From Dehalococcoidia bacterium (GTDB lineage: Bacteria > Chloroflexota > Dehalococcoidia > Tepidiformales > Tepidiformaceae), in the NCBI GenBank assembly GCA_020850615.1, contig JADZEI010000021.1:62001-126000 (forward strand): 64,000 nucleotides of DNA, written 5' to 3'. The notes under the pieces are model-generated. The model was not told the DNA's origin. It did not search any database and saw only the letters and a list, made by a program, of their open reading frames with translations. Positions 1-64,000 of this stretch are shown in pieces. Position 1 is the stretch's first letter; every line of letters starts with the position of its first letter. The translations under genes and the position numbers were made by a program.

Positions 1-525
<525 letters not shown>

Positions 526-1020
526 TCAGCGCCGGACCTCCGGTGCGTCGCTCAGCGAAACGAGCGCATCGGGGCTTTCCAGGTAGTCGATGTAGAGGAT
601 GCCGTTGACGTGGTCGATCTCGTGCTCGAGGGCCTCGGCGAGGAGGTTGTCCTCCGCCTTGATCCGGACTTCCTTGCCGGTCGCGGGGTCGATGCCCTTG
701 GCGAGGACCTTCACGGAGCGGGTGATCTGGCCGCGGAAGCCGGGCACGGAGAGGCAGCCTTCATCGAGGACGCGCTCGCCCGAGCGCTTCACGATCTCGG
801 GGTTCACGAGCGCGAAGGGGTTGTCGTCGCCGACATCGATGACCACGACGCGGAGGCCGACGCCGATCTGCGGCGCGGCGAGGCCGACGCCGGGAGCGTC
901 GTACATCGTCTCCCACATGTCTTCGATGAGTTTGTGGATGGAGCTGTCGATCGTGCGGACGCGCCGAGCTTTTTCGCGCAGGACGGGGTGGCCGGCGCGG
1001 ACGATGGGGAGGATGGCCAA
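526..1020 (-). CDS. def: Peptide deformylase
   Basis: This enzyme removes the formyl group from the initiator methionine of new proteins in the cytosol. All three family motifs are visible in 164 aa, the normal length: GVGLAAPQIG (motif 1), EGCLSVPG with the metal-binding Cys (motif 2) and HEIDH with two metal-binding His (motif 3). The start is TTG at 1020 with GGAG seven bases upstream. It lies directly upstream of eno on the same strand and diverges from nadB across a palindromic operator-like site. fmt and the methionine aminopeptidase gene are not adjacent. Confidence 0.97.
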   Translation of the reverse strand: MAILPIVRAGHPVLREKARRVRTIDSSIHKLIEDMWETMYDAPGVGLAAPQIGVGLRVVVIDVGDDNPFALVNPEIVKRSGERVLDEGCLSVPGFRGQITRSVKVLAKGIDPATGKEVRIKAEDNLLAEALEHEIDHVNGILYIDYLESPDALVSLSDAPEVRR

Positions 1021-1093
1021 TGCGGGTCTCCGGCGGATTCGGTGTGCGGCGCAACCGCGTGCGGTAGTGTACCGCGGAAGTGTGATATACCGC

Positions 1094-1124
1094 TTGCTTA
1101 CGGACTTAGTGTCTCAGGTACACT
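1094..1124 (+). promoter_or_regulatory. Probable nadB promoter
   Basis: A TTGCTT -35 box at 1094-1099 and a TACACT -10 box at 1119-1124 are separated by 19 bases, a little longer than ideal. The -10 box lies inside the right arm of the palindrome at 1103-1129, so a protein bound there would block transcription. This is inference from the sequence only. Confidence 0.4.
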
Positions 1125-1129
1125 AAGTC
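1103..1129. promoter_or_regulatory. Perfect 10-bp-arm palindrome, probable operator for nadBC
   Basis: GACTTAGTGT and ACACTAAGTC are perfect inverted repeats around a 7-base centre (CTCAGGT). The site is 33 bases upstream of the nadB start and overlaps its likely -10 box. It is also in the def-nadB divergent gap and could act on both sides. There is no T-run, so it is unlikely to be a terminator. Bacterial NAD-synthesis genes are commonly controlled by NrtR-, NiaR- or NadQ-type repressors; which one applies here is not known. Confidence 0.6.
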
Positions 1130-1162
1130 GGCGAGGGGCAGGGAGCCCGGGAAGGACAGCAT

Positions 1163-2701
1163 GTGAGCATCCCGCGGGGATACCGGGTCATCGTCATCGG
1201 CAGCGGCATCGCGGGCCTGTTCGTCGCGCTGGAGGCGCGGCGGCTGGGCCCGGTCCTGGTGCTCACCAAGGGCAGCATCGACGACTGCAATACGCGCTGG
1301 GCCCAGGGCGGCATCGCCGCGGCCGTGGGCGCGCTCGATTCGGCCGAGCAGCACTACCGCGACACCATCGCCGCTGGCGCCGGGCTGGTCGACGAAGAAG
1401 CGGCCCGCGTGCTCACGACGGAAGCGCCCGGGCGCATCCGCGACCTGATCGCCTACGGCGTCGCGTTCGACGAAGTCGGCGGGGAGGTGGCGCTGGGGCG
1501 GGAGGCCGCGCATAGCGCCTCGCGGATCCTTCACGCGGGGGGCGACCGCACCGGGGCGGCAATCGAAACGGCGCTTTCGGGCGCGGCCCGGCTCCCCGGG
1601 ATCACGATCCTGGACCACACGATCGTGACGCGGCTCGTCGTCGAGCGCGGCGCGATCACCGGCGTCGAAGCGGTAGACCTGGCGAGCGGCGGCGTCGAGG
1701 CGTTCGAGGCGCCGGCGGTGGTCCTCGCGACGGGCGGCGCCGGGCAGCTCTTTTCGCACACGACGAACCCGGAGGTCGCGACCGGCGACGGCGTGGCGCT
1801 CGCATACGACGCCGGTGCGGAGATCGGCGACATCGAGTTCTACCAGTTCCACCCGACGGCGCTGCGGTTGCGCGGCGGGCCGCCGTTCCTGATTTCGGAA
1901 GCGGTGCGGGGCGAAGGCGCGGTGCTGCGCAACGCCGGGGGCGAGGCGTTCATGCCGCGCTACCACGAGCTGGCCGACCTGGCCCCGCGGGACGTGGTGG
2001 CGCGGGCGATCACGGCCGAGATGCACGCAGCCGGGAGCGACCACGCCTGGCTGGACTGCACCGCGCTGCACATCGACCTCCCAGCGCGCTTCCCGGGCAT
2101 CTTCCAGCACTGCATGGCCGCGGACATCGACATCCGCAAGGAGCCGATCCCGGTGGCGCCGGCGGCCCACTACATGATGGGCGGCGTGCGCACCGACATC
2201 TGGGGGCGGACGAACGTGGAGGGGCTGTTCGCAGTGGGCGAAGTGGCCTGCACCGGGGTGCACGGGGCGAACCGGCTGGCCAGCAACTCGCTCATGGAGA
2301 CGGTCGTCTTCGGCAAGCGTGTGGTCGAACACCTGGCAGCGGACGGGTGGGCGGATTACCGCCCGCGGGAGGCGGAGGCCATCGCCCTCGCGGGCGGGCC
2401 GGCGCCTTCGCACGCCGAGCTGCAGCGGCTGATGTGGCGCTGCGCCGGCATCGAGCGCGCGGGCGGGCCGGGCGAAGCGAGCATGGGCGCGGGGCTCGCG
2501 GCGGCGACGGCGTGGCCCGACGCCCCGCCGGAGCTCACCCGCGAGGCGATCGAGCGGCGGCAGATGGCCACGGTCGCGCGGCTCATGCTCCATGCGGCGC
2601 TGCAGCGCACCGAAAGCCGCGGCGCGCACTACCGGCGGGACTACCCGGAGATCGACGACATCCACTGGAAGCGAAGGCAGGTGTTCCGGTATGCCGACTG
2701 A
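1163..2701 (+). CDS. nadB: L-aspartate oxidase
   Basis: NadB oxidises L-aspartate to iminoaspartate with FAD, the first step of de novo NAD synthesis. The 512-aa protein has the dinucleotide-binding GSGIAG near the N-terminus, QGGIAAAVG, EFYQFHPTAL, SEAVRGEG and the substrate-region segment NRLASNSLMETVVFGKR. A helical C-terminal domain ends the protein. The start is GTG 1163 with GGAAGGA nearby; ATG at 1161 is followed at once by TGA. Its last 11 bases overlap nadC. nadA, which supplies quinolinate from iminoaspartate, is not in the window. A palindromic operator probably controls it. Confidence 0.96.
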   Translation: MSIPRGYRVIVIGSGIAGLFVALEARRLGPVLVLTKGSIDDCNTRWAQGGIAAAVGALDSAEQHYRDTIAAGAGLVDEEAARVLTTEAPGRIRDLIAYGVAFDEVGGEVALGREAAHSASRILHAGGDRTGAAIETALSGAARLPGITILDHTIVTRLVVERGAITGVEAVDLASGGVEAFEAPAVVLATGGAGQLFSHTTNPEVATGDGVALAYDAGAEIGDIEFYQFHPTALRLRGGPPFLISEAVRGEGAVLRNAGGEAFMPRYHELADLAPRDVVARAITAEMHAAGSDHAWLDCTALHIDLPARFPGIFQHCMAADIDIRKEPIPVAPAAHYMMGGVRTDIWGRTNVEGLFAVGEVACTGVHGANRLASNSLMETVVFGKRVVEHLAADGWADYRPREAEAIALAGGPAPSHAELQRLMWRCAGIERAGGPGEASMGAGLAAATAWPDAPPELTREAIERRQMATVARLMLHAALQRTESRGAHYRRDYPEIDDIHWKRRQVFRYAD

Positions 2702-3548
2702 CGAGGGAATGGAGCTGGCGATCGAGCGCTGTGTGCGTTCGGCGCTCGAAGAGGACCGCGCGCACGAGGACGCGACCACCCTCGCGACGGTCGATGCCGG
2801 GCTGCGCGGGCGGGCGGTGTTCCTGGCGAAGGCGGACGGCGTGGCCGCGGGCTTCGATGTCGCGGCCGAGGCGTTCCGGCAAATCGACCCGGCGTGCACG
2901 CTGACCCGCTTCGTCGCCGAGGGGCAGGCGTTCAGGAACGGGACCGAGATCACGGCGGTGGAAGGCCCCGTGCGCGCGCTGCTCCAGGCGGAGCGGACGG
3001 CGCTGAACTTCGTGCAGCGGCTTTCGGCCACGGCCACGCTCACGCGCCGTTTCGTGGACGCGATCGCCGGCACCGGCGCGGTCATCCTCGACACGCGGAA
3101 GACGACGCCGGGGCTGCGCGACCTTGAGAAGTACGCGGTGCGCTGCGGCGGCGGGACGAACCACCGGCGCGACCTCGCCGTGATGGCGATGATCAAGGAC
3201 AACCACCGCGAGGCGCTGGCGCGGGAAGGGCGCTCGCTCGCCGACGGCGTGCGGGCGATCCGCGAGCGGCGCCCGGGCACGCCGGTCGAGGTGGAGGTCG
3301 ATTCGCTGGACCAGCTGGAGGCGGCGCTCGAGGCCCGGCCCGAGTGGGTGCTGCTGGACAACATGAGCGTGGAGCAGATGGCCGAGGCGGTGAGCCGCTG
3401 CGCCGGCCGCGCAAAACTGGAAGCGAGCGGCGGCATCGGCATCGCGAACGTGCGGGCCATCGCCGGGACCGGCGTGGACGCGATTTCGATCGGCGCGCTG
3501 ACGCACAGCGCCGGCTCGCTGGACATCTCGCTCGACCTGTCGTTCTGA
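2691..3548 (+). CDS. nadC: Nicotinate-nucleotide pyrophosphorylase (carboxylating)
   Basis: NadC joins quinolinate to phosphoribosyl pyrophosphate, releasing CO2 to give nicotinate mononucleotide. The 285-aa product shows the family block DTRKTTPGLR, KYAVRCGGGTNHR, MIKDNH, then EVEVDSL, LLDNMS, EASGGI and SIGALTHSA. The chosen ATG at 2691 overlaps the nadB end by 11 bases; ATG 2709 is a possible alternative and would remove six residues. With nadB it forms an operon. A gap of about 200 bases follows before the next ORF. Confidence 0.96.
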   Translation: MPTDEGMELAIERCVRSALEEDRAHEDATTLATVDAGLRGRAVFLAKADGVAAGFDVAAEAFRQIDPACTLTRFVAEGQAFRNGTEITAVEGPVRALLQAERTALNFVQRLSATATLTRRFVDAIAGTGAVILDTRKTTPGLRDLEKYAVRCGGGTNHRRDLAVMAMIKDNHREALAREGRSLADGVRAIRERRPGTPVEVEVDSLDQLEAALEARPEWVLLDNMSVEQMAEAVSRCAGRAKLEASGGIGIANVRAIAGTGVDAISIGALTHSAGSLDISLDLSF

Positions 3549-3750
3549 GCTTCCCGCGGAGAACGGATGGCGCGGTCCGCGGGTTACCGGATGGGAAGCC
3601 ATTGTGACGGTTCTGAGATAGATATTACGCACAGACCGTGGCAGCGCGCGGTCGCCGCTGGTATACCCTTGTCGCACACAGCTGAGCCCGGATTCCCACC
3701 GTTCCGCAGGGACGCCGCGTTCGCGTCCCCGGCGCAGAAAGGACAGGACG

Positions 3751-3918
3751 ATGGACAATTCCCGCCAGGATCCGTTCCCTCCGCCCGTCACCGAACAGCC
3801 GGTGCCCCTCGCTCGCGCACAGGAGCCGCGAGCTGTCTGGGTGGTCGACTTGCGTTCCCAGCGCGTCGTGCGGCGCGACGAACCGCAGGCGCCGCTGGCA
3901 GGGGGCATGTCCCGCTGA
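3751..3918 (+). CDS. Small hypothetical protein (55 aa), upstream of treY
   Basis: This short frame has a good ribosome site (AAAGGA eight bases before the ATG). It encodes a proline- and arginine-rich peptide beginning MDNSRQDPFPPPVTEQP and ending AGGMSR. In the middle is a short hydrophobic stretch, AVWVVDLRSQRVV, which could form a beta strand. There is no signal peptide or membrane helix. The stop is 52 bases before treY, so it could be co-transcribed with the trehalose genes. I recognise no family. It is supported by the ribosome site and an uninterrupted frame only. Confidence 0.4.
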   Translation: MDNSRQDPFPPPVTEQPVPLARAQEPRAVWVVDLRSQRVVRRDEPQAPLAGGMSR

Positions 3919-3970
3919 GCACCACCACCGAAGAGGCGCACCCGGCGGCAACGTGCCGGGGCGGTGACGC

Positions 3971-6733
3971 ATGAGCACCGCCCGGTACGCGCCGCCGCGC
4001 GCCACCTACCGGCTCCAGATGCACGCCGGCTTCACGTTCGCCGACGCGTGCGCGGTCGTGCCGTATCTGCGCGACCTGGGCATCTCGCACCTGTACCTTT
4101 CGCCGATCTCCGCGGCCCGGCCGGGGAGTGAGCACGGCTACGACGTCATCGACCACAGCAAGGTGAACCCGGAGCTCGGTGGGCTCGCGGGGCTCTACGA
4201 GCTCGGCGACGCGCTCATCGCGGCCGGGATGGGGCTCATCCTCGACATCGTCCCCAACCACGTCGGCATTGGCGGCGACAACCCCTGGTGGCGCGATGTC
4301 CTGCGCTACGGGCCGCGTTCGAAGTTCGCGCAGCACTTCGACATCGACTGGGAAGCGCAGCCGCAGATGGCGCGCGGGGTGCTGATCGTCCCGGTCCTGG
4401 GGAAGCCGTTCGGGCGCGCGCTGGAAGACGGCGAGCTCCGGCTCGACATCGACGGCGGCGAAGTCGTGGTGCGGTACTTCGACCACGTGCTGCCGATCAG
4501 CCCGCGGAGCTACGGCGAGATCTTCGGCCTGCTGCCGCCCGAGCTGCGGGGCGAGATGCGCGACCCGGCCGCCTTTTCGGCGCTCATCGACCTGCTCGAC
4601 GAGCTGGGCCGCGCCGACCCCGCGCACAGCGAGACGCTGCTCGCGCGCTGGCGCGAGATCGTCGGCGAGGAGCCGGCCTTCGAGGCGTACGTGCGGGCGG
4701 CCCTTGATGGCATCAACGGCGAGCCTGGCAACTCGCCCAGCTTCGACCGGCTCGACCGCATCCTCCAGGAGCAGCACTACCGGCTCGCGGACTGGCGGAT
4801 CTCCGGCGACGAGCTGAACTACCGCCGCTTCTTCGACGTGAACGGCCTCGCCGGCATCCGGGTGGAGCGCGAAGACGTGTTCGATGACGTGCACCGGCTG
4901 CTGTTCCAGCTCGTGGAGCGCGGCATCGTGACGGGCGTGCGGGTGGACCACGTCGACGGGCTATACGACCCGCCGGCCTACCTGGCGCGGCTGCGCGCGG
5001 GGCTACAGGCGGCTGCGGCTGCCCACACCGAGTTGCCCCTGCCGATCTATGTCGAGAAGATCCTCGAAGGCGACGAAGAGCTCCCGGGCGACTGGCCCGT
5101 GGCGGGCACCACCGGGTACGAGTTCATGGCCGTGGTCGATGGGCTGCTGGTGGACCCGGGCGGCCGCAACGCCATGGAAGGGACGTTCCGGCGGTTCACG
5201 GGGCTGCGGATGCGGCTCGACCAGGTTTCGTACGAGGCGCGGGTGCAGGTCGCGGAGGCGGCGTTCGCGGGTGAGATCAACGTGCTCGCCTACCAGCTGC
5301 ACCGGATCGCGCAGCGCCACCGCCTGCACCGGGACAACACGCTGCGCCAGCTGCGCTCTGCGATCCGCGCGGTGCTCGCGAGCTTCCCGGTCTACCGGAC
5401 GTACCTCGGGCAGACGGAACAGAGCACGGCCTACCTGCGGTTCGCGATGGAGCAGGCGCGGGCGCGGGAAGTGCGCGTCTCGGACGAGGCGTTCAACTTC
5501 CTCGCGGAGGTACTCCTGCTGGAGGCGGAGGTCGAGGACGAGGAGCAGGCCCGGCGGGTGCACTTCCGGCGCCGGTTCCAGCAGATCTCCGGGCCGGTGA
5601 TGGCCAAGGGGTTCGAAGACACCACGCTCTACCGCTACAACCGCATGGTCTCGCTCAACGACGTGGGCGGAGAGCCGGGGCGGTTCGGTCGCACACAGGC
5701 GCAGGTGCACCAGTGGATGGCCGAGCGGAGCCGCACCTGGCCGCAGGGCATGCTCGCCAGCTCGACCCACGACACCAAGCGCAGCGAAGACGTGCGCGCG
5801 CGGCTGGACGTGCTCTCCGAAGTCCCGGACGAATGGCGCTCGGCGGTCATCGCCTGGCAGCGGATGAACGACCGCCACCGGACCGACCTGAACGGCGATT
5901 CCGCTCCCTCGCCGAACACGGAGTACTACCTGTACCAGGCGCTGGCGGGGACATGGCAGAACGGCGGCCCCGATGCGGAGTACCGCGAGCGCATGCGGAC
6001 GCACATCACCAAGGCCATGCGCGAGGCGAAGGTGGAGACCAGCTGGGTGCGCCCGGACGAGGAGTACGAGGCCGCGGTCCTGCGGTTCACCGACCGCATC
6101 CTCGATGGGCGGCGGTCGCGGGCGTTCGTGCGGAGCATGGGCGCGTTCGTGCAGCGCATCCGCCCTGCCGGCGCCTGGAACGGGCGCACGGCGCTGGTGC
6201 TCAAGGCGCTCGCCCCGGGCATGCCGGACTTCTACCAGGGCACCGAGTGGGAAGCGCTCACCGTGACCGACCCGGACAACCGGCGCCCGGTCGACTTCGG
6301 GGCGCTCACGGCCGCGCTGGCGCACATCCCTGTAGCTGCGCCGGGTCCGGCCGAGCTGCTCACGCCGGGTGGCAAGCTCTGGCTCACGCGCGCGCTCCTG
6401 GGCATCCGCGCGCACTTCGCGGATGTGCTCACCGATGGCGCCTACGTGCCGGTCGAAGTCACGGGCGGCGCAGCGGCGCACACGTTCGCGTTCATGCGCG
6501 AACAGGGCGGGCGGCGGCTCCTCGCCGTCGTCCCGGTGCACGTCGCGCACCTGCTCGGCGATGACGGCGTCCCGCGGGACGCATGGGCCGGTGGGCGGCT
6601 GGCGGCGCCGCCGGGCCGCTGGCGCGAGCTGCTGACCGGCAAGGACGTGAAGTCCGAAGACGGCGGCATCCCGCTGACGTGCGTGCTCGACGACCTGCCG
6701 ATCGCGGTGCTCGCGCAGGAGGATGGGGGTTGA
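3971..6733 (+). CDS. treY: Malto-oligosyltrehalose synthase
   Basis: TreY isomerises the reducing-end alpha-1,4 bond of a maltodextrin to the alpha,alpha-1,1 bond of trehalose. The 920-aa GH13 protein begins with the TreY signature RATYRLQMHAGFTF, followed by LYLSPISAARPGSEHGYDV and DIVPNHVG. The catalytic regions are GVRVDHVDGL (nucleophile Asp), YVEKILEGDEELP (acid/base Glu) and SSTHDTKRSED, with PDFYQGTEW near the C-terminus. It is translationally coupled to treZ: the TGA of treY overlaps the TTG start. A debranching treX is not in the window. Confidence 0.96.
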   Translation: MSTARYAPPRATYRLQMHAGFTFADACAVVPYLRDLGISHLYLSPISAARPGSEHGYDVIDHSKVNPELGGLAGLYELGDALIAAGMGLILDIVPNHVGIGGDNPWWRDVLRYGPRSKFAQHFDIDWEAQPQMARGVLIVPVLGKPFGRALEDGELRLDIDGGEVVVRYFDHVLPISPRSYGEIFGLLPPELRGEMRDPAAFSALIDLLDELGRADPAHSETLLARWREIVGEEPAFEAYVRAALDGINGEPGNSPSFDRLDRILQEQHYRLADWRISGDELNYRRFFDVNGLAGIRVEREDVFDDVHRLLFQLVERGIVTGVRVDHVDGLYDPPAYLARLRAGLQAAAAAHTELPLPIYVEKILEGDEELPGDWPVAGTTGYEFMAVVDGLLVDPGGRNAMEGTFRRFTGLRMRLDQVSYEARVQVAEAAFAGEINVLAYQLHRIAQRHRLHRDNTLRQLRSAIRAVLASFPVYRTYLGQTEQSTAYLRFAMEQARAREVRVSDEAFNFLAEVLLLEAEVEDEEQARRVHFRRRFQQISGPVMAKGFEDTTLYRYNRMVSLNDVGGEPGRFGRTQAQVHQWMAERSRTWPQGMLASSTHDTKRSEDVRARLDVLSEVPDEWRSAVIAWQRMNDRHRTDLNGDSAPSPNTEYYLYQALAGTWQNGGPDAEYRERMRTHITKAMREAKVETSWVRPDEEYEAAVLRFTDRILDGRRSRAFVRSMGAFVQRIRPAGAWNGRTALVLKALAPGMPDFYQGTEWEALTVTDPDNRRPVDFGALTAALAHIPVAAPGPAELLTPGGKLWLTRALLGIRAHFADVLTDGAYVPVEVTGGAAAHTFAFMREQGGRRLLAVVPVHVAHLLGDDGVPRDAWAGGRLAAPPGRWRELLTGKDVKSEDGGIPLTCVLDDLPIAVLAQEDGG

Positions 6734-8565
6734 GCGGCGAACCCCCGTGGCAGGGCACGCTCGGCGCGAGCCCGGGCCCCGACGGGACGCCGTTCCGGGT
6801 GTGGGCGGACCGCGCCGGACTCGTGGAGCTGGCGATCGAGGGCCGCGAACCGGTGCCAATGACCCGCGAGGGCGAGTACTGGACCGCGTCCGTGGGGGGG
6901 GAGCTCGCCGGGGCGCGCTACCGCTACCGCGTGGACGGCCAGGCGTTCCCGGACCCCTGCTCGCGGCGGCAGCCGGAGGGCGTACACGGACCGTCGGAGG
7001 TGGTGGACCCGCGCGCGTTCGCCTGGAGCGACAGCGGCTGGCGGCCGCCGGCGATCGAGGAGCTGGTCATCTACGAGGCGCACATCGGCACGCTCACGCC
7101 GGAAGGGACGTTCGCGGCGGCCGCGGGGCAGTTCGCGCGCCTGCGGGAGCTCGGAGTCACCGCGATCGAGGTCATGCCGATCGGGGCGTTCCCCGGCCGC
7201 CGGAACTGGGGCTACGATGGGGTCGCGATCTACGCGCCGGCGGAGCCCTACGGCGGGCCCGAGGGTTTCCGGCGGTTCGTCGACGCGGCCCACGGCGCGG
7301 GCCTCGCGGTCATCCTCGACGTGGTTTACAACCACCTGGGGCCCGACGGGAACTACACCGGCGCGTATTCGAAGCAGTACCTGACCGGCCGGCACCACAC
7401 CCCCTGGGGCGACGCGCTCAACTTCGACGACGACGGCGCGGCGCAGGTGCGGGCGTTCTTTCGCGAGAACCTGCTGCACTGGCTGCACGAATACCACGTC
7501 GACGGCTTCCGGCTCGATGCGACGCACGCGATCGTGGACGACTCGTCGCGACATTTCCTCGCCGACCTCGCCGAGGCGGTGCACGCCCACCCGCGCGACG
7601 GCCATGTGCCGTGGCTCATCGCCGAATCGAACGAAAACGAGGTGCGCTACCTGCGTCCGCTGTCCGGCGGCGGCTTCGGGTTCGATGGCGTGTGGGCGGA
7701 CGACTTCCACCATGCCGTCCGGACGATGGTGACGCGCGGCCGCGAAGGATACCTCGGGAGCTACGCCGGTTCGGCCGGGGAGCTCGCGCGCACGATCGAG
7801 CAGGGGTTTCTGTTCGAAGGGCAGGAGGACCCGTTCAGCGGAGAGCCGCGGGGCACCCAGGCGCGGGAACAGCCGTGGCGGCAGTTCGTGTACTGCATCC
7901 AGAACCACGACCAGGTGGGGAACCAGGCGCTCGGGCTGCGGTTGCACCACCTGGCCGGCGTGCCGGAGGTGCTGGCCGCGACCGCGCTGCTCCTCCTGCT
8001 CCCGCAGACGCCGATGCTCTTCCAGGGGCAGGAGTTCCTCGCCTCGACGCCGTTCCTGTTCTTCACCGACCACAACGCGGAGCTCGGGCAGCTGGTCACG
8101 GAGGGGCGGCGCAAGGAGTTCGAGGGGTTCTCGGCGTTCCAGGACCCGGCAATGCGCGAACGCATCCCGGACCCGCAGGCGGAGGCGACGTTCGCGGCAA
8201 GCGTGCTGCGCCTGGAGGAAGCCTCGCGCGGGATCGGTGCGCTCGCGCACGAGTACCACCGCGACCTGCTCACGCTCCGGCGCGAGGACCCGGTGCTGCG
8301 GGCGGCGCGAAGCGGCCGGCCGGCCCTGCGCATGTGGACGAGCGGCAAGGCAGTCGTGGTCGAAGTGAGCGCGGGCGGCGGGCGGCGCTGGATCGCGGTC
8401 AACCTCGGCGACCGGGACGAGTGCGTGGCGGTCGAGGGGCTGACGGCGCTGAACGGCGTGCTGATCAGCTCGGACAGCGTGCGCTACGGCGGGTTCGGAG
8501 CGGAGCCGCGCCTGCGCGGCGGGCTGCTCGAAGTGCCCGGGCGGACCGGATCTCTCATCCATTAG
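6730..8565 (+). CDS. treZ: Malto-oligosyltrehalose trehalohydrolase
   Basis: TreZ releases free trehalose from the TreY product. The 611-aa protein has an N-terminal beta-sandwich (GTPFRVWAD), then a GH13 barrel with HIGTLTPEGTF, VMPIGAFPGRRNWGYDGV, LDVVYNHLGPDGNY, VDGFRLDATHAI (nucleophile Asp), LIAESNENE (acid Glu), NHDQVGN and MLFQGQEF. The start is TTG 6730, with a perfect AGGAGG at 6717-6722 seven bases upstream; the TTG shares bases with the treY TGA. TreY and TreZ together turn glycogen-derived maltodextrins into trehalose, a stress protectant. Confidence 0.95.
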   Translation: MSGEPPWQGTLGASPGPDGTPFRVWADRAGLVELAIEGREPVPMTREGEYWTASVGGELAGARYRYRVDGQAFPDPCSRRQPEGVHGPSEVVDPRAFAWSDSGWRPPAIEELVIYEAHIGTLTPEGTFAAAAGQFARLRELGVTAIEVMPIGAFPGRRNWGYDGVAIYAPAEPYGGPEGFRRFVDAAHGAGLAVILDVVYNHLGPDGNYTGAYSKQYLTGRHHTPWGDALNFDDDGAAQVRAFFRENLLHWLHEYHVDGFRLDATHAIVDDSSRHFLADLAEAVHAHPRDGHVPWLIAESNENEVRYLRPLSGGGFGFDGVWADDFHHAVRTMVTRGREGYLGSYAGSAGELARTIEQGFLFEGQEDPFSGEPRGTQAREQPWRQFVYCIQNHDQVGNQALGLRLHHLAGVPEVLAATALLLLLPQTPMLFQGQEFLASTPFLFFTDHNAELGQLVTEGRRKEFEGFSAFQDPAMRERIPDPQAEATFAASVLRLEEASRGIGALAHEYHRDLLTLRREDPVLRAARSGRPALRMWTSGKAVVVEVSAGGGRRWIAVNLGDRDECVAVEGLTALNGVLISSDSVRYGGFGAEPRLRGGLLEVPGRTGSLIH

Positions 8566-8606
8566 TCGGATGCCCCGGCGGCGAGGCGCGCCTAGAATCG
8601 CGGGCC

Positions 8607-8996
8607 ATGGTGAAGGTGACTCGACGGCCAGAACGCGACCGGTCCACGGCGCAAACCCCGGGGATGCGGCGCGAAGCCGGGATCTCCGACAAGCTCACGG
8701 GTTCGAACGGGCTCTGGATGGGCACCGCCGTCAACGAACCGGGCGCACGTTCGGGGGCCCACCACCACGGGGCGAGCGAATCCGGGATCTACATCCTCCG
8801 CGGCCGGGTGCGGTTCCGCTGGGGCGAGCGGCTGGAGAACGTCGTCGACGCGGAGCCGGGCGACTTCGTCTTCGTGCCGCCCTACGAGGTCCACATGGAA
8901 GAGAACCTGGACCCGAACGGCGAGGCGGAGCTGCTGCTCGCGCGGAACACGCAGGAAGCGATCGTCGTCAACGTGGCGGACCCGCGCGACGGGTAG
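8607..8996 (+). CDS. Cupin-domain protein
   Basis: This 129-aa single-domain cupin has both family motifs: GARSGAHHHGASESGIYILRG with the metal-binding HHH/E cluster, and PGDFVFVPPYEVHMEEN with the final His. It probably binds a divalent metal. The substrate cannot be told; small single cupins include isomerases, dioxygenases and sugar or carboxylate-binding proteins. It lies 41 bases after treZ on the same strand and may be read from the same transcript, although the ribosome site before its ATG is weak. It ends three bases before the convergent flippase gene. Confidence 0.85.
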   Translation: MVKVTRRPERDRSTAQTPGMRREAGISDKLTGSNGLWMGTAVNEPGARSGAHHHGASESGIYILRGRVRFRWGERLENVVDAEPGDFVFVPPYEVHMEENLDPNGEAELLLARNTQEAIVVNVADPRDG

Positions 8997-8999
8997 GCG

Positions 9000-10331
9000 C
9001 TACGGCGTATCGCGGGCGACATCGCCCGGGGCCGGGCGAAGGCGCGCGCGGAGCGTCTCGACCAGCTGGCGGTAGTCAGCCAGGTCCGCGCGGCTAAAGC
9101 GAAAGATGCGCGAGGCGGGGAGCCGCTCCTGGCGGAGGAACACCGCGAGCCCGCCGATGATCGCGGTCCCGTAGGCAATGGAGCTCGCGAGGGCGGCGCC
9201 GTTCACGCCCAGCGCGGGGACCAGGAGCGTCGCCAGCCCGATATCCACGACCAGGCCGGTGCCGGCGACCACCGCCGCCACCCATGGCAGGCCGCGCTGG
9301 TAGGTGTAGAACCCCGAGAACGACTGTGCGAGCCCATAGAGCAGCACGCCGGGCACGAGGAAGCGGAGCGCGTTCGCCATCCCGTCGTAGTCCGGGAAGA
9401 GGATGAGCTGGACGAGGTCGGCGCCAGCGAGGAGCACGACGCAGAGCACGCCGAGCAGGACGATTGTGTGGCGCATGACGCGGGCGGTGAGCTCGGCCGC
9501 CTCCGGCCGGGTGAGCGACCCCACGCGCGCGTACATGGCGAGCGCGAGGGATCCGCTGACCTGCCAGATGGACTCGCCGATGTAGACGGCCTGGGAGTAC
9601 GTCGCGACGCCGTCGTCGCCTTCGAAGTGACGCACTACGAAGAGGTCGGCGCGGTAGTTGAGGTAGGAGATGCCGCTGGAGAGCCCGGCGAGCAGCGCGA
9701 ACCGCACGACGGTCGCGGCCAGCGCGCCTTCGAAGCGCATGCCGGCGAAGAGCTGCCCGGCGCCGGTGAGGGTGAGCAGGATGAGCGCGGCCCACTGACC
9801 GGCGGCGTAGGCCGAGAGGGCGCCTGCGGGCGAACGCTGGTCCAGGGCGAGGAACGTGACGGCGATGAACACGAGCGAGAGCAGCGGCGGCAGGACGAGC
9901 GCGACGTTGTAGCGGACGAGCGAGCCCCGCCCGAGGAACACGCCAGCGGCGACGCTGTTGAGGATCACCGCCGCTCCCGCGGCGCCGGCGGCCGCCGCGA
10001 GCCCCCCGCCATCGCCGCCGAGGCCCGCGCCGACGCCGATACCGATGCCGATGGCCGCGAGCCCGAGCACGCCCGCGGGGATCGCGCCGCCGAGGAAGGC
10101 GGTGCCGGCCGGCCGGCGCTGGTTCGAGACCTGGTAGGCCACCGCAGCCGTCAGCCCGCCGGTGACCGCGTTGAGGATGCCGACAACCGTGAGCGCGAGG
10201 ACGAAGCGGCCGTACTCGGCTTCTTCCAGGAGGCGGGAGGTGAGGACGACGGTGGCGAGGGCCACCGCGAGGTTCATCCCGCGGAAGAGGAAGGCGACGA
10301 TGCCGCCGAACGCGATGGACATCCGCCCCAT
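9000..10331 (-). CDS. Polysaccharide/lipid-linked oligosaccharide flippase (Wzx/MOP family)
   Basis: A 443-aa integral membrane protein with about 12-14 hydrophobic segments. It starts MGRMSIAFGGIVAFLFRGMN and keeps the typical first-helix context RLLEEAEYGRFVLALTVV (oligosaccharide flippases carry R-L-L-G-x-x-x-Y-G). This superfamily moves undecaprenyl- or polyprenyl-linked glycans across the cytoplasmic membrane. There are no glycosyltransferases beside it, so the substrate is unknown. A cytoplasmic tail of about 40 residues rich in Arg follows the last helix. It is convergent with the cupin gene and lies downstream of the secreted-protein gene on the same strand. Confidence 0.85.
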   Translation of the reverse strand: MGRMSIAFGGIVAFLFRGMNLAVALATVVLTSRLLEEAEYGRFVLALTVVGILNAVTGGLTAAVAYQVSNQRRPAGTAFLGGAIPAGVLGLAAIGIGIGVGAGLGGDGGGLAAAAGAAGAAVILNSVAAGVFLGRGSLVRYNVALVLPPLLSLVFIAVTFLALDQRSPAGALSAYAAGQWAALILLTLTGAGQLFAGMRFEGALAATVVRFALLAGLSSGISYLNYRADLFVVRHFEGDDGVATYSQAVYIGESIWQVSGSLALAMYARVGSLTRPEAAELTARVMRHTIVLLGVLCVVLLAGADLVQLILFPDYDGMANALRFLVPGVLLYGLAQSFSGFYTYQRGLPWVAAVVAGTGLVVDIGLATLLVPALGVNGAALASSIAYGTAIIGGLAVFLRQERLPASRIFRFSRADLADYRQLVETLRARLRPAPGDVARDTP

Positions 10332-10421
10332 GCTACGACGGGAGGTGCCTACGGGCCGGGCAACGAAAAAGGGATGGCCGGTGGGCCATCCCCTTCGCTG
10401 GTGACTGTTGCCGGGAGCTCG

Positions 10422-12029
10422 CTAGGAGCCGAAGGCGTTGTAGAGACCGTCGTTGTCGCCGGGCTGGAGGTCCGTGGTGACGTCGGCGATCGCGATCACC
10501 GGGACGTCGCTGGTCACGGTCATACCACCCCAGAGGCAGGCCGGGTTCGCACCGAGACCGTTGTTGCTGTTCGCGTTCTGGTAGAAGACGAACGAGCCGG
10601 TGACGGCGAAGGTCGTGGTGTAGGTGGCGGCGCCGGAGCAACCGGGCGCAGCAGAGGTCGGGTCGTTGATCGTCGTCAGGGTGACGTTGGCCGTGCCACC
10701 GCCGGGGACGGTGATGCTGACCCAGCTGTTATAGCCGCAGAGCGCGCCCTGCGCTTCGCAGGTGGCGTTGTTGCCATAGGCGCGGCGGAAGATGAGCGGG
10801 AGCTTGGCCGTGGTGGTGGCGCGGTCCGTCGGCACGCCGTTGACCGCGGTGTAGAGGTCTTCGTCGATGTAGCTGCCCGGCGCGGTCATCTTCGCACGGA
10901 AGAGGACGGCGGCGATGGGCTGGTCGGAGGTGATGGTAGCGGCGCCGATGAAGCCTTCAGGGATGCCACCGTCGGCTTCGTAGACGCTGTGGTTCGCCGT
11001 GCCGTTCGCCGGGATGGTGCGGTTGACCGTGTAGGTCTGGCCGCCCTGGCTGCGGTAGGTGATGGTCGCGTTGGCGGCGGTGCCGTTCGGGTTCGACATC
11101 AGGACCTGGCTGTAGTAGCCGTCGAGCTTGAGCGCGAGCGGGATCGAGATGGTCGTGCCGAGGTCGTCGCTGGCCGGGCTGCCGGTGTCGACGATGAAGC
11201 CGTCGTAGGAGCCGAGCTTGCGCGGGCCGCTGGTGAGGTAGGCATCGACGCCGACGGTGACCGGGGCGCCGGTGCTGGTGACAGTCGCGGCCATCAGGCG
11301 GCCGGCCGTGGCGGCAGGCATGGCCTGGGTGGCCTCGGCGGTCACGGTCTGCGGGCCAAAGGCAATCTGGCCGCCGACCGGGATCGGGTGACCCGTCGCG
11401 CAGCCGCTACCGCCCGTGCCGGCGTCCGTGGTCCCGCCGCCGCCGACGTAGGCGTAGGCGATGGTGACGCAGGCGGTGGCGCTACCCGTGTTCGCGATGG
11501 CGAAGCGGGTGTTGTAGGTGTTGTCGAGGTTATTCGAGATGTACGGAAGCGTGACCACGCTGCCACCGGTCGGGTAGGCGTTGTGGATCGAGTACGACTT
11601 CCGGCCGGTGCCGGCCTGCTCGATGTCGCGGACGAGCAGCGCGTTGATCGGCTGGTCGCTGGAGAGCACGCCCACGCCGCGGAAGCCGGGCGTCAGGCCG
11701 GTGTTGATGGCCTGGGCGAACGTGCGCGTACCACCGGGCGGGACGTTGGTCTCGACCTTCGAAGCGGAAGGCACGAGGACGCCCTGCGGGGTGTAGATGT
11801 CCATGGCGATGGTTGCCGCGGCAGTGCCGTTGTTCTGGGCAATGACGCTGGTGTTTTCCTTGCTGTTCGGGAGCAGCGCGGGCAGCACCTGGTTATACGG
11901 CAGCTTCTCGGCCGTGAGGTTGTCGCGCAGGCCCGACTTCGCACCGGCATCCTGGGCCACGACGGCGGCCAGGGCCAGCGCACCAAGCGCAGCCGCGAAT
12001 GCGACGGATTTGAATCGTACTCGCTCCAT
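10422..12029 (-). CDS. Secreted repeat protein (probable surface adhesin-like)
   Basis: The 535-aa product has a classical signal peptide (MERVRFKS, a hydrophobic core AAALGALALAAVVA, cleavage near DAGA). The rest is Gly/Thr/Ala/Asn-rich beta structure in at least three related units of about 150 residues. Each carries a line such as LSSDQPINALLVRDI, ITSDQPIAAVLFRAK or VTSDVPVIAIADVT. Several Cys are present (CVTIAYAY, GSGCATG, CEAQGALCGYN). There is no sortase motif or C-terminal anchor. The ATG at 12029 is chosen because AGGAG sits seven bases upstream. It lies just beyond tadC on the same strand with its own promoter. I do not know its function; matrix or cell-surface binding is a guess. 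Confidence 0.75.
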   Translation of the reverse strand: MERVRFKSVAFAAALGALALAAVVAQDAGAKSGLRDNLTAEKLPYNQVLPALLPNSKENTSVIAQNNGTAAATIAMDIYTPQGVLVPSASKVETNVPPGGTRTFAQAINTGLTPGFRGVGVLSSDQPINALLVRDIEQAGTGRKSYSIHNAYPTGGSVVTLPYISNNLDNTYNTRFAIANTGSATACVTIAYAYVGGGGTTDAGTGGSGCATGHPIPVGGQIAFGPQTVTAEATQAMPAATAGRLMAATVTSTGAPVTVGVDAYLTSGPRKLGSYDGFIVDTGSPASDDLGTTISIPLALKLDGYYSQVLMSNPNGTAANATITYRSQGGQTYTVNRTIPANGTANHSVYEADGGIPEGFIGAATITSDQPIAAVLFRAKMTAPGSYIDEDLYTAVNGVPTDRATTTAKLPLIFRRAYGNNATCEAQGALCGYNSWVSITVPGGGTANVTLTTINDPTSAAPGCSGAATYTTTFAVTGSFVFYQNANSNNGLGANPACLWGGMTVTSDVPVIAIADVTTDLQPGDNDGLYNAFGS

Positions 12030-12052
12030 TAGCACACTCCTCATCGTTCCGA

Positions 12053-12081
12053 AGTGTCGTTTGGGCTCCACATCCGGTCAA
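12053..12081 (-). promoter_or_regulatory. Probable promoter of the secreted repeat protein
   Basis: On the minus strand TTGACC (12076-12081) and GACACT (12053-12058) are 17 bases apart, and the -10 box ends 23 bases before the ATG. The -35 matches the consensus at five of six positions; the -10 is weaker. Confidence 0.4.
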
Positions 12082-12414
12082 CGAAGGCGAAGCAATGCGG
12101 CCATGACGGCTGTAAACGCTGTGTAACTTTTGGCTGGGCGGGTTGGCGCGTCAGGAGAACTCGTTGAGCGCCTGGAACACCAGGACGAGCGCCACGGCGG
12201 TGCCCACCATCGACATCACGAGCCATCTGCCATTCATGGACGCATTGTCGCAGAGTCACGTGACTGCCGCTCCTCGACGCATGGGCGGAAAACCCGGGGC
12301 GCATGGGGCAGTCTGTCACATGGGAGCGAGGGCTGTCATCCACGTTATGGAGGGCAGCCCCGAAATCGCGCCGGGGAGCGCCGCGGCCCGCCACGCCTGC
12401 AGCCCGGGCAGCTC
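12072..12414. other. Intergenic region between tadC and the secreted-protein gene
   Basis: About 340 bases without a confident gene. It contains the -35 part of the secreted-protein promoter at its left end and a possible 28-aa membrane ORF at 12151-12237. The rest (12240-12414) shows no convincing coding frame and no hairpin followed by T residues. Confidence 0.6.
12151..12237 (-). CDS. Possible 28-aa single-helix membrane peptide
   Basis: The frame reads MNGRWLVMSMVGTAVALVLV followed by FQALNEFS. It is one transmembrane helix with a positively charged head and an acidic tail, an ordinary layout for a small membrane protein. It follows tadC on the same strand. No good ribosome site precedes the ATG, and there are further ATG codons inside (residues 8 and 10), so expression is uncertain. 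Confidence 0.25.
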   Translation of the reverse strand: MNGRWLVMSMVGTAVALVLVFQALNEFS

Positions 12415-13320
12415 CTAGAACGCGTCCCGCATCTGGATGATGGCGGGGCCGCCGATGACGACCATGATCGTCGGGAAGATGAAGAAGACCAGCGGGAAGA
12501 CCATCTTGATCGGCGCCTTCATCGCGGCTTCTTCCGCCCGCTGACGGCGCTTCGTCCGGATCACGCCGGTCTGGACGCGGATGACGGACCCGATCGAGAT
12601 GCCCATGGCCTCGGCCTGGACGATGGCGTTCACGAGCTGGCGAAGCTCGTCGACGCCGATGCGCTCGGACATGTCGACCAGCGATTCGCGGCGGCTGCGG
12701 CCCATCGAGATCTCCCGCATGGTCCGGGTCAGCTCGTCGGCGAAGGGGCCCTTCACCTTTTCGATGACGCGGTTGAAGGAGGCGTCGATGCCAAGGCCCG
12801 CCTCGACCGAGGCCGTGATCAGGTCGAAGGCGTCGGGGAGGGACTTCCAGACCTCCTTCTGGCGGCGCTTGATCTTGCCCAGTAGCCAGATGCGCGGGCC
12901 ATAGATGCCCATCGCGAAGGTCACGCCATAGGCGATGAACAGCGTCTTCGGGGGCTGGCCGGAGCTGGCCATGAGCGCCGTAACGGCGATGGGCAGGATG
13001 CCGGCGCTGAACCCGACGATGAGGAGAAAGTGCCCGGGCTTGAGGCGCAGGCCGGCCTGCGTGATCGCCTTCTCCATGCGCTCCGACATCGTCGACGGGA
13101 GGACCGCGTTGAGGCGGGCCGTGACGTTGCGGACGATGGGCCGGATGACGCGGACGGTGAAGGCGGCGTCGGGATCGGGGAGGGCGTCGCGGCCGGGGCG
13201 GCTGTAGCGGAGGCCGCCGAGGCGCGTGCCCATCGGGTCGTCGCCGGCCTGGCGATAGAGCAGGCCGTAGGCCATGAGGGTCACGGCGAGGAAGGTGCCG
13301 AAGGCGATCATGAGCTCCAT
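12415..13320 (-). CDS. tadC: Tad pilus inner-membrane protein TadC
   Basis: A 301-aa GspF-type membrane protein and part of the platform that drives Flp pilus assembly. An N-terminal helix is followed by RLNAVLPSTMSERMEKAITQ, two central helices, then the cytoplasmic GspF fold with EVWKSLPDAFDLITASVEAG and MREISMGRSRRESL. A final pair of helices contains KMVFPLVFFIFPTIMVVIGG. The start is ATG 13320, two bases after the tadB stop. TadB and TadC are expected to form a complex with the TadA ATPase. It is the last clear pilus gene in the operon. Confidence 0.92.
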   Translation of the reverse strand: MELMIAFGTFLAVTLMAYGLLYRQAGDDPMGTRLGGLRYSRPGRDALPDPDAAFTVRVIRPIVRNVTARLNAVLPSTMSERMEKAITQAGLRLKPGHFLLIVGFSAGILPIAVTALMASSGQPPKTLFIAYGVTFAMGIYGPRIWLLGKIKRRQKEVWKSLPDAFDLITASVEAGLGIDASFNRVIEKVKGPFADELTRTMREISMGRSRRESLVDMSERIGVDELRQLVNAIVQAEAMGISIGSVIRVQTGVIRTKRRQRAEEAAMKAPIKMVFPLVFFIFPTIMVVIGGPAIIQMRDAF

Positions 13321-13322
13321 GG

Positions 13323-14288
13323 CTAAACCTCGATGTTCACGATCTTGCGGATGACCATGAAGCCCAAGAACTCCATGAAGGCGGCGCCGCCGAGCATCAT
13401 GTGGCCCCAGCTGTCGGTGAACATCACCTTCATGAAATCAGGGCTGATCACGAAGAAGACGGCGCCGAGGCCGATGGGGATGCCGCCGATCACGTAGCCG
13501 GTCATGCGCTGCTGGGAGGTGAGGGTGTTGATCTCGCCGCGGATCCGTTCGCGTTCGCGCATGGTGTTGGCGACGTTGTCGAGGATCTCGGCGAGGTTAC
13601 CGCCGACGGAGCGCTGGATCATGATGGCGGTGATGACGATGTCAAAATCGGGCGAGCCGACGCGTTCGTTGAGGGAGGCGAGGGCCTGCTCGACGCTGGC
13701 ACCCATGGCGGTATCGCGCATGGTGCGGCGGATCTCGACGGAGATGGGCGCGGGGAGCTGGTCCCCGGCGGATTCCATCGCCTGGAGGAGGCCGAAGCCG
13801 GCGCGCAGGCCGCTGGCGAGCATCTGGAGGAGCTCGGAGAGCTGCGCCTCGAGCTTCTTGCGGCGGCTGTTGATGCGGCGGCTGAGCCACATGCCGACGG
13901 CAAGGTAGCCCACCGGCGCGCCGAGCAGGCCGAGCTGCGGCAGCGGCAACACGAGCATGAGCATCGCCGCGATGGCGATCGCCACGACGACGCGCAGGAT
14001 GAAGAACTCGCGGACGTTGAGCGTGAGCCCGGCGCGCTGGAGGTCGACGGTCCATTTCTGGACGACGTTGGCGGAGACGAGGTTGATGCCGCCGAAGTTC
14101 AGGCTGGCGCGTTTGCGCAGGCTGAGCCCACCCTGGGGCGCGGTCGCGCTGAGCTTCTCATCGAGCCCGCGGATGCGGGAGAGACGCTCAGCGGCGCCGG
14201 CGCCGACCGAGGCGAAGCCGGTGAACCAGAGCGTCATCGTCGTCGCGAAGACGCCGAGGGTGACGGCGGCGAGGGCGGCGATGATCAT
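13323..14288 (-). CDS. tadB: Tad pilus inner-membrane protein TadB
   Basis: A 321-aa paralogue of TadC. Two N-terminal helices (FFILRVVVAIAIAAMLMLVL and a second) precede the cytoplasmic domain, where QLSELLQMLASGLRAGFGLL, MRDTAMGASVEQALASL and IMIQRSVGGNLAEILDNVA are the GspF/TadB lines. The C-terminal helices contain IGGIPIGLGAVFFVISPDFM. The ATG start overlaps the tadA stop by four bases (ATGA), showing translational coupling. It works with TadC as the membrane platform for the pilus motor. Confidence 0.93.
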   Translation of the reverse strand: MIIAALAAVTLGVFATTMTLWFTGFASVGAGAAERLSRIRGLDEKLSATAPQGGLSLRKRASLNFGGINLVSANVVQKWTVDLQRAGLTLNVREFFILRVVVAIAIAAMLMLVLPLPQLGLLGAPVGYLAVGMWLSRRINSRRKKLEAQLSELLQMLASGLRAGFGLLQAMESAGDQLPAPISVEIRRTMRDTAMGASVEQALASLNERVGSPDFDIVITAIMIQRSVGGNLAEILDNVANTMRERERIRGEINTLTSQQRMTGYVIGGIPIGLGAVFFVISPDFMKVMFTDSWGHMMLGGAAFMEFLGFMVIRKIVNIEV

Positions 14289-15946
14289 CGCTGCACCTCC
14301 GGGCGCTCCGGGGCGGGCGGGGCGAAGAGGTGGGGCCCCAACTCGATCCCGGCCAGCTTGAACTTGGCCACGAACGACGGGCGGATACCGGTCGGGAGCA
14401 TCCGGCCCTGCACCTTGCCGTCTTCGTCCACACGGTCCAGCTTGAACAGGAAGATGTCCTGGAGGGTGATGGTGTCACCTTCCATGCCGCTGATCTCGGT
14501 CACGTGCGTGATCTTGCGGGAGCCGTCCTGGAGGCGGCTGACCTGGATGAAGACGTGGATGGCGGATGAGATCTGCTCGCGGATGGCGCGAGCGGGCAGG
14601 TCCATGCCGGCCATGAGGACCATGTTCTCGAGGCGGGCGATGGCGTCGCGCGGGGTGTTCGCGTGGACGGTGGAGATGGATCCATCGTGGCCGGTGTTCA
14701 TGGCCTGGAGCATGTCGAAGCACTCTTCGCCGCGGACCTCGCCGACGATGATGCGGTCGGGGCGCATGCGGAGGCAGTTCTTGACCAGGTCGCGCTGCTT
14801 GATCTGGTTCTTGCCTTCGACGCTGGCGGGGCGTGCTTCGAGCGTGATGATGTGGTCCTGCTGGAGCCGGAGCTCGGCCGGGTCCTCGATCGTGATGATC
14901 CGCTCGGTGTTGGGGATGAACGCGGAGAGGGCGTTCAGCATCGTCGTCTTACCGGTGCCGGTACCGCCGCTGATGATGATGTTCAGGTGCGCGCGGACGC
15001 ACATGGCCAGGAACTCGGCGGTGGCTTCGCTCATCGAGCCGACGGCGATCAGGTCGGCCATGCGCATCTTGTCGGCGCGGAACTTTCGGATGGTGATGCT
15101 GGGCGCCTTGGGCGAGGCCGGCGGGATGGTGATGTTGACGCGGGAGCCGTCGGGCAGGCGGGCGTCGACCATCGGGCTGGATTCGTCGATGCGGCGGCCG
15201 AGCGGCGCGACGATCCGCTCGATGATGCGCATGACGTGCTGCTTGTCGCGGAAGCGGGCAGGGCTGCGGAAGATGCGGCCTTCCTGCTCGTAGTAGATCT
15301 TGTCGATGTCGTTGACCATGACTTCGGAGACGGACGCCTCGCGAAGGAGCGGTTCGAGGGGGCCGAGGCCGAGGACTTCGTCGGCGACGGCATCGAGGAG
15401 CTCGTCGCGGCTCATGCCGCCGAGCTGGAGCGCTTCCTGGGCGATGAGCTCGCGGGCGGCGCGCGTGACGGCTTCGCGCTGCTGCTCGATCGGCAGGCCT
15501 TCGAGCGACCCGTGCTCGAGCTCTTCGATGAGGAGCTCGTGGAGGCGGATCTTCGTCGCCTCAGCGGTTGGATTGCCGCGGGCGGGGTCGGCTTCGGGGC
15601 GGCGGCGCGGGCCGGGGGCGGGCTGCGCCGGCGGCGGCACCTGGGCGGCAGGGCGCTCCGGGCGGAGGGCGCCGGAGGGCGGCAGCTTCGGGCCATCGGG
15701 AGCGGGCGCCTGGCGGCGGGGCTCGATGTCTTCGGCCGCGCCCCAGCCGCTGCGGGCCTGGGACGAGAGCTGGCCGGAGGGGCGCAGCTTCGGGGGCTCG
15801 GCGCCCGGGGGATGGGCAGCGGGCGGGGCGGCCCTGTTTTCGGGGCCGGGCCCCTGCGGGGGGACGGCGTTCAAGCGCCGGCGGACACCGGACCAGCCAA
15901 AGGGCCGTTCGCCATCCGTGCCAGTGCGTTCGAGGTCATCAGCCAT
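14285..15946 (-). CDS. tadA: Tad pilus assembly ATPase TadA/CpaF
   Basis: A secretion ATPase that powers Flp pilus polymerisation. The 553-aa protein has Walker A GGTGTGKTTM, an Asp-box region IITIEDPAELRLQQDHII, Walker B RMRPDRIIVGEVRGEE and the His-box STVHANTPRDA. These are all as in CpaF. The first 140 residues or so are unusual: a Pro/Ala/Arg-rich, probably disordered head containing two similar pieces, PPKLRPSGQLSS and GPKLPPSGALRP. The ATG start at 15946 has GGAGGA upstream. It is coupled to tadB by a four-base overlap and lies 27 bases after cpaE. Confidence 0.95.
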   Translation of the reverse strand: MADDLERTGTDGERPFGWSGVRRRLNAVPPQGPGPENRAAPPAAHPPGAEPPKLRPSGQLSSQARSGWGAAEDIEPRRQAPAPDGPKLPPSGALRPERPAAQVPPPAQPAPGPRRRPEADPARGNPTAEATKIRLHELLIEELEHGSLEGLPIEQQREAVTRAARELIAQEALQLGGMSRDELLDAVADEVLGLGPLEPLLREASVSEVMVNDIDKIYYEQEGRIFRSPARFRDKQHVMRIIERIVAPLGRRIDESSPMVDARLPDGSRVNITIPPASPKAPSITIRKFRADKMRMADLIAVGSMSEATAEFLAMCVRAHLNIIISGGTGTGKTTMLNALSAFIPNTERIITIEDPAELRLQQDHIITLEARPASVEGKNQIKQRDLVKNCLRMRPDRIIVGEVRGEECFDMLQAMNTGHDGSISTVHANTPRDAIARLENMVLMAGMDLPARAIREQISSAIHVFIQVSRLQDGSRKITHVTEISGMEGDTITLQDIFLFKLDRVDEDGKVQGRMLPTGIRPSFVAKFKLAGIELGPHLFAPPAPERPEVQR

Positions 15947-15973
15947 CGCAGGGCTCCTCCGGGGTCACGCCGG

Positions 15974-17200
15974 TCAGGCGCTCTTCTTCATGAAGGGGCG
16001 GAACATCTTGCCGAGCCCGCCACTTCCCTTCTTCTGGTTCTTCGACCGGTTGCGCACGCCGGCAAGGGCACGCGCCATTTCGCGGACTTCGAGCGAGACC
16101 TTGCTGTTCGGGCGGCTCATCACGATCGGGCGGCCGAGCTGGGCAGCCTTCATGACTTCGTTGTCCTGGGGGATGCGCCACCAGAGCGGCGCATCGAGGG
16201 TGCGCTCGACGTCCTTCTCGCGGACACCGGTGTCCATGCCGGCGCGGTTGAGGACGACCTTGATCCGCTCCTCGTCGTTGCCGAACCGCTCGTGGAGCAT
16301 TTCGAGGGCGAGGACGGTGTCCTTGATGCTCGCCATGTCCAGGGTGGTAACGAGCAGGATCATCGTGCCGACTTCGATGGCGGCGGCCACGATTTCGTTG
16401 AACGTGCCCGGCGTGTCGAGGATGACGAAGTCGTGCGTCTGGGCGAGCACGTCGACGACGTCGCGGATGTGGCGGGCGCTGAGGTTGCGCCAGTCGCTCG
16501 GCCGGGTGGGGGCCGGGAGGATGCGGACGCCGGATTCGTGCTGGACCAGGTAGTCCTTCAGGGTCACGCGGTCGACGTTGTCGAGATTGCGGGCGAGGTC
16601 GGCGATGGAGCGCTCGACGGGGATGTCCATGGTGATGGCGACATCGCCGAAGCGCGTGTCCATGTCGACGAGGGCGACGGTCTGGTGGGCTTCGCCGGCG
16701 AGGGCGACGGCGAGGTTCGACGAGATGGTCGTCTTGCCGATGCCACCCTTGGCCCCGAAGACGGTGATGATCGTGCCCTGGGGGATGGGGTCTTCCAGCT
16801 CGCCCCGGCGGCGTGCCGCCTCGCGCTCCTTCTTTTCGAGGACGCGGATGACGGAGGCCTCGACTTCCTCGGGGTTCAGCGGCTCCTGGAGGTAGTCGGA
16901 GGCGCCGGAGACCATGGACTGGCGCATGAGCCGGATGTTCGCCTCGGTGGAGAAGACCACGATCGGGAGGTCCGGCATGCCGTCGTTCAGGCGGGAAAGC
17001 GTCTGGACGGGGCGCACGAGCGGCTCCTCGATGCGCATGAGGATCACATCGGGCCGCATCTGGTACGCGAGCGTGAACGCTTCGACGCCATAGCCGGCAC
17101 TGGCAATGACGGCGAAACCCAGCATGCTCAGCATCTTCTGGATTTCGGCACTGCTTTCGCGGTCGGGGTCGACCACTATGATTTGCGGCACCCTCGCCAT
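15974..17200 (-). CDS. cpaE: Pilus localisation protein CpaE/TadZ (pseudo-receiver plus ParA-like ATPase)
   Basis: TadZ/CpaE proteins place the Tad machine at its site in the cell. The 408-aa protein has an N-terminal receiver-like fold (IIVVDPDRESSAEIQKMLS, ending in GASDYLQEPLN). Its phosphoacceptor position reads LMRIEEP, so Asp is replaced by Arg and it cannot be phosphorylated in the usual way. The C-terminal half is a MinD/ParA ATPase with the deviant Walker A FGAKGGIGKTTISS and VALVDMDTRFGD. The start at ATG 17200 is supported by GGGAGGA upstream; an upstream in-frame start would add 15 unlikely residues. Confidence 0.92.
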   Translation of the reverse strand: MARVPQIIVVDPDRESSAEIQKMLSMLGFAVIASAGYGVEAFTLAYQMRPDVILMRIEEPLVRPVQTLSRLNDGMPDLPIVVFSTEANIRLMRQSMVSGASDYLQEPLNPEEVEASVIRVLEKKEREAARRRGELEDPIPQGTIITVFGAKGGIGKTTISSNLAVALAGEAHQTVALVDMDTRFGDVAITMDIPVERSIADLARNLDNVDRVTLKDYLVQHESGVRILPAPTRPSDWRNLSARHIRDVVDVLAQTHDFVILDTPGTFNEIVAAAIEVGTMILLVTTLDMASIKDTVLALEMLHERFGNDEERIKVVLNRAGMDTGVREKDVERTLDAPLWWRIPQDNEVMKAAQLGRPIVMSRPNSKVSLEVREMARALAGVRNRSKNQKKGSGGLGKMFRPFMKKSA

Positions 17201-17249
17201 CTTCGTCCTCCCACCATCTCCCGGTCTGCGGGGTCGTTCCTCCACTGCG

Positions 17250-17278
17250 GGCCGGTCCGGGACCAGGGTGGACCGGCC
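17250..17278. terminator. Hairpin between cpaB and cpaE
   Basis: GGCCGGTCC and GGACCGGCC form a perfect 9-bp stem with an 11-base loop in the 96-bp gap between the two genes. There is no T-run after it, so it may act as an RNA-processing or stability element or a weak attenuator rather than a full terminator. Confidence 0.45.
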
Positions 17279-17296
17279 ACTGCGTGGGTTATCGGC

Positions 17297-18211
17297 TTAC
17301 TTCTTGGTGTTGAACACCTCGTCGAGCGACCAGGTCTGCTGGCCGTCGATGCTCTTGGTGTCGCCCTTCTGCCGCGGCAGAATGCGGTACTGGCCCTGGC
17401 TGTCATCCATCGCATCGATGATCGCGATCTTCGCCGCGAGGTCCGGGGCGAGCGCGAGCGTGATGGAGATGGAGGTCTCGAACGTTTCGCCGTCGCCTTC
17501 GTCTTCGGTGGCGGTGCTGACGGCGGGGTCGGGGTTCGTGCCGGCTTCGGTGCCGGCAGCTGGCGTCGTGCTGGCGCCAGGCAGGCTTTCGACGCCGACG
17601 ACCTTGCGGACGAGGCGCTGGCTGACGGCAAGGACTTCGACGTCCTGGGCCATGAGGCCGGCGATGATGTCGGGCTTCTCCTGGCCGGTCAGCGGATCGA
17701 TCTTGATCAGGGTGGTGATGCCGAGGATGTCGACGCGGTCACCCGGCTGGGGCAGGCCGGCGGCGATCCAGGCTTCGTGCGGGACCATGAGCGAGAGCGC
17801 GCGCATGTCCTGCGGGATCTTGTAGGCGATCTCGTCGGCGGTGGCGTACGAGGTGAGCTTGGCTTCGATCACCTGTTCGCCGGCGAAGATCGGGGCGGTC
17901 GCGACCTTGCCCTCGACGTCGTCCTGGGTGGTGAAGCGGCCCTGGAGGAGGCCGTTGGCCGGGATGGTGCGCATCTCGAGCGCACCGCGTTCAATCTTCT
18001 CGCCGGCGGCGATGTCCCGGACGACGACCACGACGGACTCTGCGCCTTCGCCGGCGCCGAGCTGTTCGCTGAGGTCCTTGCCTCCGCCTTTGGAGCTCAG
18101 GAACGCGAACATGAGGGCCGCGCTGAGGATGCCGAAGAGGAGGGCGAGCATGAGGACGCCCTTGTTCCGGCTCGAAGATGCCGCTGCGGTGCTGGTAATT
18201 GAACGTGCCAC
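17297..18211 (-). CDS. cpaB: Flp pilus assembly protein CpaB/RcpC
   Basis: A 304-aa protein with a single N-terminal helix (GVLMLALLFGILSAALMFAF) and an extracytoplasmic SAF-type domain: VVVRDIAAGEKIERGALEMR, then a Lys/Thr-rich middle, MRALSLMVPHEAWIAAGLP and GDRVDILGI. CpaB proteins organise the periplasmic or wall-side part of the Tad machine. An Ala/Thr/Glu-rich linker near residues 210-240 looks disordered. In this operon the secretin that CpaB normally contacts is missing, as expected in a cell with one membrane. It is separated from tadG and cpaE by hairpins. Confidence 0.9.
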   Translation of the reverse strand: MARSITSTAAASSSRNKGVLMLALLFGILSAALMFAFLSSKGGGKDLSEQLGAGEGAESVVVVVRDIAAGEKIERGALEMRTIPANGLLQGRFTTQDDVEGKVATAPIFAGEQVIEAKLTSYATADEIAYKIPQDMRALSLMVPHEAWIAAGLPQPGDRVDILGITTLIKIDPLTGQEKPDIIAGLMAQDVEVLAVSQRLVRKVVGVESLPGASTTPAAGTEAGTNPDPAVSTATEDEGDGETFETSISITLALAPDLAAKIAIIDAMDDSQGQYRILPRQKGDTKSIDGQQTWSLDEVFNTKK

Positions 18212-18301
18212 GTGGGTACTCCTCCCCTTGCTATATCGGCCACCCGGTGGCCGTGCCGCAGATCACTGCTCCGATTCCTTCACCGTTTGCCTTCTTGACA
18301 G

Positions 18302-18331
18302 CGAAGCGGCCGCTTTACGGCGGCCGCTTCG
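18302..18331. terminator. Strong hairpin between tadG and cpaB
   Basis: CGAAGCGGCCGC and GCGGCCGCTTCG are perfect 12-base arms around a six-base loop, TTTACG. The element fills the middle of the 142-bp gap. It lacks a clear T-run on the minus strand, so attenuation or protection of the upstream mRNA is as likely as termination. Confidence 0.55.
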
Positions 18332-18353
18332 TGTGTGTTGCGCCCGGCCGGGG

Positions 18354-19868
18354 TTATTCGGTGAGGGCGATGTGGGTCTTTGCGGCGATCGCCTGGAAGG
18401 CATCGTCGAGCTGGGCGGTGGTTGGCGCTTTGAAGTACTCGCCTCCGCCGCGTTCGGCTATCTCCTCGAGGACGCAGTCGACCACGCCGTCGCCGAGGCC
18501 AATGGTGTAGACGATGATGTCGGCGTTGCCGGCCACGGTGGCCTGGCTATAGGCGTCGGACATCGGTTGCGTCGTCGTCCCACACGAGGTCGGTGTCGAC
18601 CCGGTGGCCTGCGTGCAGCTGGGGCTTTCGTAGCCGTTGGTGCAGCGGTTCGTCGGCACACCATCGGTGAGGAGGACGAGCACGCGGACCGCGTTGGGGC
18701 GTTTCCCGGCGCCGTCCAGGATTGCCCGGCCGCGCGCGAGCCCGTGGGCGATGTTCGTGCCACCGTTGGGCACGAGGATGCTATCGAGCGACGAGTTCAG
18801 CGTGCCCCAGTTGTTGCTGAGGCCCTGGACGATGGAGCCATCGGACGAGTACTCGGCGAGGCCGATCTTGTCGTAGCTCTGGTTGAAGAGCGAGACGAAG
18901 TACTTCGCGTTGTCGATGGCGGAGTCGAACGGCTGGTGTGGGCCGTTGGTGCTGGTCGTCGGGTTGTTGTACGACGCGTTCTGGCAGTACCCCTGGGAAC
19001 CGTCGGCGCTGCGGAGCGCCCAGACCTCCGCGTCCGCCGCGTGGCTTGTCGCAACCGTACTGGTACCGGCGTAGTTGTTCGTGCGGGCGCGTTGCACCGT
19101 GAGCGTGTCGCCCGAGATGCTGGTGATGCGCATGAGCTCGTTGTCGATTCGGATCATCCCGGAACGGGCGCTACCGCCACCGTCGGGGTCACGCTCGTAG
19201 TAGCGGCTCGACGAATCCCAGCTGGACCCGAAGTTGGTGCGGTTCGTGCTCGAAGACGTGCTCTTGAAGATGCTGGCGTCGGTGAGCGTGATGCTCGTCG
19301 TCGTCGCGTTGATCGCGCTGGCGAGCCGCGGGAAGTCGCCGCCGGATGGCGATGCCCGCCCGGGGCTCATCACGAAGATGTTGGTTGTGCTCTCGGTCTG
19401 CGGGTAGCTGGTAAAGCACATGGACCCGGAGATGTCGAGGACGACGGCGATGTCGAGCACCTGGGATGCGGCGGTGCCTTCGGCGCTGACGTGCCAGGAA
19501 TCGATGCCGAAGATCTTCGCGAACCAGGTGGGGATGTCGGCGTCGCCTTTCATCTTGATCGCGCGGTTGCCGCTCGGATAGGAGACGACGAACGAGACGT
19601 TTTCGCCCTGGCTCTGGATGAAGCCGCTGTTGGCATCCCAGTACATCTCGGCGTACATCGCGGCTTCGGCCTGGCCGTTGGGCATGCTCTGGGCGCCGGC
19701 GAGCACGGCGGCATCGACTGCAGCCTGCATCTGCGTGCGCGCCCAGACGTAGCGGCCGACGTCGATGGACATGGCGGTCAGGCCAACAAAAGCCATGACA
19801 CCTGCCCCGAAAAGGACAAGGGCCTGGCCATCGTGCGCCCGGATGCGGTGGACGAGCTTCCTGAACAT
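18354..19868 (-). CDS. tadG: TadG-like Flp pilus protein with von Willebrand A domain
   Basis: The 504-aa protein starts with the Tad/TadE-like segment: GQALVLFGAGVMAFVGLTAM is the membrane helix, followed by WARTQMQAAVDAAVLAGAQS. After about 130 residues comes a vWA domain with the metal-site motif VVLDISGSM and the later VLVLLTDGVP. A Ser/Thr-rich insertion lies between those two motifs. TadG proteins are minor surface components linked to adhesion and assembly. ATG 19868 is chosen, because the 29 codons upstream do not look like protein. The gene lies between tadE and cpaB. Confidence 0.9.
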   Translation of the reverse strand: MFRKLVHRIRAHDGQALVLFGAGVMAFVGLTAMSIDVGRYVWARTQMQAAVDAAVLAGAQSMPNGQAEAAMYAEMYWDANSGFIQSQGENVSFVVSYPSGNRAIKMKGDADIPTWFAKIFGIDSWHVSAEGTAASQVLDIAVVLDISGSMCFTSYPQTESTTNIFVMSPGRASPSGGDFPRLASAINATTTSITLTDASIFKSTSSSTNRTNFGSSWDSSSRYYERDPDGGGSARSGMIRIDNELMRITSISGDTLTVQRARTNNYAGTSTVATSHAADAEVWALRSADGSQGYCQNASYNNPTTSTNGPHQPFDSAIDNAKYFVSLFNQSYDKIGLAEYSSDGSIVQGLSNNWGTLNSSLDSILVPNGGTNIAHGLARGRAILDGAGKRPNAVRVLVLLTDGVPTNRCTNGYESPSCTQATGSTPTSCGTTTQPMSDAYSQATVAGNADIIVYTIGLGDGVVDCVLEEIAERGGGEYFKAPTTAQLDDAFQAIAAKTHIALTE

Positions 19869-19896
19869 AGTGGTCCCTTCCTGGCTGGCGGTGAGG

Positions 19897-20340
19897 CTAT
19901 TCCAACCGCATGGAAGATGTTGACGAGATGGTGGGCGAGGAAATGGAGCTGCCACCGATGAGGGCCATGATCCCGCCGATAGGTGTGACGAACTCGAAGT
20001 CGTAGTCGACGGTGATCGTGACCTGCGAGCCGCGGGGGCCCTGGATGTTGACCGGCGTCAGCGTCATGTCCCCGACGTCAAGTGCGCAATCGGACGGGTA
20101 GCTATCGCAGATGCTGGCGTAGATCTTGGATTGGGTCGTTGACCAGTCGGACTGGACGGCGGCGGCGCGGGCACCTTCGCGGGCGGCGTTGGTGACGACG
20201 AGCCAGGTGTAGAAGCCCCGGCCGAAGTCGACGAGCCCGAACAAAAGGAGGATGAAGACGGGAAGGACGAAGGCGAACTCAACGAGCGCCTGTCCCTTTT
20301 CCGTCTCGCGCCACCTTCGGAACGGCAGCAGCTTCTTCAT
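19897..20340 (-). CDS. tadE: TadE-like minor pseudopilin
   Basis: A 147-aa protein with a basic start (MKKLLPFRRWRETEKG) and the TadE signature GQALVEFAFVLPVFILLLFG, which is also the membrane helix and has the conserved Glu after the cleavage site. This is followed by FYTWLVVTNAAREGARAAAV, the usual second TadE block. It is thought to be processed by a prepilin peptidase and to join the base or tip of the pilus. No prepilin peptidase gene is in the window. It lies 28 bases upstream of tadG. Confidence 0.92.
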   Translation of the reverse strand: MKKLLPFRRWRETEKGQALVEFAFVLPVFILLLFGLVDFGRGFYTWLVVTNAAREGARAAAVQSDWSTTQSKIYASICDSYPSDCALDVGDMTLTPVNIQGPRGSQVTITVDYDFEFVTPIGGIMALIGGSSISSPTISSTSSMRLE

Positions 20341-20395
20341 GTCACGAGACCTCGTCGTTCTCGCCCGGCAACAGCCGGTGCGACAGAAACCGAAA

Positions 20396-20426
20396 CGGGG
20401 TGGGCAGCAGCTCGCCACCCACCCCG
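20396..20426 (-). terminator. Rho-independent-like terminator/attenuator after flp
   Basis: On the minus strand CGGGGTGGG and CCCACCCCG form a 9-bp stem, followed by TTTCGGTTTCTG. It is located 18 bases after the flp stop and 55 bases before tadE. A partly read-through terminator here would give many flp transcripts and fewer of the assembly genes, as known for other Tad operons. Confidence 0.7.
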
Positions 20427-20444
20427 AATCCTGAACGTTGCTGC

Positions 20445-20630
20445 CTAGAGGGCGGCGTTGATCTGGCCGAGCTTGCCGTCGATGCTCGTGCCCATGAGGG
20501 TCAGGGCGCCGATGCAGACGACAGCGATGAGGGCGAGGATCAGGCCGTATTCGGCGAGGCCCTGGCCGTCTTCGCGGCTGGCCTGGAACTTGGCGACGGA
20601 CTTGAGAGCGGCGTTGCGAATCTTCGACAT
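20445..20630 (-). CDS. flp: Flp type IVb pilin
   Basis: The 61-aa major pilin of the Tad system. The leader is MSKIRNAALKSVAKFQASREDG. Cleavage is expected at G before QGLAEYGLILALIAV, which has the Glu-Tyr pair that is typical of Flp pilins, and the hydrophobic helix continues through VVCIGALTLMG. A good ribosome site (AAAGGAAGAGG) lies upstream. It is the first gene of the tad operon and is followed by a terminator-like hairpin. Confidence 0.95.
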   Translation of the reverse strand: MSKIRNAALKSVAKFQASREDGQGLAEYGLILALIAVVCIGALTLMGTSIDGKLGQINAAL

Positions 20631-21041
20631 GGTTGGTTCCTACCTCTTCCTTTGGGTGCTTCCCGTGGTGTGTGCTTCCACTGCCGGCATCCCGTGCCTC
20701 CCCGGCCCTTCGGCGTTACCGCTGCCGGGCCAGTCCCTTCCGTTGTTCCCCCGCCCCGGCGGACCGGGGTGGTCTCCGGGGGCCCTTCTGGTCGGGACCG
20801 GTGCGCCACCAGGTGGAGCTAATGGGAAATTCGTCGGCTCCGGGGACTCCTAAAGGGTGTTTTGGGCTGTTCACCCGACTTCTACCGCCCGGCCCCCTTT
20901 CAATTCGCCGGCAGATTCGGGCGGGAACTTGCAGCCCCCTTCTCCGAGTCTGCCGGGCCGTCCACCGAACCCCTGCCGGGGTCGTGGGGGGGTGCCGACT
21001 CTCATAGAGAAGACGGCAGGCGGAGCCCCGGGGAGGAGTGC
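20631..21041. other. 410-bp divergent intergenic region, structured flp leader
   Basis: This gap separates flp (minus) from the methyltransferase gene (plus) and must hold both promoters. On the flp side, roughly 20695-20735, the sequence CCCGGC ... GCCGGG encloses a smaller CGG-CGTTA-CCG stem, so the flp mRNA leader should be strongly folded. I could not match it to a c-di-GMP (GEMM), cobalamin or other known riboswitch. No promoter box is convincing and no open frame has a good start. Confidence 0.4.
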
Positions 21042-21683
21042 ATGGAACAGAATTCGCAGGCGGCAGCGCCGGGACGGGCCAGCTGGCAACGCGTCGCAGC
21101 GCTCGGCCAGGACGTGATCCTCATCGCGATGTGCGTGTTTTTCACGTTCGCGCACGCGAGCGCCGTGCTGGATGGCCGGTTCGCGAGCGTGCCGTTCGCG
21201 GTCGAACAGGGGCTGCTCGCGGTGCTGTTCCTGACGCGGCGGCGGAGCATCGAGACATCCCGCAGCCCGTGGGACTGGGCCATCGCGGCGACGAGCTGGC
21301 TGCCGATGCTGGCGCGGCCGGTGGAGGACTCGGGCACGGCCCTGGCGTCGGCCGGGCTGGCGCTCCAGGTGGCGGGCCTCTCGCTCACCATCGTGGGCTT
21401 CAGCTACCTCGGCCGGAGCTTCGGGATCGTGGCGGCGAACCGCGGGCTCAAGGTGCGCGGGCCGTACCAGGTGGTGCGCCACCCGATCTACCTCTCGCAC
21501 ACGATCACGATGGGCGGCTTCGTGATGGCGAACCCGAGCGCGATGAACGCCGTCCTGGTCCTGGTCGCATTCGTGGGGATGGTGCTGCGCATCCGCGCGG
21601 AAGAGAACCTGCTGGTCCGGTCATCCGACTACGCGCAGTACCGCGCGCGGGTGCGGTGGCGGCTCGTGCCGGGGGTGTTTTAG
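21042..21683 (+). CDS. Isoprenylcysteine methyltransferase-like membrane protein
   Basis: The 213-aa protein has about five hydrophobic segments, then the family core RGPYQVVRHPIYLSH and the C-terminal RAEENLLVRSSDYAQYRARV. These residues bind S-adenosylmethionine in the ICMT/PEMT family. Bacterial members methylate lipids, quinone-like compounds or small hydrophobic molecules; the substrate here is unknown. ATG 21042 follows GGGAGGAG. A heptamer repeat array starts 21 bases after its stop. Confidence 0.85.
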   Translation: MEQNSQAAAPGRASWQRVAALGQDVILIAMCVFFTFAHASAVLDGRFASVPFAVEQGLLAVLFLTRRRSIETSRSPWDWAIAATSWLPMLARPVEDSGTALASAGLALQVAGLSLTIVGFSYLGRSFGIVAANRGLKVRGPYQVVRHPIYLSHTITMGGFVMANPSAMNAVLVLVAFVGMVLRIRAEENLLVRSSDYAQYRARVRWRLVPGVF

Positions 21684-21704
21684 TTCAGGGGTTGAGCGAG
21701 CCGA

Positions 21705-21732
21705 ATTCACGGTTCACGATTCACGATTCACG
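21705..21732. repeat. Heptamer array H1: four copies of (A/G)TTCACG
   Basis: Units ATTCACG, GTTCACG, ATTCACG, ATTCACG in perfect 7-bp register. It is nearly identical, including flanking GA and CCG, to the array at 35993-36020. Confidence 0.85.
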
Positions 21733-21798
21733 CCGGTATGGACGGTGTCGCGTGGCCCCGGGGCGGCCTGCCTGGGGCACGCAGCCGCCGCCCGACCG

Positions 21799-21840
21799 AC
21801 AGCTGACAGCCGACAGCCGACGGCCGGCAGCCGATAGCTA
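21799..21840. repeat. Heptamer array H2: six copies of ACAGCCG
   Basis: Units ACAGCTG, ACAGCCG, ACAGCCG, ACGGCCG, GCAGCCG, ATAGCTA. The last unit contains the stop codon of the minus-strand formyltransferase-like gene. The reverse complement (CGGCTGT) belongs to the same class as arrays H3 and H4. Confidence 0.8.
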
Positions 21841-22758
21841 CCGAAACCGATAGCCCGCCGCGAGACCCACGCTTGTGGCCCACTCGCCGGCGGGCATCTT
21901 CTTGCCGCCCGCGGGCTGCACGCGCAGGACGCGGAGGACGTGGCCGCCGTTGAGGCGGATGTCGAAGCCTTCGGCGTCGACGCGGAGGACGCGGCCGGGC
22001 ATGCCGGCTTCGCGCTGGGCCAGCAGGCGGACATCGAAGAAGCGGAGCTTCTCACCGTTGTACAGGGTCCAGGCGCCGGGCTGCGGATTGCAGCCGCGGA
22101 TGAGCGCGTGGAGGCGCTCGCCGCCTTCGTACCAGCGGACCTGCGCGTGCTCATCGCGGCAGGGCGGCTCGTAGGTCGCGAGCTCGTGGGCCTGGTCGAT
22201 GCGCGGCGCCTCGCCCGCGGCGATGAGCGCGACCGCCTCGGCCATCGCCTCGACGCCGAGCGGGAAGAGCTGGTCGAAGTAGAGGCTGCCGACCGTGTCC
22301 TCGGGGCCGATGGGGACGCGCTTCTGGAGGAGGACCGGGCCGGTATCGATGCCGTCGTCGGGCCAGAAGATGGTGAGGCCGGTCTCGGGGTCGCCGTTGA
22401 TGATGGCCCAGTTGATCGCGCTGGAGCCGCGGTGGAGGGGCAGGAGGCTGGGGTGGTACTGGATGGCGCCCTGCTTCGCCGCCGCGAACACCTCGTCCGG
22501 GAGGATGTCGGTGACGAAGGCCATGACGCAGAGGTCAGCTTCAAACGCCTGCCAGGCGGCGAGGTTTGCGGGGTCCTTCAGGCCCGCGGTCGGGATGAGC
22601 GGCACGCCGGCGGCGGCGCCAGCTGCCCAGAGCGCGTCCGGCTTCGCCCCCTCGGCCGGCGCGGGGGCGCTCACGGCGACGACGTCGACGCCGTCGCCCT
22701 GGAGCCGGTGGAGGACGGCTTCCCCGAACGCTGCCTGGCCAATGATGGTCACCCGCAT
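21838..22758 (-). CDS. Formyltransferase-family protein resembling the 10-formyl-THF hydrolase domain
   Basis: The 306-aa protein has a Fmt-like Rossmann N-terminal domain (MRVTIIGQAAFGEAVL) and the active-site block YHPSLLPLHRGSSAINWAI, then FWPDDGIDTGPVLLQ. These lines match the hydrolase domain of 10-formyltetrahydrofolate dehydrogenase more closely than methionyl-tRNA formyltransferase: YHPSLLP instead of NxHxSLLP, and SAINW. The C-terminal 100 residues form the smaller OB-like domain. It may hydrolyse or transfer formyl from 10-formyl-THF. The start has GAGGAGGA upstream. It diverges from the acetyltransferase gene. Confidence 0.8.
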   Translation of the reverse strand: MRVTIIGQAAFGEAVLHRLQGDGVDVVAVSAPAPAEGAKPDALWAAGAAAGVPLIPTAGLKDPANLAAWQAFEADLCVMAFVTDILPDEVFAAAKQGAIQYHPSLLPLHRGSSAINWAIINGDPETGLTIFWPDDGIDTGPVLLQKRVPIGPEDTVGSLYFDQLFPLGVEAMAEAVALIAAGEAPRIDQAHELATYEPPCRDEHAQVRWYEGGERLHALIRGCNPQPGAWTLYNGEKLRFFDVRLLAQREAGMPGRVLRVDAEGFDIRLNGGHVLRVLRVQPAGGKKMPAGEWATSVGLAAGYRFR

Positions 22759-22929
22759 GCCAATCCTCCTCGCCGTGCACGCGCGCACGGGGCTGCCGTA
22801 CACTGGTGCCGGCATGAACGCATTCGATGGTACAGGGATGGTCCGGGGCGACGAAACGCACGTCGCCCCTGTTCGCGGCTAGTTCGAGGTCCCGCGCGTT
22901 CCGACCGCCCACCGTACCAGGAGACCCCG

Positions 22930-23430
22930 TTGATCCGCGTTGAACCCGCCCGGCTTCGCGACGTCGAAGCGATCCAGAGCCTCGTCACCTATTGGGCCGA
23001 CCGGGGCGACATGCTGCACCGCACGCCCCAGGAGATCTTCGAGCTGATCCGCGACTTCAAGGTCGCGACGGTCGACGGCGAATTCGTGGGGTGCGGGTCG
23101 CTCCACATTCTCGGCGACGACCTGGCAGAGGTGCGTTCGCTGGCCGTGCGCCACGACGTGCAGGCGAAGGGCGTGGGAGCTGCGATCGTGGCCACCTGCA
23201 TCGAAGATGCGAAGTCGTTCGGGCTTGAGCGGGTGTTCGCACTCACGTACAAGCCGGGGTTCTTCGAAAAGCAGGGCTTCCGCGTCGCGAACGTGATGGA
23301 GTTCCCACAGAAGGTCTGGGGCGAATGCGTGCGCTGCCCGTTTTTCACGAACTGCAAGGAAGTGGCGGTGGTGCGGGACCTGGTGGAGCGGGAGGACGTG
23401 AGCGTGCCGCTGGTGGCTGTTGGCTGTTAG
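22930..23430 (+). CDS. GNAT acetyltransferase, short N-acetylglutamate synthase type
   Basis: The 166-aa GNAT protein starts LIRVEPARLRDVEAIQSLV. It has the acetyl-CoA loop AVRHDVQAKGVGAAIV and YKPGFFEKQGF. Near the C-terminus it carries FPQKVWGECVRCPFFTNCKE, whose Cys pattern is typical of short, stand-alone N-acetylglutamate synthases of arginine synthesis. No other arg genes are nearby. The TTG start at 22930 has AGGAG six bases upstream. Its last five codons and its stop are encoded inside a heptamer repeat array, so its C-terminus (VAVGC) is repeat-derived. Confidence 0.82.
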   Translation: MIRVEPARLRDVEAIQSLVTYWADRGDMLHRTPQEIFELIRDFKVATVDGEFVGCGSLHILGDDLAEVRSLAVRHDVQAKGVGAAIVATCIEDAKSFGLERVFALTYKPGFFEKQGFRVANVMEFPQKVWGECVRCPFFTNCKEVAVVRDLVEREDVSVPLVAVGC

Positions 23431-23441
23431 CTGTTGGCTGT
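23414..23441. repeat. Heptamer array H3: four copies of TGGCTGT
   Basis: Units TGGCTGT, TGGCTGT, TAGCTGT, TGGCTGT. The TAG of the third unit is the stop codon of the acetyltransferase gene. The same order, with TAGCTGT third, is found in array H4. Confidence 0.85.
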
Positions 23442-23454
23442 TGGTGCCCCGACG

Positions 23455-23660
23455 GTGGCGCCGAGCAGCCGCGCAGCGGTAGTCCACCGAGCCCGGCCTC
23501 GGCGGAGCGTCTAAGCCCAACGGATGCGACACCGATAGGCAGGCCGCACTCGGGCCAGGTACGCCGGCCCAGCGGCAGCGCGCCGACGCGCGACGACCCC
23601 GGGCTGCCGCGGGGCATGGCACGGACAATCCCGCGGAGCAATGCTCCGCGGCTACGCCTG
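23455..23660. repeat. GC-rich dispersed repeat, copy 1
   Basis: Bases 23461-23530 are, on the reverse strand, closely similar to 34826-34890: both hold GTTGGGCT, GCTCGG and then GGACTACCGCTGCGCGGCTG. The rest contains GGCTGCCGCGGGGCATG, which is shared with 34815-34832. It ends with a hairpin, CCGCGGAGC-AAT-GCTCCGCGG, at about 23632-23652. There is no transposase frame. Confidence 0.6.
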
Positions 23661-23677
23661 CGGCGCCGGCTGCCGCG

Positions 23678-24178
23678 TTAGCAGATGTCGTCGAGCTCGT
23701 CGCAGGCGGCGAGGGGGAGCGTGAGGGCATTGAGCCCGCAGCCGGTGGCGGCGTGCACGCGGGCGCGGTGGCCGGGGGCCATCTCTGCGAGCGCGTGGTT
23801 CAGGTGGAGCGAGAGGCGGCCGGCGACGGCGCCGGCGGCGGTCATGCCGGAGCCCTGGAGGGCCACGCCCACCGTGTCCGGGCCGAACAGCCCGACCGCG
23901 TCGATCGCGCGGACGAGGCCGGCGGTGCGCTCGGCGACGGCTTCGATAACGCCGCGAGCGGGGGTGCCGGGGGCTTCGACTTCGACCAGGAGGAACGAGA
24001 GCGGGGCGGTGGGGCCGAGCTCGCCCATGACTTCGAGGCGGTCCAGCAGGTCTTCGCGGCCGAGGATGCGGCGGGCGGGCCGGTGCGCGGCAGTGCTGCC
24101 GGTGGCACGCGGCGCAAGGAACGAGAGCGTCCCATGCTGCTGGAAGGCGACGAGGTTGCGGGGGAGGGTGGTGGCCAT
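23678..24178 (-). CDS. Degenerate GGDEF-like protein
   Basis: The 166-aa protein resembles a diguanylate cyclase domain that has lost its active site. RILGREDLLDRLEVM sits where DxLTxLxNR is expected, LSFLLVEVEAP where LSLLLxDID is expected, and VGLFGPDTVGVALQG where the GG(D/E)EF strand-turn is expected. Without the signature it should not make c-di-GMP; it could be a binding or scaffold protein. ATG 24178 is preferred; ATG 24208 would add ten residues. The tail is Cys-containing (ATGCGLN, AACDELDDIC). The family call is moderate. Confidence 0.5.
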   Translation of the reverse strand: MATTLPRNLVAFQQHGTLSFLAPRATGSTAAHRPARRILGREDLLDRLEVMGELGPTAPLSFLLVEVEAPGTPARGVIEAVAERTAGLVRAIDAVGLFGPDTVGVALQGSGMTAAGAVAGRLSLHLNHALAEMAPGHRARVHAATGCGLNALTLPLAACDELDDIC

Positions 24179-24400
24179 GGCGGATGCCTCGATCGTGTTG
24201 TGCTGCATTCTCTGCCCGTTTTCGGAAAGCGGGTGGCAGGGAATGCCCGTACATTGCGGCCCGGCATTCCCCATTCCTTCACGGGGAGCGCCGGACCTCG
24301 TCCAGCGGAAGGTACGCCGGGTTGGCGCGACGAGACATTGACGTGTGTCACGCATCGCATCGCACTTCCGTTGCTATCGTGAAATCGCTCACGCAACCGT

Positions 24401-25189
24401 TCAGGGAGCTGCCGTCGTTGTTGCGCGGCCCTTGCGCTGGCGATACCAGAAGAACCCGGCGCTGAAGACGATGCCCGACACCCAGACGCCGAGGAGGCCC
24501 ACGCTGATCCGGATGTCCTTCCCGAGGCTGTCGCCGGCCACGACGGCGATGATGGTGGGCAGGAGCATGCCGAGGAAGCTGTAGACGAAGAACGGCAGGA
24601 AGCGGATCGCCGTCATGCCGGCGAGGAAGCTGATCCAGTCGAAGTTCACCACCGGCAGCATCCGCGCCCAGAACACGAGCCCGCCGCCGAAGCGGTCGAC
24701 CAGGTGGTCCAGGCGGTCGGCGGTCTTGCGGCCGATGAGCCGGGCGAGGTGCTTTCGCCCCACCAGCCGGGCGGCGTAGAAGGCCATCGTGCTGCCGAGC
24801 ATCATCCCGGCCATGGAATAGACCGTGCCGAGGACGACGCCCCAGGCGAGGCCGGCCGCGATGAAGATGGGCACATTCGGGATAGGGGCGAAGAGCACCG
24901 AGACCGCCATCACGAGGATGAAGACGACCGGGCCGAGGGCGCCGCGGTCTTCGACCCAGTCCTGGAAGGGCTCGGCGTCCAAGGTCGTGGGGATGTCGAA
25001 GTAGGCGACGGCGGCGAAGTAGCCGGCGGCGATGACGGCGAACGCGGCGACGAGCGCGAAGACCACGCTTTTCCGCAGGAGCAGCGGGGTGGCTTCGCCT
25101 TCGTAGACGAAGGCCTCCACCCCGGGCAGCTGCACGTGCGGGTGGGGCAGGTGGTGTGGATGCTCCTGGTCAGGCACGAGGGCGGGCAC
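24401..25189 (-). CDS. TVP38/TMEM64-family membrane protein
   Basis: The 262-aa protein has a His/Pro-rich head, then about six hydrophobic segments. The family core is FAPIPNVPIFIAAGLAWGVV, the GMMLGSTMAFYAARLVGRK segment and ARMLPVVNFDWISFLAGMT. TVP38/DedA-like (VTT-domain) proteins act in membrane lipid handling, with lipid scrambling shown for some members. The GTG start overlaps the end of the epoxide-hydrolase-like gene by 20 bases, so the two are translationally linked. The C-terminus is basic (WYRQRKGR). Confidence 0.87.
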   Translation of the reverse strand: MPALVPDQEHPHHLPHPHVQLPGVEAFVYEGEATPLLLRKSVVFALVAAFAVIAAGYFAAVAYFDIPTTLDAEPFQDWVEDRGALGPVVFILVMAVSVLFAPIPNVPIFIAAGLAWGVVLGTVYSMAGMMLGSTMAFYAARLVGRKHLARLIGRKTADRLDHLVDRFGGGLVFWARMLPVVNFDWISFLAGMTAIRFLPFFVYSFLGMLLPTIIAVVAGDSLGKDIRISVGLLGVWVSGIVFSAGFFWYRQRKGRATTTAAP

Positions 25190-26048
25190 GCTCCAGCAGT
25201 TCGGCGATGTGCCGGTTCACCTCGGCGGGCTCCTCCTGCTGGACCCAGTGGCTGGTGTTGGGGAGGTAGTGGATCTGGAGGTCGTGCACGAACTCCTCCG
25301 TGCCGTAAGTGAGCTCCTTGCCGAGCGCGACATCGTCTTCGCCCCAGACGACGATGGTGGGCACCTCGATCACGGGCACGGGCTCCGGGAGCGGCTTGCG
25401 CTGGCGGACGGCGGCGCGGTACCAGCTGATCGGCGCGCTCAGCCCCTGGCGGCGCCACCCTTCGAGCATCTCCTTCACGTCGTCGCGGGTGAAGGTGCCG
25501 GGGCGGGTATCGCGGATGATCATCCGGGCGAGGCCGTGGTAGCCCTGCCGCGCGAGCATCTTTTCGGGCAGCCAGGGCAGCTGGAAGAAGACGATGTACC
25601 AGCTCCGCAGCCACTGCCGCGGGTTGCGCCCGACCTTCTTCGCGAACACGGCCGGGTGGGGCACGTTGCAGATCGTGAGGGAGTGGAGCACCTCGGGGTG
25701 GTGGATGCCGATGAGCCAGGCCACGATCGCGCCCCAATCGTGCGCGACGAGGTGGACCTTCTCGACGCCGAGGTGGCGGATGAGCGCGAGGATGTCCTCC
25801 TGGAGGGTGTCGGTGTCGTAGGGGCCGGCGGCTTCGGAGAGGTTGTAGCCGCGCTGGTCCGGCGCGACGACGCGGTAGGACGGCGCGAAGAACGCGAGCT
25901 GGTGGCGCCAGGAGTACCAGGACTCGGGGAAGCCGTGCATGAAGAGGATGACTTCGTCGCCGGCGCCGGCTTCGACGTAGTGCATCTGGATGCCGTTGAT
26001 CTCGGCGTACTTGTGCTCGAGGCCGGGGGGAAGGGTGGCAGGCGGCAC
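25170..26048 (-). CDS. Alpha/beta hydrolase, epoxide-hydrolase type
   Basis: The 292-aa alpha/beta hydrolase shows the oxyanion motif HGFPESWYSWRHQL, the nucleophile elbow VAHDWGAIVAW with Asp as nucleophile (typical of epoxide hydrolases and haloalkane dehalogenases), VVWGEDD for the acid and NTSHWVQQEEP for the catalytic His. HGFPESW favours epoxide hydrolase. The start is set at GTG 26048 (VPPATLPPGLEHKY) because GAGGGA lies upstream and the longer frame encodes a poor N-terminus. It is in one transcription unit with the TVP38-like gene. Confidence 0.85.
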   Translation of the reverse strand: MPPATLPPGLEHKYAEINGIQMHYVEAGAGDEVILFMHGFPESWYSWRHQLAFFAPSYRVVAPDQRGYNLSEAAGPYDTDTLQEDILALIRHLGVEKVHLVAHDWGAIVAWLIGIHHPEVLHSLTICNVPHPAVFAKKVGRNPRQWLRSWYIVFFQLPWLPEKMLARQGYHGLARMIIRDTRPGTFTRDDVKEMLEGWRRQGLSAPISWYRAAVRQRKPLPEPVPVIEVPTIVVWGEDDVALGKELTYGTEEFVHDLQIHYLPNTSHWVQQEEPAEVNRHIAELLERARPRA

Positions 26049-26171
26049 GGTGGGGTCCCTCGCTGTGCGGTTCGCGCAAGGGTACCAAAGCCGGGGCACG
26101 CGCGCGGGCAAGCATGCCGCCGGGTGCGCACGGGAGGTTGCGCGGCGACAAACTCGCACGCGAACGACCTT

Positions 26172-26201
26172 TTGACGCCCCTCTTACCAGCGGCGTACGA
26201 T
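26172..26201 (+). promoter_or_regulatory. Probable promoter of rny
   Basis: TTGACG (26172-26177) and TACGAT (26196-26201) are separated by 18 bases and lie 80 bases before the ATG. They match the sigma-70 consensus at five and four positions. Confidence 0.6.
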
Positions 26202-26280
26202 CGAACAGGAACGCCTATCCCAGTGATTGGGCGTACTGATTTGGAAATGTCGTACGCAACGACGTCCCTGAGGTTTGTAC

Positions 26281-27810
26281 ATGCTGGCGATAATCGCGGT
26301 TGTCGTCGGCCTCGTGGCACTGGTTATTGGTGTTGGCGTGGGGTTCGCCCTGCGCCGCCGCGCCGATGGAACATCGCTACAACAGGCGGAGGAGCAGGCT
26401 AGCCGGGTCCTCGCCGAGGCCGAAACGAGACAAAAAGAGCTCCTGCTGGAAGCGAAGGAGGAGAACCTCAAGCTCCGCAACACGCTCGATGCGGAGGTCC
26501 GGGAGCGGCGCGCGGAAGCGGCGCGCATCGAACAACGGCTCACCCAGAAGGAAGAGAACCTCGACCGCAAGCTCGAGTCGATCGAGCGCCGCGAACAGTC
26601 CCTTCGCGACCGCGAAGAGAGCATCGAGCGCATCCGGGCGGAGGCCGAGGACCTGCGTCAGCGGCAGCTGACCGAGTTCGAGCGGATCAGCAACCTGACG
26701 ACGGAGGAGGCGCGTCAGCAGCTCCTCCACGCCGTCGAGGGCGAGATCCGCGAGGAAGCGAGCCGCCGGGTCCGCGAGATGGAGAAGGAAGTGGAGACGA
26801 CCGCGGGCCAGCGCGCGCGGAAGATCCTCGCGACCGCCATCCAGCGGTATACGTCCGAAGTCACGGCAGAATCGACCGTCTCCGTGGTGCAGATCCCGAG
26901 CGAGGAGATGAAGGGCCGCATCATCGGCCGCGAAGGGCGCAACATCCGCGCCATCGAAGCGGCCACGGGCGTGGACCTGATCATCGACGACACCCCGGAC
27001 GCGGTGACCGTGAGCTGCTTCGACCCCGTGCGGCGTGAAGTCGCCCGGGTGGCGCTTTCGAACCTGGTGCACGACGGGCGCATCCACCCGACCCGCATCG
27101 AAGAAGCCGTGAACCGCGCCCGCCGCGACGTCGAACAGACGATGGCGGACGCAGCCGAGGCCGCGGCGGCGGAGGCGGGCGTCTTCAACCTGCACCCGGA
27201 GGTGCTCAAGGTGTTCGGGCGGCTGCGCTACCGGACGAGCTACGGGCAGAACGTGATGCGCCACTCGATCGAGACCGCGCACATCGCCGCCCTCATCGCG
27301 CGCGAGATCGGCGCCGATGTCGACGTGGCCCGCGCGGGCGGCTTCCTCCACGACCTCGGCAAGGCTGTCGACCACGAAGTCGAGGGCACGCACGCCCGGA
27401 TCGGCGCGGAGATCGCACGGCGCTACCGCGTCAAGGAGCCGATCGCGCACGCGATCGAGGCGCACCACGAGGAAGTGGAGCCGTCGACGGTCGAGTCGGT
27501 CATCGTGATGATGGCGGACGCGATCAGCGGTGGGCGGCCGGGCGCGCGGCGCGAGTCGCTGGAGAACTACATCAAGCGGCTCGAGACGCTGGAGGGCATC
27601 GCCAAGGGCTTCAAGGGCGTCGATTCGGCGTTCGCGATCCAGGCGGGCCGCGAAATCCGGATCATCGTCCGGCCCGAACAGGTGGACGACCTGGAGGCGA
27701 TGCGGCTCGCGCGGGATGTGAGCAAGCAGATCGAAGAGACGATGGAGTACCCGGGCCAGATCAAGGTCACGGTGGTGCGGGAGACGCGAGCGACCGAGTT
27801 CGCGCGGTAG
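26281..27810 (+). CDS. rny: Ribonuclease Y
   Basis: RNase Y is a membrane-bound endonuclease that starts mRNA decay. The 509-aa protein has one N-terminal helix (AIIAVVVGLVALVIGVGVGF), a charged coiled coil to about residue 200, a KH domain (EMKGRIIGREGRNIRAIEAA), and an HD domain with MRHSIETAHIAAL and the GFLHDLGKA metal site. The order and length match the family. ATG 26281 is used with GAGG seven bases upstream; TTG 26275 is possible. It is followed by ymdB, the usual partner gene. Confidence 0.96.
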   Translation: MLAIIAVVVGLVALVIGVGVGFALRRRADGTSLQQAEEQASRVLAEAETRQKELLLEAKEENLKLRNTLDAEVRERRAEAARIEQRLTQKEENLDRKLESIERREQSLRDREESIERIRAEAEDLRQRQLTEFERISNLTTEEARQQLLHAVEGEIREEASRRVREMEKEVETTAGQRARKILATAIQRYTSEVTAESTVSVVQIPSEEMKGRIIGREGRNIRAIEAATGVDLIIDDTPDAVTVSCFDPVRREVARVALSNLVHDGRIHPTRIEEAVNRARRDVEQTMADAAEAAAAEAGVFNLHPEVLKVFGRLRYRTSYGQNVMRHSIETAHIAALIAREIGADVDVARAGGFLHDLGKAVDHEVEGTHARIGAEIARRYRVKEPIAHAIEAHHEEVEPSTVESVIVMMADAISGGRPGARRESLENYIKRLETLEGIAKGFKGVDSAFAIQAGREIRIIVRPEQVDDLEAMRLARDVSKQIEETMEYPGQIKVTVVRETRATEFAR

Positions 27811-27818
27811 GCGGACGA

Positions 27819-27853
27819 CGGCTGTTGGCTATTAGCTGTTGGCTGTTGGCTGG
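27819..27853. repeat. Heptamer array H4: five copies of TGGCTGT
   Basis: Units CGGCTGT, TGGCTAT, TAGCTGT, TGGCTGT, TGGCTGG. It begins nine bases after the rny stop and shares its third-unit TAGCTGT variant with array H3. Confidence 0.82.
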
Positions 27854-27892
27854 CAGCTCTGGCCGGCGGCCCCTGGTGCCATGGGCGGCGGG

Positions 27893-27930
27893 CCCTCACC
27901 CCCGGCCGCTCTCCCGTGCGCGGGAGAGGG
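27893..27930. repeat. Palindromic CCCTCACCCC-type intergenic element with hairpin
   Basis: The run CCCTCACCCCCGGCCGCTCT is followed by CTCTCCCG-TGCG-CGGGAGAG (27909-27928), an 8-bp stem with a 4-base loop. Elements of this wording are common in intergenic DNA of many bacteria. It lies between rny and ymdB and could weaken read-through. Confidence 0.55.
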
Positions 27931-27957
27931 GAGAGAGCGACTAACAGGAGTCGACGG

Positions 27958-28728
27958 ATGCGGTTGCTGTTCCTGGGCGACATCGTCGGGAGTTGCGGGC
28001 GGGATGCGGTGTGCGGGGCGGTGCCGGGGCTGCGTCGGGAGCTGGGGCTCGATTATGTCGTGGTGAACGGTGAGAACATCGCGGGCGGGCGCGGGATCAC
28101 CCCGCGCGACGCGGACGACCTCTTCCGTGCGGGCGTCGACATCATCACCGGCGGGAACCACTCGTTTCAGCACCGCGAGGTGTACGAGTACATGGAGGAC
28201 ACGCCCGGGCTGCTGCGGCCGATCAACTACCCCGAGGGCGTTCCGGGCCACGGGGTCGCGACCTTCGGCCAGCTGACCGTGATCAACGTCATCGGGCGGA
28301 CGTTCATGGGCGGCGACTACGGCGACCCCTTCCGCGCGGTCGATGCGGCGCTGGCGCGGGTGAAGCCGGGCCAGTTCGTCCTGGTCGACCTGCACGCGGA
28401 GGCGACGAGCGAGAAGCAGGCGATGGGCTGGTACCTCGATGGGCGCGTCACGGCCGTGGTGGGCACGCACACGCACGTTCCGACCGCGGACCAGCGGCTC
28501 CTCCCGAAGGGCACGGCGTTCTGCAGCGACGCGGGGATGTGCGGCGCGCGGGACTCGATCATCGGCGACGAGGTGGAGGCGGTGCTCCGCCGCTTCCTGA
28601 CGCAGATGCCCACGCGGCTGCCCGCGGCGAAGGGCCCGGCCGTGCTCAACGGCCTGCTGATCGACGCCGACGACGCGACCCAGCTCGCAACGGGCATCGA
28701 GCGCTGCGACCGGCGCGTGGGCTGGTAG
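27958..28728 (+). CDS. ymdB: YmdB-family metallophosphoesterase
   Basis: YmdB proteins are binuclear-metal phosphoesterases; the Bacillus protein hydrolyses 2',3'-cyclic nucleotides and affects RNase Y. The 256-aa protein shows all metal ligands: FLGDIVGSCGRDA, VVNGENIAGGRGIT, TGGNHSF, DLHAEATSEK and VVGTHTHVPTAD, and ends with the usual IERCDRRVGW-type tail. ATG 27958 has AGGAG eight bases upstream. Its position next to rny matches the common rny-ymdB order. Its stop codon touches the stop codon of the convergent LuxR-type gene without a single base between. Confidence 0.94.
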   Translation: MRLLFLGDIVGSCGRDAVCGAVPGLRRELGLDYVVVNGENIAGGRGITPRDADDLFRAGVDIITGGNHSFQHREVYEYMEDTPGLLRPINYPEGVPGHGVATFGQLTVINVIGRTFMGGDYGDPFRAVDAALARVKPGQFVLVDLHAEATSEKQAMGWYLDGRVTAVVGTHTHVPTADQRLLPKGTAFCSDAGMCGARDSIIGDEVEAVLRRFLTQMPTRLPAAKGPAVLNGLLIDADDATQLATGIERCDRRVGW

Positions 28729-30048
28729 TCAGTCGCCGGGCGGGATCCAGACGCCGACTGCGCAGCCACGCACGCTGAGCGCGGTGAGTATCGCTACCGG
28801 TTCGGGCAGGTCGACCCGGCGCGGCGCTCCGTCGATTTCGATGGCAAGCGCGAAGATGGGATCCCCCCGCCCGGACGAGAACGCATGGACAACCGCGGGC
28901 CCTCCCCACACCTGGCATTGCCGGATGCCTTCCAGCCCGGGCATCAGCGGCCGGGCCCGTTCCTGCGCGGCAGCCAACGCCAGCATGCCGGGTACGACCT
29001 CGTCTCGCGCTCGTTCGCCCGGGACCCAGGTGCCATCGGTCGCTGCGATATCCCGTGCCCACGTGCGGACGGGTGGCGGTGAGCTCAGCGGGACCTCGAA
29101 GACCTCCGGCGCGGCGATGATCAGCTCCGAACCGTGCCATTCGAGCACGAGGACCGGGCGTCCGGTGAACTCAGCGGGCGGTTCGAGCATCGCGCCGCCG
29201 CCATCGATATCGAGGTATGCGAGGATGCCGTCGTAGCTGAAGGCAACCCGCCGGGAATCGGGGGCCCAGAGGATGGTCGGGCCAAGCGCCGCAGCGCCAT
29301 CGTCAAGCTGGACCGGCATATCCACGGACGCGACCCGGTCGCCGTCCGGCGTGAAGATGTGCGCACGCGTGTGCTCGAACACGGCGATGTGGCGGCCGTC
29401 GGGCGACCACAGGGGTTCGGCGAAGCCGTCGAAGAGCACCCGGGAGTCACCGGATTCGACATCGAAGATACGGACGGCGGCGCGATCTTCCGGCGTGTCC
29501 GGGATGCTCTCGACCACGACGATCCAGCGGCCGTCCGCGGACCACCGCGGCGCGAAGCCCAAGGGGAAGAAGGGATCGCCGAGACGGCGCGTCTTGCCGT
29601 CGTCCGTGAGCACGACGAGGTGGGCGGGGACGAGCTGGCCGGGCGGGTCTTCGACGCCGTCGGGCGCGATGTAGGCGACCTGGTAGGCACCGGGGTCGTG
29701 CGCCTCGTCCTCGCGGGCGAGGCTGGTGAGGAGCCAGAGGCCGCCGGCGACGGCGACCACGCCAGCTGCGCCGCCTGCGACCCACTTCGCTGCGGGCAGG
29801 GCGAATAGCCGGGCGAGGCGGGCGCGCGGGCTGCGCTGCGCGTCCCGCCAGGCGGCCGCGGCCTCTTCGCGCGAATCAACGCCGAGCTTGGCCAGGATCT
29901 CCGAGACGTGGTACTTCGCGCCGTCCAGCGTCATGCCCAGCGCCGTGGCGATGGCGTAGTTCGTCTCGCCCGCGGCGACCCGGGCCAGCACCTGCTTCTG
30001 CGTGTCCGTCAGCCGGTCGATCTGCGCCCGCGTTGCCCCGCTGCTCAT
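28729..30048 (-). CDS. Membrane-bound LuxR-type regulator with external beta-propeller
   Basis: The 439-aa protein has an N-terminal LuxR/GerE helix-turn-helix: DTQKQVLARVAAGETNYAIA then ALGMTLDGAKYHVSEILAKL (residues about 14-60). After a basic linker comes one helix, WVAGGAAGVVAVAGGLWLL, around residue 100. The outer part is a PD40/TolB-like propeller with repeats such as PRWSADGRWIVVVES, PLWSPDGRHIAVFE and LWAPDSRRVAFSYD. This architecture suggests a one-component sensor that binds a ligand outside and DNA inside. No response-regulator domain or partner kinase is present. The target genes are unknown. Confidence 0.85.
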   Translation of the reverse strand: MSSGATRAQIDRLTDTQKQVLARVAAGETNYAIATALGMTLDGAKYHVSEILAKLGVDSREEAAAAWRDAQRSPRARLARLFALPAAKWVAGGAAGVVAVAGGLWLLTSLAREDEAHDPGAYQVAYIAPDGVEDPPGQLVPAHLVVLTDDGKTRRLGDPFFPLGFAPRWSADGRWIVVVESIPDTPEDRAAVRIFDVESGDSRVLFDGFAEPLWSPDGRHIAVFEHTRAHIFTPDGDRVASVDMPVQLDDGAAALGPTILWAPDSRRVAFSYDGILAYLDIDGGGAMLEPPAEFTGRPVLVLEWHGSELIIAAPEVFEVPLSSPPPVRTWARDIAATDGTWVPGERARDEVVPGMLALAAAQERARPLMPGLEGIRQCQVWGGPAVVHAFSSGRGDPIFALAIEIDGAPRRVDLPEPVAILTALSVRGCAVGVWIPPGD

Positions 30049-30200
30049 GGCGCGGCATTGTGCACCGGCCGCCCGCGCGCCGTCCTACCCGATGCGCGAT
30101 ATTGCGGTTCGCGTTTCGGCGAGGTGCTGCCGAGCGGGCGAACGCTCCTTTTCCACGTGTTGATGCTACGTTGGTTGGGCAAATCCCGGAGGTGAGACAG

Positions 30201-30764
30201 TTGGACGATCAGCTACGTGACCGCGGTAAGTCCCTCGAAGAGGAGTTCTTCCAGCGGCAGAACGCCGAGCTGGTGGCGAAGCTCCGCGCGACCCAGGCGC
30301 GGGACGAGGCGCGGAGCCACATGGCCGCGGCGACCGGCATCACGCACGCCGAAGCGCTCGACAGGCTCCTCGACCACGGGCTTTCGCCGGCGAGCGTGGC
30401 CGCGCTGGCCCTGGCGCCGCTCGTCGCCGTGGCCTGGGCCGACCGCAAGCTCGAAGACAAGGAGCGCGCGGAGGTGCTCAAAGAAGCGGCCGACTCGGGC
30501 GTCACGCAGGGCAGCGCCGAGTACGAGCTGCTCGAATCGTGGCTCCAGCAGGCGCCCCCGGCGACGCTGATGGAGGCGTGGGGCGGCTATGCCCGCGCCG
30601 TCTCGGCCGACCTCGACGAAGCGGAGCGCACGGAGTTCCGCGAGGCGATCGTGGCGCGGGCGAAAGCCATCGCGAAGGCGGCCGGCGGGTTCGCAGGCAT
30701 GGGCAAGACATCGCCCGAAGAAGAGCGCACGCTCGCGGAGATCAGCGCGGCCCTTTCCGGCTGA
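30201..30764 (+). CDS. TerB-like domain protein
   Basis: The 187-aa soluble helical protein starts MDDQLRDRGKSLEEEFFQRQ (TTG start with GGAGGTGA upstream). Its core LAPLVAVAWADRKLEDKERA then EVLKEAADSG resembles the acidic first helices of TerB, a tellurite-resistance and metal-linked family. The last 30 residues, GMGKTSPEEERTLAEISAAL, are another short helix. No other ter genes are nearby, so a role in tellurite resistance is not implied. A terminator follows. Confidence 0.6.
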   Translation: MDDQLRDRGKSLEEEFFQRQNAELVAKLRATQARDEARSHMAAATGITHAEALDRLLDHGLSPASVAALALAPLVAVAWADRKLEDKERAEVLKEAADSGVTQGSAEYELLESWLQQAPPATLMEAWGGYARAVSADLDEAERTEFREAIVARAKAIAKAAGGFAGMGKTSPEEERTLAEISAALSG

Positions 30765-30787
30765 GGCAGCTCGTCCGCGATCAATCG

Positions 30788-30819
30788 AAGGCCGCGCCCG
30801 GCATGGGTGCGGCCTTTTT
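30788..30819. terminator. Bidirectional Rho-independent terminator
   Basis: AAGGCCGCGCCC and GGGTGCGGCCTT pair with one mismatch around GGCAT, followed by TTTTT on the plus strand and preceded on the other side by a moderately T-rich run when read in reverse. It serves the TerB-like gene and the convergent esterase gene. Confidence 0.85.
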
Positions 30820-30823
30820 GTGG

Positions 30824-31735
30824 TCAGGCGGTGTGCTGGCGGATCCAGTCGCACATCTCTTCGACGGCGGTGGCAGCCTCAGGCGGCTCGACGCCCGTAT
30901 CGACGAACCAGGCGCCGTCCTCGGGGTACTTCGGGCCGTACTGGAGGCGGCAGCCGCCGTTCAGGATCCAGATGTGCTCGACATCGGGGTACTCGCTGAT
31001 CTTCACGGTCACGCCGGCCGCGCGGGCGTTCGCGGCGAGCCGGACACTGTCGTCGTGGCAGACATCGCGGCCGGCAGCCTGGATGAGCAGCGGCGGCAGC
31101 CCGCGGAGGTCCCGGTACACCGGCGAATGGCGCGGGTCGTAGGGGTCGACGCCGCCAGTGGAGAGCAGCGTCGCGGAGAGACGCTCGACCAGCTCGCGGC
31201 GGATGTCGAAGCGGTTGCGCACCGGGTCATCGAGCGAGGGTGTGTTCAGGGCGATGTCGGCCCAGAGCGAGTTGAGCATCCCGCAGGCGGGCATCGGGAT
31301 GCCCAGGTCGCGGCAGTCGGCCATGAGAGAGACCGTGAGCGAGCCGCCCGCGGAGTCGCCGCCCACCGCCACGCGCTCGGGTTCGAACCCGCCGGGGCCG
31401 ATGAGGTGCTGGTAGACGGCGAGGACATCCTCGTGCGCCGCGGGGAAGGGGAAGCGCGGGGCGAGCCGGTAGTCCGGCGCCACGACGCGGCCGCCGGTCC
31501 CGAGCGCGAGGCGGGCGGCCGCGCGGCGAGCCCACTTCGCGCAGCCACTGGAATACCCGCCGCCGTGGAGGTAGAGCACGACGAGCCCCGGGTCGGTGGG
31601 CCCACCCGCCGGCGCGGTCCACTCGACGGGAACCCCGCCGAGCTCGTCGCGGGTGAAGGTCACCCCCTCGGGCTCACTGATGAGCAGCGCGAAGAACTGC
31701 TCCTGCTGGGCGATCTGTTCGGCGAGCGAGGTCAT
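30824..31735 (-). CDS. Alpha/beta hydrolase, hormone-sensitive lipase family
   Basis: The 303-aa esterase shows the HSL-family oxyanion motif YLHGGGYSSG, the nucleophile elbow GGDSAGGSL, RDVCHDDS with the acid and EHIW with the His. The substrate is probably a short-chain ester, but this cannot be read from sequence. ATG 31735 is used; its ribosome site AAGGAC is part of a heptamer array, in a diverged unit (GAAGGAC). It ends four bases before the shared terminator. Confidence 0.87.
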   Translation of the reverse strand: MTSLAEQIAQQEQFFALLISEPEGVTFTRDELGGVPVEWTAPAGGPTDPGLVVLYLHGGGYSSGCAKWARRAAARLALGTGGRVVAPDYRLAPRFPFPAAHEDVLAVYQHLIGPGGFEPERVAVGGDSAGGSLTVSLMADCRDLGIPMPACGMLNSLWADIALNTPSLDDPVRNRFDIRRELVERLSATLLSTGGVDPYDPRHSPVYRDLRGLPPLLIQAAGRDVCHDDSVRLAANARAAGVTVKISEYPDVEHIWILNGGCRLQYGPKYPEDGAWFVDTGVEPPEAATAVEEMCDWIRQHTA

Positions 31736-31736
31736 C

Positions 31737-31764
31737 GTTGTCCGTCCTTCGTTGTCCGTTGTCC
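31737..31764. repeat. Heptamer array H5: GTTGTCC units
   Basis: Units GTTGTCC, GTCCTTC, GTTGTCC, GTTGTCC. On the minus strand this is GGACAAC repeats, and the diverged unit GAAGGAC supplies the esterase ribosome site. It is an inverted copy of array H6. Confidence 0.8.
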
Positions 31765-31819
31765 GGACCAACCGTCGCGGATTGTAGGCCGTCTCGCGTC
31801 CGATGGCTGCGCATCGGGT

Positions 31820-31847
31820 AACGGCGAACGGACAACGGACAACGCCC
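31820..31847. repeat. Heptamer array H6: AACGGAC units
   Basis: Units AACGGCG, AACGGAC, AACGGAC, AACGCCC, touching the stop codon of the beta-lactamase-fold gene. Bases 31829-31843 pair perfectly with 31751-31765 in array H5, a 15-bp inverted repeat 63 bases apart. Confidence 0.8.
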
Positions 31848-32848
31848 TACGGGTAGCGCGCCTGGAACGTGTCCCACGCCAGGCGGGAGAGCTCCTGGGC
31901 GGTCGGGATGTCGTCGTACTTCACGGGGACGGCTTCGGAGAGGAAGGTGATGGCGTAGGCGTACTCGCGGCCGCCGCGGTAGAAGCGGACGATACCGGCG
32001 TCGCTATCGATGTAGCCGTCGGGGTTCCAGAAGAAGCCGTTCTTGTGGCTGACGACGGCTTCGGGCGGGAGCGCGGCGGTGAGGTAGTTGAGCCCGGGCT
32101 TCACGTTCGTCATCGCTTCGAGCAGGTAGGAGCGGCCCGGCTCGCCGAAAATCTGGCCGTGGTAGAGCATCGAAAGCGCGCGGTTCACCTCGATCGCCGT
32201 CACCCAGTTGTTCGGGTCCACGCCCACGGTGTCCCCGGGGAAGGCGGGCGGGTGGTCGAGGATGATCTCGTCGAGGCCGAGGCTGGCGATGAGCTCCCGG
32301 GTGCGCGATACGCCCATGACCGGGTCGCCGTCGCCCGCGATCGTGTAGAGGTAGTAGGCCGCGAGCGCGTCGCTGGCCCAGATCGTCTGGCGGATGAGCG
32401 CGTCGACGGTGTCGATCGAGACGCGGTCGCCGTGCCAGTCGGCGACCGAGCGGGCGAGGACGAAGAAGTTCGCGACGCAGCCGGAGAGCTGGTAGCGGTC
32501 GCCGTAAACGTGCACGGTCTCGCCGGTCTGGAGGTCCGTGACGGCGACGGCGAGGCGTCCGCCGGACCAGTCCTCCGCGATCGCGCGCTCCATCTGGGCC
32601 TGGAGGGCGAGGAGGTCCTCGCCGGGCGGCGGCGGCACGTCAGGCGGCGGGGTGGGCGTTAGCGGGGGCGGAGTCGCGATATCGGTGACGGCGATGCCGG
32701 GGATGATGACGATATTCGGCCAGGGGCGGCCGGGCTTGCTCGGGAGCGGCGCGGCGCTGCCGGCCGCGGCCATCAACAGGAACGCGACGCCGGCCGCGAG
32801 CAGGGCCGCTGCGACGGAAGCTGGGAGCCAGCGATGACGTGGGGCCAC
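31847..32848 (-). CDS. Secreted protein with beta-lactamase/serine-hydrolase fold, active site degenerate
   Basis: The 333-aa protein starts with a signal or anchor (WLPASVAAALLAAGVAFLLM), then a Pro-rich linker (TPPPLTPTPPPDVPPPPG) and a class A beta-lactamase-type domain. VAVTDLQTGETVHVYGDRYQ is the expected strand pair. The position of the catalytic Ser-x-x-Lys reads CVAN (QLSGCVANFFV), the SDN region reads SDALAA, and KTG reads HKNG. It is therefore probably not a working beta-lactamase. GTG 32848 fits AAGGG upstream. It may bind cell-wall material. Confidence 0.7.
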   Translation of the reverse strand: MAPRHRWLPASVAAALLAAGVAFLLMAAAGSAAPLPSKPGRPWPNIVIIPGIAVTDIATPPPLTPTPPPDVPPPPGEDLLALQAQMERAIAEDWSGGRLAVAVTDLQTGETVHVYGDRYQLSGCVANFFVLARSVADWHGDRVSIDTVDALIRQTIWASDALAAYYLYTIAGDGDPVMGVSRTRELIASLGLDEIILDHPPAFPGDTVGVDPNNWVTAIEVNRALSMLYHGQIFGEPGRSYLLEAMTNVKPGLNYLTAALPPEAVVSHKNGFFWNPDGYIDSDAGIVRFYRGGREYAYAITFLSEAVPVKYDDIPTAQELSRLAWDTFQARYP

Positions 32849-33014
32849 TCGACACCCTTGATTCGCTTTTGCCGAACTATCTCGCGAAAACGGCGTCGTC
32901 GGTAGTCCTGTCGCCGAGATGTCATAGACCGGAAGCTGACCTTCATCGCGAAACGATGGTGGTTTCGCATAACGCGCCAACGTACACTCGCCCATCGCGA
33001 CGAGGAGGATGGCT

Positions 33015-33428
33015 ATGCCGACACCTACTGGCGGCGGGACGAAGGCTGACCCGTGGACGCTGACCACGCCAAGTGGCGGATCCGAATACACCGTGTACCG
33101 GGATGAGGCGGCCGACCCGCCGGCGCTCGTGTGCCAGGTGGGCAAGACCGAGCTGCGCTACGCCCTCCGCTGCATCGAGGACCTGCAGACGATGCTCAGG
33201 GCCCACGGCGCCTGGATGCCGCTCGGCAGCGCGGACGAGCAGAAGCCCGCCGCCGCGGGCACGGTCGAGGCGTGGGGACGGTCGGAGTCGAACCCGGTGG
33301 GCGGCTGGTACGGGCTGCGCAAGGGGTATCGCGGGCGGTTCGGCATGTACGTGCCGCCGGTGCTCGAAGCGCTGGGGCTCGCGGAGGTGGAGCACCAGCC
33401 GCGCAACAACCGCATGCGGGCGATCTGA
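33015..33428 (+). CDS. Small conserved protein of unknown function
   Basis: The 137-aa soluble protein has a well-ordered, conserved-looking sequence: KADPWTLTTPSGGSEYTVYR, PPALVCQVGKTELRYALRC, then HGAWMPLGSADEQKP, GTVEAWGRSESNPVGGWYGL and a C-terminal GMYVPPVLEALGLAEVEH. Full-length proteins of this type occur as single-domain genes, but I recall no assigned function. ATG 33015 is preferred to ATG 33009, because AGGAGG lies six bases before it. It diverges from the beta-lactamase-fold gene. Confidence 0.75.
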   Translation: MPTPTGGGTKADPWTLTTPSGGSEYTVYRDEAADPPALVCQVGKTELRYALRCIEDLQTMLRAHGAWMPLGSADEQKPAAAGTVEAWGRSESNPVGGWYGLRKGYRGRFGMYVPPVLEALGLAEVEHQPRNNRMRAI

Positions 33429-33513
33429 GCCGGCGCCTGCGGCGTCGGGTGTCTCGGGGCCCACCCGGTAGCGCGCGGGGAGCGCAGCCCGGGCCTCTGG
33501 TAGCATCGGGCGG

Positions 33514-34362
33514 ATGGCAATTGGCGACTTCCACCTGCACAGCACGGCCAGCGACGGCGTGCACACGCCCACCTGGGTGATGGAGACGGCGGCGGCGCGC
33601 GGCGTGCGCGTCCTTTCGCTCACCGACCACGATTCGACCGAGGGCTGGGCCGAGGCGAAGTCCGCGGCGGACCGGCTGGGGCTGCGGCTCATCCCCGGGA
33701 TCGAGCTCAGCACCGACATGGGGCCGATCGACACGCACCTGCTCGCCTTCGGGTTCGACATCGAAGACCGGCCGCTCCAGGACTTCCTGAAGAGCCAGCG
33801 CGACGGCCGCATCGGGCGGACGCATCGCATCGTCGAGATCCTGCGCGAGAACGGGATGCCGCTCGACGTAAAGCGCGTGTTCGAAATCGCGGGAGAGGCG
33901 ACGGTGGGGCGGCCGCACGTCGCCCGTGCGCTGGTCGAAGCCGGCCACGTCGCGAGCGTCCAGGAGGCATTCGACCTCTGGCTCGGGAACGGCAAGGCGG
34001 CGGATGTCGATCGCCCGAAGCTTTCGCCGCAGGACGCGATCGCGAAGATCCACGAAGCCGGCGGCGTGGTGTTCTGCGCGCACGCCGTGTTCATGGGCGA
34101 CGAGTACCCGGCGCTGGTGGAGCAACTCACCGCCTGGGGCCTGGATGGCCTCGAGACCTATTACAAGCACTACGACGCCGAGACGGTGGAGACGATGCGC
34201 CAGCTCGGCACGCGGCTCGGCCTGGCCCTTTCCGGCGGAAGCGACTACCACGGCCTGGGCAACCCGGACGACCGCGAGATCGGCGACATCCCCTTCCCGG
34301 ATGCAGCGGTAGAGGCGTTCGTGGGGTACCTGGAGGGGCGGGGAGTGGACACGGGGACCTAG
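33514..34362 (+). CDS. PHP-domain phosphoesterase
   Basis: The 282-aa protein has the PHP metal-binding motifs in order: GDFHLHSTASDG, LSLTDHDST, PGIELST, DTHLLAF, then RPHVARAL, FCAHAV and SGGSDYHG. This set, including the insertion in the middle, is typical of the YciV/RNase AM group that cuts 3',5'-bisphosphorylated nucleotides or 5' ends of short RNAs. The ribosome site is weak (GGGCGG). It lies after the unknown 137-aa gene on the same strand and before a repeat region. Confidence 0.88.
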   Translation: MAIGDFHLHSTASDGVHTPTWVMETAAARGVRVLSLTDHDSTEGWAEAKSAADRLGLRLIPGIELSTDMGPIDTHLLAFGFDIEDRPLQDFLKSQRDGRIGRTHRIVEILRENGMPLDVKRVFEIAGEATVGRPHVARALVEAGHVASVQEAFDLWLGNGKAADVDRPKLSPQDAIAKIHEAGGVVFCAHAVFMGDEYPALVEQLTAWGLDGLETYYKHYDAETVETMRQLGTRLGLALSGGSDYHGLGNPDDREIGDIPFPDAAVEAFVGYLEGRGVDTGT

Positions 34363-34440
34363 GGATTCCGATTTCCGCCGGGCTGATGCGGAAAGCGGCT
34401 GACGTGTGGCCTCGATGCCAGGGCCTTCGGGCATGCCGTC

Positions 34441-34592
34441 GCGCGATCAGTAGCGCGTGCGTGAGCGAGCGCCCGGCCGCGCCCCGGTACTCAGCCTCGC
34501 GACAGCGGGCCCACCGCCCGCGACGAGCCGGGCGGTCGCGGAGCTCCCGCCCTCGGGGCGGCGGCTGCCGCAGTGCATGCGTTGGGCTGACG
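34441..34592. repeat. GC-rich dispersed repeat, copy 2
   Basis: Shares its first 61 bases almost completely (59 of 61) with 34682-34742, beginning GCGCGATCAGTAGCGCG and ending GGTACTCAGCCTCGCG. It continues with CCGCGACGAGCCGGGCGG and GGCTGCCGCAGTGCATGCG, which recur in copy 3. Confidence 0.75.
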
Positions 34593-34681
34593 CCAGCGCC
34601 CACGAGGGGCGCGGCTACGCCGGGTGTCGCGCAGGGCATGACCGGTAGCCGCCGCCGGGAGGCTGGTACGCCATGGCGGCC

Positions 34682-34890
34682 GCGCGATCAGTAGCGCGGG
34701 CGTGAGCGAGCGCCCGGGCGCGCCCCGGTACTCAGCCTCGCGGCTGCGCGACCGTCGCCCGCGACGAGCCTCACGCGACGAGCCGGGCGGTCGCGGAGCT
34801 CCCGCCCTCGGCCGCGGCTGCCGCGGGGCATGCGTTGGGCTGACGCACCGCCGAGGCTGGGCTCGGCGGACTACCGCTGCGCGGCTGGGG
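34682..34890. repeat. GC-rich dispersed repeat, copy 3
   Basis: Copy of 34441-34592 shifted by 241 bases, with an extra CACGCGACGAGCC-like duplication in the middle. Its tail, CCGAGGCTGGGCTCGGCGGA and CTACCGCTGCGCGGCTG, is the inverted match to copy 1 near 23461-23530. Confidence 0.75.
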
Positions 34891-34947
34891 GCGGCGGCGG
34901 CGCGGGGGCGGTTCGACTGCCGGCCGCGAACCGCGGACAATCGGGCC

Positions 34948-35391
34948 ATGCTCGACGTCCAGGCCATCGAATCGATCATCCCCCACCGTTACCCGTTCCT
35001 CCTCGTCGACCGGATCGACGAGATCGAGGAGGGGAAGCGCGCGGTTGGCACCAAGAACGTGACCGCGAACGAGTGGTTCTTCGAGGGGCACTTCCCGGGG
35101 CGCAAGATCATGCCGGGGGTACTGATCATCGAGGCGCTGGCCCAGGTGGCGGCCGTGACGCTGCTCAAGGGGCAGGACACGGGCGGCAAGCTGCCGCTCT
35201 TCGGCGGCATCGAGAACCTGCGGTTCAGGCGGCCGGTGGTGCCGGGCGACCAGCTCCGCCTGGAGTTCGAGCTCGAGAAGATGCGCGGACCGGTGGGCAA
35301 GGGCCGCGTGAAGGCGACCGTCGACGGCGCGCTGGCGGCGGAGGGCACGATCATGTTCGCGCTTGCCGACCCGGCGAGCGCAGGCGCGTAG
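34948..35391 (+). CDS. fabZ: 3-hydroxyacyl-ACP dehydratase FabZ
   Basis: FabZ dehydrates 3-hydroxyacyl-ACP in fatty acid synthesis in the cytoplasm. The 147-aa hot-dog protein begins [20 protein letters not shown], contains the catalytic His in [15 protein letters not shown] and the Glu in [12 protein letters not shown], and continues with [11 protein letters not shown]. The length is normal. It stands alone after the repeat region; fab genes usually near it (lpx or other fab) are absent, which is normal for cells without lipid A. Confidence 0.95.
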
Positions 35392-35494
35392 CCGTCACCC
35401 ACTCTCCCCTGCGCCTTTACCCGGATCGCCGTACGATCGCTGGGAGCGCGCGCGGTGGGCGGCCGCATGGAACGGGAAAGGACGTACGTTTACC

Positions 35495-35992
35495 ATGCCA
35501 GCCGTGACCCAGGTGGTGATGTGCCCGCGAGACCCGGGCGTGGAGACAGCGCTGCGTTGCGGCCGCTGCGACACGCCGATTTGCCCGAAGTGCATGGTGG
35601 CCGGCCCGGCCGGTCAGCGCTGCAAGGATTGCGGCAAGGCGATGCGCAACCCGATCTACACGCTCGGGACGCAACACATCATCCGGGCCGCTGCGGCGGC
35701 GGCCATCGGCGGCGTGGCGATGGGCCTCGCCTGGGGGTTCATCCTCCTGCCGTTCAGCGTCGGGCTGTTCAGCATCTTCCTCGGCGCCGGGCTGGCGTGG
35801 GCGTTCACGCGGGTGATGGACTTCGCGACCGGGCGGAAGCGCGGGCCGATCGTGGTCGGCTTCGCCATCGCGGGTATCGGTATCGCGTGGGGCACGCAGG
35901 CGGCCATCGTGGGGCTGGATGTGGCGCGGTTCGGGCTGCTTGCGGTCGCGATCGGGGCGTACCTGGCGTACCAGAACCTGCGCTCGTTCTGA
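35495..35992 (+). CDS. B-box/zinc-ribbon membrane protein
   Basis: The 165-aa protein has an N-terminal zinc-binding head: CPRDPGVETALRCGRCDTPI then CPKCMVAGPAGQRCKDCGK. This resembles the B-box-type head found on many bacterial membrane proteins. After residue 60 come four or five hydrophobic segments, e.g. AAAAAAIGGVAMGLAWGFIL and IVVGFAIAGIGIAWG, with a basic loop FATGRKRG between. The zinc head probably faces the cytosol. Function is unknown. ATG 35495 is used, with AAAGGA about a dozen bases upstream. A heptamer array begins at the base after its stop. Confidence 0.75.
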   Translation: MPAVTQVVMCPRDPGVETALRCGRCDTPICPKCMVAGPAGQRCKDCGKAMRNPIYTLGTQHIIRAAAAAAIGGVAMGLAWGFILLPFSVGLFSIFLGAGLAWAFTRVMDFATGRKRGPIVVGFAIAGIGIAWGTQAAIVGLDVARFGLLAVAIGAYLAYQNLRSF

Positions 35993-36020
35993 ATTCACGG
36001 TTCACGATTCACGGTTCACG
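35993..36020. repeat. Heptamer array H7: four copies of (A/G)TTCACG
   Basis: Units ATTCACG, GTTCACG, ATTCACG, GTTCACG directly after the TGA of the zinc-head membrane protein. Almost identical to array H1. Confidence 0.85.
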
Positions 36021-36106
36021 CCGAGGTGAGCGTCGTCGCGCGCTGGCGCGGGGCGGTATGTGGTGTCGCCCGAGTCGGTTCGAAGCGTGGGGAGCAGCTG
36101 GGGCGG

Positions 36107-36385
36107 TTAGACGACGAAGGTCATGCCCACGATGAACGCGAGGCAGGCGACGCCGAAGACGCCGATCGCGAGGAGATCGCGGTGGACGTAGCCGTAGTCG
36201 GTCATCACGTGGTGTTCGCGCATCACCGGGCGGCGAGGGGCCTGGCGGCGGGACGAGGATGACGCAAGGGGCGCGGCGACTGCTTCGCCGGACTCTGGGT
36301 CGAAGGCGGCGTCGCCGGCGTTGGGGCGTGGCAGGGGCGCGGCCGCGACGGTACGGCGGCGGCGGCGCGGTTGGCGTGCGGTCAT
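36107..36385 (-). CDS. Small basic tail-anchored membrane protein
   Basis: The 92-aa protein starts MTARQPRRRRRTVAAAPLPR, has a Ser/Arg/Pro-rich middle (SSSSRRQAPRRP) and ends in one hydrophobic helix, LLAIGVFGVACLAFIVGMTF, at the extreme C-terminus. This is a tail-anchored layout with a positive cytosolic part. No family is recognised. ATG 36385 is used; upstream in-frame starts would add residues of poor quality. Confidence 0.5.
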   Translation of the reverse strand: MTARQPRRRRRTVAAAPLPRPNAGDAAFDPESGEAVAAPLASSSSRRQAPRRPVMREHHVMTDYGYVHRDLLAIGVFGVACLAFIVGMTFVV

Positions 36386-36565
36386 GACGACATGGTACGC
36401 GCCGATGGCGGCAGGGTATAGCGACATCGAACCCGCCAAAGAGGGCGCGTTTACGGCGCCGGGGCGGCCAGCTGCCGCCATCCTCTCGCATACGAGCGTG
36501 CGCGCGACGCGTCCCCTCTGCTAGAGTGCCGCGCAATCATTCGCAGTGGTGACGGAGGGGAACCT

Positions 36566-36988
36566 GTGGCCGAATCATCGCTCCCGGTGGAGCACCTGTT
36601 TACGTTGACCGCGACGACCGAGCAGGTCGCGGTGCTCGATGGCGCCCCGCAGGGCACGCGCTCGCTCGTCCGGGTGACCGGCGGCACGTTCGAAGGCCCG
36701 CGGATCAAGGGCACGATCGAAGAGGGCGGCGGCGACTGGATCACCGTGCGCGCAGACGGTTCGGCCAAGCTCGACGTGCGGCTGACGCTGCGCACCGCCG
36801 ACGGCGCGCACGTGCTCATGACCTACCAGGGCATAGCGGCGCGGGGCGAAAGCGGCCTCGCCGTGCGGACGGCGCCGCTGTTCGAAACCGGCGACGCGCG
36901 CTACAGCTGGCTGAACAACCTCCAGGCGGTGGCCCATGGGGCGCCGGCGCGCGGCAGCGTGACCTACGAGGTCTACGCGCTCAAGTAG
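36566..36988 (+). CDS. DUF3237-family protein
   Basis: The 140-aa beta-barrel-like protein starts MAESSLPVEHLFTLTATTEQ and keeps the family lines VRVTGGTFEGPRIKGTI, GGGDWITVRADGS and RLTLRTADGAHVLMTYQGIA. These match the DUF3237/UPF0311 family, which has no confirmed activity. It precedes the two CoA-transferase genes on the same strand and could be part of the same catabolic unit. GTG start with GGAGGGGA upstream. Confidence 0.82.
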   Translation: MAESSLPVEHLFTLTATTEQVAVLDGAPQGTRSLVRVTGGTFEGPRIKGTIEEGGGDWITVRADGSAKLDVRLTLRTADGAHVLMTYQGIAARGESGLAVRTAPLFETGDARYSWLNNLQAVAHGAPARGSVTYEVYALK

Positions 36989-37045
36989 CGCGAGCGGGAG
37001 CAGACGGCCGCGGCTGCACGCGGCCACACGAGGGGGCAGACAACC

Positions 37046-38278
37046 GTGACGCACGGGACAGGAACGGGACAGGCGCTCGACGACGTCGTGGTGCTGGACC
37101 TGACGCACCACATCGCCGGGCCGTACGCAACGAAGCTGATGGCGGACTTCGGCGCGGACGTGATCAAGATCGAACGGCCGGGCGGCGACATCGCCCGGCG
37201 ATTCGGGCCGTTCCAGGGGGACGAGCCGCACCCGGAGAAGAGCGGGCTGTTCTTCTTCCTGAACACGAACAAGCGGAGCGTGGTGCTGGACCTGCACAGC
37301 GACGCGGGGCGGGGGGCGCTCCGGCAGCTCGCCGCCCGCGCCGACCTGGTGGTCGAGAACTTCCGGCCGGGCGTCGCGGAGGCGCTCGGCATCGGCTGGG
37401 CGGACGTGCACGCGCTGAACCCGAAGGCTTCGATGATCTCGGTCTCGAACTTCGGGCAGGACGGGCCCTACCGGGACTACCGGCTCACGGACCTGGTGCT
37501 CTACGGGTTCGCCGGCGAGATGTACTCGATGGGCGCGACGGAGCGCGAGCCCGTGAAGATGGCCGGCACGGCGGCGCTGTTCGAATCCGGGGCTGCGATC
37601 TCGGCGGCGCTCATGGGCGCGCTCTGGTCGAACCGCGCGAACGGCGAGGGACAGCACGTCGACATCGCCCTGACGGAGACGCACTTCGGCGGGGTCGACC
37701 GGCGGCACGCGACGGCGATCGCGAGCCAGTTCAGCGGGCGAAAGACGCTCCGGCTGGCGGGCGCGGGGAGCGGCATGCCCCAGGGCATCTACCCCTGCGC
37801 CGACGGCTACGTCGACTTCACGAACGCGGGCCTCCGGCCAGATCGGATCCTCGACATGGTCGGCTTCCCGGAATGGGCCACAGACGAGAAGTACTTCATC
37901 CCCGAAAACCGGCTGAACCCCGAGTACATCGACGAATGGAACGCGAACTTTCTCGTCTGGTGCCTCGAACGGACGAAGCGGGAGATCTGGGAGGAGGCGC
38001 GCCGCGCGAAGGTGATGTGCGGGCCGCTCTTCACGGTCGAGGACATGTACGAGGACGAGCACTTCCGCGAGCGCGGGTTCTGGACGAAGGTCACGCACCC
38101 GGCGATGGGCGAAGTCGAGCTCCCCGGGCGGCCGCTGATGATGGCCGAAGGCGGATGGCAGCTGCGCCAGCCCGCGCCCCTGCTCGGCCAGCACACGGAA
38201 GAAGTGCTGCGCGAAGCCGGGCTGAGCGACGCCGAGATCGCCGCGGTCGTCGCGGCCAACAAGGAGGCGCAGCCGTGA
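37046..38278 (+). CDS. Class III CoA-transferase, subunit without catalytic Asp
   Basis: The 410-aa CaiB/BaiF-family protein starts with LDDVVVLDLTHHIAGPYATK and KLMADFGADVIKIERPGGD, then VVLDLHSDAGRGALRQL and NFRPGVAEALGIGW. At the place of the catalytic Asp (about residue 178) it reads GTAALFESGAAIS, so Leu replaces Asp. It is coupled to the next gene by a GTGA overlap. The pair is therefore probably a heterodimer in which this is the structural partner, as in benzylsuccinate CoA-transferase. The acid handled is unknown. Confidence 0.88.
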   Translation: MTHGTGTGQALDDVVVLDLTHHIAGPYATKLMADFGADVIKIERPGGDIARRFGPFQGDEPHPEKSGLFFFLNTNKRSVVLDLHSDAGRGALRQLAARADLVVENFRPGVAEALGIGWADVHALNPKASMISVSNFGQDGPYRDYRLTDLVLYGFAGEMYSMGATEREPVKMAGTAALFESGAAISAALMGALWSNRANGEGQHVDIALTETHFGGVDRRHATAIASQFSGRKTLRLAGAGSGMPQGIYPCADGYVDFTNAGLRPDRILDMVGFPEWATDEKYFIPENRLNPEYIDEWNANFLVWCLERTKREIWEEARRAKVMCGPLFTVEDMYEDEHFRERGFWTKVTHPAMGEVELPGRPLMMAEGGWQLRQPAPLLGQHTEEVLREAGLSDAEIAAVVAANKEAQP

Positions 38279-39597
38279 AGAAGCCGCTCGAAGGGGTGCG
38301 GATCGTCGACCTGTGCGTGGTCTGGGCGGGGCCGTTCGCCACGCTGCTCATGGCGGACCTCGGCGCCGAGGTGATCAAGCCCGAGAACCCGTTCGTCTTC
38401 CAGCCGATGACGCGCGGCGCCCTGGCGCGGCCGAGCACGCTGATGATCAACGCCGCGGCGGCGTGGGGCGGCGGCCTCCCCGGGAACGTGCCCGGCGAGC
38501 GCCCGTGGAACTACAACCCGACGTTCGTCAGCCTCTATCGCAACAAGAAGAGCTTCACGGTGGACCTGCGCCGGCCGGAAGGCATGGACGTCCTCCGCCG
38601 CCTGGTCGAGAAGGCGGACGTGGTCTACGAGAATAACGCCACGGGCACCATGGAGAAGCTCGGGATCACCTACGGCTGGCTGAAGGAGATCAAGGACGAC
38701 ATCATCTACGTCCGCGTGCCGGCCTATGGCAACACCGGGCCATATTCGACGGCGCGGGCGCTCGGCGTGCACCTGGAAGCGGTGATGGGCCACACCATGC
38801 TCCGCGGCTACGAAGACGCGGACCCCTCGGTGAACACGGCCATCTATTCCGGCGACTACCTGGCCGGGGCGCAGGGCGCCTTCGCGACGATGGCGGCGCT
38901 CTGGCACCGGGAGAAGACGGGCAAGGGCCAGCTCATCGAGATCGGGCAGGCGGAGAACGCCTCCGCGATGTTCACCCAGGCGATCATGGACTACACGCTC
39001 AACCGCCGGGTGCAGGGCGCGATCGGCAACCGCGACATCTTCGGGCGCTACCCCTGCGGCGTGTACCCGGCGAAGTCGCCCGGGACCGCCGTCGACATGG
39101 GCGACCACTGGGTCTCGATCCATGTCGAATCCGACGAGCAGTGGCGCGCCTTCGGGGCGGCCATCGGCAACCCGGACTGGGCGGCCGACCCGCGATTCGC
39201 GACCAACGCCGGGCGCGAGGAGCACGCCAAGGAGATCGACGCGCACATCGCCGCCTGGACGCGCGAGCAGGAGGACTACGACGTGATGCACCTGCTCCAG
39301 CGCGCGGGGATCGCGGCGGCGCCGGTGCTCGAAGCCTCGCGGCTGTTCAGCGATGAGCAGCTCCTGGCGCGCGGCTTCCCGCGGACGCAGACACACGAGG
39401 GTGCGGGCACGAACCAGTACGTCGGGCCGGTCTGGAACTTCGAAGGCACGCCGGTCGAGTTCCGCCAGCCGCCCGTGCTGTTCGGGGAGCACAACGACTA
39501 CGTCTACCGCGAGCTGCTCCAGGTGAGCGACGAGGAGTACGAGGCGCTCAAGGCGGGCGGGCACATCGCCATGGACTACGACCCGGCGGTACTGTAG
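38275..39597 (+). CDS. Class III CoA-transferase, catalytic subunit
   Basis: The 440-aa CaiB/BaiF protein begins MKKPLEGVRIVDLCVVWAGP and FATLLMADLGAEVIKPENP, has FTVDLRRPEGMDVLRRLVEK, and carries the catalytic Asp194 in IYSGDYLAGAQGAF. This is the position of Asp169 in formyl-CoA transferase and CaiB. It forms a thioester exchange between acyl-CoA and a free carboxylic acid. The GTG start overlaps the TGA of the first subunit, with AAGGAGG upstream. The two proteins are only distantly similar. Confidence 0.9.
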   Translation: MKKPLEGVRIVDLCVVWAGPFATLLMADLGAEVIKPENPFVFQPMTRGALARPSTLMINAAAAWGGGLPGNVPGERPWNYNPTFVSLYRNKKSFTVDLRRPEGMDVLRRLVEKADVVYENNATGTMEKLGITYGWLKEIKDDIIYVRVPAYGNTGPYSTARALGVHLEAVMGHTMLRGYEDADPSVNTAIYSGDYLAGAQGAFATMAALWHREKTGKGQLIEIGQAENASAMFTQAIMDYTLNRRVQGAIGNRDIFGRYPCGVYPAKSPGTAVDMGDHWVSIHVESDEQWRAFGAAIGNPDWAADPRFATNAGREEHAKEIDAHIAAWTREQEDYDVMHLLQRAGIAAAPVLEASRLFSDEQLLARGFPRTQTHEGAGTNQYVGPVWNFEGTPVEFRQPPVLFGEHNDYVYRELLQVSDEEYEALKAGGHIAMDYDPAVL

Positions 39598-39710
39598 CGG
39601 TCGGGGTCACCGGCGAATCGTCAGCGCGTGCGTCTTTTGGCGGACGTGGGGCGCAGCGTCATCGCGCATAATCGCCGGAGCCCCACACGGGGCCGCGAAG
39701 GTGCACCCCC

Positions 39711-41279
39711 ATGCCCCGAACCGGCCACTCCCCCACGACGACCGTCGTCTTCACGGACATCGAGGGCCACACCGCGATGATGCAGCAGCTCGGCGATGCG
39801 GCCGGGCGCGACGTGCTGCGCGACCACGAGCGCATCGTCCGCGAGGCGCTCGCCCGGCACGGCGGCCGCGAAGTGAAGTCGATGGGCGACGGGTTCATGG
39901 CGGCGTTCGCCAGCGCCCAGGCCGCGCTCGCGTGCGCGGCCGACCTCCAGCGCAGCATCGCGGCATACAACGCCACGGCGCCGCACCCGCTCCGCGTCCG
40001 CGTGGGCGTGAACGCGGGCGAGCCGATCGCGGAGGAGTCCGATCTCTTCGGGCAGTCGGTCATCTCGGCGTCGCGGATTGCGGGGCTGGCCGCGGGGGGC
40101 GAGATCCTCGTCTCGCTGGTCGTGCACGAGCTCGTGGCCGGCAAGGGTTTCCGGTTCGCCGACCGTGGCGTGCAGGAGCTGCGCGGCATCGACCGGCCGG
40201 TACGGGTCTACGCGCTCGATTGGGCCGGGCCGGAGGCGGTGCTCGCGGGGGTCGGTGCAGCGGCTGGCGGGGGCAGCTGGCTCGGGCCGCGGCGGGCGTT
40301 CTTTGCGGCAGGCGCGCTGACGATCGCGCTGGGTGGGGTCGTGCTTTTCACCGTGTTCGGGGGCTCGGAGGCGACGCCGTCCAGCGCCGAGACGCCGACC
40401 GCCACGGTGAGCACGGCCACTGCGATCGGCACGCCCGGCACCGTCGCAACAGCGATGCCGACCGCCGGGGCGCCGGGCGACCTGGTCTACGTCTCGAAGG
40501 GCACCGCCGGCGCGACCGTCTTCGCGATGCGGCCGGACGGCACGGGCCGGCGGGAGCTCGCGCGGGTGCCGGGATACGACTCCGACCTCTCCTGGTCGCC
40601 GGATGGCACGCGGGTGCTGTTCACGGCGCGGGTCGAGGGCGTGCGGCAGGTGATGATCCTGGAGATGGACGGCGGCGAGGCCCGGCAGCTCACCCGGGGA
40701 CCCGCGGAGAACAACGAGGCCGTGTGGTCTCCGGACGGCACCCGGATCGCGTTCACCTCGACGCGGGACGGGAACAAGGACATCTACGTGATGGCGGCGG
40801 ATGGTTCCGGCCAGGAGGCGTTCACGACCGACCCCGGCGACGACATGCACCCGAGCTGGTCGCCCGACGGCACGCGCATTGCCTTCGCGTCGCTGCGCGG
40901 CGGCAACCGGGACGTCTACGTCTCGGGCGCAAAGGGCGTGGACCTGGTGCGCCTGACCGATGCGCCGGGCAACGATGACCAGCCCGCATGGTCGCCGGAC
41001 GGCACGCAGATCGCGTTCACCTCCCGGCGCGACGGGAACCGCGAGATCTACGTGAGCGCGGCGGACGGCACGTTGCCCCGGCGGCTCACGAACGACCCCG
41101 CGGACGACTTCCACGCGGCGTGGTCGCCGGACGGGCAGCGGCTGGCGTTCACATCGAACCGGGACACGAACGAGAACCGCGAGGTCTACCTGGTGCGCCC
41201 CGACGGCACCGGCCTGACGCGCGTGACGAACGATCCCGGCGAAGACGACGCCGCCACCTGGTTCCCGCGGCCGCGATAG
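39711..41279 (+). CDS. Class III adenylate cyclase with external propeller
   Basis: The 522-aa protein has an N-terminal cyclase domain: TVVFTDIEGHTAMMQQLGD (first metal Asp), VKSMGDGFMAAF (second metal Asp and substrate Lys), RVGVNAGEPI and the region before GGEILVS. A single helix (FFAAGALTIALGGVVLFTVF) follows at about residue 205, then a Thr/Ser/Pro linker and five PD40 repeats of the type SWSPDGTRIAFAS. The propeller should lie outside the cell and may control cAMP production by ligand binding. The target of cAMP is not in the window. Confidence 0.9.
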   Translation: MPRTGHSPTTTVVFTDIEGHTAMMQQLGDAAGRDVLRDHERIVREALARHGGREVKSMGDGFMAAFASAQAALACAADLQRSIAAYNATAPHPLRVRVGVNAGEPIAEESDLFGQSVISASRIAGLAAGGEILVSLVVHELVAGKGFRFADRGVQELRGIDRPVRVYALDWAGPEAVLAGVGAAAGGGSWLGPRRAFFAAGALTIALGGVVLFTVFGGSEATPSSAETPTATVSTATAIGTPGTVATAMPTAGAPGDLVYVSKGTAGATVFAMRPDGTGRRELARVPGYDSDLSWSPDGTRVLFTARVEGVRQVMILEMDGGEARQLTRGPAENNEAVWSPDGTRIAFTSTRDGNKDIYVMAADGSGQEAFTTDPGDDMHPSWSPDGTRIAFASLRGGNRDVYVSGAKGVDLVRLTDAPGNDDQPAWSPDGTQIAFTSRRDGNREIYVSAADGTLPRRLTNDPADDFHAAWSPDGQRLAFTSNRDTNENREVYLVRPDGTGLTRVTNDPGEDDAATWFPRPR

Positions 41280-41312
41280 GGCGGAAGCGGTATCCTCGTC
41301 CGCCCCCCCGCG

Positions 41313-41828
41313 CTATGGCGCGCTCGTGGCGACCACCTTGCCCCCAAACCTCGCTTCAACGACTGCGCCAGCCGGAACAGCTGCCCTGTCTACGACCACG
41401 ATGTGGAACGATAAGAGGACGATGTCGTCATCGTCCTCGAACTCATCTGGGTGCGACTCGAGCTCCAATACGACGGTTTGTCCGTCCTTGACGATCTGGT
41501 CTATCGCCGAAACCTCATCCATCACGACGCTGCTCATTCCCGCGAAGTAGGCGACCGCCACGCGTTCGTCGAAGTCGATCGTGGAAAGCGCGTCCTCCAA
41601 CGTGCGACCGGCGACGGCATCCAGAGAGATCCCGCTGGTCGGCGGGATCTGTCCCCGGAGCGAAGCAACGTCTCGCGGCGAGCGCACGACGAGCACGGTG
41701 GCCGGGGGTAACGGGATGCTGGACGATCCGCGGGCGACAGTCTCGAAGCTGATGTGGTCGCCGGAGGACGAACAGCCCGCCTGGCCAATCAGGACAGCCG
41801 AGAGCACCGCCGCCGTCCAGGTCAGCAT
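41313..41828 (-). CDS. Hypothetical lipoprotein, lower GC than neighbours
   Basis: The 171-aa protein begins MLTWTAAVLSAVLIGQAGCS, a likely lipoprotein signal with a slightly unusual lipobox (QAGC). The rest is a beta-rich domain (VLVVRSPRDVASLRGQIPP, FDERVAVAYFAGMSSVV) with an acidic run, HPDEFEDDDDIVLLSF. No family is recognised; it could be a small binding or inhibitor protein. By eye the base composition is clearly lower in GC than the flanks, with many A- and T-ending codons, which suggests transfer. Confidence 0.55.
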   Translation of the reverse strand: MLTWTAAVLSAVLIGQAGCSSSGDHISFETVARGSSSIPLPPATVLVVRSPRDVASLRGQIPPTSGISLDAVAGRTLEDALSTIDFDERVAVAYFAGMSSVVMDEVSAIDQIVKDGQTVVLELESHPDEFEDDDDIVLLSFHIVVVDRAAVPAGAVVEARFGGKVVATSAP

Positions 41829-41991
41829 GCGCGGCAGTATGTCGCCCGGCGTTCGGGCCCGAAACCTGCTCCGGACTGGCAGATGCACCACGTGCACTCC
41901 CGGGTATCAAGCGGGGGCAACGTAACACGGCGCCACGGATGGCGCGTGCCTCAGCTATGCTCGCCGGATTCCCACCGAGGAGCCCGCCCCC

Positions 41992-42741
41992 ATGGCTGAC
42001 GCGCTCGAGTTGCCCCTGCTCTACACCGAATTCGCGGACTGGTACTACCTGCTGACCGCGCCGGGCGACTACGAGGAGGAAGCGGCGATCTTCACGCGGC
42101 TGATCGAGACCTCGGCCCGGCGGGAGGTGCGGACGGTGCTCGAGCTGGGCGCCGGCGGTGGCGCGAACGCCTCGTACATGAAGGCGCGGTTCGAGATGAC
42201 GCTGACGGACCTCTCGGAGGCGATGCTGGCGCAGAGCCGGACGCTCAACCCGGAGCTGGAGCACGTCCAGGGCGACATGCGCTCGCTCCGGCTCGGCCGC
42301 GACTTCGACGCCGTGTTCGTCCACGACGCGGTCGACTACATGCTCACCGAGGACGACGTGGCGGCGGCGATCGCAACGGCATACGTCCACCTGCGGCCCG
42401 GCGGCGTCGCCCTGTTCGTGCCCGACGTCGTGCGCGAGACGTTCGCGGAGGACGCGCTCACGGGCGGGCACGACGGGACGGACGGCCGCGCGCTGCGCTA
42501 CCTCGAGTGGCAGTTCGACCCCGACCCTGCGGACACCACGTACATCACAACGTTCACCTACGTCCTGCGCGAGGGCGCGGAGACGCGCGCGGTCCACGAC
42601 GTGCACACCTGCGGGATGTTCCCGCGGCAGACGTGGCTGCGGCTGCTCAGCGAGGCCGGGTTCGCGGCGTTCACGACGAACGAGCCGCACAGCGAGGTCG
42701 AGGCCGGGATCGAGGTATTCGTGGCGGTGCGGCCGGAGTAG
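41992..42741 (+). CDS. SAM-dependent methyltransferase
   Basis: The 249-aa class I methyltransferase has motif I VLELGAGGGANASYMK, the acidic loop DLSEAMLAQ and the strand FDAVFVHDAVDYM, followed by LRPGGVALFVPDV. The N-terminus LYTEFADWYYLLTAPGDY is of the small-molecule methyltransferase type. The substrate is not evident. It is upstream of the flavin protein gene, separated by a hairpin. ATG start, with a weak ribosome site. Confidence 0.85.
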   Translation: MADALELPLLYTEFADWYYLLTAPGDYEEEAAIFTRLIETSARREVRTVLELGAGGGANASYMKARFEMTLTDLSEAMLAQSRTLNPELEHVQGDMRSLRLGRDFDAVFVHDAVDYMLTEDDVAAAIATAYVHLRPGGVALFVPDVVRETFAEDALTGGHDGTDGRALRYLEWQFDPDPADTTYITTFTYVLREGAETRAVHDVHTCGMFPRQTWLRLLSEAGFAAFTTNEPHSEVEAGIEVFVAVRPE

Positions 42742-42776
42742 CGCCACTTCGCCACCGCCGCGCAGGCGAAGTGGCG
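42742..42776. terminator. Hairpin after the methyltransferase gene
   Basis: CGCCACTTCGCC and GGCGAAGTGGCG are perfect 12-base arms around an 11-base loop, starting at the base after the TAG stop. No T-run follows, so it may act as an RNA stabiliser or a weak terminator. Confidence 0.6.
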
Positions 42777-42829
42777 ACTATGCGGGCGGCGCGGCGACGC
42801 GATACTGAGCGACATCGAGGAGGCAGCTC

Positions 42830-43369
42830 ATGGCCGAATGGTTCACGTCGATCGACGACCGGGTGCGCGAGACGATCGAGCAGCAGCACGTGTTCTTCGT
42901 CGCAACGGCGCCGAGCGGCCCCGAGCCGGGATGGCCGAACCTCTCGCCGAAGGGGAGGACGCTGCTGCGGGTGCTGGGGCCGAACCTCGTCGGCTACCTG
43001 GACTACCCGGGCAGCGGCAACGAGACGGCGAAGCACGTGGAAGAGAACGGCCTCGTAACGCTGATGGTCTGCAACTTCGGACCCACGGCGGGCATCACGC
43101 GGCTCTATGGGCGAGGCCGCCGCGCGGACCTGGACGACCCGGAGCTGGCGGCCCACCGCGAGGCGTTCCGCGACGACTTCCACCCCTACGTGCGGCAGGC
43201 GTTCTTCATCGACGTGGAGAAGGTGCAGACCTCGTGCGGGTACGCGGTGCCGCGGATGGAGTTCGTCGCGGACCGGGACACGCTGGACCGCTGGTGCGAG
43301 AAGAAGATGGTGCCGCGCGAGATGGTGGATGGCGTGCCGCAGGCCGGGGAGCTGGTCCGCAAGCCATAA
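42830..43369 (+). CDS. Pyridoxamine 5'-phosphate oxidase-family flavoprotein
   Basis: The 179-aa split-barrel protein has EQQHVFFVATAPSGPEPGWP and NLSPKGRTLLRVLGPNLVGY at the N-terminal FMN site, LVTLMVCNFGPTAGITRLYG in the middle, then FFIDVEKVQTSCGYAVPRME. It resembles the PNPOx-like flavin reductases or F420-type proteins rather than true PdxH. ATG start with GGAGGCAGCTC upstream. It ends 126 bases before dnaN. Confidence 0.85.
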   Translation: MAEWFTSIDDRVRETIEQQHVFFVATAPSGPEPGWPNLSPKGRTLLRVLGPNLVGYLDYPGSGNETAKHVEENGLVTLMVCNFGPTAGITRLYGRGRRADLDDPELAAHREAFRDDFHPYVRQAFFIDVEKVQTSCGYAVPRMEFVADRDTLDRWCEKKMVPREMVDGVPQAGELVRKP

Positions 43370-43421
43370 CGTCGCGGTTTATGTGCGAATTGTGCCATGA
43401 GAGGCTCGGTAATTGTTCATG

Positions 43422-43486
43422 CGCCTACGCATTCTTGTTGTCCGGCACGAGTGTGGCTCCCTATAATCGTGCGAATCGCGTAGGCG
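43422..43486. promoter_or_regulatory. Inverted repeat enclosing the dnaN promoter
   Basis: CGCCTACGC (43422-43430) and GCGTAGGCG (43478-43486) are perfect 9-base inverted repeats placed on both sides of the dnaN promoter, 47 bases apart. A pair of sites held by one protein could loop the promoter, or the arms could form a large hairpin. No DnaA box (TTATNCACA) is seen. Confidence 0.4.
43438..43467 (+). promoter_or_regulatory. dnaN promoter
   Basis: TTGTCC at 43438-43443 and a perfect TATAAT at 43462-43467 are separated by 18 bases, 28 bases before the GTG start. It is the best sigma-70-type promoter in the window. Confidence 0.8.
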
Positions 43487-43495
43487 GGTGAACGG

Positions 43496-44656
43496 GTGAA
43501 AGTCCAGGTACTGCAGGAAAACCTCCAGCGTGGCCTTGCCATCGTCGGCCGCGCCGTGGCGACACGATCGACGCTGCCGATTACGGCGAACGTCCTTTTC
43601 GCGACCGACAAGGGGCGGCTCAAGCTCGCCGCCACCGACCTCGACATCGCGCTTTCGGCGTGGGTCGGCGCGAAGATCGACAACGAAGGCGCGACGACGA
43701 TCCCCTCGCGCCTGATCAGCGACTTCGTGAGCCAGCTCCCCCCGGCAACCGTGAACCTGGAGATCCCGGAGCGCAGCCGCCAGGTGAAGCTGGAGTGCGC
43801 GCGCAACGAATCGACCATCAACTCGATGGACGCGGAGGACTTCCCGCGCATCCCGGAGATCAAGGACGGCGTGAGCATCGAGCTCGACCCGCGGGTCCTC
43901 CGCCGGGCGATCGAACGGGTGGAGTTCGCGGCGGCCAGCGACGATTCCCGGCCGGTGCTGACCGGCGTGCACATCAAGACCGAAGGCGACCGGCTGACGA
44001 TGGCCTCGGCCGACGGCTTCCGGCTCGCAGTCTCGGATGTGACGCTCGCCAAGGCGCCCTCGGAGGCGGTCGAGGTAATCATCCCGGCGCGGGCCCTGCG
44101 CGAGCTGGCGCGGCTCATCGCGGACGCGAACGAGCCAGTCGAGATGCGGATCAACCCGCAGCGCACGCAGGTGCTCTTCGCGATGACGGACGTCGAGCTG
44201 GTGGCACAGCTCATCCAGGGCACGTTCCCGAACTACAACCAGCTCATCCCGAGCGAATACACGACACGCGCCGTCGTGAGCGTGGACGAGTTCAAGCGCG
44301 AGGCGCGGATCGCGGCGATCTTCGCGCGCGACGGCAGCGGCATCATCCGGCTGCAGCTGCAGGCGGGGAACGGCATGCCCGGCAAGCTCTCGGTGAGTGC
44401 GCGCGCGGACGAGATCGGCGACAACACCGGCGAGATCGACGCGGAGATCGAATCGAGCACGGGCGAGGCGGCGAAGATCGCGTTCAACACGCGCTACCTC
44501 TCGGACGTGCTGAACGCGCTCACGGGCAAGGTGGCACTGGAGATGACGAGCCCCTCGAGCCAGGGCGTCTTCCGCCCGGTGGACGACCAGGGCCGCACAC
44601 TGGACGAAGACGGCAACTACGTCCACGTGGTCATGCCCATGTTCGTGCAATGGTGA
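43496..44656 (+). CDS. dnaN: DNA polymerase III sliding clamp (beta subunit)
   Basis: The ring clamp holds DNA polymerase on DNA. The 386-aa protein starts MKVQVLQENLQRGLAIVGRA and shows the three-domain pattern: VATRSTLPITANVLF, SMDAEDFPRIPE, DDSRPVLTGVHI, MASADGFRLAVS, FPNYNQLIPSEYTT and the C-terminal PMFVQW (usually PMR-like). GTG start, with no strong ribosome site but a strong promoter close by. dnaA, recF and gyrB are not adjacent, so this is not the usual origin cluster. Confidence 0.96.
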   Translation: MKVQVLQENLQRGLAIVGRAVATRSTLPITANVLFATDKGRLKLAATDLDIALSAWVGAKIDNEGATTIPSRLISDFVSQLPPATVNLEIPERSRQVKLECARNESTINSMDAEDFPRIPEIKDGVSIELDPRVLRRAIERVEFAAASDDSRPVLTGVHIKTEGDRLTMASADGFRLAVSDVTLAKAPSEAVEVIIPARALRELARLIADANEPVEMRINPQRTQVLFAMTDVELVAQLIQGTFPNYNQLIPSEYTTRAVVSVDEFKREARIAAIFARDGSGIIRLQLQAGNGMPGKLSVSARADEIGDNTGEIDAEIESSTGEAAKIAFNTRYLSDVLNALTGKVALEMTSPSSQGVFRPVDDQGRTLDEDGNYVHVVMPMFVQW

Positions 44657-44739
44657 ACCCCGCCAGGTAGACCACGTCCGGGGCTCGGATCCCGCCACCA
44701 TCGCCATCGCACCGCGCAGCCCGTCGGCGCAGCCCGGGA

Positions 44740-44768
44740 TTGACGCGGGTGTGTGCGCTGATTAGTGT
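44740..44768 (+). promoter_or_regulatory. Probable promoter of the LDI-like operon
   Basis: TTGACG (44740-44745) and TAGTGT (44763-44768) are 17 bases apart, 65 bases before the first GTG of the operon. Confidence 0.5.
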
Positions 44769-44833
44769 TGCGGCGCTCGGCGGCGGCGAGGGTCGCGGGA
44801 TTGCGATACCGGGGCCGCCCCGCGGAGGGCAGG

Positions 44834-45025
44834 GTGTCTGCTGCGTCGCTCGTCACTGCCGCCGTCGCCATCGTCCTGGCCGTCCTTGCGTCGACGCTCG
44901 ACGTGGCGGCCTGGGCGGAGAACGCGCTCTGGCTGGCAGCTCTCGGCGTTGGCACGCTTGCCCTGCTGTTCGCCTACGGCGTCGCAATCACCTGGACCCG
45001 GCGGCGAAAGCGCCTCTGGGGATAA
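44834..45025 (+). CDS. Small two-helix membrane protein, first gene of the LDI-like operon
   Basis: The 63-aa protein has helix 1 LVTAAVAIVLAVLASTLDVA, a short loop, helix 2 LAALGVGTLALLFAYGVAIT and a basic tail WTRRRKRLWG. It follows GGAGGG and lies 25 bases before the large membrane protein, with which it is surely co-transcribed. I recognise no family; it could be a small subunit or chaperone of the enzyme next to it. Confidence 0.6.
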   Translation: MSAASLVTAAVAIVLAVLASTLDVAAWAENALWLAALGVGTLALLFAYGVAITWTRRRKRLWG

Positions 45026-45050
45026 GCCCGCGAACCAGGGAGGAGCCGCC

Positions 45051-47198
45051 ATGGCCTCACAGCCCGCAAGCATCCCGACGAGCGGAAACCTCCTGCGCGA
45101 TCCCGCGGCCATCTTCCGGATCCCGTCCGTCGCCCGGTGGGGGTCCGTCCGCCGGCGCTACCTGCTGCGCTCGGCCGTCCTCGCCACGCTGCTCGTCGTC
45201 GCCGCATTCGTGCTCATCTTCGCGGTCGATTCGTCGTACGCGACCGCTGCCGGCATCTCGCTCATCGTCCCGGGAGGCGGGTTTCTGTACGACGCCTGGC
45301 CGATCCTGTTCGTCGCCACGTGGCTGTGCTGGTGGCTGGCGTGGAGCTTCTGGGTGGGTTTCGGGTCGATCTTCCACCTGGGCGTGGTCTACCTGGCCCA
45401 GCTCATCGGTGGCATCGCGCTCGCGGAAGGGCCCCGGCTCGGTGTCGCCAGCGGGACGAACTGGGACTGGGCTATTCCCGTCCTCCTCCTCGGGGCGGCG
45501 CTGTATGTCATCCAGCACCTGGTGCGCTGGGAGCGTGGCTACCGCCGCGCCGTCAGGACGCGTGCCGACCGGAACGCGTATCTCGCATCGATGCCTGCGC
45601 CGGCGCGCGAGAAGCTGGTCGAGTCCTTCGAGGCGCCAGCCGTCCGGCAGGCGGAGCGGCCATTCGACCCGCTCGCTGTCGAAGAAGGACAGCCGCCGCT
45701 GCCAGTCGGGGACGCCGATGCGGCGCTCGTCAGCTGGCTTCTCAAGCTGAGCCTGCAACCCGTGGACTCGTTCGAAGGCTGGGACTGGCGCCCGGGGCCC
45801 TTCGAAGACAGCGCGCTCCGCTACCAGGTCAACGATGTCGGCTACGCCCTTGCCTACCTGCAGGCGAACTACGTCCCGGCCTACCCGAGCCTGTACGGGC
45901 AGGCGCAACGGAACGTGATCGAACGCGCGCAGAGCCGGAAGGTCTGGGGGTACTGGTTCCTCGAAAACTTCTGGGGGAACCTGACGATGAACCCGGACCC
46001 CATCCGGGGCGCGCGGTTCCAGAACATCATGTTCGGCGGCTTTCTCGCGAAACACCTCGCACACTACGAAGCCTCGACGCACGATCACCGGTACGACGAG
46101 CCCGGGTCGCTCGTCTTCGTGTGGAAGGATGGACGCACGTTCAGCTATAGCTATGAGGACATCGCCGAGCACTGCTCGCAAGCCTTCGCGGAGTCACCGC
46201 TTACGCTGTGGCCGTGCGAGCCGAACCAGGTGTACATGATCTGCAATCAGCAGGGCGCAGCCGGTGTCAGCGGATTCGACGCACTGCATGGGACCGACTA
46301 TTGGGCGCGCGTGAAAGAACGCTACCAGGCGGCCCTGGATACCGAGTGGATGAAGCCGAACGGTGACTACTACGGCCACTACAACACTCGCCTGGGGATG
46401 AACGTCGGCTCGCTGGGCTGGAACGACGGCACGACGCCGATGTTCATGGACGGCAACGGCGCGATCGCAGGGAGCGGCCGGACGATGTCGCCGGAGGCTG
46501 CGGCGCGGCTCTTCGCCCTGAGCGGGAGCTCGGAGATGTGGGCGCACCTCCCGATCGAGAACGGCCGCATGCGGCTGCCCGCGCCCGCACCGCGAAAACG
46601 AGCGGGGCTCTTCGACTGGAGTTACTGGCGCTGGCGGATGCCGTCGCCGAGGCACTTCCTTTCCGGCGCCTGGGTCGACCTGACCGAAGGCGGCGTGTGG
46701 CCGATGGGCGGCCATACGAACGTGCCGGCATATGCGTCCATCGCCGACTCGGCACGCCAGTACGGGTACGACGACGTCGCCGACGCGGCGATCCGGGGCC
46801 TCGACGCGGACAGCTTCCTCGGCAAGGATGCGCCGCGCCCGTACAACTGCCGCCTCTCGTTCGTGACCACCGCCTGCCGCGCCCGCTGGGGGCGGCTGTA
46901 CAAGGGCGACGACTTCCTGACCGCGCGGATCCCGAAGTATGAAGGGCCAATCCTGGCCAGCGCGCCGCACCCGGAAGTGCTGGTGACCTATGCGAACGGA
47001 CGCGATGGCGAGCTCTGCCTCACGCTGGAACCCACCGTGGCGCCCGGGAGCTTCCCGCTCGCGTTCGAACGCCTGCGGCCGAACACCGCCTACGTCATCG
47101 AATCCAATGGTGCGACGTTCACGACGTCGGACACGGGCGCCGGCGAAGCCAGCATCGACCTCGCGGGCAGGGTGACGACCATCGTGCGCCCGGTCTAG
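45051..47198 (+). CDS. Membrane-anchored linalool dehydratase/isomerase-like protein
   Basis: The first 160 or so residues of this 715-aa protein are four to five helices (LRSAVLATLLVVAAFVLIFA, WPILFVATWLCWWLAWSFWV and others). The rest is an alpha/alpha-barrel that follows the linalool dehydratase-isomerase (LDI) of Castellaniella: SFEGW, RKVWGYWFLENFWG, FQNIMFGGFLAKH, WPCEPNQVYMICNQ and DALHGTDYWARV. The LDI Cys pair 9 residues apart is kept (C389, C398), but the catalytic His position is Phe331. The substrate is probably a hydrophobic alcohol or alkene, or the fold is used in another way. Confidence 0.8.
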   Translation: MASQPASIPTSGNLLRDPAAIFRIPSVARWGSVRRRYLLRSAVLATLLVVAAFVLIFAVDSSYATAAGISLIVPGGGFLYDAWPILFVATWLCWWLAWSFWVGFGSIFHLGVVYLAQLIGGIALAEGPRLGVASGTNWDWAIPVLLLGAALYVIQHLVRWERGYRRAVRTRADRNAYLASMPAPAREKLVESFEAPAVRQAERPFDPLAVEEGQPPLPVGDADAALVSWLLKLSLQPVDSFEGWDWRPGPFEDSALRYQVNDVGYALAYLQANYVPAYPSLYGQAQRNVIERAQSRKVWGYWFLENFWGNLTMNPDPIRGARFQNIMFGGFLAKHLAHYEASTHDHRYDEPGSLVFVWKDGRTFSYSYEDIAEHCSQAFAESPLTLWPCEPNQVYMICNQQGAAGVSGFDALHGTDYWARVKERYQAALDTEWMKPNGDYYGHYNTRLGMNVGSLGWNDGTTPMFMDGNGAIAGSGRTMSPEAAARLFALSGSSEMWAHLPIENGRMRLPAPAPRKRAGLFDWSYWRWRMPSPRHFLSGAWVDLTEGGVWPMGGHTNVPAYASIADSARQYGYDDVADAAIRGLDADSFLGKDAPRPYNCRLSFVTTACRARWGRLYKGDDFLTARIPKYEGPILASAPHPEVLVTYANGRDGELCLTLEPTVAPGSFPLAFERLRPNTAYVIESNGATFTTSDTGAGEASIDLAGRVTTIVRPV

Positions 47199-47204
47199 GC
47201 GGAC

Positions 47205-48554
47205 GTGCCCGGCGCCGCCATCGACACCCGCATGCCACCGGGGCCGCTCCTGTCCCGGGCGGTGTTCCGGGTGCCGATCGTGGTCGTCTTCGTCGCGCTC
47301 GATGTCGCGGCGCTCGGGTTGCTGCCGCTGCCGGAGACCCTCGTGGCGGTGTCGCGCAGCGCGATCGCACCCGGGCTTGGGCTTTTCCCGGAAGAGGTGG
47401 GCGTGGCCATCGGCCTGCTCGTGACAGCGCTCGTGTGCACCTGGGCGTGGTTCCGCTGGGGCGCCGTGTGGCCGATGGTCGCAACGTGGTGGCTCAGCAT
47501 CGTCCTCACGGTCCGCGCCGTCCCGACCGGGGAGCACACGCATGGGGCAGCGGCCGGGGTCCTCGCGCCCGATCGGGTCCTCGCCGTACACGAGTTCACG
47601 TGGTTGATGGCGGTCTACCTGCTGGTCTACTGGGCGGGGACGCTGGTGCGCCGGATCCCGTTCGTGGAGCACCTCGCATCCGTGCGGCAGCGGCGGCGCC
47701 CGGCCGACGCCTCAGCGATCACGCAGCTGCCGCTCCCCGACCGGGCGCGGGCCGTGTCGCTCTGGGAGATCGCACGGCGGGCCGGCGGCGCAGCGCCACC
47801 GCGCGACTTCCTCCGGCAGGCACTTGGTGACCCCGCTCATGACCGCGGACGACGGCTGGTCGCGTTACTCGGCCGGGCGGCGTTGCGCGATCCGGTGCGC
47901 GACGACAACGCGCACGTCCGTGCCGCGATGGTGCTGGTGGGCGGCGACGACAGGGACGCCCCGGGAGCTGCCCGGCGAGCGCGGCTGGGGATGCCAGCGA
48001 GCGAGCCCGGCTGGGTGCAGCTCCTCGACGGCACGTTGCTCGCGGCCGCGCTCGCGCCAGTCGATCCCGGTGCCGGGCGCCGCTGGGCGTATGCCATGGA
48101 GCACTGGTTCGCGCTGCGGCATGGTCACCGGCCCGAGGCGCGCCACGAGATAGCCGGCATCGCCAGGGGCCGGGCACCGGCATGGCAGCACGCCACGGCT
48201 GCGGTCGTCGCAGCGATGAACGGCTGGGTTGAGCCGCGCAGCGAGTGGGACGCGCTGCGGCCACAGGTGCTCGCCGCGGTCGGGCGAGGCGGCCGGCGGA
48301 CCGACGACAACCGGCTCATCGCGGCCGGCCGCTGCTGGGCCGCGATCCTGGACGACCCCGAGGCGACGCGCCTGCTGGCACGTGTCACGAGCTCGCCGAG
48401 GGACCCGTTCGCACAGGCCCTGGAGTCGCTATCGGCGGCCCTTCGGACGCACGCGGGTGCGCGAGCAGTGGACGCCGCCGGCGCGAAACCTGCCCTCCAG
48501 CTGCACGCCGGGGTAATCCCGGCGCCGGCCCCGAACCTTCACCCACATCGATAG
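47205..48554 (+). CDS. Membrane protein of the LDI-like operon
   Basis: The 449-aa protein has about four helices in the first 160 residues (VPIVVVFVALDVAALGLLPL, VGVAIGLLVTALVCTWAWFR, WLMAVYLLVYWAGTLVRRIP) and then a helical, Arg/Ala-rich soluble half with paired motifs such as AAMVLVGGDD, EHWFALRHGHRPEARHEIAG and GRCWAAILDDPEATRLL. The layout, helices plus an alpha-helical barrel-like part, mirrors the preceding protein, although the sequence is different and no LDI motif is seen. It starts six bases after that gene. Function unknown. Confidence 0.65.
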   Translation: MPGAAIDTRMPPGPLLSRAVFRVPIVVVFVALDVAALGLLPLPETLVAVSRSAIAPGLGLFPEEVGVAIGLLVTALVCTWAWFRWGAVWPMVATWWLSIVLTVRAVPTGEHTHGAAAGVLAPDRVLAVHEFTWLMAVYLLVYWAGTLVRRIPFVEHLASVRQRRRPADASAITQLPLPDRARAVSLWEIARRAGGAAPPRDFLRQALGDPAHDRGRRLVALLGRAALRDPVRDDNAHVRAAMVLVGGDDRDAPGAARRARLGMPASEPGWVQLLDGTLLAAALAPVDPGAGRRWAYAMEHWFALRHGHRPEARHEIAGIARGRAPAWQHATAAVVAAMNGWVEPRSEWDALRPQVLAAVGRGGRRTDDNRLIAAGRCWAAILDDPEATRLLARVTSSPRDPFAQALESLSAALRTHAGARAVDAAGAKPALQLHAGVIPAPAPNLHPHR

Positions 48555-48570
48555 GCGAAAGGAGTCTCAC

Positions 48571-48672
48571 ATGTCTGAGCCGAGTTCCGATTGGCCCGTC
48601 ACCGCAGCCTTCGCGGTGGTCGCGCTGCTGCTCCTGGCCGGGGCGATCGTCAGTGCCATCCGGCTGATGTAG
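48571..48672 (+). CDS. 33-aa single-helix microprotein
   Basis: The frame reads MSEPSSDWPVTAAFAVVALL followed by LLAGAIVSAIRLM. A very good ribosome site (AAAGGAG, six to seven bases before the ATG) and a position 16 bases after the preceding gene support it as the last member of the operon. It is a one-helix membrane peptide. It is too short for a family call. Confidence 0.6.
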   Translation: MSEPSSDWPVTAAFAVVALLLLAGAIVSAIRLM

Positions 48673-49188
48673 CGGGTGCGCGTGGCGCCGATGGGAGCTG
48701 CCATGCTGTTCGCGCGGGCGTCCCAGCACTCGCCGTTAGGAGTCGTTCGACCAGCTCCTCAACCCAGGACCACGTAGGCCAGGGCGACGACGGCGAGCCC
48801 GGCGAGCGACGCGATCACGGCGACCGAGGTGATCCGATTCGCCCGCTTGAGCTCACAGAGCTCGCCGTCGGACGCATCAGGCTATCGAGCCGCAGCTCGA
48901 AGACGCAGCCGCAGGATGACCCCGAGCACGCCCCCGAACAGGGCCGCTATGCCGAAGAACACCAGCACGGGCACCATCAGCGCACGCCCTTCCCGGCCCG
49001 CGGAGTCGGTCGAATCGTCATCTGGCGCATCATCATACCGTTCGTAGGGAGCGGGATCTGTGCAAGGAGTGCTTCGAGCAGGTTCGTCCGGGCGACCAGC
49101 TCGGGCTGCGGGAACCACTGTGAGCGGCGCGCACGCACCGCCAGGCCCGGTCCGTGGTCTGGTACAGTCCCGGAGCAGGGAGGAGCGC
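48673..49188. other. Intergenic region after the LDI-like operon
   Basis: About 515 bases. It holds the interrupted two-helix ORF at 48759-48977 on the minus strand; the flanks 48673-48758 and 48978-49188 show no other supported gene. Confidence 0.6.
48759..48977 (-). pseudogene. Two-helix membrane protein split by an in-frame TAG
   Basis: The frame from ATG 48977 gives MVPVLVFFGIAALFGGVLGV and ILRLRLRAAAR, then TAG at 48882-48884. The same frame continues as PDASDGELCELKRANRITSV and AVIASLAGLAVVALAYVVLG, ending at TGA 48759. The two halves make one sensible 72-residue hairpin membrane protein: two helices with a charged loop. A CAG-to-TAG change would explain it. It could be a pseudogene, a sequencing error or a readthrough gene; the first half alone (31 aa) could also be a microprotein. 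Confidence 0.45.
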
Positions 49189-49617
49189 ATGGCAGAGGGT
49201 GCTTCGGGTGAGGGCGTGCCGGCGGGGGAACAGATCGACCGGCGGATCGCGGAGCTGGGCGACTGGCGCGGGGAGACGCTGGCGCGGATGCGGGGACTCA
49301 TCCGCGCGGCCGAGCCCGGCGTCGTCGAGCAGGTGAAGTGGGTGAAGGCCGGGAGCGCCGGGACTCCGACCTGGGAGCTGGACGGGATCGTCTGCACGGG
49401 CGAGACGTACAAAGCGGTCGTGAAGCTCACGTTCCCGAAGGGCGCTTCACTGCCCGACCCGGCGGGGCTGTTCAACGCGAGCCTCGAAGGCAACGCCCGC
49501 CGCGCGATCGACATCCGCGAGGGCGAAACGGTGGATGCCGAGGCGTTCACGGAGCTGGTCCGCGCGGCGGCGGCTCTGAACGCGGTCAGCCGGAAGGGGA
49601 AGCCCCGAGCCGGATAG
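49189..49617 (+). CDS. DUF1801-family protein
   Basis: The 142-aa protein has RRIAELGDWRGETLARMRGL, EVVEQVKWVK-like (VVEQVKWVKAGSAGTPTWE), GIVCTGETYKAVVKLTFPKG and ASLEGNARRAIDIREGE, which are the lines of the DUF1801 (YdhG-like) family of small iron-related fold proteins. No function is proven. ATG 49189 has AGGGAGGA upstream. It converges with the SDR gene, with 25 bases between stops. Confidence 0.85.
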   Translation: MAEGASGEGVPAGEQIDRRIAELGDWRGETLARMRGLIRAAEPGVVEQVKWVKAGSAGTPTWELDGIVCTGETYKAVVKLTFPKGASLPDPAGLFNASLEGNARRAIDIREGETVDAEAFTELVRAAAALNAVSRKGKPRAG

Positions 49618-49642
49618 TAATGGTGCCGCCTGCGGGAGCGAA

Positions 49643-50617
49643 TCACCCGAAGCGCGGTTCCTCGCCTTCGGCGAAGGGGGCGTAGGCGGCGAAGTCGACT
49701 TCGTAGGCGACTTCCGGGTTCTGGCGGACGCGCTTGTCGAGGCGGGTCACGTCTTCGCCGACGAGGATGCGCCAGCGGCCGGCCTTCACGCCGTCGAGGA
49801 TGATCGTCGCGGCCCCGGCGGCCGTCGTCGGCGCCATCGTCTCGAAGCGCTTGATCATCTCCTGTTGCGCCTCCAGGAGCGCCGGCTCGTCCATCTCCAT
49901 CGCGCCGGGGATGCCAAGCGTCGCGAAGCGCTTGCGCATCTCCCCCTTTTCGAACTCGGTCAGGGGGACGTTGTCGCCGACGAGGATGCGGCGGCTGTTG
50001 AGGCCGATGGGCGTGCCGACGCCGCCGGGCATCACGATGTGCGCCTTGAGGTGCGGCGCGTTGTTGCGGAAGTCGTTGATCAGCGCCTCGGTGAAGCCCT
50101 TCACGGCGAACTTGGCGGCGCTGTAGGCGGTGTGCGGGATGTTCGGCCCGAGCGCGGCCCAGAAGCCGTTCGCGCTGGAGGTGTTGACCACCGCGCCTTC
50201 GTCGGCTTTCAGCAGCATCGGCATGAAGGCGCGGCAGCTGAGGTAGACGCCGTTCCAGCAGATGTTGAAGACGCGGTCCCATTCCGCGCGGGGGGCGTTG
50301 ATGAAGCTGGCCCCGCCGCCGATGCCCGCGTTGTTGAAGAGCAGGTGGATGTGGTCCGTGGCGTGGTCACGCGCGACCTCGGCAGCGAACCGGAGCATCG
50401 CCTGTTCGTCGGCGACGTCCGCGATGTGGGTGGTGACCCGGGCGCCCGGCCGCAGGCCATCGGCTTCGCAGATGCGCTTCGTCTCGGCGACGTTGTCGGC
50501 GAGAAGGTCGCACATGGCGACGCTGGCGCCCTGTGCGACCAGCTGGCGGGCGAGCTCGCGGCCCATGCCGGTCCCGCCGCCCGTGATCACGGCGATCTTG
50601 CCGCTGAAGTTGTCCAT
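49643..50617 (-). CDS. Short-chain dehydrogenase/reductase
   Basis: The 324-aa SDR has the cofactor motif VITGGGTGMGRELARQLVAQ, LFNNAGIGGGASFINA, the active-site Ser in VVNTSSANGFWAA and the YSAAK dyad in HTAYSAAKFAVKGF, with PGGVGTPIG after it. A long C-terminal part (residues 245-324) is unusual for the family and might be a cap. NAD(H) or NADP(H) use is not clear. ATG 50617 has GGGAGG upstream. The substrate is unknown. Confidence 0.88.
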   Translation of the reverse strand: MDNFSGKIAVITGGGTGMGRELARQLVAQGASVAMCDLLADNVAETKRICEADGLRPGARVTTHIADVADEQAMLRFAAEVARDHATDHIHLLFNNAGIGGGASFINAPRAEWDRVFNICWNGVYLSCRAFMPMLLKADEGAVVNTSSANGFWAALGPNIPHTAYSAAKFAVKGFTEALINDFRNNAPHLKAHIVMPGGVGTPIGLNSRRILVGDNVPLTEFEKGEMRKRFATLGIPGAMEMDEPALLEAQQEMIKRFETMAPTTAAGAATIILDGVKAGRWRILVGEDVTRLDKRVRQNPEVAYEVDFAAYAPFAEGEEPRFG

Positions 50618-50856
50618 CGCGCGCCTCCCTGCCCTGCGCCGCGAGGGTGTCCGCGGGCGGCGTCCGGCCGCCGATCGTACCCCTGCTTCGGCGCGGGCAA
50701 TGTTACGCGGGGCGGCGCGGCGTGCAAACGCGGCCGTCCTGCATCGTTCGCAACCCGTCCCGGCCCGGCGATGCAAGTGTTACGAAACCGGGCCACGCGT
50801 AAGCCGGGCGCGTAGCTCGGCCCGCTACGGTGGATGCACATTCGGGAGGTATATCG

Positions 50857-51468
50857 ATGCCAACTAAGCAAGACCTGAGCGACATGTCGGTGAAGGAGCT
50901 CGAACAGCAGGCCAAGGACGCGGGCATTACTGGCTATTCGAGCATGAAGAAGGACGAACTGGTGGAGGCGCTTTCGAAGGGCACGTCGAAGTCGCCGCGC
51001 AGCCGGTCGAACGGCTCGGGCGAACTGCCGGGCATCCTCGCGGTGCTAAAGCAGGAGCACGAGGAGGTCAAGCAGCTGTTCGACGACTTCGAAACGCGGG
51101 CGGAACGCGACCTCGAAGGCAGCGCCACGATCGTCGAGCAGATCCTCCAAGAGCTCACGCGGCACGCCGAGATGGAGGAGCAGATCGTGTACCCGGCGCT
51201 CCAGTCGGCGGATTCGGACACGTACCACGAGGCGCACGAAGAGCACCACGTGGCCGAGCTGCTGATGGGCGAAATCGCCGCGATGCGGCCGGACGACGCC
51301 TACAAGGCGAAGGTCATCGTCCTCGCCGAGAACGTCCGCCACCACATCGAGGAAGAGGAGACCGAGGGCTTCAAGGCGCTCAAAAAGGTGGGCGCCGGCA
51401 AGCTCGAAGAGATGGCGATGCAGTGGGAGGAGACGAAGGCGAGCTGGAAGATGCGCGCCGCGTCCTGA
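50857..51468 (+). CDS. Hemerythrin with Rho-N-like head
   Basis: The 203-aa protein begins with a small helical head, MSVKELEQQAKDAGITGYSS then MKKDELVEAL, that matches the Rho N-terminal/SAP-like fold which often binds nucleic acid. After a basic Ser/Arg linker comes a hemerythrin HHE domain: LKQEHEEVKQLFDDFETRAE, RHAEMEEQIVYPAL, HEEHHVAELLMGE and VRHHIEEEETEGF give the His/Glu ligands for two irons. It may sense or store O2 or iron. ATG 50857 has GGGAGG upstream. A strong terminator follows. Confidence 0.87.
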   Translation: MPTKQDLSDMSVKELEQQAKDAGITGYSSMKKDELVEALSKGTSKSPRSRSNGSGELPGILAVLKQEHEEVKQLFDDFETRAERDLEGSATIVEQILQELTRHAEMEEQIVYPALQSADSDTYHEAHEEHHVAELLMGEIAAMRPDDAYKAKVIVLAENVRHHIEEEETEGFKALKKVGAGKLEEMAMQWEETKASWKMRAAS

Positions 51469-51495
51469 CGCTCCACGCCCGGCTCAGCCGCGAAT

Positions 51496-51521
51496 GCAGG
51501 GCCCGCGCACGCGGGCCCTGC
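51496..51521 (+). terminator. Terminator after the hemerythrin gene
   Basis: GCAGGGCCCGC and GCGGGCCCTGC are perfect 11-base arms around a four-base loop, followed by TTCGTTGT. It is 27 bases after the stop. Confidence 0.8.
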
Positions 51522-51525
51522 TTCG

Positions 51526-51574
51526 TTGTCCGCCCGTCGCCCTTCGCCCGTGGCCTTTCGCCTTCGACCTTCGG
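51526..51574. repeat. Heptamer array H8: degenerate CCTTCG(N) units
   Basis: TTGTCCG, CCCGTCG, CCCTTCG, CCCGTGG, CCTTTCG, CCTTCGA, CCTTCGG keep a 7-bp period over seven units but are more diverged than the other arrays. The first unit belongs to the H5/H6 class. Confidence 0.6.
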
Positions 51575-51612
51575 CCGCTTGTGCTACCCTCCGCCGTCCG
51601 GAGGGATGACGA

Positions 51613-52389
51613 ATGACCGTGATTGGGACCGTGGCGAGCACCTGGCGCTACCCGGTGAAGAGCATGCGCGGCGAGCAGGCGGACGAGATCTTCGCCGGGT
51701 ATGCGGGCGTGTATGGCGACCGGCTGTACGCATTCACGTCGCCCGGCGGGCCGGCGGTCTTCCCGTACCTCACGGGGCGCGAGAACGCGAAGATGCTGCT
51801 GCACACGCCGCGCTTCCGGGCCGGCGCCGCGAGCCTGGCGCCGCCGTTGGCCGCGCAGTCCATCGGCCTTGGGATGGGCCTCACGCCGTTGTACGGCAGC
51901 GGCGACGAACTGGCTATCGACGTCACCACGCCCGACGGCGAGGTGTTCGCGATCGATGACCCGGAGCTGGTCGAGCGGCTCGGTGGCGGCGCGCTCGAGC
52001 TGCTCCGCTCGGAGCGGCCGCTCACGGACTGCCGGCCGGTGACGCTCCTGTCGCTGCAATCCGTGGCCGCGATCGCCGAGGCGAGCGGCGTCGCGCCGGA
52101 CCCACGCCGCTACCGGGCCAACATCGTGGCCGACCTCGCCGGGTCGGCCGCCTTCGCCGAGGACGAGCTCCTTGGCCGGACGCTCCGGATCGGTGAACGG
52201 ACGACCATCACGCTCGTCGAGCGGGACCCGCGCTGCAAGATGATCACGCTGGACCCGGACACGGCGGAAGCGGTGCCGGCGGTGCTCGAATACGTCACAC
52301 GCGAGCGGGATTCGCGCGCGGGCGTGTACGCCGCGGTGCTCGCCGAGGGCGTGGTGCGGCCGGGGGATGCGATCGAGCTGCTCGACTGA
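51613..52389 (+). CDS. MOSC-domain protein
   Basis: The 258-aa protein has the N-terminal beta-barrel (VASTWRYPVKSMRGEQADEI and YGDRLYAFTSPGGPAVF) and the MOSC domain with the conserved Cys in RDPRCKMITLDPDT, which binds sulfur or the molybdenum cofactor. MOSC proteins carry sulfur to Mo enzymes or reduce N-hydroxylated compounds. No Mo-cofactor genes are nearby. ATG 51613 with GGAGGGATGACGA upstream. It converges with the lipoprotein gene. Confidence 0.9.
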   Translation: MTVIGTVASTWRYPVKSMRGEQADEIFAGYAGVYGDRLYAFTSPGGPAVFPYLTGRENAKMLLHTPRFRAGAASLAPPLAAQSIGLGMGLTPLYGSGDELAIDVTTPDGEVFAIDDPELVERLGGGALELLRSERPLTDCRPVTLLSLQSVAAIAEASGVAPDPRRYRANIVADLAGSAAFAEDELLGRTLRIGERTTITLVERDPRCKMITLDPDTAEAVPAVLEYVTRERDSRAGVYAAVLAEGVVRPGDAIELLD

Positions 52390-52425
52390 CGCCGCGCGAC
52401 GCCTGCACTGTGCGCAGACGCGAAA

Positions 52426-52455
52426 CGGGGCCCACGGCATGCGCCGCGGGCCCCG
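52426..52455. terminator. Bidirectional terminator between convergent genes
   Basis: CGGGGCCC and GGGCCCCG pair around a 14-base loop; the minus-strand transcript then reads TTTCGCG. It serves the MOSC gene and the beta-helix lipoprotein. Confidence 0.6.
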
Positions 52456-52477
52456 GGATTGTTGGCCGGGCGGGGAG

Positions 52478-54268
52478 CTACCGCATCATCCCGCCCGTGT
52501 TGGCGAGGGCCGTGCTGGCGGTCACGGTCGCCGTCTTCGTATCGCCGACGTACACGTCGTAGGTCTGGCCGTTCTCGAGGTCCGGCGTGGAGATGGCGAT
52601 GGCCTGGAAGGTCTTCGTCCCTTCGAAGCTGACCACTTCCTCGCCGCCGGTCGTCTTGATGGTGACGACGGTGCCGGCCTTCTGGGCCGAGGCGAGCCGG
52701 ACGAGCACGGAGGCCTGCGTGGAACCGGTGCCGGGCGCCTGGGCCATGCCGGCGCTGCCACCGGCGAGCAACACGCCGCCCGAGATGGCGAAGCTGCCAT
52801 CGTAGTCGAGGGCGCCGTTATCGCTGCCGGTCGGACCCTGGACGGTGACGGTGCCGCCGGTCATCGTGACCGAGCCGTTCGCGTCGATGCCGTCGCCCTG
52901 GGCCGAAATGAGGATGGTGCCGCCATTGATGGCGATGGAGCCGTTGCCGGGGGCGAAGCCGTCGCGGCCGGGGCGCGTGCCGGGTGCTTGCTGCGCACCG
53001 GAACCATCGACCCCGCCGGCGGCGTTCAGGCCGTCGTCGCTGGAGACGATGCTGATCTCGCCGTCGTTGATGACGATGGCGAGGCTCTCCAGGCCTTCGA
53101 ACGACTTCGTGGTCTCGATGACGCCGCCGTTCACGGTCAGCGTCGCGTCGGCGTGGACGGCGTCGTCGCCGGTCTCGATGGCGAGCTCGCCCGCGTTGAT
53201 GGTCACAGCACCGTTCGAGTGGACGGCGTCGTCCGCGGAGTTGACGGTGATGGTGCCGCCTTCGACCAGGACGCTGGCCGTGCCCTTGATGCCCTTGGCC
53301 GAGGCGTCCGCGGCGACGCTGGCAGAGCTGCCGCCCCCGGAGGTGATGGTGAGCGTGCCATCGCGGACGATGGCGTTGGTCTCGGCGTCGATGCCGTCGC
53401 CCCCCGCGGTGATAGTGGTCGAGCCATCGATGAGGTCGACGTAGCCGAGCGCGGCGTCCTCGGTATTGTCCGCCTTGAGCCCGTCGCCGCCGGCCCTGAC
53501 CGTGATCGTCCCGCCCTTCACGACGAGGTAGTCCTTGCCGCGGATGCCGTCATCCTTCGCGTCGACGGTGATGGTGCCGCTATCGATGACGAGGCCGTCC
53601 TTGCTGGCGATGGCGTCGTTGTAGTTGCCCTTCACGGTGAGTGCGCCGTTGCCGGTGATGGTCATGTCCGCGGCGCTGTAGAGCGCAGCGTTGGGTTCGT
53701 CCGTGTCCGCGTCGGGGAAGGTGTACTCCGAGCCGTCGGTGAGCGTGTTCTCGCTGCCATCGGCGAGGACGACGACGACCTTTTCGGCGTTCATGACGGC
53801 GATCGCGGCCTGGTCGTCGTTGGTGATCTCGACGCCGTCGAGGATGATCCGGACCACGTCCTCGTCTTCCGTGTCGACGACGAGCTGGCCGGTGAGCTGG
53901 CCGGAGAGGCGGTACGTCCCGGCGGCGGTCACCGTGACGGTCGAGCCGTCCACATCGACGGCGGCCGAGGACGAGGAGGCACTCGACCCGTTGAGCGTCA
54001 CCTCGACTTCGTCGGATTCGTCCCACTCGTAGTCCGCGGGGTCGTCGTGGGTGTCGCCGGTGGCGGTGGTGGCGACACTGGTCGTGGGCGCCGTGGCGGT
54101 CCCGCTCGACGACGTGCCGGAGCTGGTCGACGTCGCGGTCCGCGATGCTGTGGCCTGGGTGCCGATGGTGGTCGTGGTGGCCTCGTCGCCGCTGGATGAT
54201 GTGCAGGCGGTCGCGACGGTAGCCAGCAGGGCGGTGCCGGTGAGTGCAAGAGCGAGTGTCTTACGCAT
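52478..54268 (-). CDS. Lipoprotein with carbohydrate-binding beta-helix (DUF4353/Cthe_2159 type)
   Basis: The 596-aa protein starts with a lipoprotein signal (MRKTLALALTGTALLATVAT then AC) and a Thr/Ser linker, then a right-handed beta-helix: AGTYRLSGQLTGQLVVDTED, VRIILDGVEITNDDQAAIAV and many rungs with GDDG, e.g. ITAGGDGIDAETNAIVRDG and ISAQGDGIDANGS. The Cthe_2159-type domain binds polygalacturonate and calcium. The C-terminal 80 residues are a separate beta domain. ATG 54268 has AAGGAG upstream. It should be on the cell surface. Confidence 0.87.
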   Translation of the reverse strand: MRKTLALALTGTALLATVATACTSSSGDEATTTTIGTQATASRTATSTSSGTSSSGTATAPTTSVATTATGDTHDDPADYEWDESDEVEVTLNGSSASSSSAAVDVDGSTVTVTAAGTYRLSGQLTGQLVVDTEDEDVVRIILDGVEITNDDQAAIAVMNAEKVVVVLADGSENTLTDGSEYTFPDADTDEPNAALYSAADMTITGNGALTVKGNYNDAIASKDGLVIDSGTITVDAKDDGIRGKDYLVVKGGTITVRAGGDGLKADNTEDAALGYVDLIDGSTTITAGGDGIDAETNAIVRDGTLTITSGGGSSASVAADASAKGIKGTASVLVEGGTITVNSADDAVHSNGAVTINAGELAIETGDDAVHADATLTVNGGVIETTKSFEGLESLAIVINDGEISIVSSDDGLNAAGGVDGSGAQQAPGTRPGRDGFAPGNGSIAINGGTILISAQGDGIDANGSVTMTGGTVTVQGPTGSDNGALDYDGSFAISGGVLLAGGSAGMAQAPGTGSTQASVLVRLASAQKAGTVVTIKTTGGEEVVSFEGTKTFQAIAISTPDLENGQTYDVYVGDTKTATVTASTALANTGGMMR

Positions 54269-54313
54269 GGGGGTCTCCTTCGGGTTGAACACACCGTAGG
54301 AGCCGAGGGTGCG

Positions 54314-54344
54314 GTTTCTCTGAGAGTACGCTCAGATGTTTCTC
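54314..54344. promoter_or_regulatory. Operator-like repeats upstream of the beta-helix lipoprotein
   Basis: GTTTCTC occurs at 54314-54320 and 54338-54344 as direct repeats 24 bases apart, with CTGAG-AGTACG-CTCAG as an inverted repeat between. It is 46-76 bases upstream of the start. The spacing suits a response regulator that binds in tandem on one face of the helix. No regulator gene is beside it. Confidence 0.35.
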
Positions 54345-54370
54345 ATAATTGGGCTGCCGTCAGGCCGACC

Positions 54371-54856
54371 TTACCGGGGCTCGACCCCGTCGCCGGGCGC
54401 GTCGAGGGCGGCGCTCGCGTCGTACTGCATCGCCGTGAAGCTGAAGCGGGCGACGACCGCGCCGCCGGGCTCGCTGAACTCGACGTCCATGCGGATGAGC
54501 AGGCTGTAGCCGAAGCGGCCGCCGAGGCGCTCGGCGATGTGGCCGATGCGGCTGCGGACCTGGAGCGTCTCGCCCATGCGCAGGGGGCGGACGATGTCGA
54601 TCTCGTTCGAAACCTCGAGCTTGTCGGGCATGAGATCCGGCATGGGGAGCTCGTCGCCTTCCGGCTGGAGCGCGATGAGCACGTAACCGGGCACTTCCTC
54701 GCCCGGCGCGAACGTGGGCGTGGCGATCTCGCCGAAGACGGCGCGCATGGAGCGGCGGACGGCCGCTGGGGTGATGGTCACGGCGACCGGCTCGTTGCCC
54801 GTGCCGATGAGGGCGCGGATCTCCGGCGTGAGGAGCGACGCTTCGGGCATGCTCAT
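54371..54856 (-). CDS. MaoC-like/hot-dog dehydratase, second subunit
   Basis: The 161-aa hot-dog protein has GNEPVAVTITPAAVRRSMRA, GYVLIALQPEG and LEVSNEIDIVRPLRMGETLQ, the lines of the FAS1-type dehydratase domain, one half of the split MaoC enzyme. Its start overlaps the stop of the next gene upstream by four bases (ATGA). It probably pairs with that protein as a HadAB-like hydratase for acyl-CoA or acyl-ACP. Confidence 0.8.
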   Translation of the reverse strand: MSMPEASLLTPEIRALIGTGNEPVAVTITPAAVRRSMRAVFGEIATPTFAPGEEVPGYVLIALQPEGDELPMPDLMPDKLEVSNEIDIVRPLRMGETLQVRSRIGHIAERLGGRFGYSLLIRMDVEFSEPGGAVVARFSFTAMQYDASAALDAPGDGVEPR

Positions 54857-55281
54857 CGCAGTTGCACCGTGCCGAAGCCGTTGACCGTGGGCTGGCCTTC
54901 GCTGCCGACCACCACGATTTCGATGTCGACCAGGCGCTGGCCGCCCTCCTCGCCTATGCGCGCGACGGTGCCGGCAATCGACATCGGGCGGCCGGTGAGG
55001 TCCGGGCGCCGGTGCGTGGTGCGGACGTGGCGGACAAACCCGGCCCCGCCGAGCCAGGTATCGAGCGCGCGATAGAGGAGCCACGTCTTGAGCTGGCCCG
55101 GGACGATGGGGCCTGGCATGCCGGCGGCGTGGGCCGCTTCCGCATCATAGAAGATGTTCGTGAGCCCCCCGGTGAGGCCGCAGTAGCGGATGACGAGGTC
55201 CATCCCCGGGGTGATATCGAGCACGGGGAGGGCGTCGCCCTCTTCGAGCGCTGCGATCTGACCTGCGCTCAAGCGTCCCAT
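54853..55281 (-). CDS. MaoC-like dehydratase, first subunit
   Basis: The 142-aa hot-dog protein has LPVLDITPGMDLVIRYCGLT, NIFYDAEAAHAAGMPGPIVP and VRHVRTTHRRPDLTGRPMSI. The catalytic segment D-A-E-A-A-H-A-A-G replaces the classic D-x-x-x-x-x-x-F of MaoC, so the active site may use the His. It is coupled to the second subunit. GGGAGG lies upstream of ATG 55281. The role may be in hydration of enoyl-CoA; no acyl-CoA gene partner is identified. Confidence 0.8.
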   Translation of the reverse strand: MGRLSAGQIAALEEGDALPVLDITPGMDLVIRYCGLTGGLTNIFYDAEAAHAAGMPGPIVPGQLKTWLLYRALDTWLGGAGFVRHVRTTHRRPDLTGRPMSIAGTVARIGEEGGQRLVDIEIVVVGSEGQPTVNGFGTVQLR

Positions 55282-55472
55282 GCTGCCTCCCCTCCCCACC
55301 ACATCATCGTGGACAGTCTTCCATTCGGCGGCGTTCCAGTCACCGGCGGCGGCAGGCCCGGCCGCGCCACGTTTCGTGTACGAACGGGAGCGAGGCCGTC
55401 ACCCGCGGCGTCACTCGTGCCATAGTCCGGGTGAGCCGCCGGGCGAACCGGCGCAAGGCAGGGAGCAACGTG

Positions 55473-55850
55473 ATGGACAGGGCGCGTATCGGTCGGGATG
55501 GGTTTCTCAGTCACCAGGGCATGGACGACGACGATGCGGTGCTCGATGCCGGCGGGCCGATCCTGGGCGAGGACGTGAGGGGAGGCGCGGAGGCCTCGGT
55601 GTGGGACGACACGGACATCGTGCACGTGGTGCGGGAGGCGCGCGATAGCCGCTCGATCGGCTTCGAGTCCGTTGCCGCCGGCGACGTGAATGGCGACGGG
55701 GCGGCGACGCTGCTGGACTTCGAGGACCAGGCGCCGCCGGCGGGGTTCACGGAGTACGGCGCGGGCATCGGCGACGTGTTCGGCCAGGCCGCGGGCGGGG
55801 GCCACGACGGCCTCGGGGATGCGCTGCGGGACCTGGAGATCGACATCTAA
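55473..55850 (+). CDS. Acidic hypothetical protein
   Basis: The 125-aa protein is rich in Asp/Gly ([40 protein letters not shown]). The segment [12 protein letters not shown] fits a single dockerin/EF-hand-type Ca site. It has no signal peptide or helix. GGAG lies eight bases upstream and the third codon positions are strongly G/C, as in real genes of this genome. No family is recognised. Confidence 0.55.
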
Positions 55851-55867
55851 CCTGGGGCGTGGCCCGG

Positions 55868-57049
55868 CTACGGCGTCACGCCCATCAGCCACTTGCCCGC
55901 GGCTTCGTTGACGCGGTCCGGGTGGGAGATGATGTGGACGCTCATGGCCTGGTAGTCGCGCCAGCGGCGTTCGAAGTCGCCGGATTCGCGCAGGCCGTTG
56001 CCGCCAAGCACGCGCACGAGGAGCTGCATCGCCTGGCCGCTGAGCTCGAGCGAGGCGGAGGCGAGGCCGACCTGGCGGTGGTAGTCCGCCTCCCGCGGGG
56101 GCGTGCCGGCGGCGATGCGGGCGTCCGTCTCGGCGGCGCCGGCCATCCAGGCGGCCCGGGCAGCAGCGGCCAGCGCGACCGCCGCGCCGAGGTGGAGCTG
56201 CACGGCCGGGCGCTGGTTCATCGGCACGCCGAAGATGGCCTTCCGGGTCGCGGCCTGGGTGACCGCGTCGTCGAGCGCGGCGCGGAGGTTGCCGGTGGCC
56301 TGCGCAGCCAGCCAGAGCGACGACAGCCCGACCCAGTCCTCCCGGTAGCGGTGGTCCGCGACGGGCCAGGCGGCCTCGCGGGCGCGGGCGCCGTAGTCCG
56401 GGTAGAAGCGGCGGGCGAGGGCGGCGGGAGTGCGCACGCCGCGGAGGAGCACGTCGTCGGTGGCGGAGGCGCGGACGGACATGCCATCCCAGGTTGGCTG
56501 GATGTCGATACCTGGCGCGTCGAGCCGGGCAATGGTGTGGCTCACGACGGTGCCTTCGCCCTCGCCGCCATCGTGGGTGAACATGACGAGCGCCCACTCG
56601 CCGTAGCGGGCCCCGCTCGCGAAGGTGATCTTCCCGTCGAGCACGTAGTCATCGCCGTCCAGGACGCCAGTGACGGCGGTGCCGGCGCCGTTCGGATAGG
56701 TCACCCATTCGTGCGCCGCGACGATGCGGGGGAGCTCCGGCGCGGTGCCGAAGAGCGTGCCGTAGTGGTGGAACACGCACATATGGTTCCACATGCACCA
56801 GGCCGTGGAGGCGCAGGCGCCGGCGATGGCCTCGAGCTCCTCCCCGACGGCGAGCACGCTCCCTTCGACGCCGCCGAGCGCCCGGGCCGCGGTCAGCCGG
56901 ATGAGGTCGCTCGCCTTGATCTCCGCGATCACCGCCGGGGCGACGGAACGCGTGCGGTCGGCTTCGACAGCCTGCGCGGCCATGAGCGGCAGGAGCGGCC
57001 CCGAGACCAGGTCCGGGCGCTGCGGGAGGTAATCGGCGAGGGTCTGCAC
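55868..57049 (-). CDS. Acyl-CoA dehydrogenase-like flavoprotein (monooxygenase type)
   Basis: The 393-aa protein has the N-terminal helical part ([40 protein letters not shown]), [20 protein letters not shown], the beta domain ([20 protein letters not shown]) and the C-terminal helices. The closest layout is the HsaA/DszC type of two-component flavin monooxygenase, because a base Glu of classic dehydrogenases is not visible. Reduced flavin would come from a partner reductase. GTG start at 57049. It is convergent with the 125-aa gene. Confidence 0.8.
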
Positions 57050-57247
57050 GGGGTGCGGAGTATACCGGCGCCGTGGGCAAACGCCATACGGATGTGCCGT
57101 GTGTCAACGCCGTATCGGGCCACGCGCGGGGAGCTCCCGGGGGCGGGGGGGTCACGTGCCGGTGGTACTATCGAACGCGGAACCAGGCGGCCGCGCGGGA
57201 CAGGCGCCCATGCCGGCATTCCGCCATCACAACGTGGAGCAAGCAAA

Positions 57248-58408
57248 GTGCGTGTCGGCATCCTGACCGGCGGCGGCGACGTCCCCGGCCTGAACCCCTG
57301 CATCAAGGCCTTCGTCAACGGCGCGGAAGAGCGCGGCTGGGAGGTCTACGGCATTCGCCGTGGGTGGGCGGGCCTGCTGCATTACAACGTCGACGGCTCG
57401 CTCGAGGAGAACGACGAGTGGTTCGACGTGCTCGACCGGAACGCGGTGCGGACGATCGACCGGTACGGCGGCACGCACCTGCACACCTCGCGCACGAACC
57501 CGCAGAAGGTGCGCTCCAGCGACCTGCCGGACTTCCTGCGCGACCGCTACCCGTTCGAAGAGGGCCAGAAGACGGTCGATTGCACCCCCTACGTGCTGAC
57601 GGTCATCGAGAAGCTCGGCCTGGACGCAATCGTGGCCATCGGCGGCGACGACACGCTTTCGTACGCGGTGCGGCTGCATCGGGAGAACGTGAACGTCATC
57701 GCGGTCCCGAAGACGATGGACAACGACGTCTACGGGACGGACTACTGCATCGGCTTCAGCACGGCGGTCACCCGGAGCGTGGACCTGATCAACTCGCTGC
57801 GGACGCCCACGGGCAGCCACGAGCGGATCGCGGTGGTCGAGCTCTTCGGGCGGAACAGCGGCGAAACGTCGCTCGTCTCGGCCTACCTTGCGGACGTGGA
57901 CCGGGCGCTGATCAGCGAGGTGCCGTTCGACATCGAGCGGCTGGCGGCGATGGTGACCGAGGACCGGCGCCGGAACCCGAGCAACTACGCGATCATCACC
58001 GTCTCGGAAGGGGCGACGATGATCGGCGGGCAGGTGGTGGAGTACGGGCAGGAAGACGCCTACGGCCACAAGAAGCTCGGCGGCATCGGCAGCATCGTGG
58101 GCGACGCGCTCAAGCGGATCACGGGCGTCGACATCGTGAACCAGCAGCTCGGCTACCTCATGCGTGCGGGCGCGCCGGACTCGCTCGACCGGATGGTCGC
58201 GACCTCGTACGGGCGCCTGGCGGTGGGGCTCATGGAGGAGAACCACTTCGGGCGGATGGTGGCGCTCCAGAGCGGCGTCTACACGACCGTGCCGATCGAG
58301 ACATCGAGCCTGGGCACGAAGCGCGTGGACGTGGCCGAGCTGTACGACCCGCGCGAGTACCGGCCGAAGGTGGGCCACCTGATGGGCAAGCCGATGTTCC
58401 TGTACTAG
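57248..58408 (+). CDS. pfp: 6-phosphofructokinase, pyrophosphate type
   Basis: The enzyme phosphorylates fructose 6-phosphate or works in reverse. The 386-aa protein starts [20 protein letters not shown]; the donor site reads [11 protein letters not shown] and VPKTMDND, where GGDD and PKT (not GGDG and PGT) are the marks of PPi-using enzymes. [19 protein letters not shown] and [15 protein letters not shown] complete the sugar-phosphate site. GTG start with GGAG upstream. It lies five bases before the convergent ligase. The PPi assignment is inference from two residues. Confidence 0.88.
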
Positions 58409-58413
58409 CAGGG

Positions 58414-59982
58414 TCAGTCTGCGTCGCTGTCGGCGGTGGTGGCTGCCGGCTCGCGCTTCATCAGGTCGAGCGGGAGGTCGCGCTTGAGGATCTTGCCGGT
58501 GGAGGTGCGCGGCAGCTCTTCGAGGGCGACGATGCGGCGCGGCACCTTGTACCCGGCGAGTTGTTCGCGGCAGTAGGCGCGCAGGCGCGATTCCTCGAGG
58601 TCCGCGCCCTCCTGGAGCTCCACGAAGGCGACGGGCACTTCGCCGCGGGCGCCGTGGGCCATGCCGATGACGGCGGCGTCCTTCACGCTCGCGTGGCGGT
58701 TCAGCACATCCTCGATCTCCCGCGGGAAGACGTTTTCGCCGCCGACGATGATGAGGTCGCTGAGGCGGCCGGTTATGTAGAGGCGACCGGCCACGTCGAG
58801 CTTCCCCAGATCGCCGGTGTGGAAGAAGCCGCGGGCGTCGAAGACTGCGGCGGTGGACTCCGGCAGGTTGTGGTAGCCGCGCATGAGGTTCGGGCCGCGC
58901 ACGCAGATCTCGCCCTCCTCGCCGGGCGGGAGCTCGCCGCCCGCGGGGTCGAGGATGACCTGCTCGACGAGCGGGATGGCGCGGCCGACGGAGTGCAGGC
59001 CGGTGTCCTCCGGTCGGGCCCAGTTCGTCACGGCGGAGGTCTCGGTGAGCCCGTAGCCTTCGTTGATGGTGATCCCGAAGCGGGATTCGACGGACTCGCG
59101 GACGGCCGGCGCGAGCGGTTCGCCGCCGCAGATGAGCAGCCGCAGCGATGTGAAGTCGGCCTTCGTGGCGGTCTTGTCGGCGAGGAGCGCCTTGTACATG
59201 GCCGGGATGCCGACGAAGCCCGTGGGCCGGTGGCGTCGCATGAGCTCGACGATCTTCGATGGCACGAACCGGGCGGTGTAGACGACCTTCGCGCCGGTCG
59301 TGAGCGGCAGGAGCGTAAGCACGCTCAGCCCGAAGCTGTGGAACTGCGGCAGGACGCCGAGGAACACGTCCCGCGGGGTGACTTCGCCCCACTGGCGGCA
59401 CTGCCAGGCGACCGCGCCGAGGTTGCGGTGGGTGAGCTCGACACCCTTCGGCCTGCCCGACGTCCCGGAGGTGTAGATCAGCGCCGCGACCTCGTTGGGG
59501 TCTGGCGTGACCGGGCGGCGGAAGCGGGGCAGCTTCGGGAACGTCACTTCCTCGAGGAAGAGCGGCTGGACGCCGGGCGGCAGGTCACCGAACTGCTTCA
59601 GCATCTGGCGGGCGGTGATCACCAGGTCCAGCCCGGCGTCGGCGATGACGTAGTCGCGTTCCTGCTGCTTGAGCAGGTAGTTCACGGGCACTGCGGTGCG
59701 GCCGGTGAACCAGGTGGCCAGCAGCCCGAGCGGGAACATTCCGGAGGTCGGCAACATGAGCCCGACGCGGGGCTGCTTCGTGAGCCGCTCGATCTCCCCG
59801 GCGAGGTGGACGGCGCCGGCGTAGAGATGGATGCCGCGATAGGCGCGGTAGTCATCGACCACGACCGTGCGCCAGGGCCGCGTCAGCAGCTTCCGCACGA
59901 GCGGGCGGAAGGCGTCCGGAGGCAGGTCGCGGGCGTCCCACTGCCTGTTCGCGACACCGTTGGCGGGCTGACCACCGAGCAT
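58414..59982 (-). CDS. AMP-dependent acyl-CoA ligase
   Basis: The 522-aa ANL-superfamily enzyme has the AMP-binding loop LIYTSGTSGRPKGVELTHRN, NEGYGLTETSAV, the hinge RLSDLIIVGGENVFPREIED and the lysine motif RTSTGKILKRDL. It makes an acyl-AMP and then acyl-CoA, probably from a medium or long fatty acid. The first 30 residues are poorly conserved. ATG 59982 with GGAGG upstream. It is downstream of the stress protein on the same strand. Confidence 0.9.
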   Translation of the reverse strand: MLGGQPANGVANRQWDARDLPPDAFRPLVRKLLTRPWRTVVVDDYRAYRGIHLYAGAVHLAGEIERLTKQPRVGLMLPTSGMFPLGLLATWFTGRTAVPVNYLLKQQERDYVIADAGLDLVITARQMLKQFGDLPPGVQPLFLEEVTFPKLPRFRRPVTPDPNEVAALIYTSGTSGRPKGVELTHRNLGAVAWQCRQWGEVTPRDVFLGVLPQFHSFGLSVLTLLPLTTGAKVVYTARFVPSKIVELMRRHRPTGFVGIPAMYKALLADKTATKADFTSLRLLICGGEPLAPAVRESVESRFGITINEGYGLTETSAVTNWARPEDTGLHSVGRAIPLVEQVILDPAGGELPPGEEGEICVRGPNLMRGYHNLPESTAAVFDARGFFHTGDLGKLDVAGRLYITGRLSDLIIVGGENVFPREIEDVLNRHASVKDAAVIGMAHGARGEVPVAFVELQEGADLEESRLRAYCREQLAGYKVPRRIVALEELPRTSTGKILKRDLPLDLMKREPAATTADSDAD

Positions 59983-60034
59983 GGTGCGGCCTCCTTGCGT
60001 GCGCCGGAATCATGCGCGACGCGCGGGGGGCTGG

Positions 60035-60556
60035 CTAGCCCACGTGGACGCCGTTCCCCACGACCAGCACCGGCACTGGCGAGCGCTTCACCACGTCGGC
60101 GGTGGTGCTGCCCATGAGCGCCTGGCCCAGGCCCGAGCGGCCGTGCGTGCTCATCACGATGAGGGCGGCGCCCACGTCCTTCGCGACGCGGACGATTGCG
60201 GCCGCGGGGTCGTCGTCCCATTCGACGCGAACTTCCGCTGCGATGCCGGGAAGGTTGAGGGCGGCGAGCTCGGCGAGCAGCTCTTTGGCATCGACGCGCG
60301 CCGATTCCATGGCAGCGCCGCGGTCCTCGACGACGCGCGGCGGCGGTGTCACGGGCGCGCCGCGGCCGCGGGCGAACTCGGCAAGGTGGCCGGTGTCCGG
60401 GCCGATTTCTCGGTTCGAGATGGTGCCGTGCAGGTGGCCCGGGTCGAGGATGCCGGCGACCGTGACCTCGGCGCCCCATTCGCGGACGAGCGGCGCGGCG
60501 GCGAGGAGGGCCCTGCGGGAGACCTCGCTGCCATCGCAGGTTATGACGATGCGCAT
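60035..60556 (-). CDS. Universal stress protein
   Basis: The 173-aa UspA-fold protein starts MRIVITCDGSEVSRRALLAA (Asp in the nucleotide strand) and ends with the ATP-binding pattern MSTHGRSGLGQALMGSTTAD followed by SPVPVLVVG, the G-x2-G-x9-G-S/T loop. It therefore probably binds ATP. It is located 52 bases before the ligase gene. The ATG at 60556 is chosen because the upstream frame reads poorly. Confidence 0.9.
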   Translation of the reverse strand: MRIVITCDGSEVSRRALLAAAPLVREWGAEVTVAGILDPGHLHGTISNREIGPDTGHLAEFARGRGAPVTPPPRVVEDRGAAMESARVDAKELLAELAALNLPGIAAEVRVEWDDDPAAAIVRVAKDVGAALIVMSTHGRSGLGQALMGSTTADVVKRSPVPVLVVGNGVHVG

Positions 60557-60696
60557 GTTGATAGCCCCTGATCTGTGCTCACCCCAGCATGCGGCCCGGC
60601 AGCGGGCGCGGTGACCGCCGATCGGGCGGGATTCGCGGGCCGTGCGCCCCCGGCGGGCGCGCCGTAGGATCCCGCCTGCCACCAAGGAGGCCGCGC

Positions 60697-62253
60697 ATGA
60701 CCTGGCAACCGGAAATCGAAGAGATGGGGCGCCGCAGGGACTTCGTCCAGCAGATGGGCGGCGAAGAGCGCGTCCAGCGTCACCACGATAGCGGGAAGTA
60801 CACGGTGCGCGAGCGGATAGAGAAGCTGCTCGACCCCGGTTCCTTCCGCGAGGTCGGCACCTTCGTGGGCGTGGGCGAATACGGCGAAGGGAACGAGCTC
60901 ACCGGCTTCCGCCCGGCGAACTTCGTGATGGGGCACGGGAAGATCAGCGGCCGGCCGGTGGTGGTTGGCGGCGACGACTTCACCGTGCGCGGCGGCGCGG
61001 CAGCGGGCGCCATCGGCGGCAAGATGGTCTGGACCGACCGCACGGCGCGCGAGCTGCGCATCCCGAGCGTGCGGCTGATCGACGGCTCCGGTGGTGGCGG
61101 CAGCGTCGGCAGCAAGGACACGAGCGGCGCGGGCCAGACCACGTCGCGGATGTTCGGCCCGACGTACGTGTGGGAGGACATCGTGCCGATGCTCGGCGAG
61201 GTGCCGGTCATCGGAGCGGTGATGGGCTCGGTGGCGGGCCTGGGGGCCATCCGCGCGGTGGCGAGCCACTGGACCGTGATGCCGCGCAAGACTGGCCAGA
61301 TCTTCGTGGCCGGCCCGCCGATCGTGGAGCGCGGCATCGGCCAGGCAATCCCCAAGGAGGAGCTGGGCGGCTACCAGGTACACACGCGGGGCTCCGGCGT
61401 CATCGACAACGAAGCGGAGGACGAGGATGACCTGTTCGCGCAGGTGCGCCGCTTCCTTTCGTACCTGCCGCTGAACGCCTGGGAGAAGCCGCCCGTGGCG
61501 TCGCCGTCAGACGACCCGGGCCGGCGGGACGAGTGGCTGCTCGGCGCGGTCCCGCGCGACCGGAAGCGGGTGTACGACGCGCGACGCATCCTGCGAGCGG
61601 TGCTGGACCGCGGTTCCATCTTCGAGCTGACCCCGTACTACGGGCGGCCGCTGATCACGAGCCTGGCGCGGGTCGATGGCTACCCGGTGGGCGTGCTGTG
61701 CAACGACCCGTACCACTATGGCGGCGGGCTGAACGCGGCCGCCTCGGAAAAGGGCGTGCGGTTCATCGACCTCTGCGACACGTTCAACATCCCGATCGTG
61801 AACATCATGGACCAGCCGGGCTACGCGATCGGGCTGGATGCCGAGCGGTCGGGCATCCTCCGGGCGGGGACGCGCTACGGGTTCGCGGTCGACCAGTCGA
61901 CGGTGCCGTGGATCACGGTGCTGGTGCGGCGGGCCTACGGCGTCGCGACGACGGCGTGGAAGGGCACGAAGCTGGGCTGGCCTTCGGGCGACTGGGGCGG
62001 GCTGCCGATCGAAGGTGGCGTGCAGGCGGTGTTCCGCCGCGAGATCGACGCGGCACCGGACCCCGCGGCGCGGCGGCGCGAAATCGAGGATGCCCTCTAC
62101 GCGGGGCGTTCGCCGTTCCAGGCCGCCGAGAACTTCACTGTCCACGAGATCATCGACCCGCGGGACACGCGGGCGCGGCTCGTGGAGTGGGTGCCGCTCG
62201 CGTACGAATCGATGAAGGACCTGGGACCGAAGGGGCGCACGTTCCGGCCGTAG
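60697..62253 (+). CDS. Acyl-CoA carboxylase carboxyltransferase (beta) subunit
   Basis: The 518-aa protein transfers CO2 from carboxybiotin to an acyl-CoA. It has the two carboxyltransferase halves: RERIEKLLDPGSFREVGTFV, IGGKMVWTDRTARELRIPSV, SGGGGSVGSK and later GVLCNDPYHYGGGLNAAASE, NIMDQPGYAIGLDAERSGIL and the C-terminal ENFTVHEIIDPRDTRARLVE. It resembles propionyl/methylcrotonyl enzymes. No biotin carboxylase or carrier is nearby, so its alpha subunit must be elsewhere. ATG 60697 with AAGGAGG upstream. Confidence 0.92.
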   Translation: MTWQPEIEEMGRRRDFVQQMGGEERVQRHHDSGKYTVRERIEKLLDPGSFREVGTFVGVGEYGEGNELTGFRPANFVMGHGKISGRPVVVGGDDFTVRGGAAAGAIGGKMVWTDRTARELRIPSVRLIDGSGGGGSVGSKDTSGAGQTTSRMFGPTYVWEDIVPMLGEVPVIGAVMGSVAGLGAIRAVASHWTVMPRKTGQIFVAGPPIVERGIGQAIPKEELGGYQVHTRGSGVIDNEAEDEDDLFAQVRRFLSYLPLNAWEKPPVASPSDDPGRRDEWLLGAVPRDRKRVYDARRILRAVLDRGSIFELTPYYGRPLITSLARVDGYPVGVLCNDPYHYGGGLNAAASEKGVRFIDLCDTFNIPIVNIMDQPGYAIGLDAERSGILRAGTRYGFAVDQSTVPWITVLVRRAYGVATTAWKGTKLGWPSGDWGGLPIEGGVQAVFRREIDAAPDPAARRREIEDALYAGRSPFQAAENFTVHEIIDPRDTRARLVEWVPLAYESMKDLGPKGRTFRP

Positions 62254-62389
62254 CGAGCTGCTTGACCGGGCGCGAGAGAATAGCAGCAGGATGCCGAACA
62301 GACGGCGCGTTACGGCGGCCCGAATGGCCGTCGTGTCCGCGGCCGGTCCGGGATGAGCATCGATTTCGAACCATGCAGGAGGTATGCAG

Positions 62390-62836
62390 ATGTCGAACGT
62401 GACGCGATGGAACCCGCTCGATGAGTTCCCGCCGGCCTGGCCGCGCCTGTTCGGGCGTGACTTCTTCGCCCGGCTGCGGCCGGGAGGCGAGCTGGCCATG
62501 GAATGGAGCCCGCGCTGCGACGTCGAAGAGACGGACGCCGAGGTGATCGTCCATGCCGAGCTGCCGGGCGTCGAGGCGAAGGACATGGAGGTCTCGATCG
62601 CCGGGTCGCAGCTGACCATCCGCGGCGAAAAGCAGACGCAGCGCTCGGAGGAAAACGAGGGCCGGACGTACCAGGAGCGGTTCTTCGGGTCGTTCGAGCG
62701 GTCCATCCCGCTGCCCCCGGGCGTCGACGCCGACAACATCGCGGCGAACCTGAAGGACGGCGTGCTCGAGGTGCGGATCCCGCGGGTGGCGCCGCCCGCG
62801 CCGGAGAAGAAGACCGTCAACATCGCGACCGGGTGA
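62390..62836 (+). CDS. Hsp20/alpha-crystallin small heat-shock protein
   Basis: The 148-aa chaperone has a short head (RWNPLDEFPPAWPRLFGRDF), then the alpha-crystallin domain: CDVEETDAEVIVHAELPGVE, EVSIAGSQLTIRGEKQ and QERFFGSFERSIPLPPGVD, with the dimer motif GVLEVRIPRVAPPAPEKK. It prevents aggregation of unfolded proteins. ATG 62390 is used, because AGGAGG lies six bases before it. No CIRCE or HAIR operator is visible upstream. Its TGA overlaps the next gene by four bases. Confidence 0.93.
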   Translation: MSNVTRWNPLDEFPPAWPRLFGRDFFARLRPGGELAMEWSPRCDVEETDAEVIVHAELPGVEAKDMEVSIAGSQLTIRGEKQTQRSEENEGRTYQERFFGSFERSIPLPPGVDADNIAANLKDGVLEVRIPRVAPPAPEKKTVNIATG

Positions 62837-64000
62837 GCGGCACGGCTGGACCCGCGCCCGTCCGCACCGTCATTCTCGGCGCGGCCGGGCGGGACTTCCA
62901 CAACTTCAACACCGTGTACCGGGACGACCCCGGCACGCGGGTCGTTGCCTTCACGGCGACGCAGATCCCCGGGATCGCGGGCCGGCGCTACCCGGCGGCG
63001 CTGGCCGGGCCGCACTACCCGGACGGCATCCCGATCGTCCCCGAGGACGAGCTCGAGGCGCTCTGCGCGCGCGAAGTGCAGCGCGTGGTCTTCGCGTACA
63101 GCGACGTGACGCACGAGACGGTGATGCACCTCGCCTCGCGGGCCCTGGCCGCAGGGGCCGACTTCGAGCTCCTCGGGCCCGACCGGACGATGCTGCGCTC
63201 GCGGAAGCCGGTCATCGCCGTGTCGGCGACGCGGACGGGCTCCGGGAAGTCGCAGGTGGCCCGCTGGCTCGCGTCATTCCTGCGCGAGCGGCGCCTCCGC
63301 GTGGCGGTCGTGCGCCACCCGATGCCCTACGGCGACCTCGCCGCACAGGCGGTGCAGCGGTTCGCGGCGGTCGAGGACCTCCGCGCCGCCGGGTGCACGG
63401 TCGAGGAGCGCGAGGAGTACGAGCCGCACATCGCCCGGGGCGCCGTGGTCTACGCGGGCGTGGACTACGCCGCGATCCTCGCGCGGGCGGAGGCGGAGGC
63501 GGACGTCGTCGTGTGGGACGGCGGGAACAACGACTTCCCGTTCTTCCGGCCGGACCTGCACATCGTGGCCGTCGACGCGCTTCGCCCCGGGCAGGTGGCG
63601 ACGTACCACCCCGGCGAGGCGGTCCTGCGCATGGCCGATGTCGTCGTGCTGAACAAGGTGGATAGCGCCGGCGAAGGGGGCGCGGCGGCCGTGGAGACGG
63701 AAGTGCGAGCGGTGAACCACGCCGCGCCCATCGTCCGTGCCGCATCGCCGGTACGGCTCGATGACCCGGGCGCGGTCGCCGGGCGGCGCGTGCTGGTGGT
63801 GGAGGATGGACCGACGATCACCCACGGGGGCATGGCCTACGGCGCGGGGTTCGTCGCGGCGACGGCCGGCGGCGCGAGCGAGGTGGTCGACCCGCGCGCC
63901 TCGGCCGCGCCCGCGATCGCCGCCGTCTTCGCGCAGTACCCGCACATCGGGCGCGTGCTCCCCGCCGCCGGGTACGACGCCGGGCAGCTCGCCGCGCTGG
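62833..64000 (+). CDS. Cyclic 2,3-diphosphoglycerate synthetase-like protein (runs off the window)
   Basis: The first 389 codons of a larger gene. The N-terminus VILGAAGRDFHNFNTVYRDD and FTATQIPGIAGRRYP, followed by a P-loop in SATRTGSGKSQVARWL (about residues 131-146) and VVWDGGNNDFPFFRPDLHIV, are typical of the cyclic 2,3-diphosphoglycerate synthetase family. This ATP-dependent enzyme makes the cyclic compound, a heat protectant in hyperthermophilic methanogens; bacterial homologues are less studied. The GTG start overlaps the Hsp20 stop (GTGA), so the two should be made together. Confidence 0.85.
   Translation, partial: MSGTAGPAPVRTVILGAAGRDFHNFNTVYRDDPGTRVVAFTATQIPGIAGRRYPAALAGPHYPDGIPIVPEDELEALCAREVQRVVFAYSDVTHETVMHLASRALAAGADFELLGPDRTMLRSRKPVIAVSATRTGSGKSQVARWLASFLRERRLRVAVVRHPMPYGDLAAQAVQRFAAVEDLRAAGCTVEEREEYEPHIARGAVVYAGVDYAAILARAEAEADVVVWDGGNNDFPFFRPDLHIVAVDALRPGQVATYHPGEAVLRMADVVVLNKVDSAGEGGAAAVETEVRAVNHAAPIVRAASPVRLDDPGAVAGRRVLVVEDGPTITHGGMAYGAGFVAATAGGASEVVDPRASAAPAIAAVFAQYPHIGRVLPAAGYDAGQLAAL

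Follow-up and report, generated by a model that had tools for sequence, protein, structure and literature searches.

A divergent Lis-type membrane enzyme in a four-gene unit, and an M-x-C-C microprotein paired with its relatives

A microprotein beginning M-x-C-C, which appears to be undescribed, is encoded near the gene for membrane-type linalool dehydratase-isomerase (LDI) enzymes in 66 of 78 loci, and this pairing is a more valuable result than the four-gene unit found in the 64,000-nucleotide stretch of DNA analysed here (the window). The unit itself is real, and its second product, P0002, is a divergent member of the already known membrane-anchored type represented by the linalool isomerase Lis. 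The best explanation as a whole, which we hold to be fairly probable, is that P0002 is a membrane-anchored Lis-type enzyme of a family otherwise paired with the M-x-C-C microprotein. The observations behind it are family, fold, cysteine pair, membrane domain and operon layout, to which a putative topology, reaction and substrate class are added.

M-x-C-C open reading frames (ORFs) were first noticed directly behind the LDI genes of several relatives. The subsequent scan took ORFs starting M-x-C-C with a hydrophobic start, so that the two cysteines were a search condition and the remaining features were not. Of the 66 positive loci, 63 were found by script, two (L034, L075) had been missed through delimitation of the LDI ORF, and one (L033) lay at a contig end. 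Over both strands of 75 contigs the scan counted 68 such ORFs, almost every one at an LDI gene, compared with seven in shuffled sequence, and none was found at loci encoding the LDI domain only. The gene is found near the LDI gene on either side of it, which argues against a leader peptide, and directly adjoins it in many lineages; four actinobacterial copies are separated from the LDI gene by another gene and lie about 1 kb downstream of it, the intervening gene being CtaG-like in some actinobacteria. The products are 24–166 aa long with the consensus M-A-C-C-[VI]-[ILF]-A-A, followed by about 15 mostly hydrophobic residues and then R-R; the positive-inside rule would put the cysteines on the outer side of the membrane. 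The microproteins tested had no significant match in Pfam or NCBIfam apart from that of locus L088, which forms one polypeptide with a prokaryotic diacylglycerol kinase domain (PF01219, E 1e-30), and the microprotein profile had no match in the PDB. No description of a small-protein subunit of linalool isomerase was found in the open-access papers to which the literature search was confined.

The unit in the window consists of four genes on one strand, preceded by a promoter candidate:

44740..44768, + strand: weak sigma-70-like promoter candidate, TTGACG-17-TAGTGT, 8/12 match, read from the sequence
44834..45025, + strand: P0001, 63-aa two-helix membrane protein, orphan, GTG start
45051..47198, + strand: P0002, 715-aa membrane-anchored LDI/Lis-type enzyme (Pfam Ldi, tree, model), ATG start
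47205..48554, + strand: P0003, 449-aa membrane protein with a helical soluble half, orphan, GTG start, no Shine-Dalgarno (SD) site
48571..48672, + strand: P0004, 33-aa one-helix peptide, orphan, ATG start, strong SD site

The first-pass annotation had described these genes as one unit, and the ORFs, their codon composition and the rarity of comparable small ORFs agree with it. The gaps are 25, 6 and 16 nt, and third-position GC of all four ORFs (0.81–0.88) looks like that of coding sequence, if near the bottom of the range in the window, where the other long genes mostly have 0.88–0.96. Intergenic ORFs of 25–80 aa with an SD site and a strong hydrophobic helix are very rare in the window, the complete set being P0001, P0004, a minus-strand ORF at 48882–48977 and a 61-aa ORF at 20445–20630, and a chance origin of P0001 and P0004 is thus unlikely. 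The two helices claimed for P0001 and the one for P0004 are indeed predicted, and are hydrophobic. Good ribosome sites had been reported throughout; they are clear for P0001, P0002 and P0004, but P0003 has no SD-like sequence before its start (..GGTCTAGGCGGAC-GTG), and its translation would rely on coupling to the stop codon of P0002, 6 nt upstream. The promoter, earlier called probable, is weak and scored below the threshold of the promoter scan, in which the sole scored site lay upstream of dnaN. The unit is flanked by dnaN upstream and by genes for a DUF1801 protein and a short-chain dehydrogenase/reductase (SDR) downstream. An empty-site comparison showed dnaN to be conserved in the family and the neighbourhood downstream of it not to be, so that an insertion or transfer cannot be dated. 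Family searches of the neighbouring genes recognised no terpene catabolic cluster around P0002. The CoA-transferases and SDR beside the unit were considered as pathway evidence and rejected, since family III CoA-transferases have 73 matches in this genome and the two near P0002 are thus uninformative.

P0002 belongs to the LDI superfamily on the joint evidence of profile, barrel and cysteine pair, and its parts are as follows:

45144..45590, + strand: membrane domain, residues 32–180, four helices, PGGGF motif
45690..46937, + strand: LDI-type (alpha/alpha)6 barrel, residues 214–629, VIA match to 5i3t_B
46215..46244, + strand: C389-E-P ... C398-N, catalytic cysteine pair (LDI C171, C180), from alignments
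46947..47195, + strand: C-terminal beta domain, residues 633–715, from model secondary structure, beyond the LDI match

The protein matched Pfam Ldi (PF18566) with E 7.6e-59 and 200.2 bits, against a curated cut-off of 26.1, and the family profile matched structures of the Castellaniella defragrans LDI with E 5.9e-42. An AlphaFold model built on an alignment of 36 sequences, from which plasmid sequences were left out, reached pLDDT 82.7 and pTM 0.87 and superposed on LDI (5i3t_B) with VIA Z 30.4 and rmsd 3.2 over 328 aligned residues, compared with Z 18.4 for the next-best folds, which are sugar-active enzymes of the same barrel type. The first-pass reading of membrane helices joined to an LDI barrel is thereby borne out, including at the level of the fold. 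C389 and C398 are invariant in 42/42 aligned proteins, and in LDI the catalytic cysteines have been assigned an acid/base role (PMC6600392), with the active site elsewhere listed as H128, Y44, D38, C170 and C179 in a numbering shifted by one (PMC12455561). In the alignments M125 of LDI corresponds to M327 of P0002, and the position of H129 is occupied by F331 in P0002 and by W in Lis, an enzyme that is active nonetheless; alignment gave no reliable placement for equivalents of D38 and Y44. For the capping disulfide C48–C101 of LDI, pairwise alignment put D239 of P0002 at the first cysteine position and did not place the second. Within the membrane domain the PGxGF motif is kept, and the APxxVWLG motif is not, a near-invariant proline at position 110 being absent.

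The closest known system is Lis of Thauera linaloolentis 47Lol (ENO87364; EC 5.4.4.4; locus L025; PMC4791888). Marmulla et al. 2016 described it as a protein of 644 aa with four transmembrane helices within the first 139 residues, a cytosolic LDI-like domain and activity located in the inner membrane, where it isomerises geraniol and linalool (PMC4791888). P0002 aligned with Lis at full length (P0002 residues 11–714) with 30% identity, and the two share an N-terminal four-helix membrane domain, the LDI domain, a C-terminal extension, the cysteine pair and an aromatic residue at the position of LDI H129. They differ in genomic setting and lineage: lis belongs to an atu cluster and shares its contig with an M-x-C-C microprotein gene, whereas P0002 has neither, comes from another phylum, sits on a long branch and has three orphan companions. 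With the LDI (LinD) of C. defragrans 65Phen (PDB 5i3t, 5g1u, 5hlr) P0002 shares the (alpha/alpha)6 barrel and the equivalents of M125, C171 and C180, but that enzyme is soluble and periplasmic, with a signal peptide, H129 and the capping disulfide, whereas P0002 combines a membrane domain with F331 and an added C-terminal beta domain and lacks a cysteine at the first disulfide position. The earlier description of known LDI as soluble and periplasmic is therefore right for C. defragrans and leaves out Lis, and a membrane-bound form cannot be called a new type, since the 2016 paper had already placed Lis in the inner membrane (PMC4791888).

A scan of genome contigs with P0002 alone confirmed nothing, and the relatives were found by a scan with an alignment. 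Outside this genome there were 78 membrane-type LDI loci, 75 from the genome scan and three from plasmids, mostly in Pseudomonadota and Actinomycetota, and P0002 takes the full membrane type into another bacterial phylum. In the tree it fell inside the membrane-type clade (79 rows, SH-aLRT 100) on its own long branch, and by sequence it is a deep, long-branched member of the Lis type. Its class, of which 393 genomes were searched, yielded no second full-length relative; LDI-domain-only relatives occurred in two of these genomes and a weak, short match in one. Many relatives have catabolic neighbours, namely genes for TonB receptors, enoyl-CoA hydratases, CoA-transferases, AMP-binding ligases, and aldehyde and alcohol dehydrogenases.

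We propose that in P0002 the reduced C389 and C398 would act in the barrel as acid/base groups, helping an allylic hydroxyl to depart and to re-add at the opposite allylic terminus, so that tertiary and primary allylic terpene alcohols of the linalool/geraniol type, drawn from the bilayer, would be interconverted. Elsewhere in the family the microprotein would most likely be a dedicated accessory subunit, as an assembly or redox partner, and P0002, in whose genome it was not found, may either work alone or rely on unrelated partners of its own. Counting against this explanation are the 30% identity to Lis, the long branch, F331 at the position of H129, the unplaced equivalents of D38 and Y44, the lost proline of the APxxVWLG motif and the lack of a recognised terpene catabolic cluster around the gene. 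A different substrate is possible though clearly less probable, namely that P0002 acts on some other hydrophobic alcohol, such as a polyprenol or a longer isoprenoid alcohol, and serves the metabolism of membrane lipids instead of monoterpene breakdown. The cluster of a relative in Aureimonas includes genes for a cis-prenyltransferase and a DagK-type kinase, which together with the L088 fusion to a DagK-type kinase domain hints that some members make or salvage isoprenoid alcohols rather than degrade them, and the lack of a recognisable terpene catabolic cluster near P0002 would be consistent with this; however, many relatives do lie among catabolic genes, and the sole characterised membrane-type member is a linalool isomerase (PMC4791888). 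Enzymes of the LDI type convert linalool, geraniol and myrcene into one another and also remove water from other allylic alcohols, and are therefore of interest to alkene producers.

By sequence P0001, P0003 and P0004 are orphans where searched. P0003 had no family match in Pfam or NCBIfam and no convincing homologue in the 393 class genomes, 201 genomes of the phylum, plasmids, phages or the PDB; a match in one genome (G064, E 1e-6) was short and confined to one stretch and was rejected as homology, and a single-sequence model of P0003 (pLDDT 43) was too poor for a structure search. Comparison of P0001 and P0004 with the M-x-C-C proteins, as hidden members of that group, gave no match. The three companions are probably co-expressed with P0002 and membrane-bound; that they are its subunits is a guess. 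We regard as doubtful the proposal that the four gene products assemble into a single new membrane complex in which the companions are true subunits of P0002 and possibly replace the M-x-C-C microprotein. The tight spacing on one strand, the prediction of all three companions as membrane proteins and the failure to find the usual M-x-C-C partner in this genome are consistent with it, as is an alignment of the membrane half of P0003 with the membrane domain of P0002 (hhalign P 3.3e-4, the best among the window's other proteins), but one of 100 hydropathy-preserving shuffles outscored that alignment. A candidate reading of P0003 as a degenerate paralogue of P0002 was set aside as suggestive on the same grounds. 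No ORF resembling P0001, P0003 or P0004 adjoined any of the other 78 membrane-type loci, so that the gene order expected by the first-pass annotation is not conserved, and Lis was purified from a gene more than 150 bp apart from its neighbours (PMC4791888). Since the companions have no convincing homologues and the P0003 alignment was outscored by one shuffle, what speaks for a shared complex is the gene layout, and the complex as first annotated is unsupported. The accompanying idea of dedicated microproteins looks right for the family, except that the conserved one is the M-x-C-C type, which was not found in the window and had no significant match in the window's own genome (95% complete).

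For the Lis-type enzymes in general, the microprotein tracks the membrane-anchored form closely. Its profile matched exactly 10 of 150 Sphingobium-related genomes, and the membrane-LDI profile gave matches reaching into the membrane domain in the same 10, so that the microprotein occurred in 10/10 genomes with a full membrane LDI and in 0/140 others, with both genes always on the same strand and within about 400 nt; in one of the 10 (G774) the membrane-LDI match was split over two contigs. Three more of the 150 genomes had LDI-domain-only matches and no microprotein. Treating the genomes as independent, which holds only in part, puts the chance of so exact a co-occurrence at about 9e-16, and some of these genomes are close to ones from which the profiles were built. 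Lis expressed in Escherichia coli, as lis alone, reached the membrane and yet was inactive, for which the authors suggested misfolding (PMC4791888). An absent membrane partner would explain this, and misfolding would too; whether Lis needs a microprotein partner is thus directly and cheaply testable, and the window enzyme offers a natural case in which that partner is missing or replaced. It would be going further, and we think it unlikely, to regard membrane LDI as a two-component complex that needs the microprotein for activity and in which the window lineage has replaced it with unrelated membrane proteins, although such a need for a second component would account for the inactivity of Lis alone. 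Equally improbable is that the microprotein is no subunit and is instead a same-pathway gene or shared regulator co-inherited with membrane LDI: this would suit the copies behind a CtaG-like gene in some actinobacteria, three genomes (G742, G743, G746) with a membrane LDI and no significant microprotein match, and the distant copy in Thauera, but not the immediate adjacency to membrane LDI, on either side, in many lineages, the exact tracking in the 150 genomes, or the failure to find it with LDI-domain-only proteins. In T. linaloolentis, which has no adjacent copy, the microprotein gene (E 4e-8; L159:2934-3317) shares a contig with lis and precedes it by 7.7 kb, flanked by genes for an AMP-binding enzyme and an enoyl-CoA hydratase; in the published map a gap of 3.5 kb separates atuH from atuC, and the genes lying there are labelled hypothetical (PMC4847356).

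Genes for a small membrane microprotein starting M-x-C-C accompany the membrane-type LDI genes of other genomes, those with an N-terminal membrane domain as in Lis of Thauera linaloolentis, at about 60 loci in addition to the following four:

L018:8720-9109, M-x-C-C microprotein
L069:7884-8009, M-x-C-C microprotein
L071:7454-7591, M-x-C-C microprotein
L159:2934-3317, M-x-C-C microprotein

The microprotein matched no family in Pfam or NCBIfam, and in one sample of 150 genomes of sphingomonad relatives it occurred in 10/10 genomes with a full membrane-type LDI as against 0/140 of the others. Several loci had variant layouts. At L017 a gene for a CtaG-like membrane protein (8951-9802; PF09678, E 3e-39) separates the LDI and microprotein genes, and the same distance, about 1 kb, was found at L050, L058 and L068. 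Three loci carry two membrane-type LDI genes each, with an M-x-C-C ORF adjacent to both in L044 and to one of the two in L029 and in L076.

A link to an isoprenoid-alcohol kinase is possible, given that at L088:7671-8168 a prokaryotic diacylglycerol kinase domain is fused to an M-x-C-C segment, and that consecutive genes in Aureimonas (L019:3799-6948) encode a cis-prenyltransferase, LDI, the microprotein and a kinase of the prokaryotic diacylglycerol kinase family.

In the window, the four-gene LDI unit is followed immediately, on the opposite strand, by one more small ORF (48882-48977, minus strand), which encodes 31 aa with a single helix and has an SD-like site. The interval between dnaN and the DUF1801 gene is occupied by the LDI unit in the window but by a heliorhodopsin gene (L121:9891-10853; PF18761, E 1.5e-101) in G001, a relative of the same family. 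The window's own 4.2-Mb whole genome gave 73 matches to family III (CaiB-type) CoA-transferases, an unusually large count.
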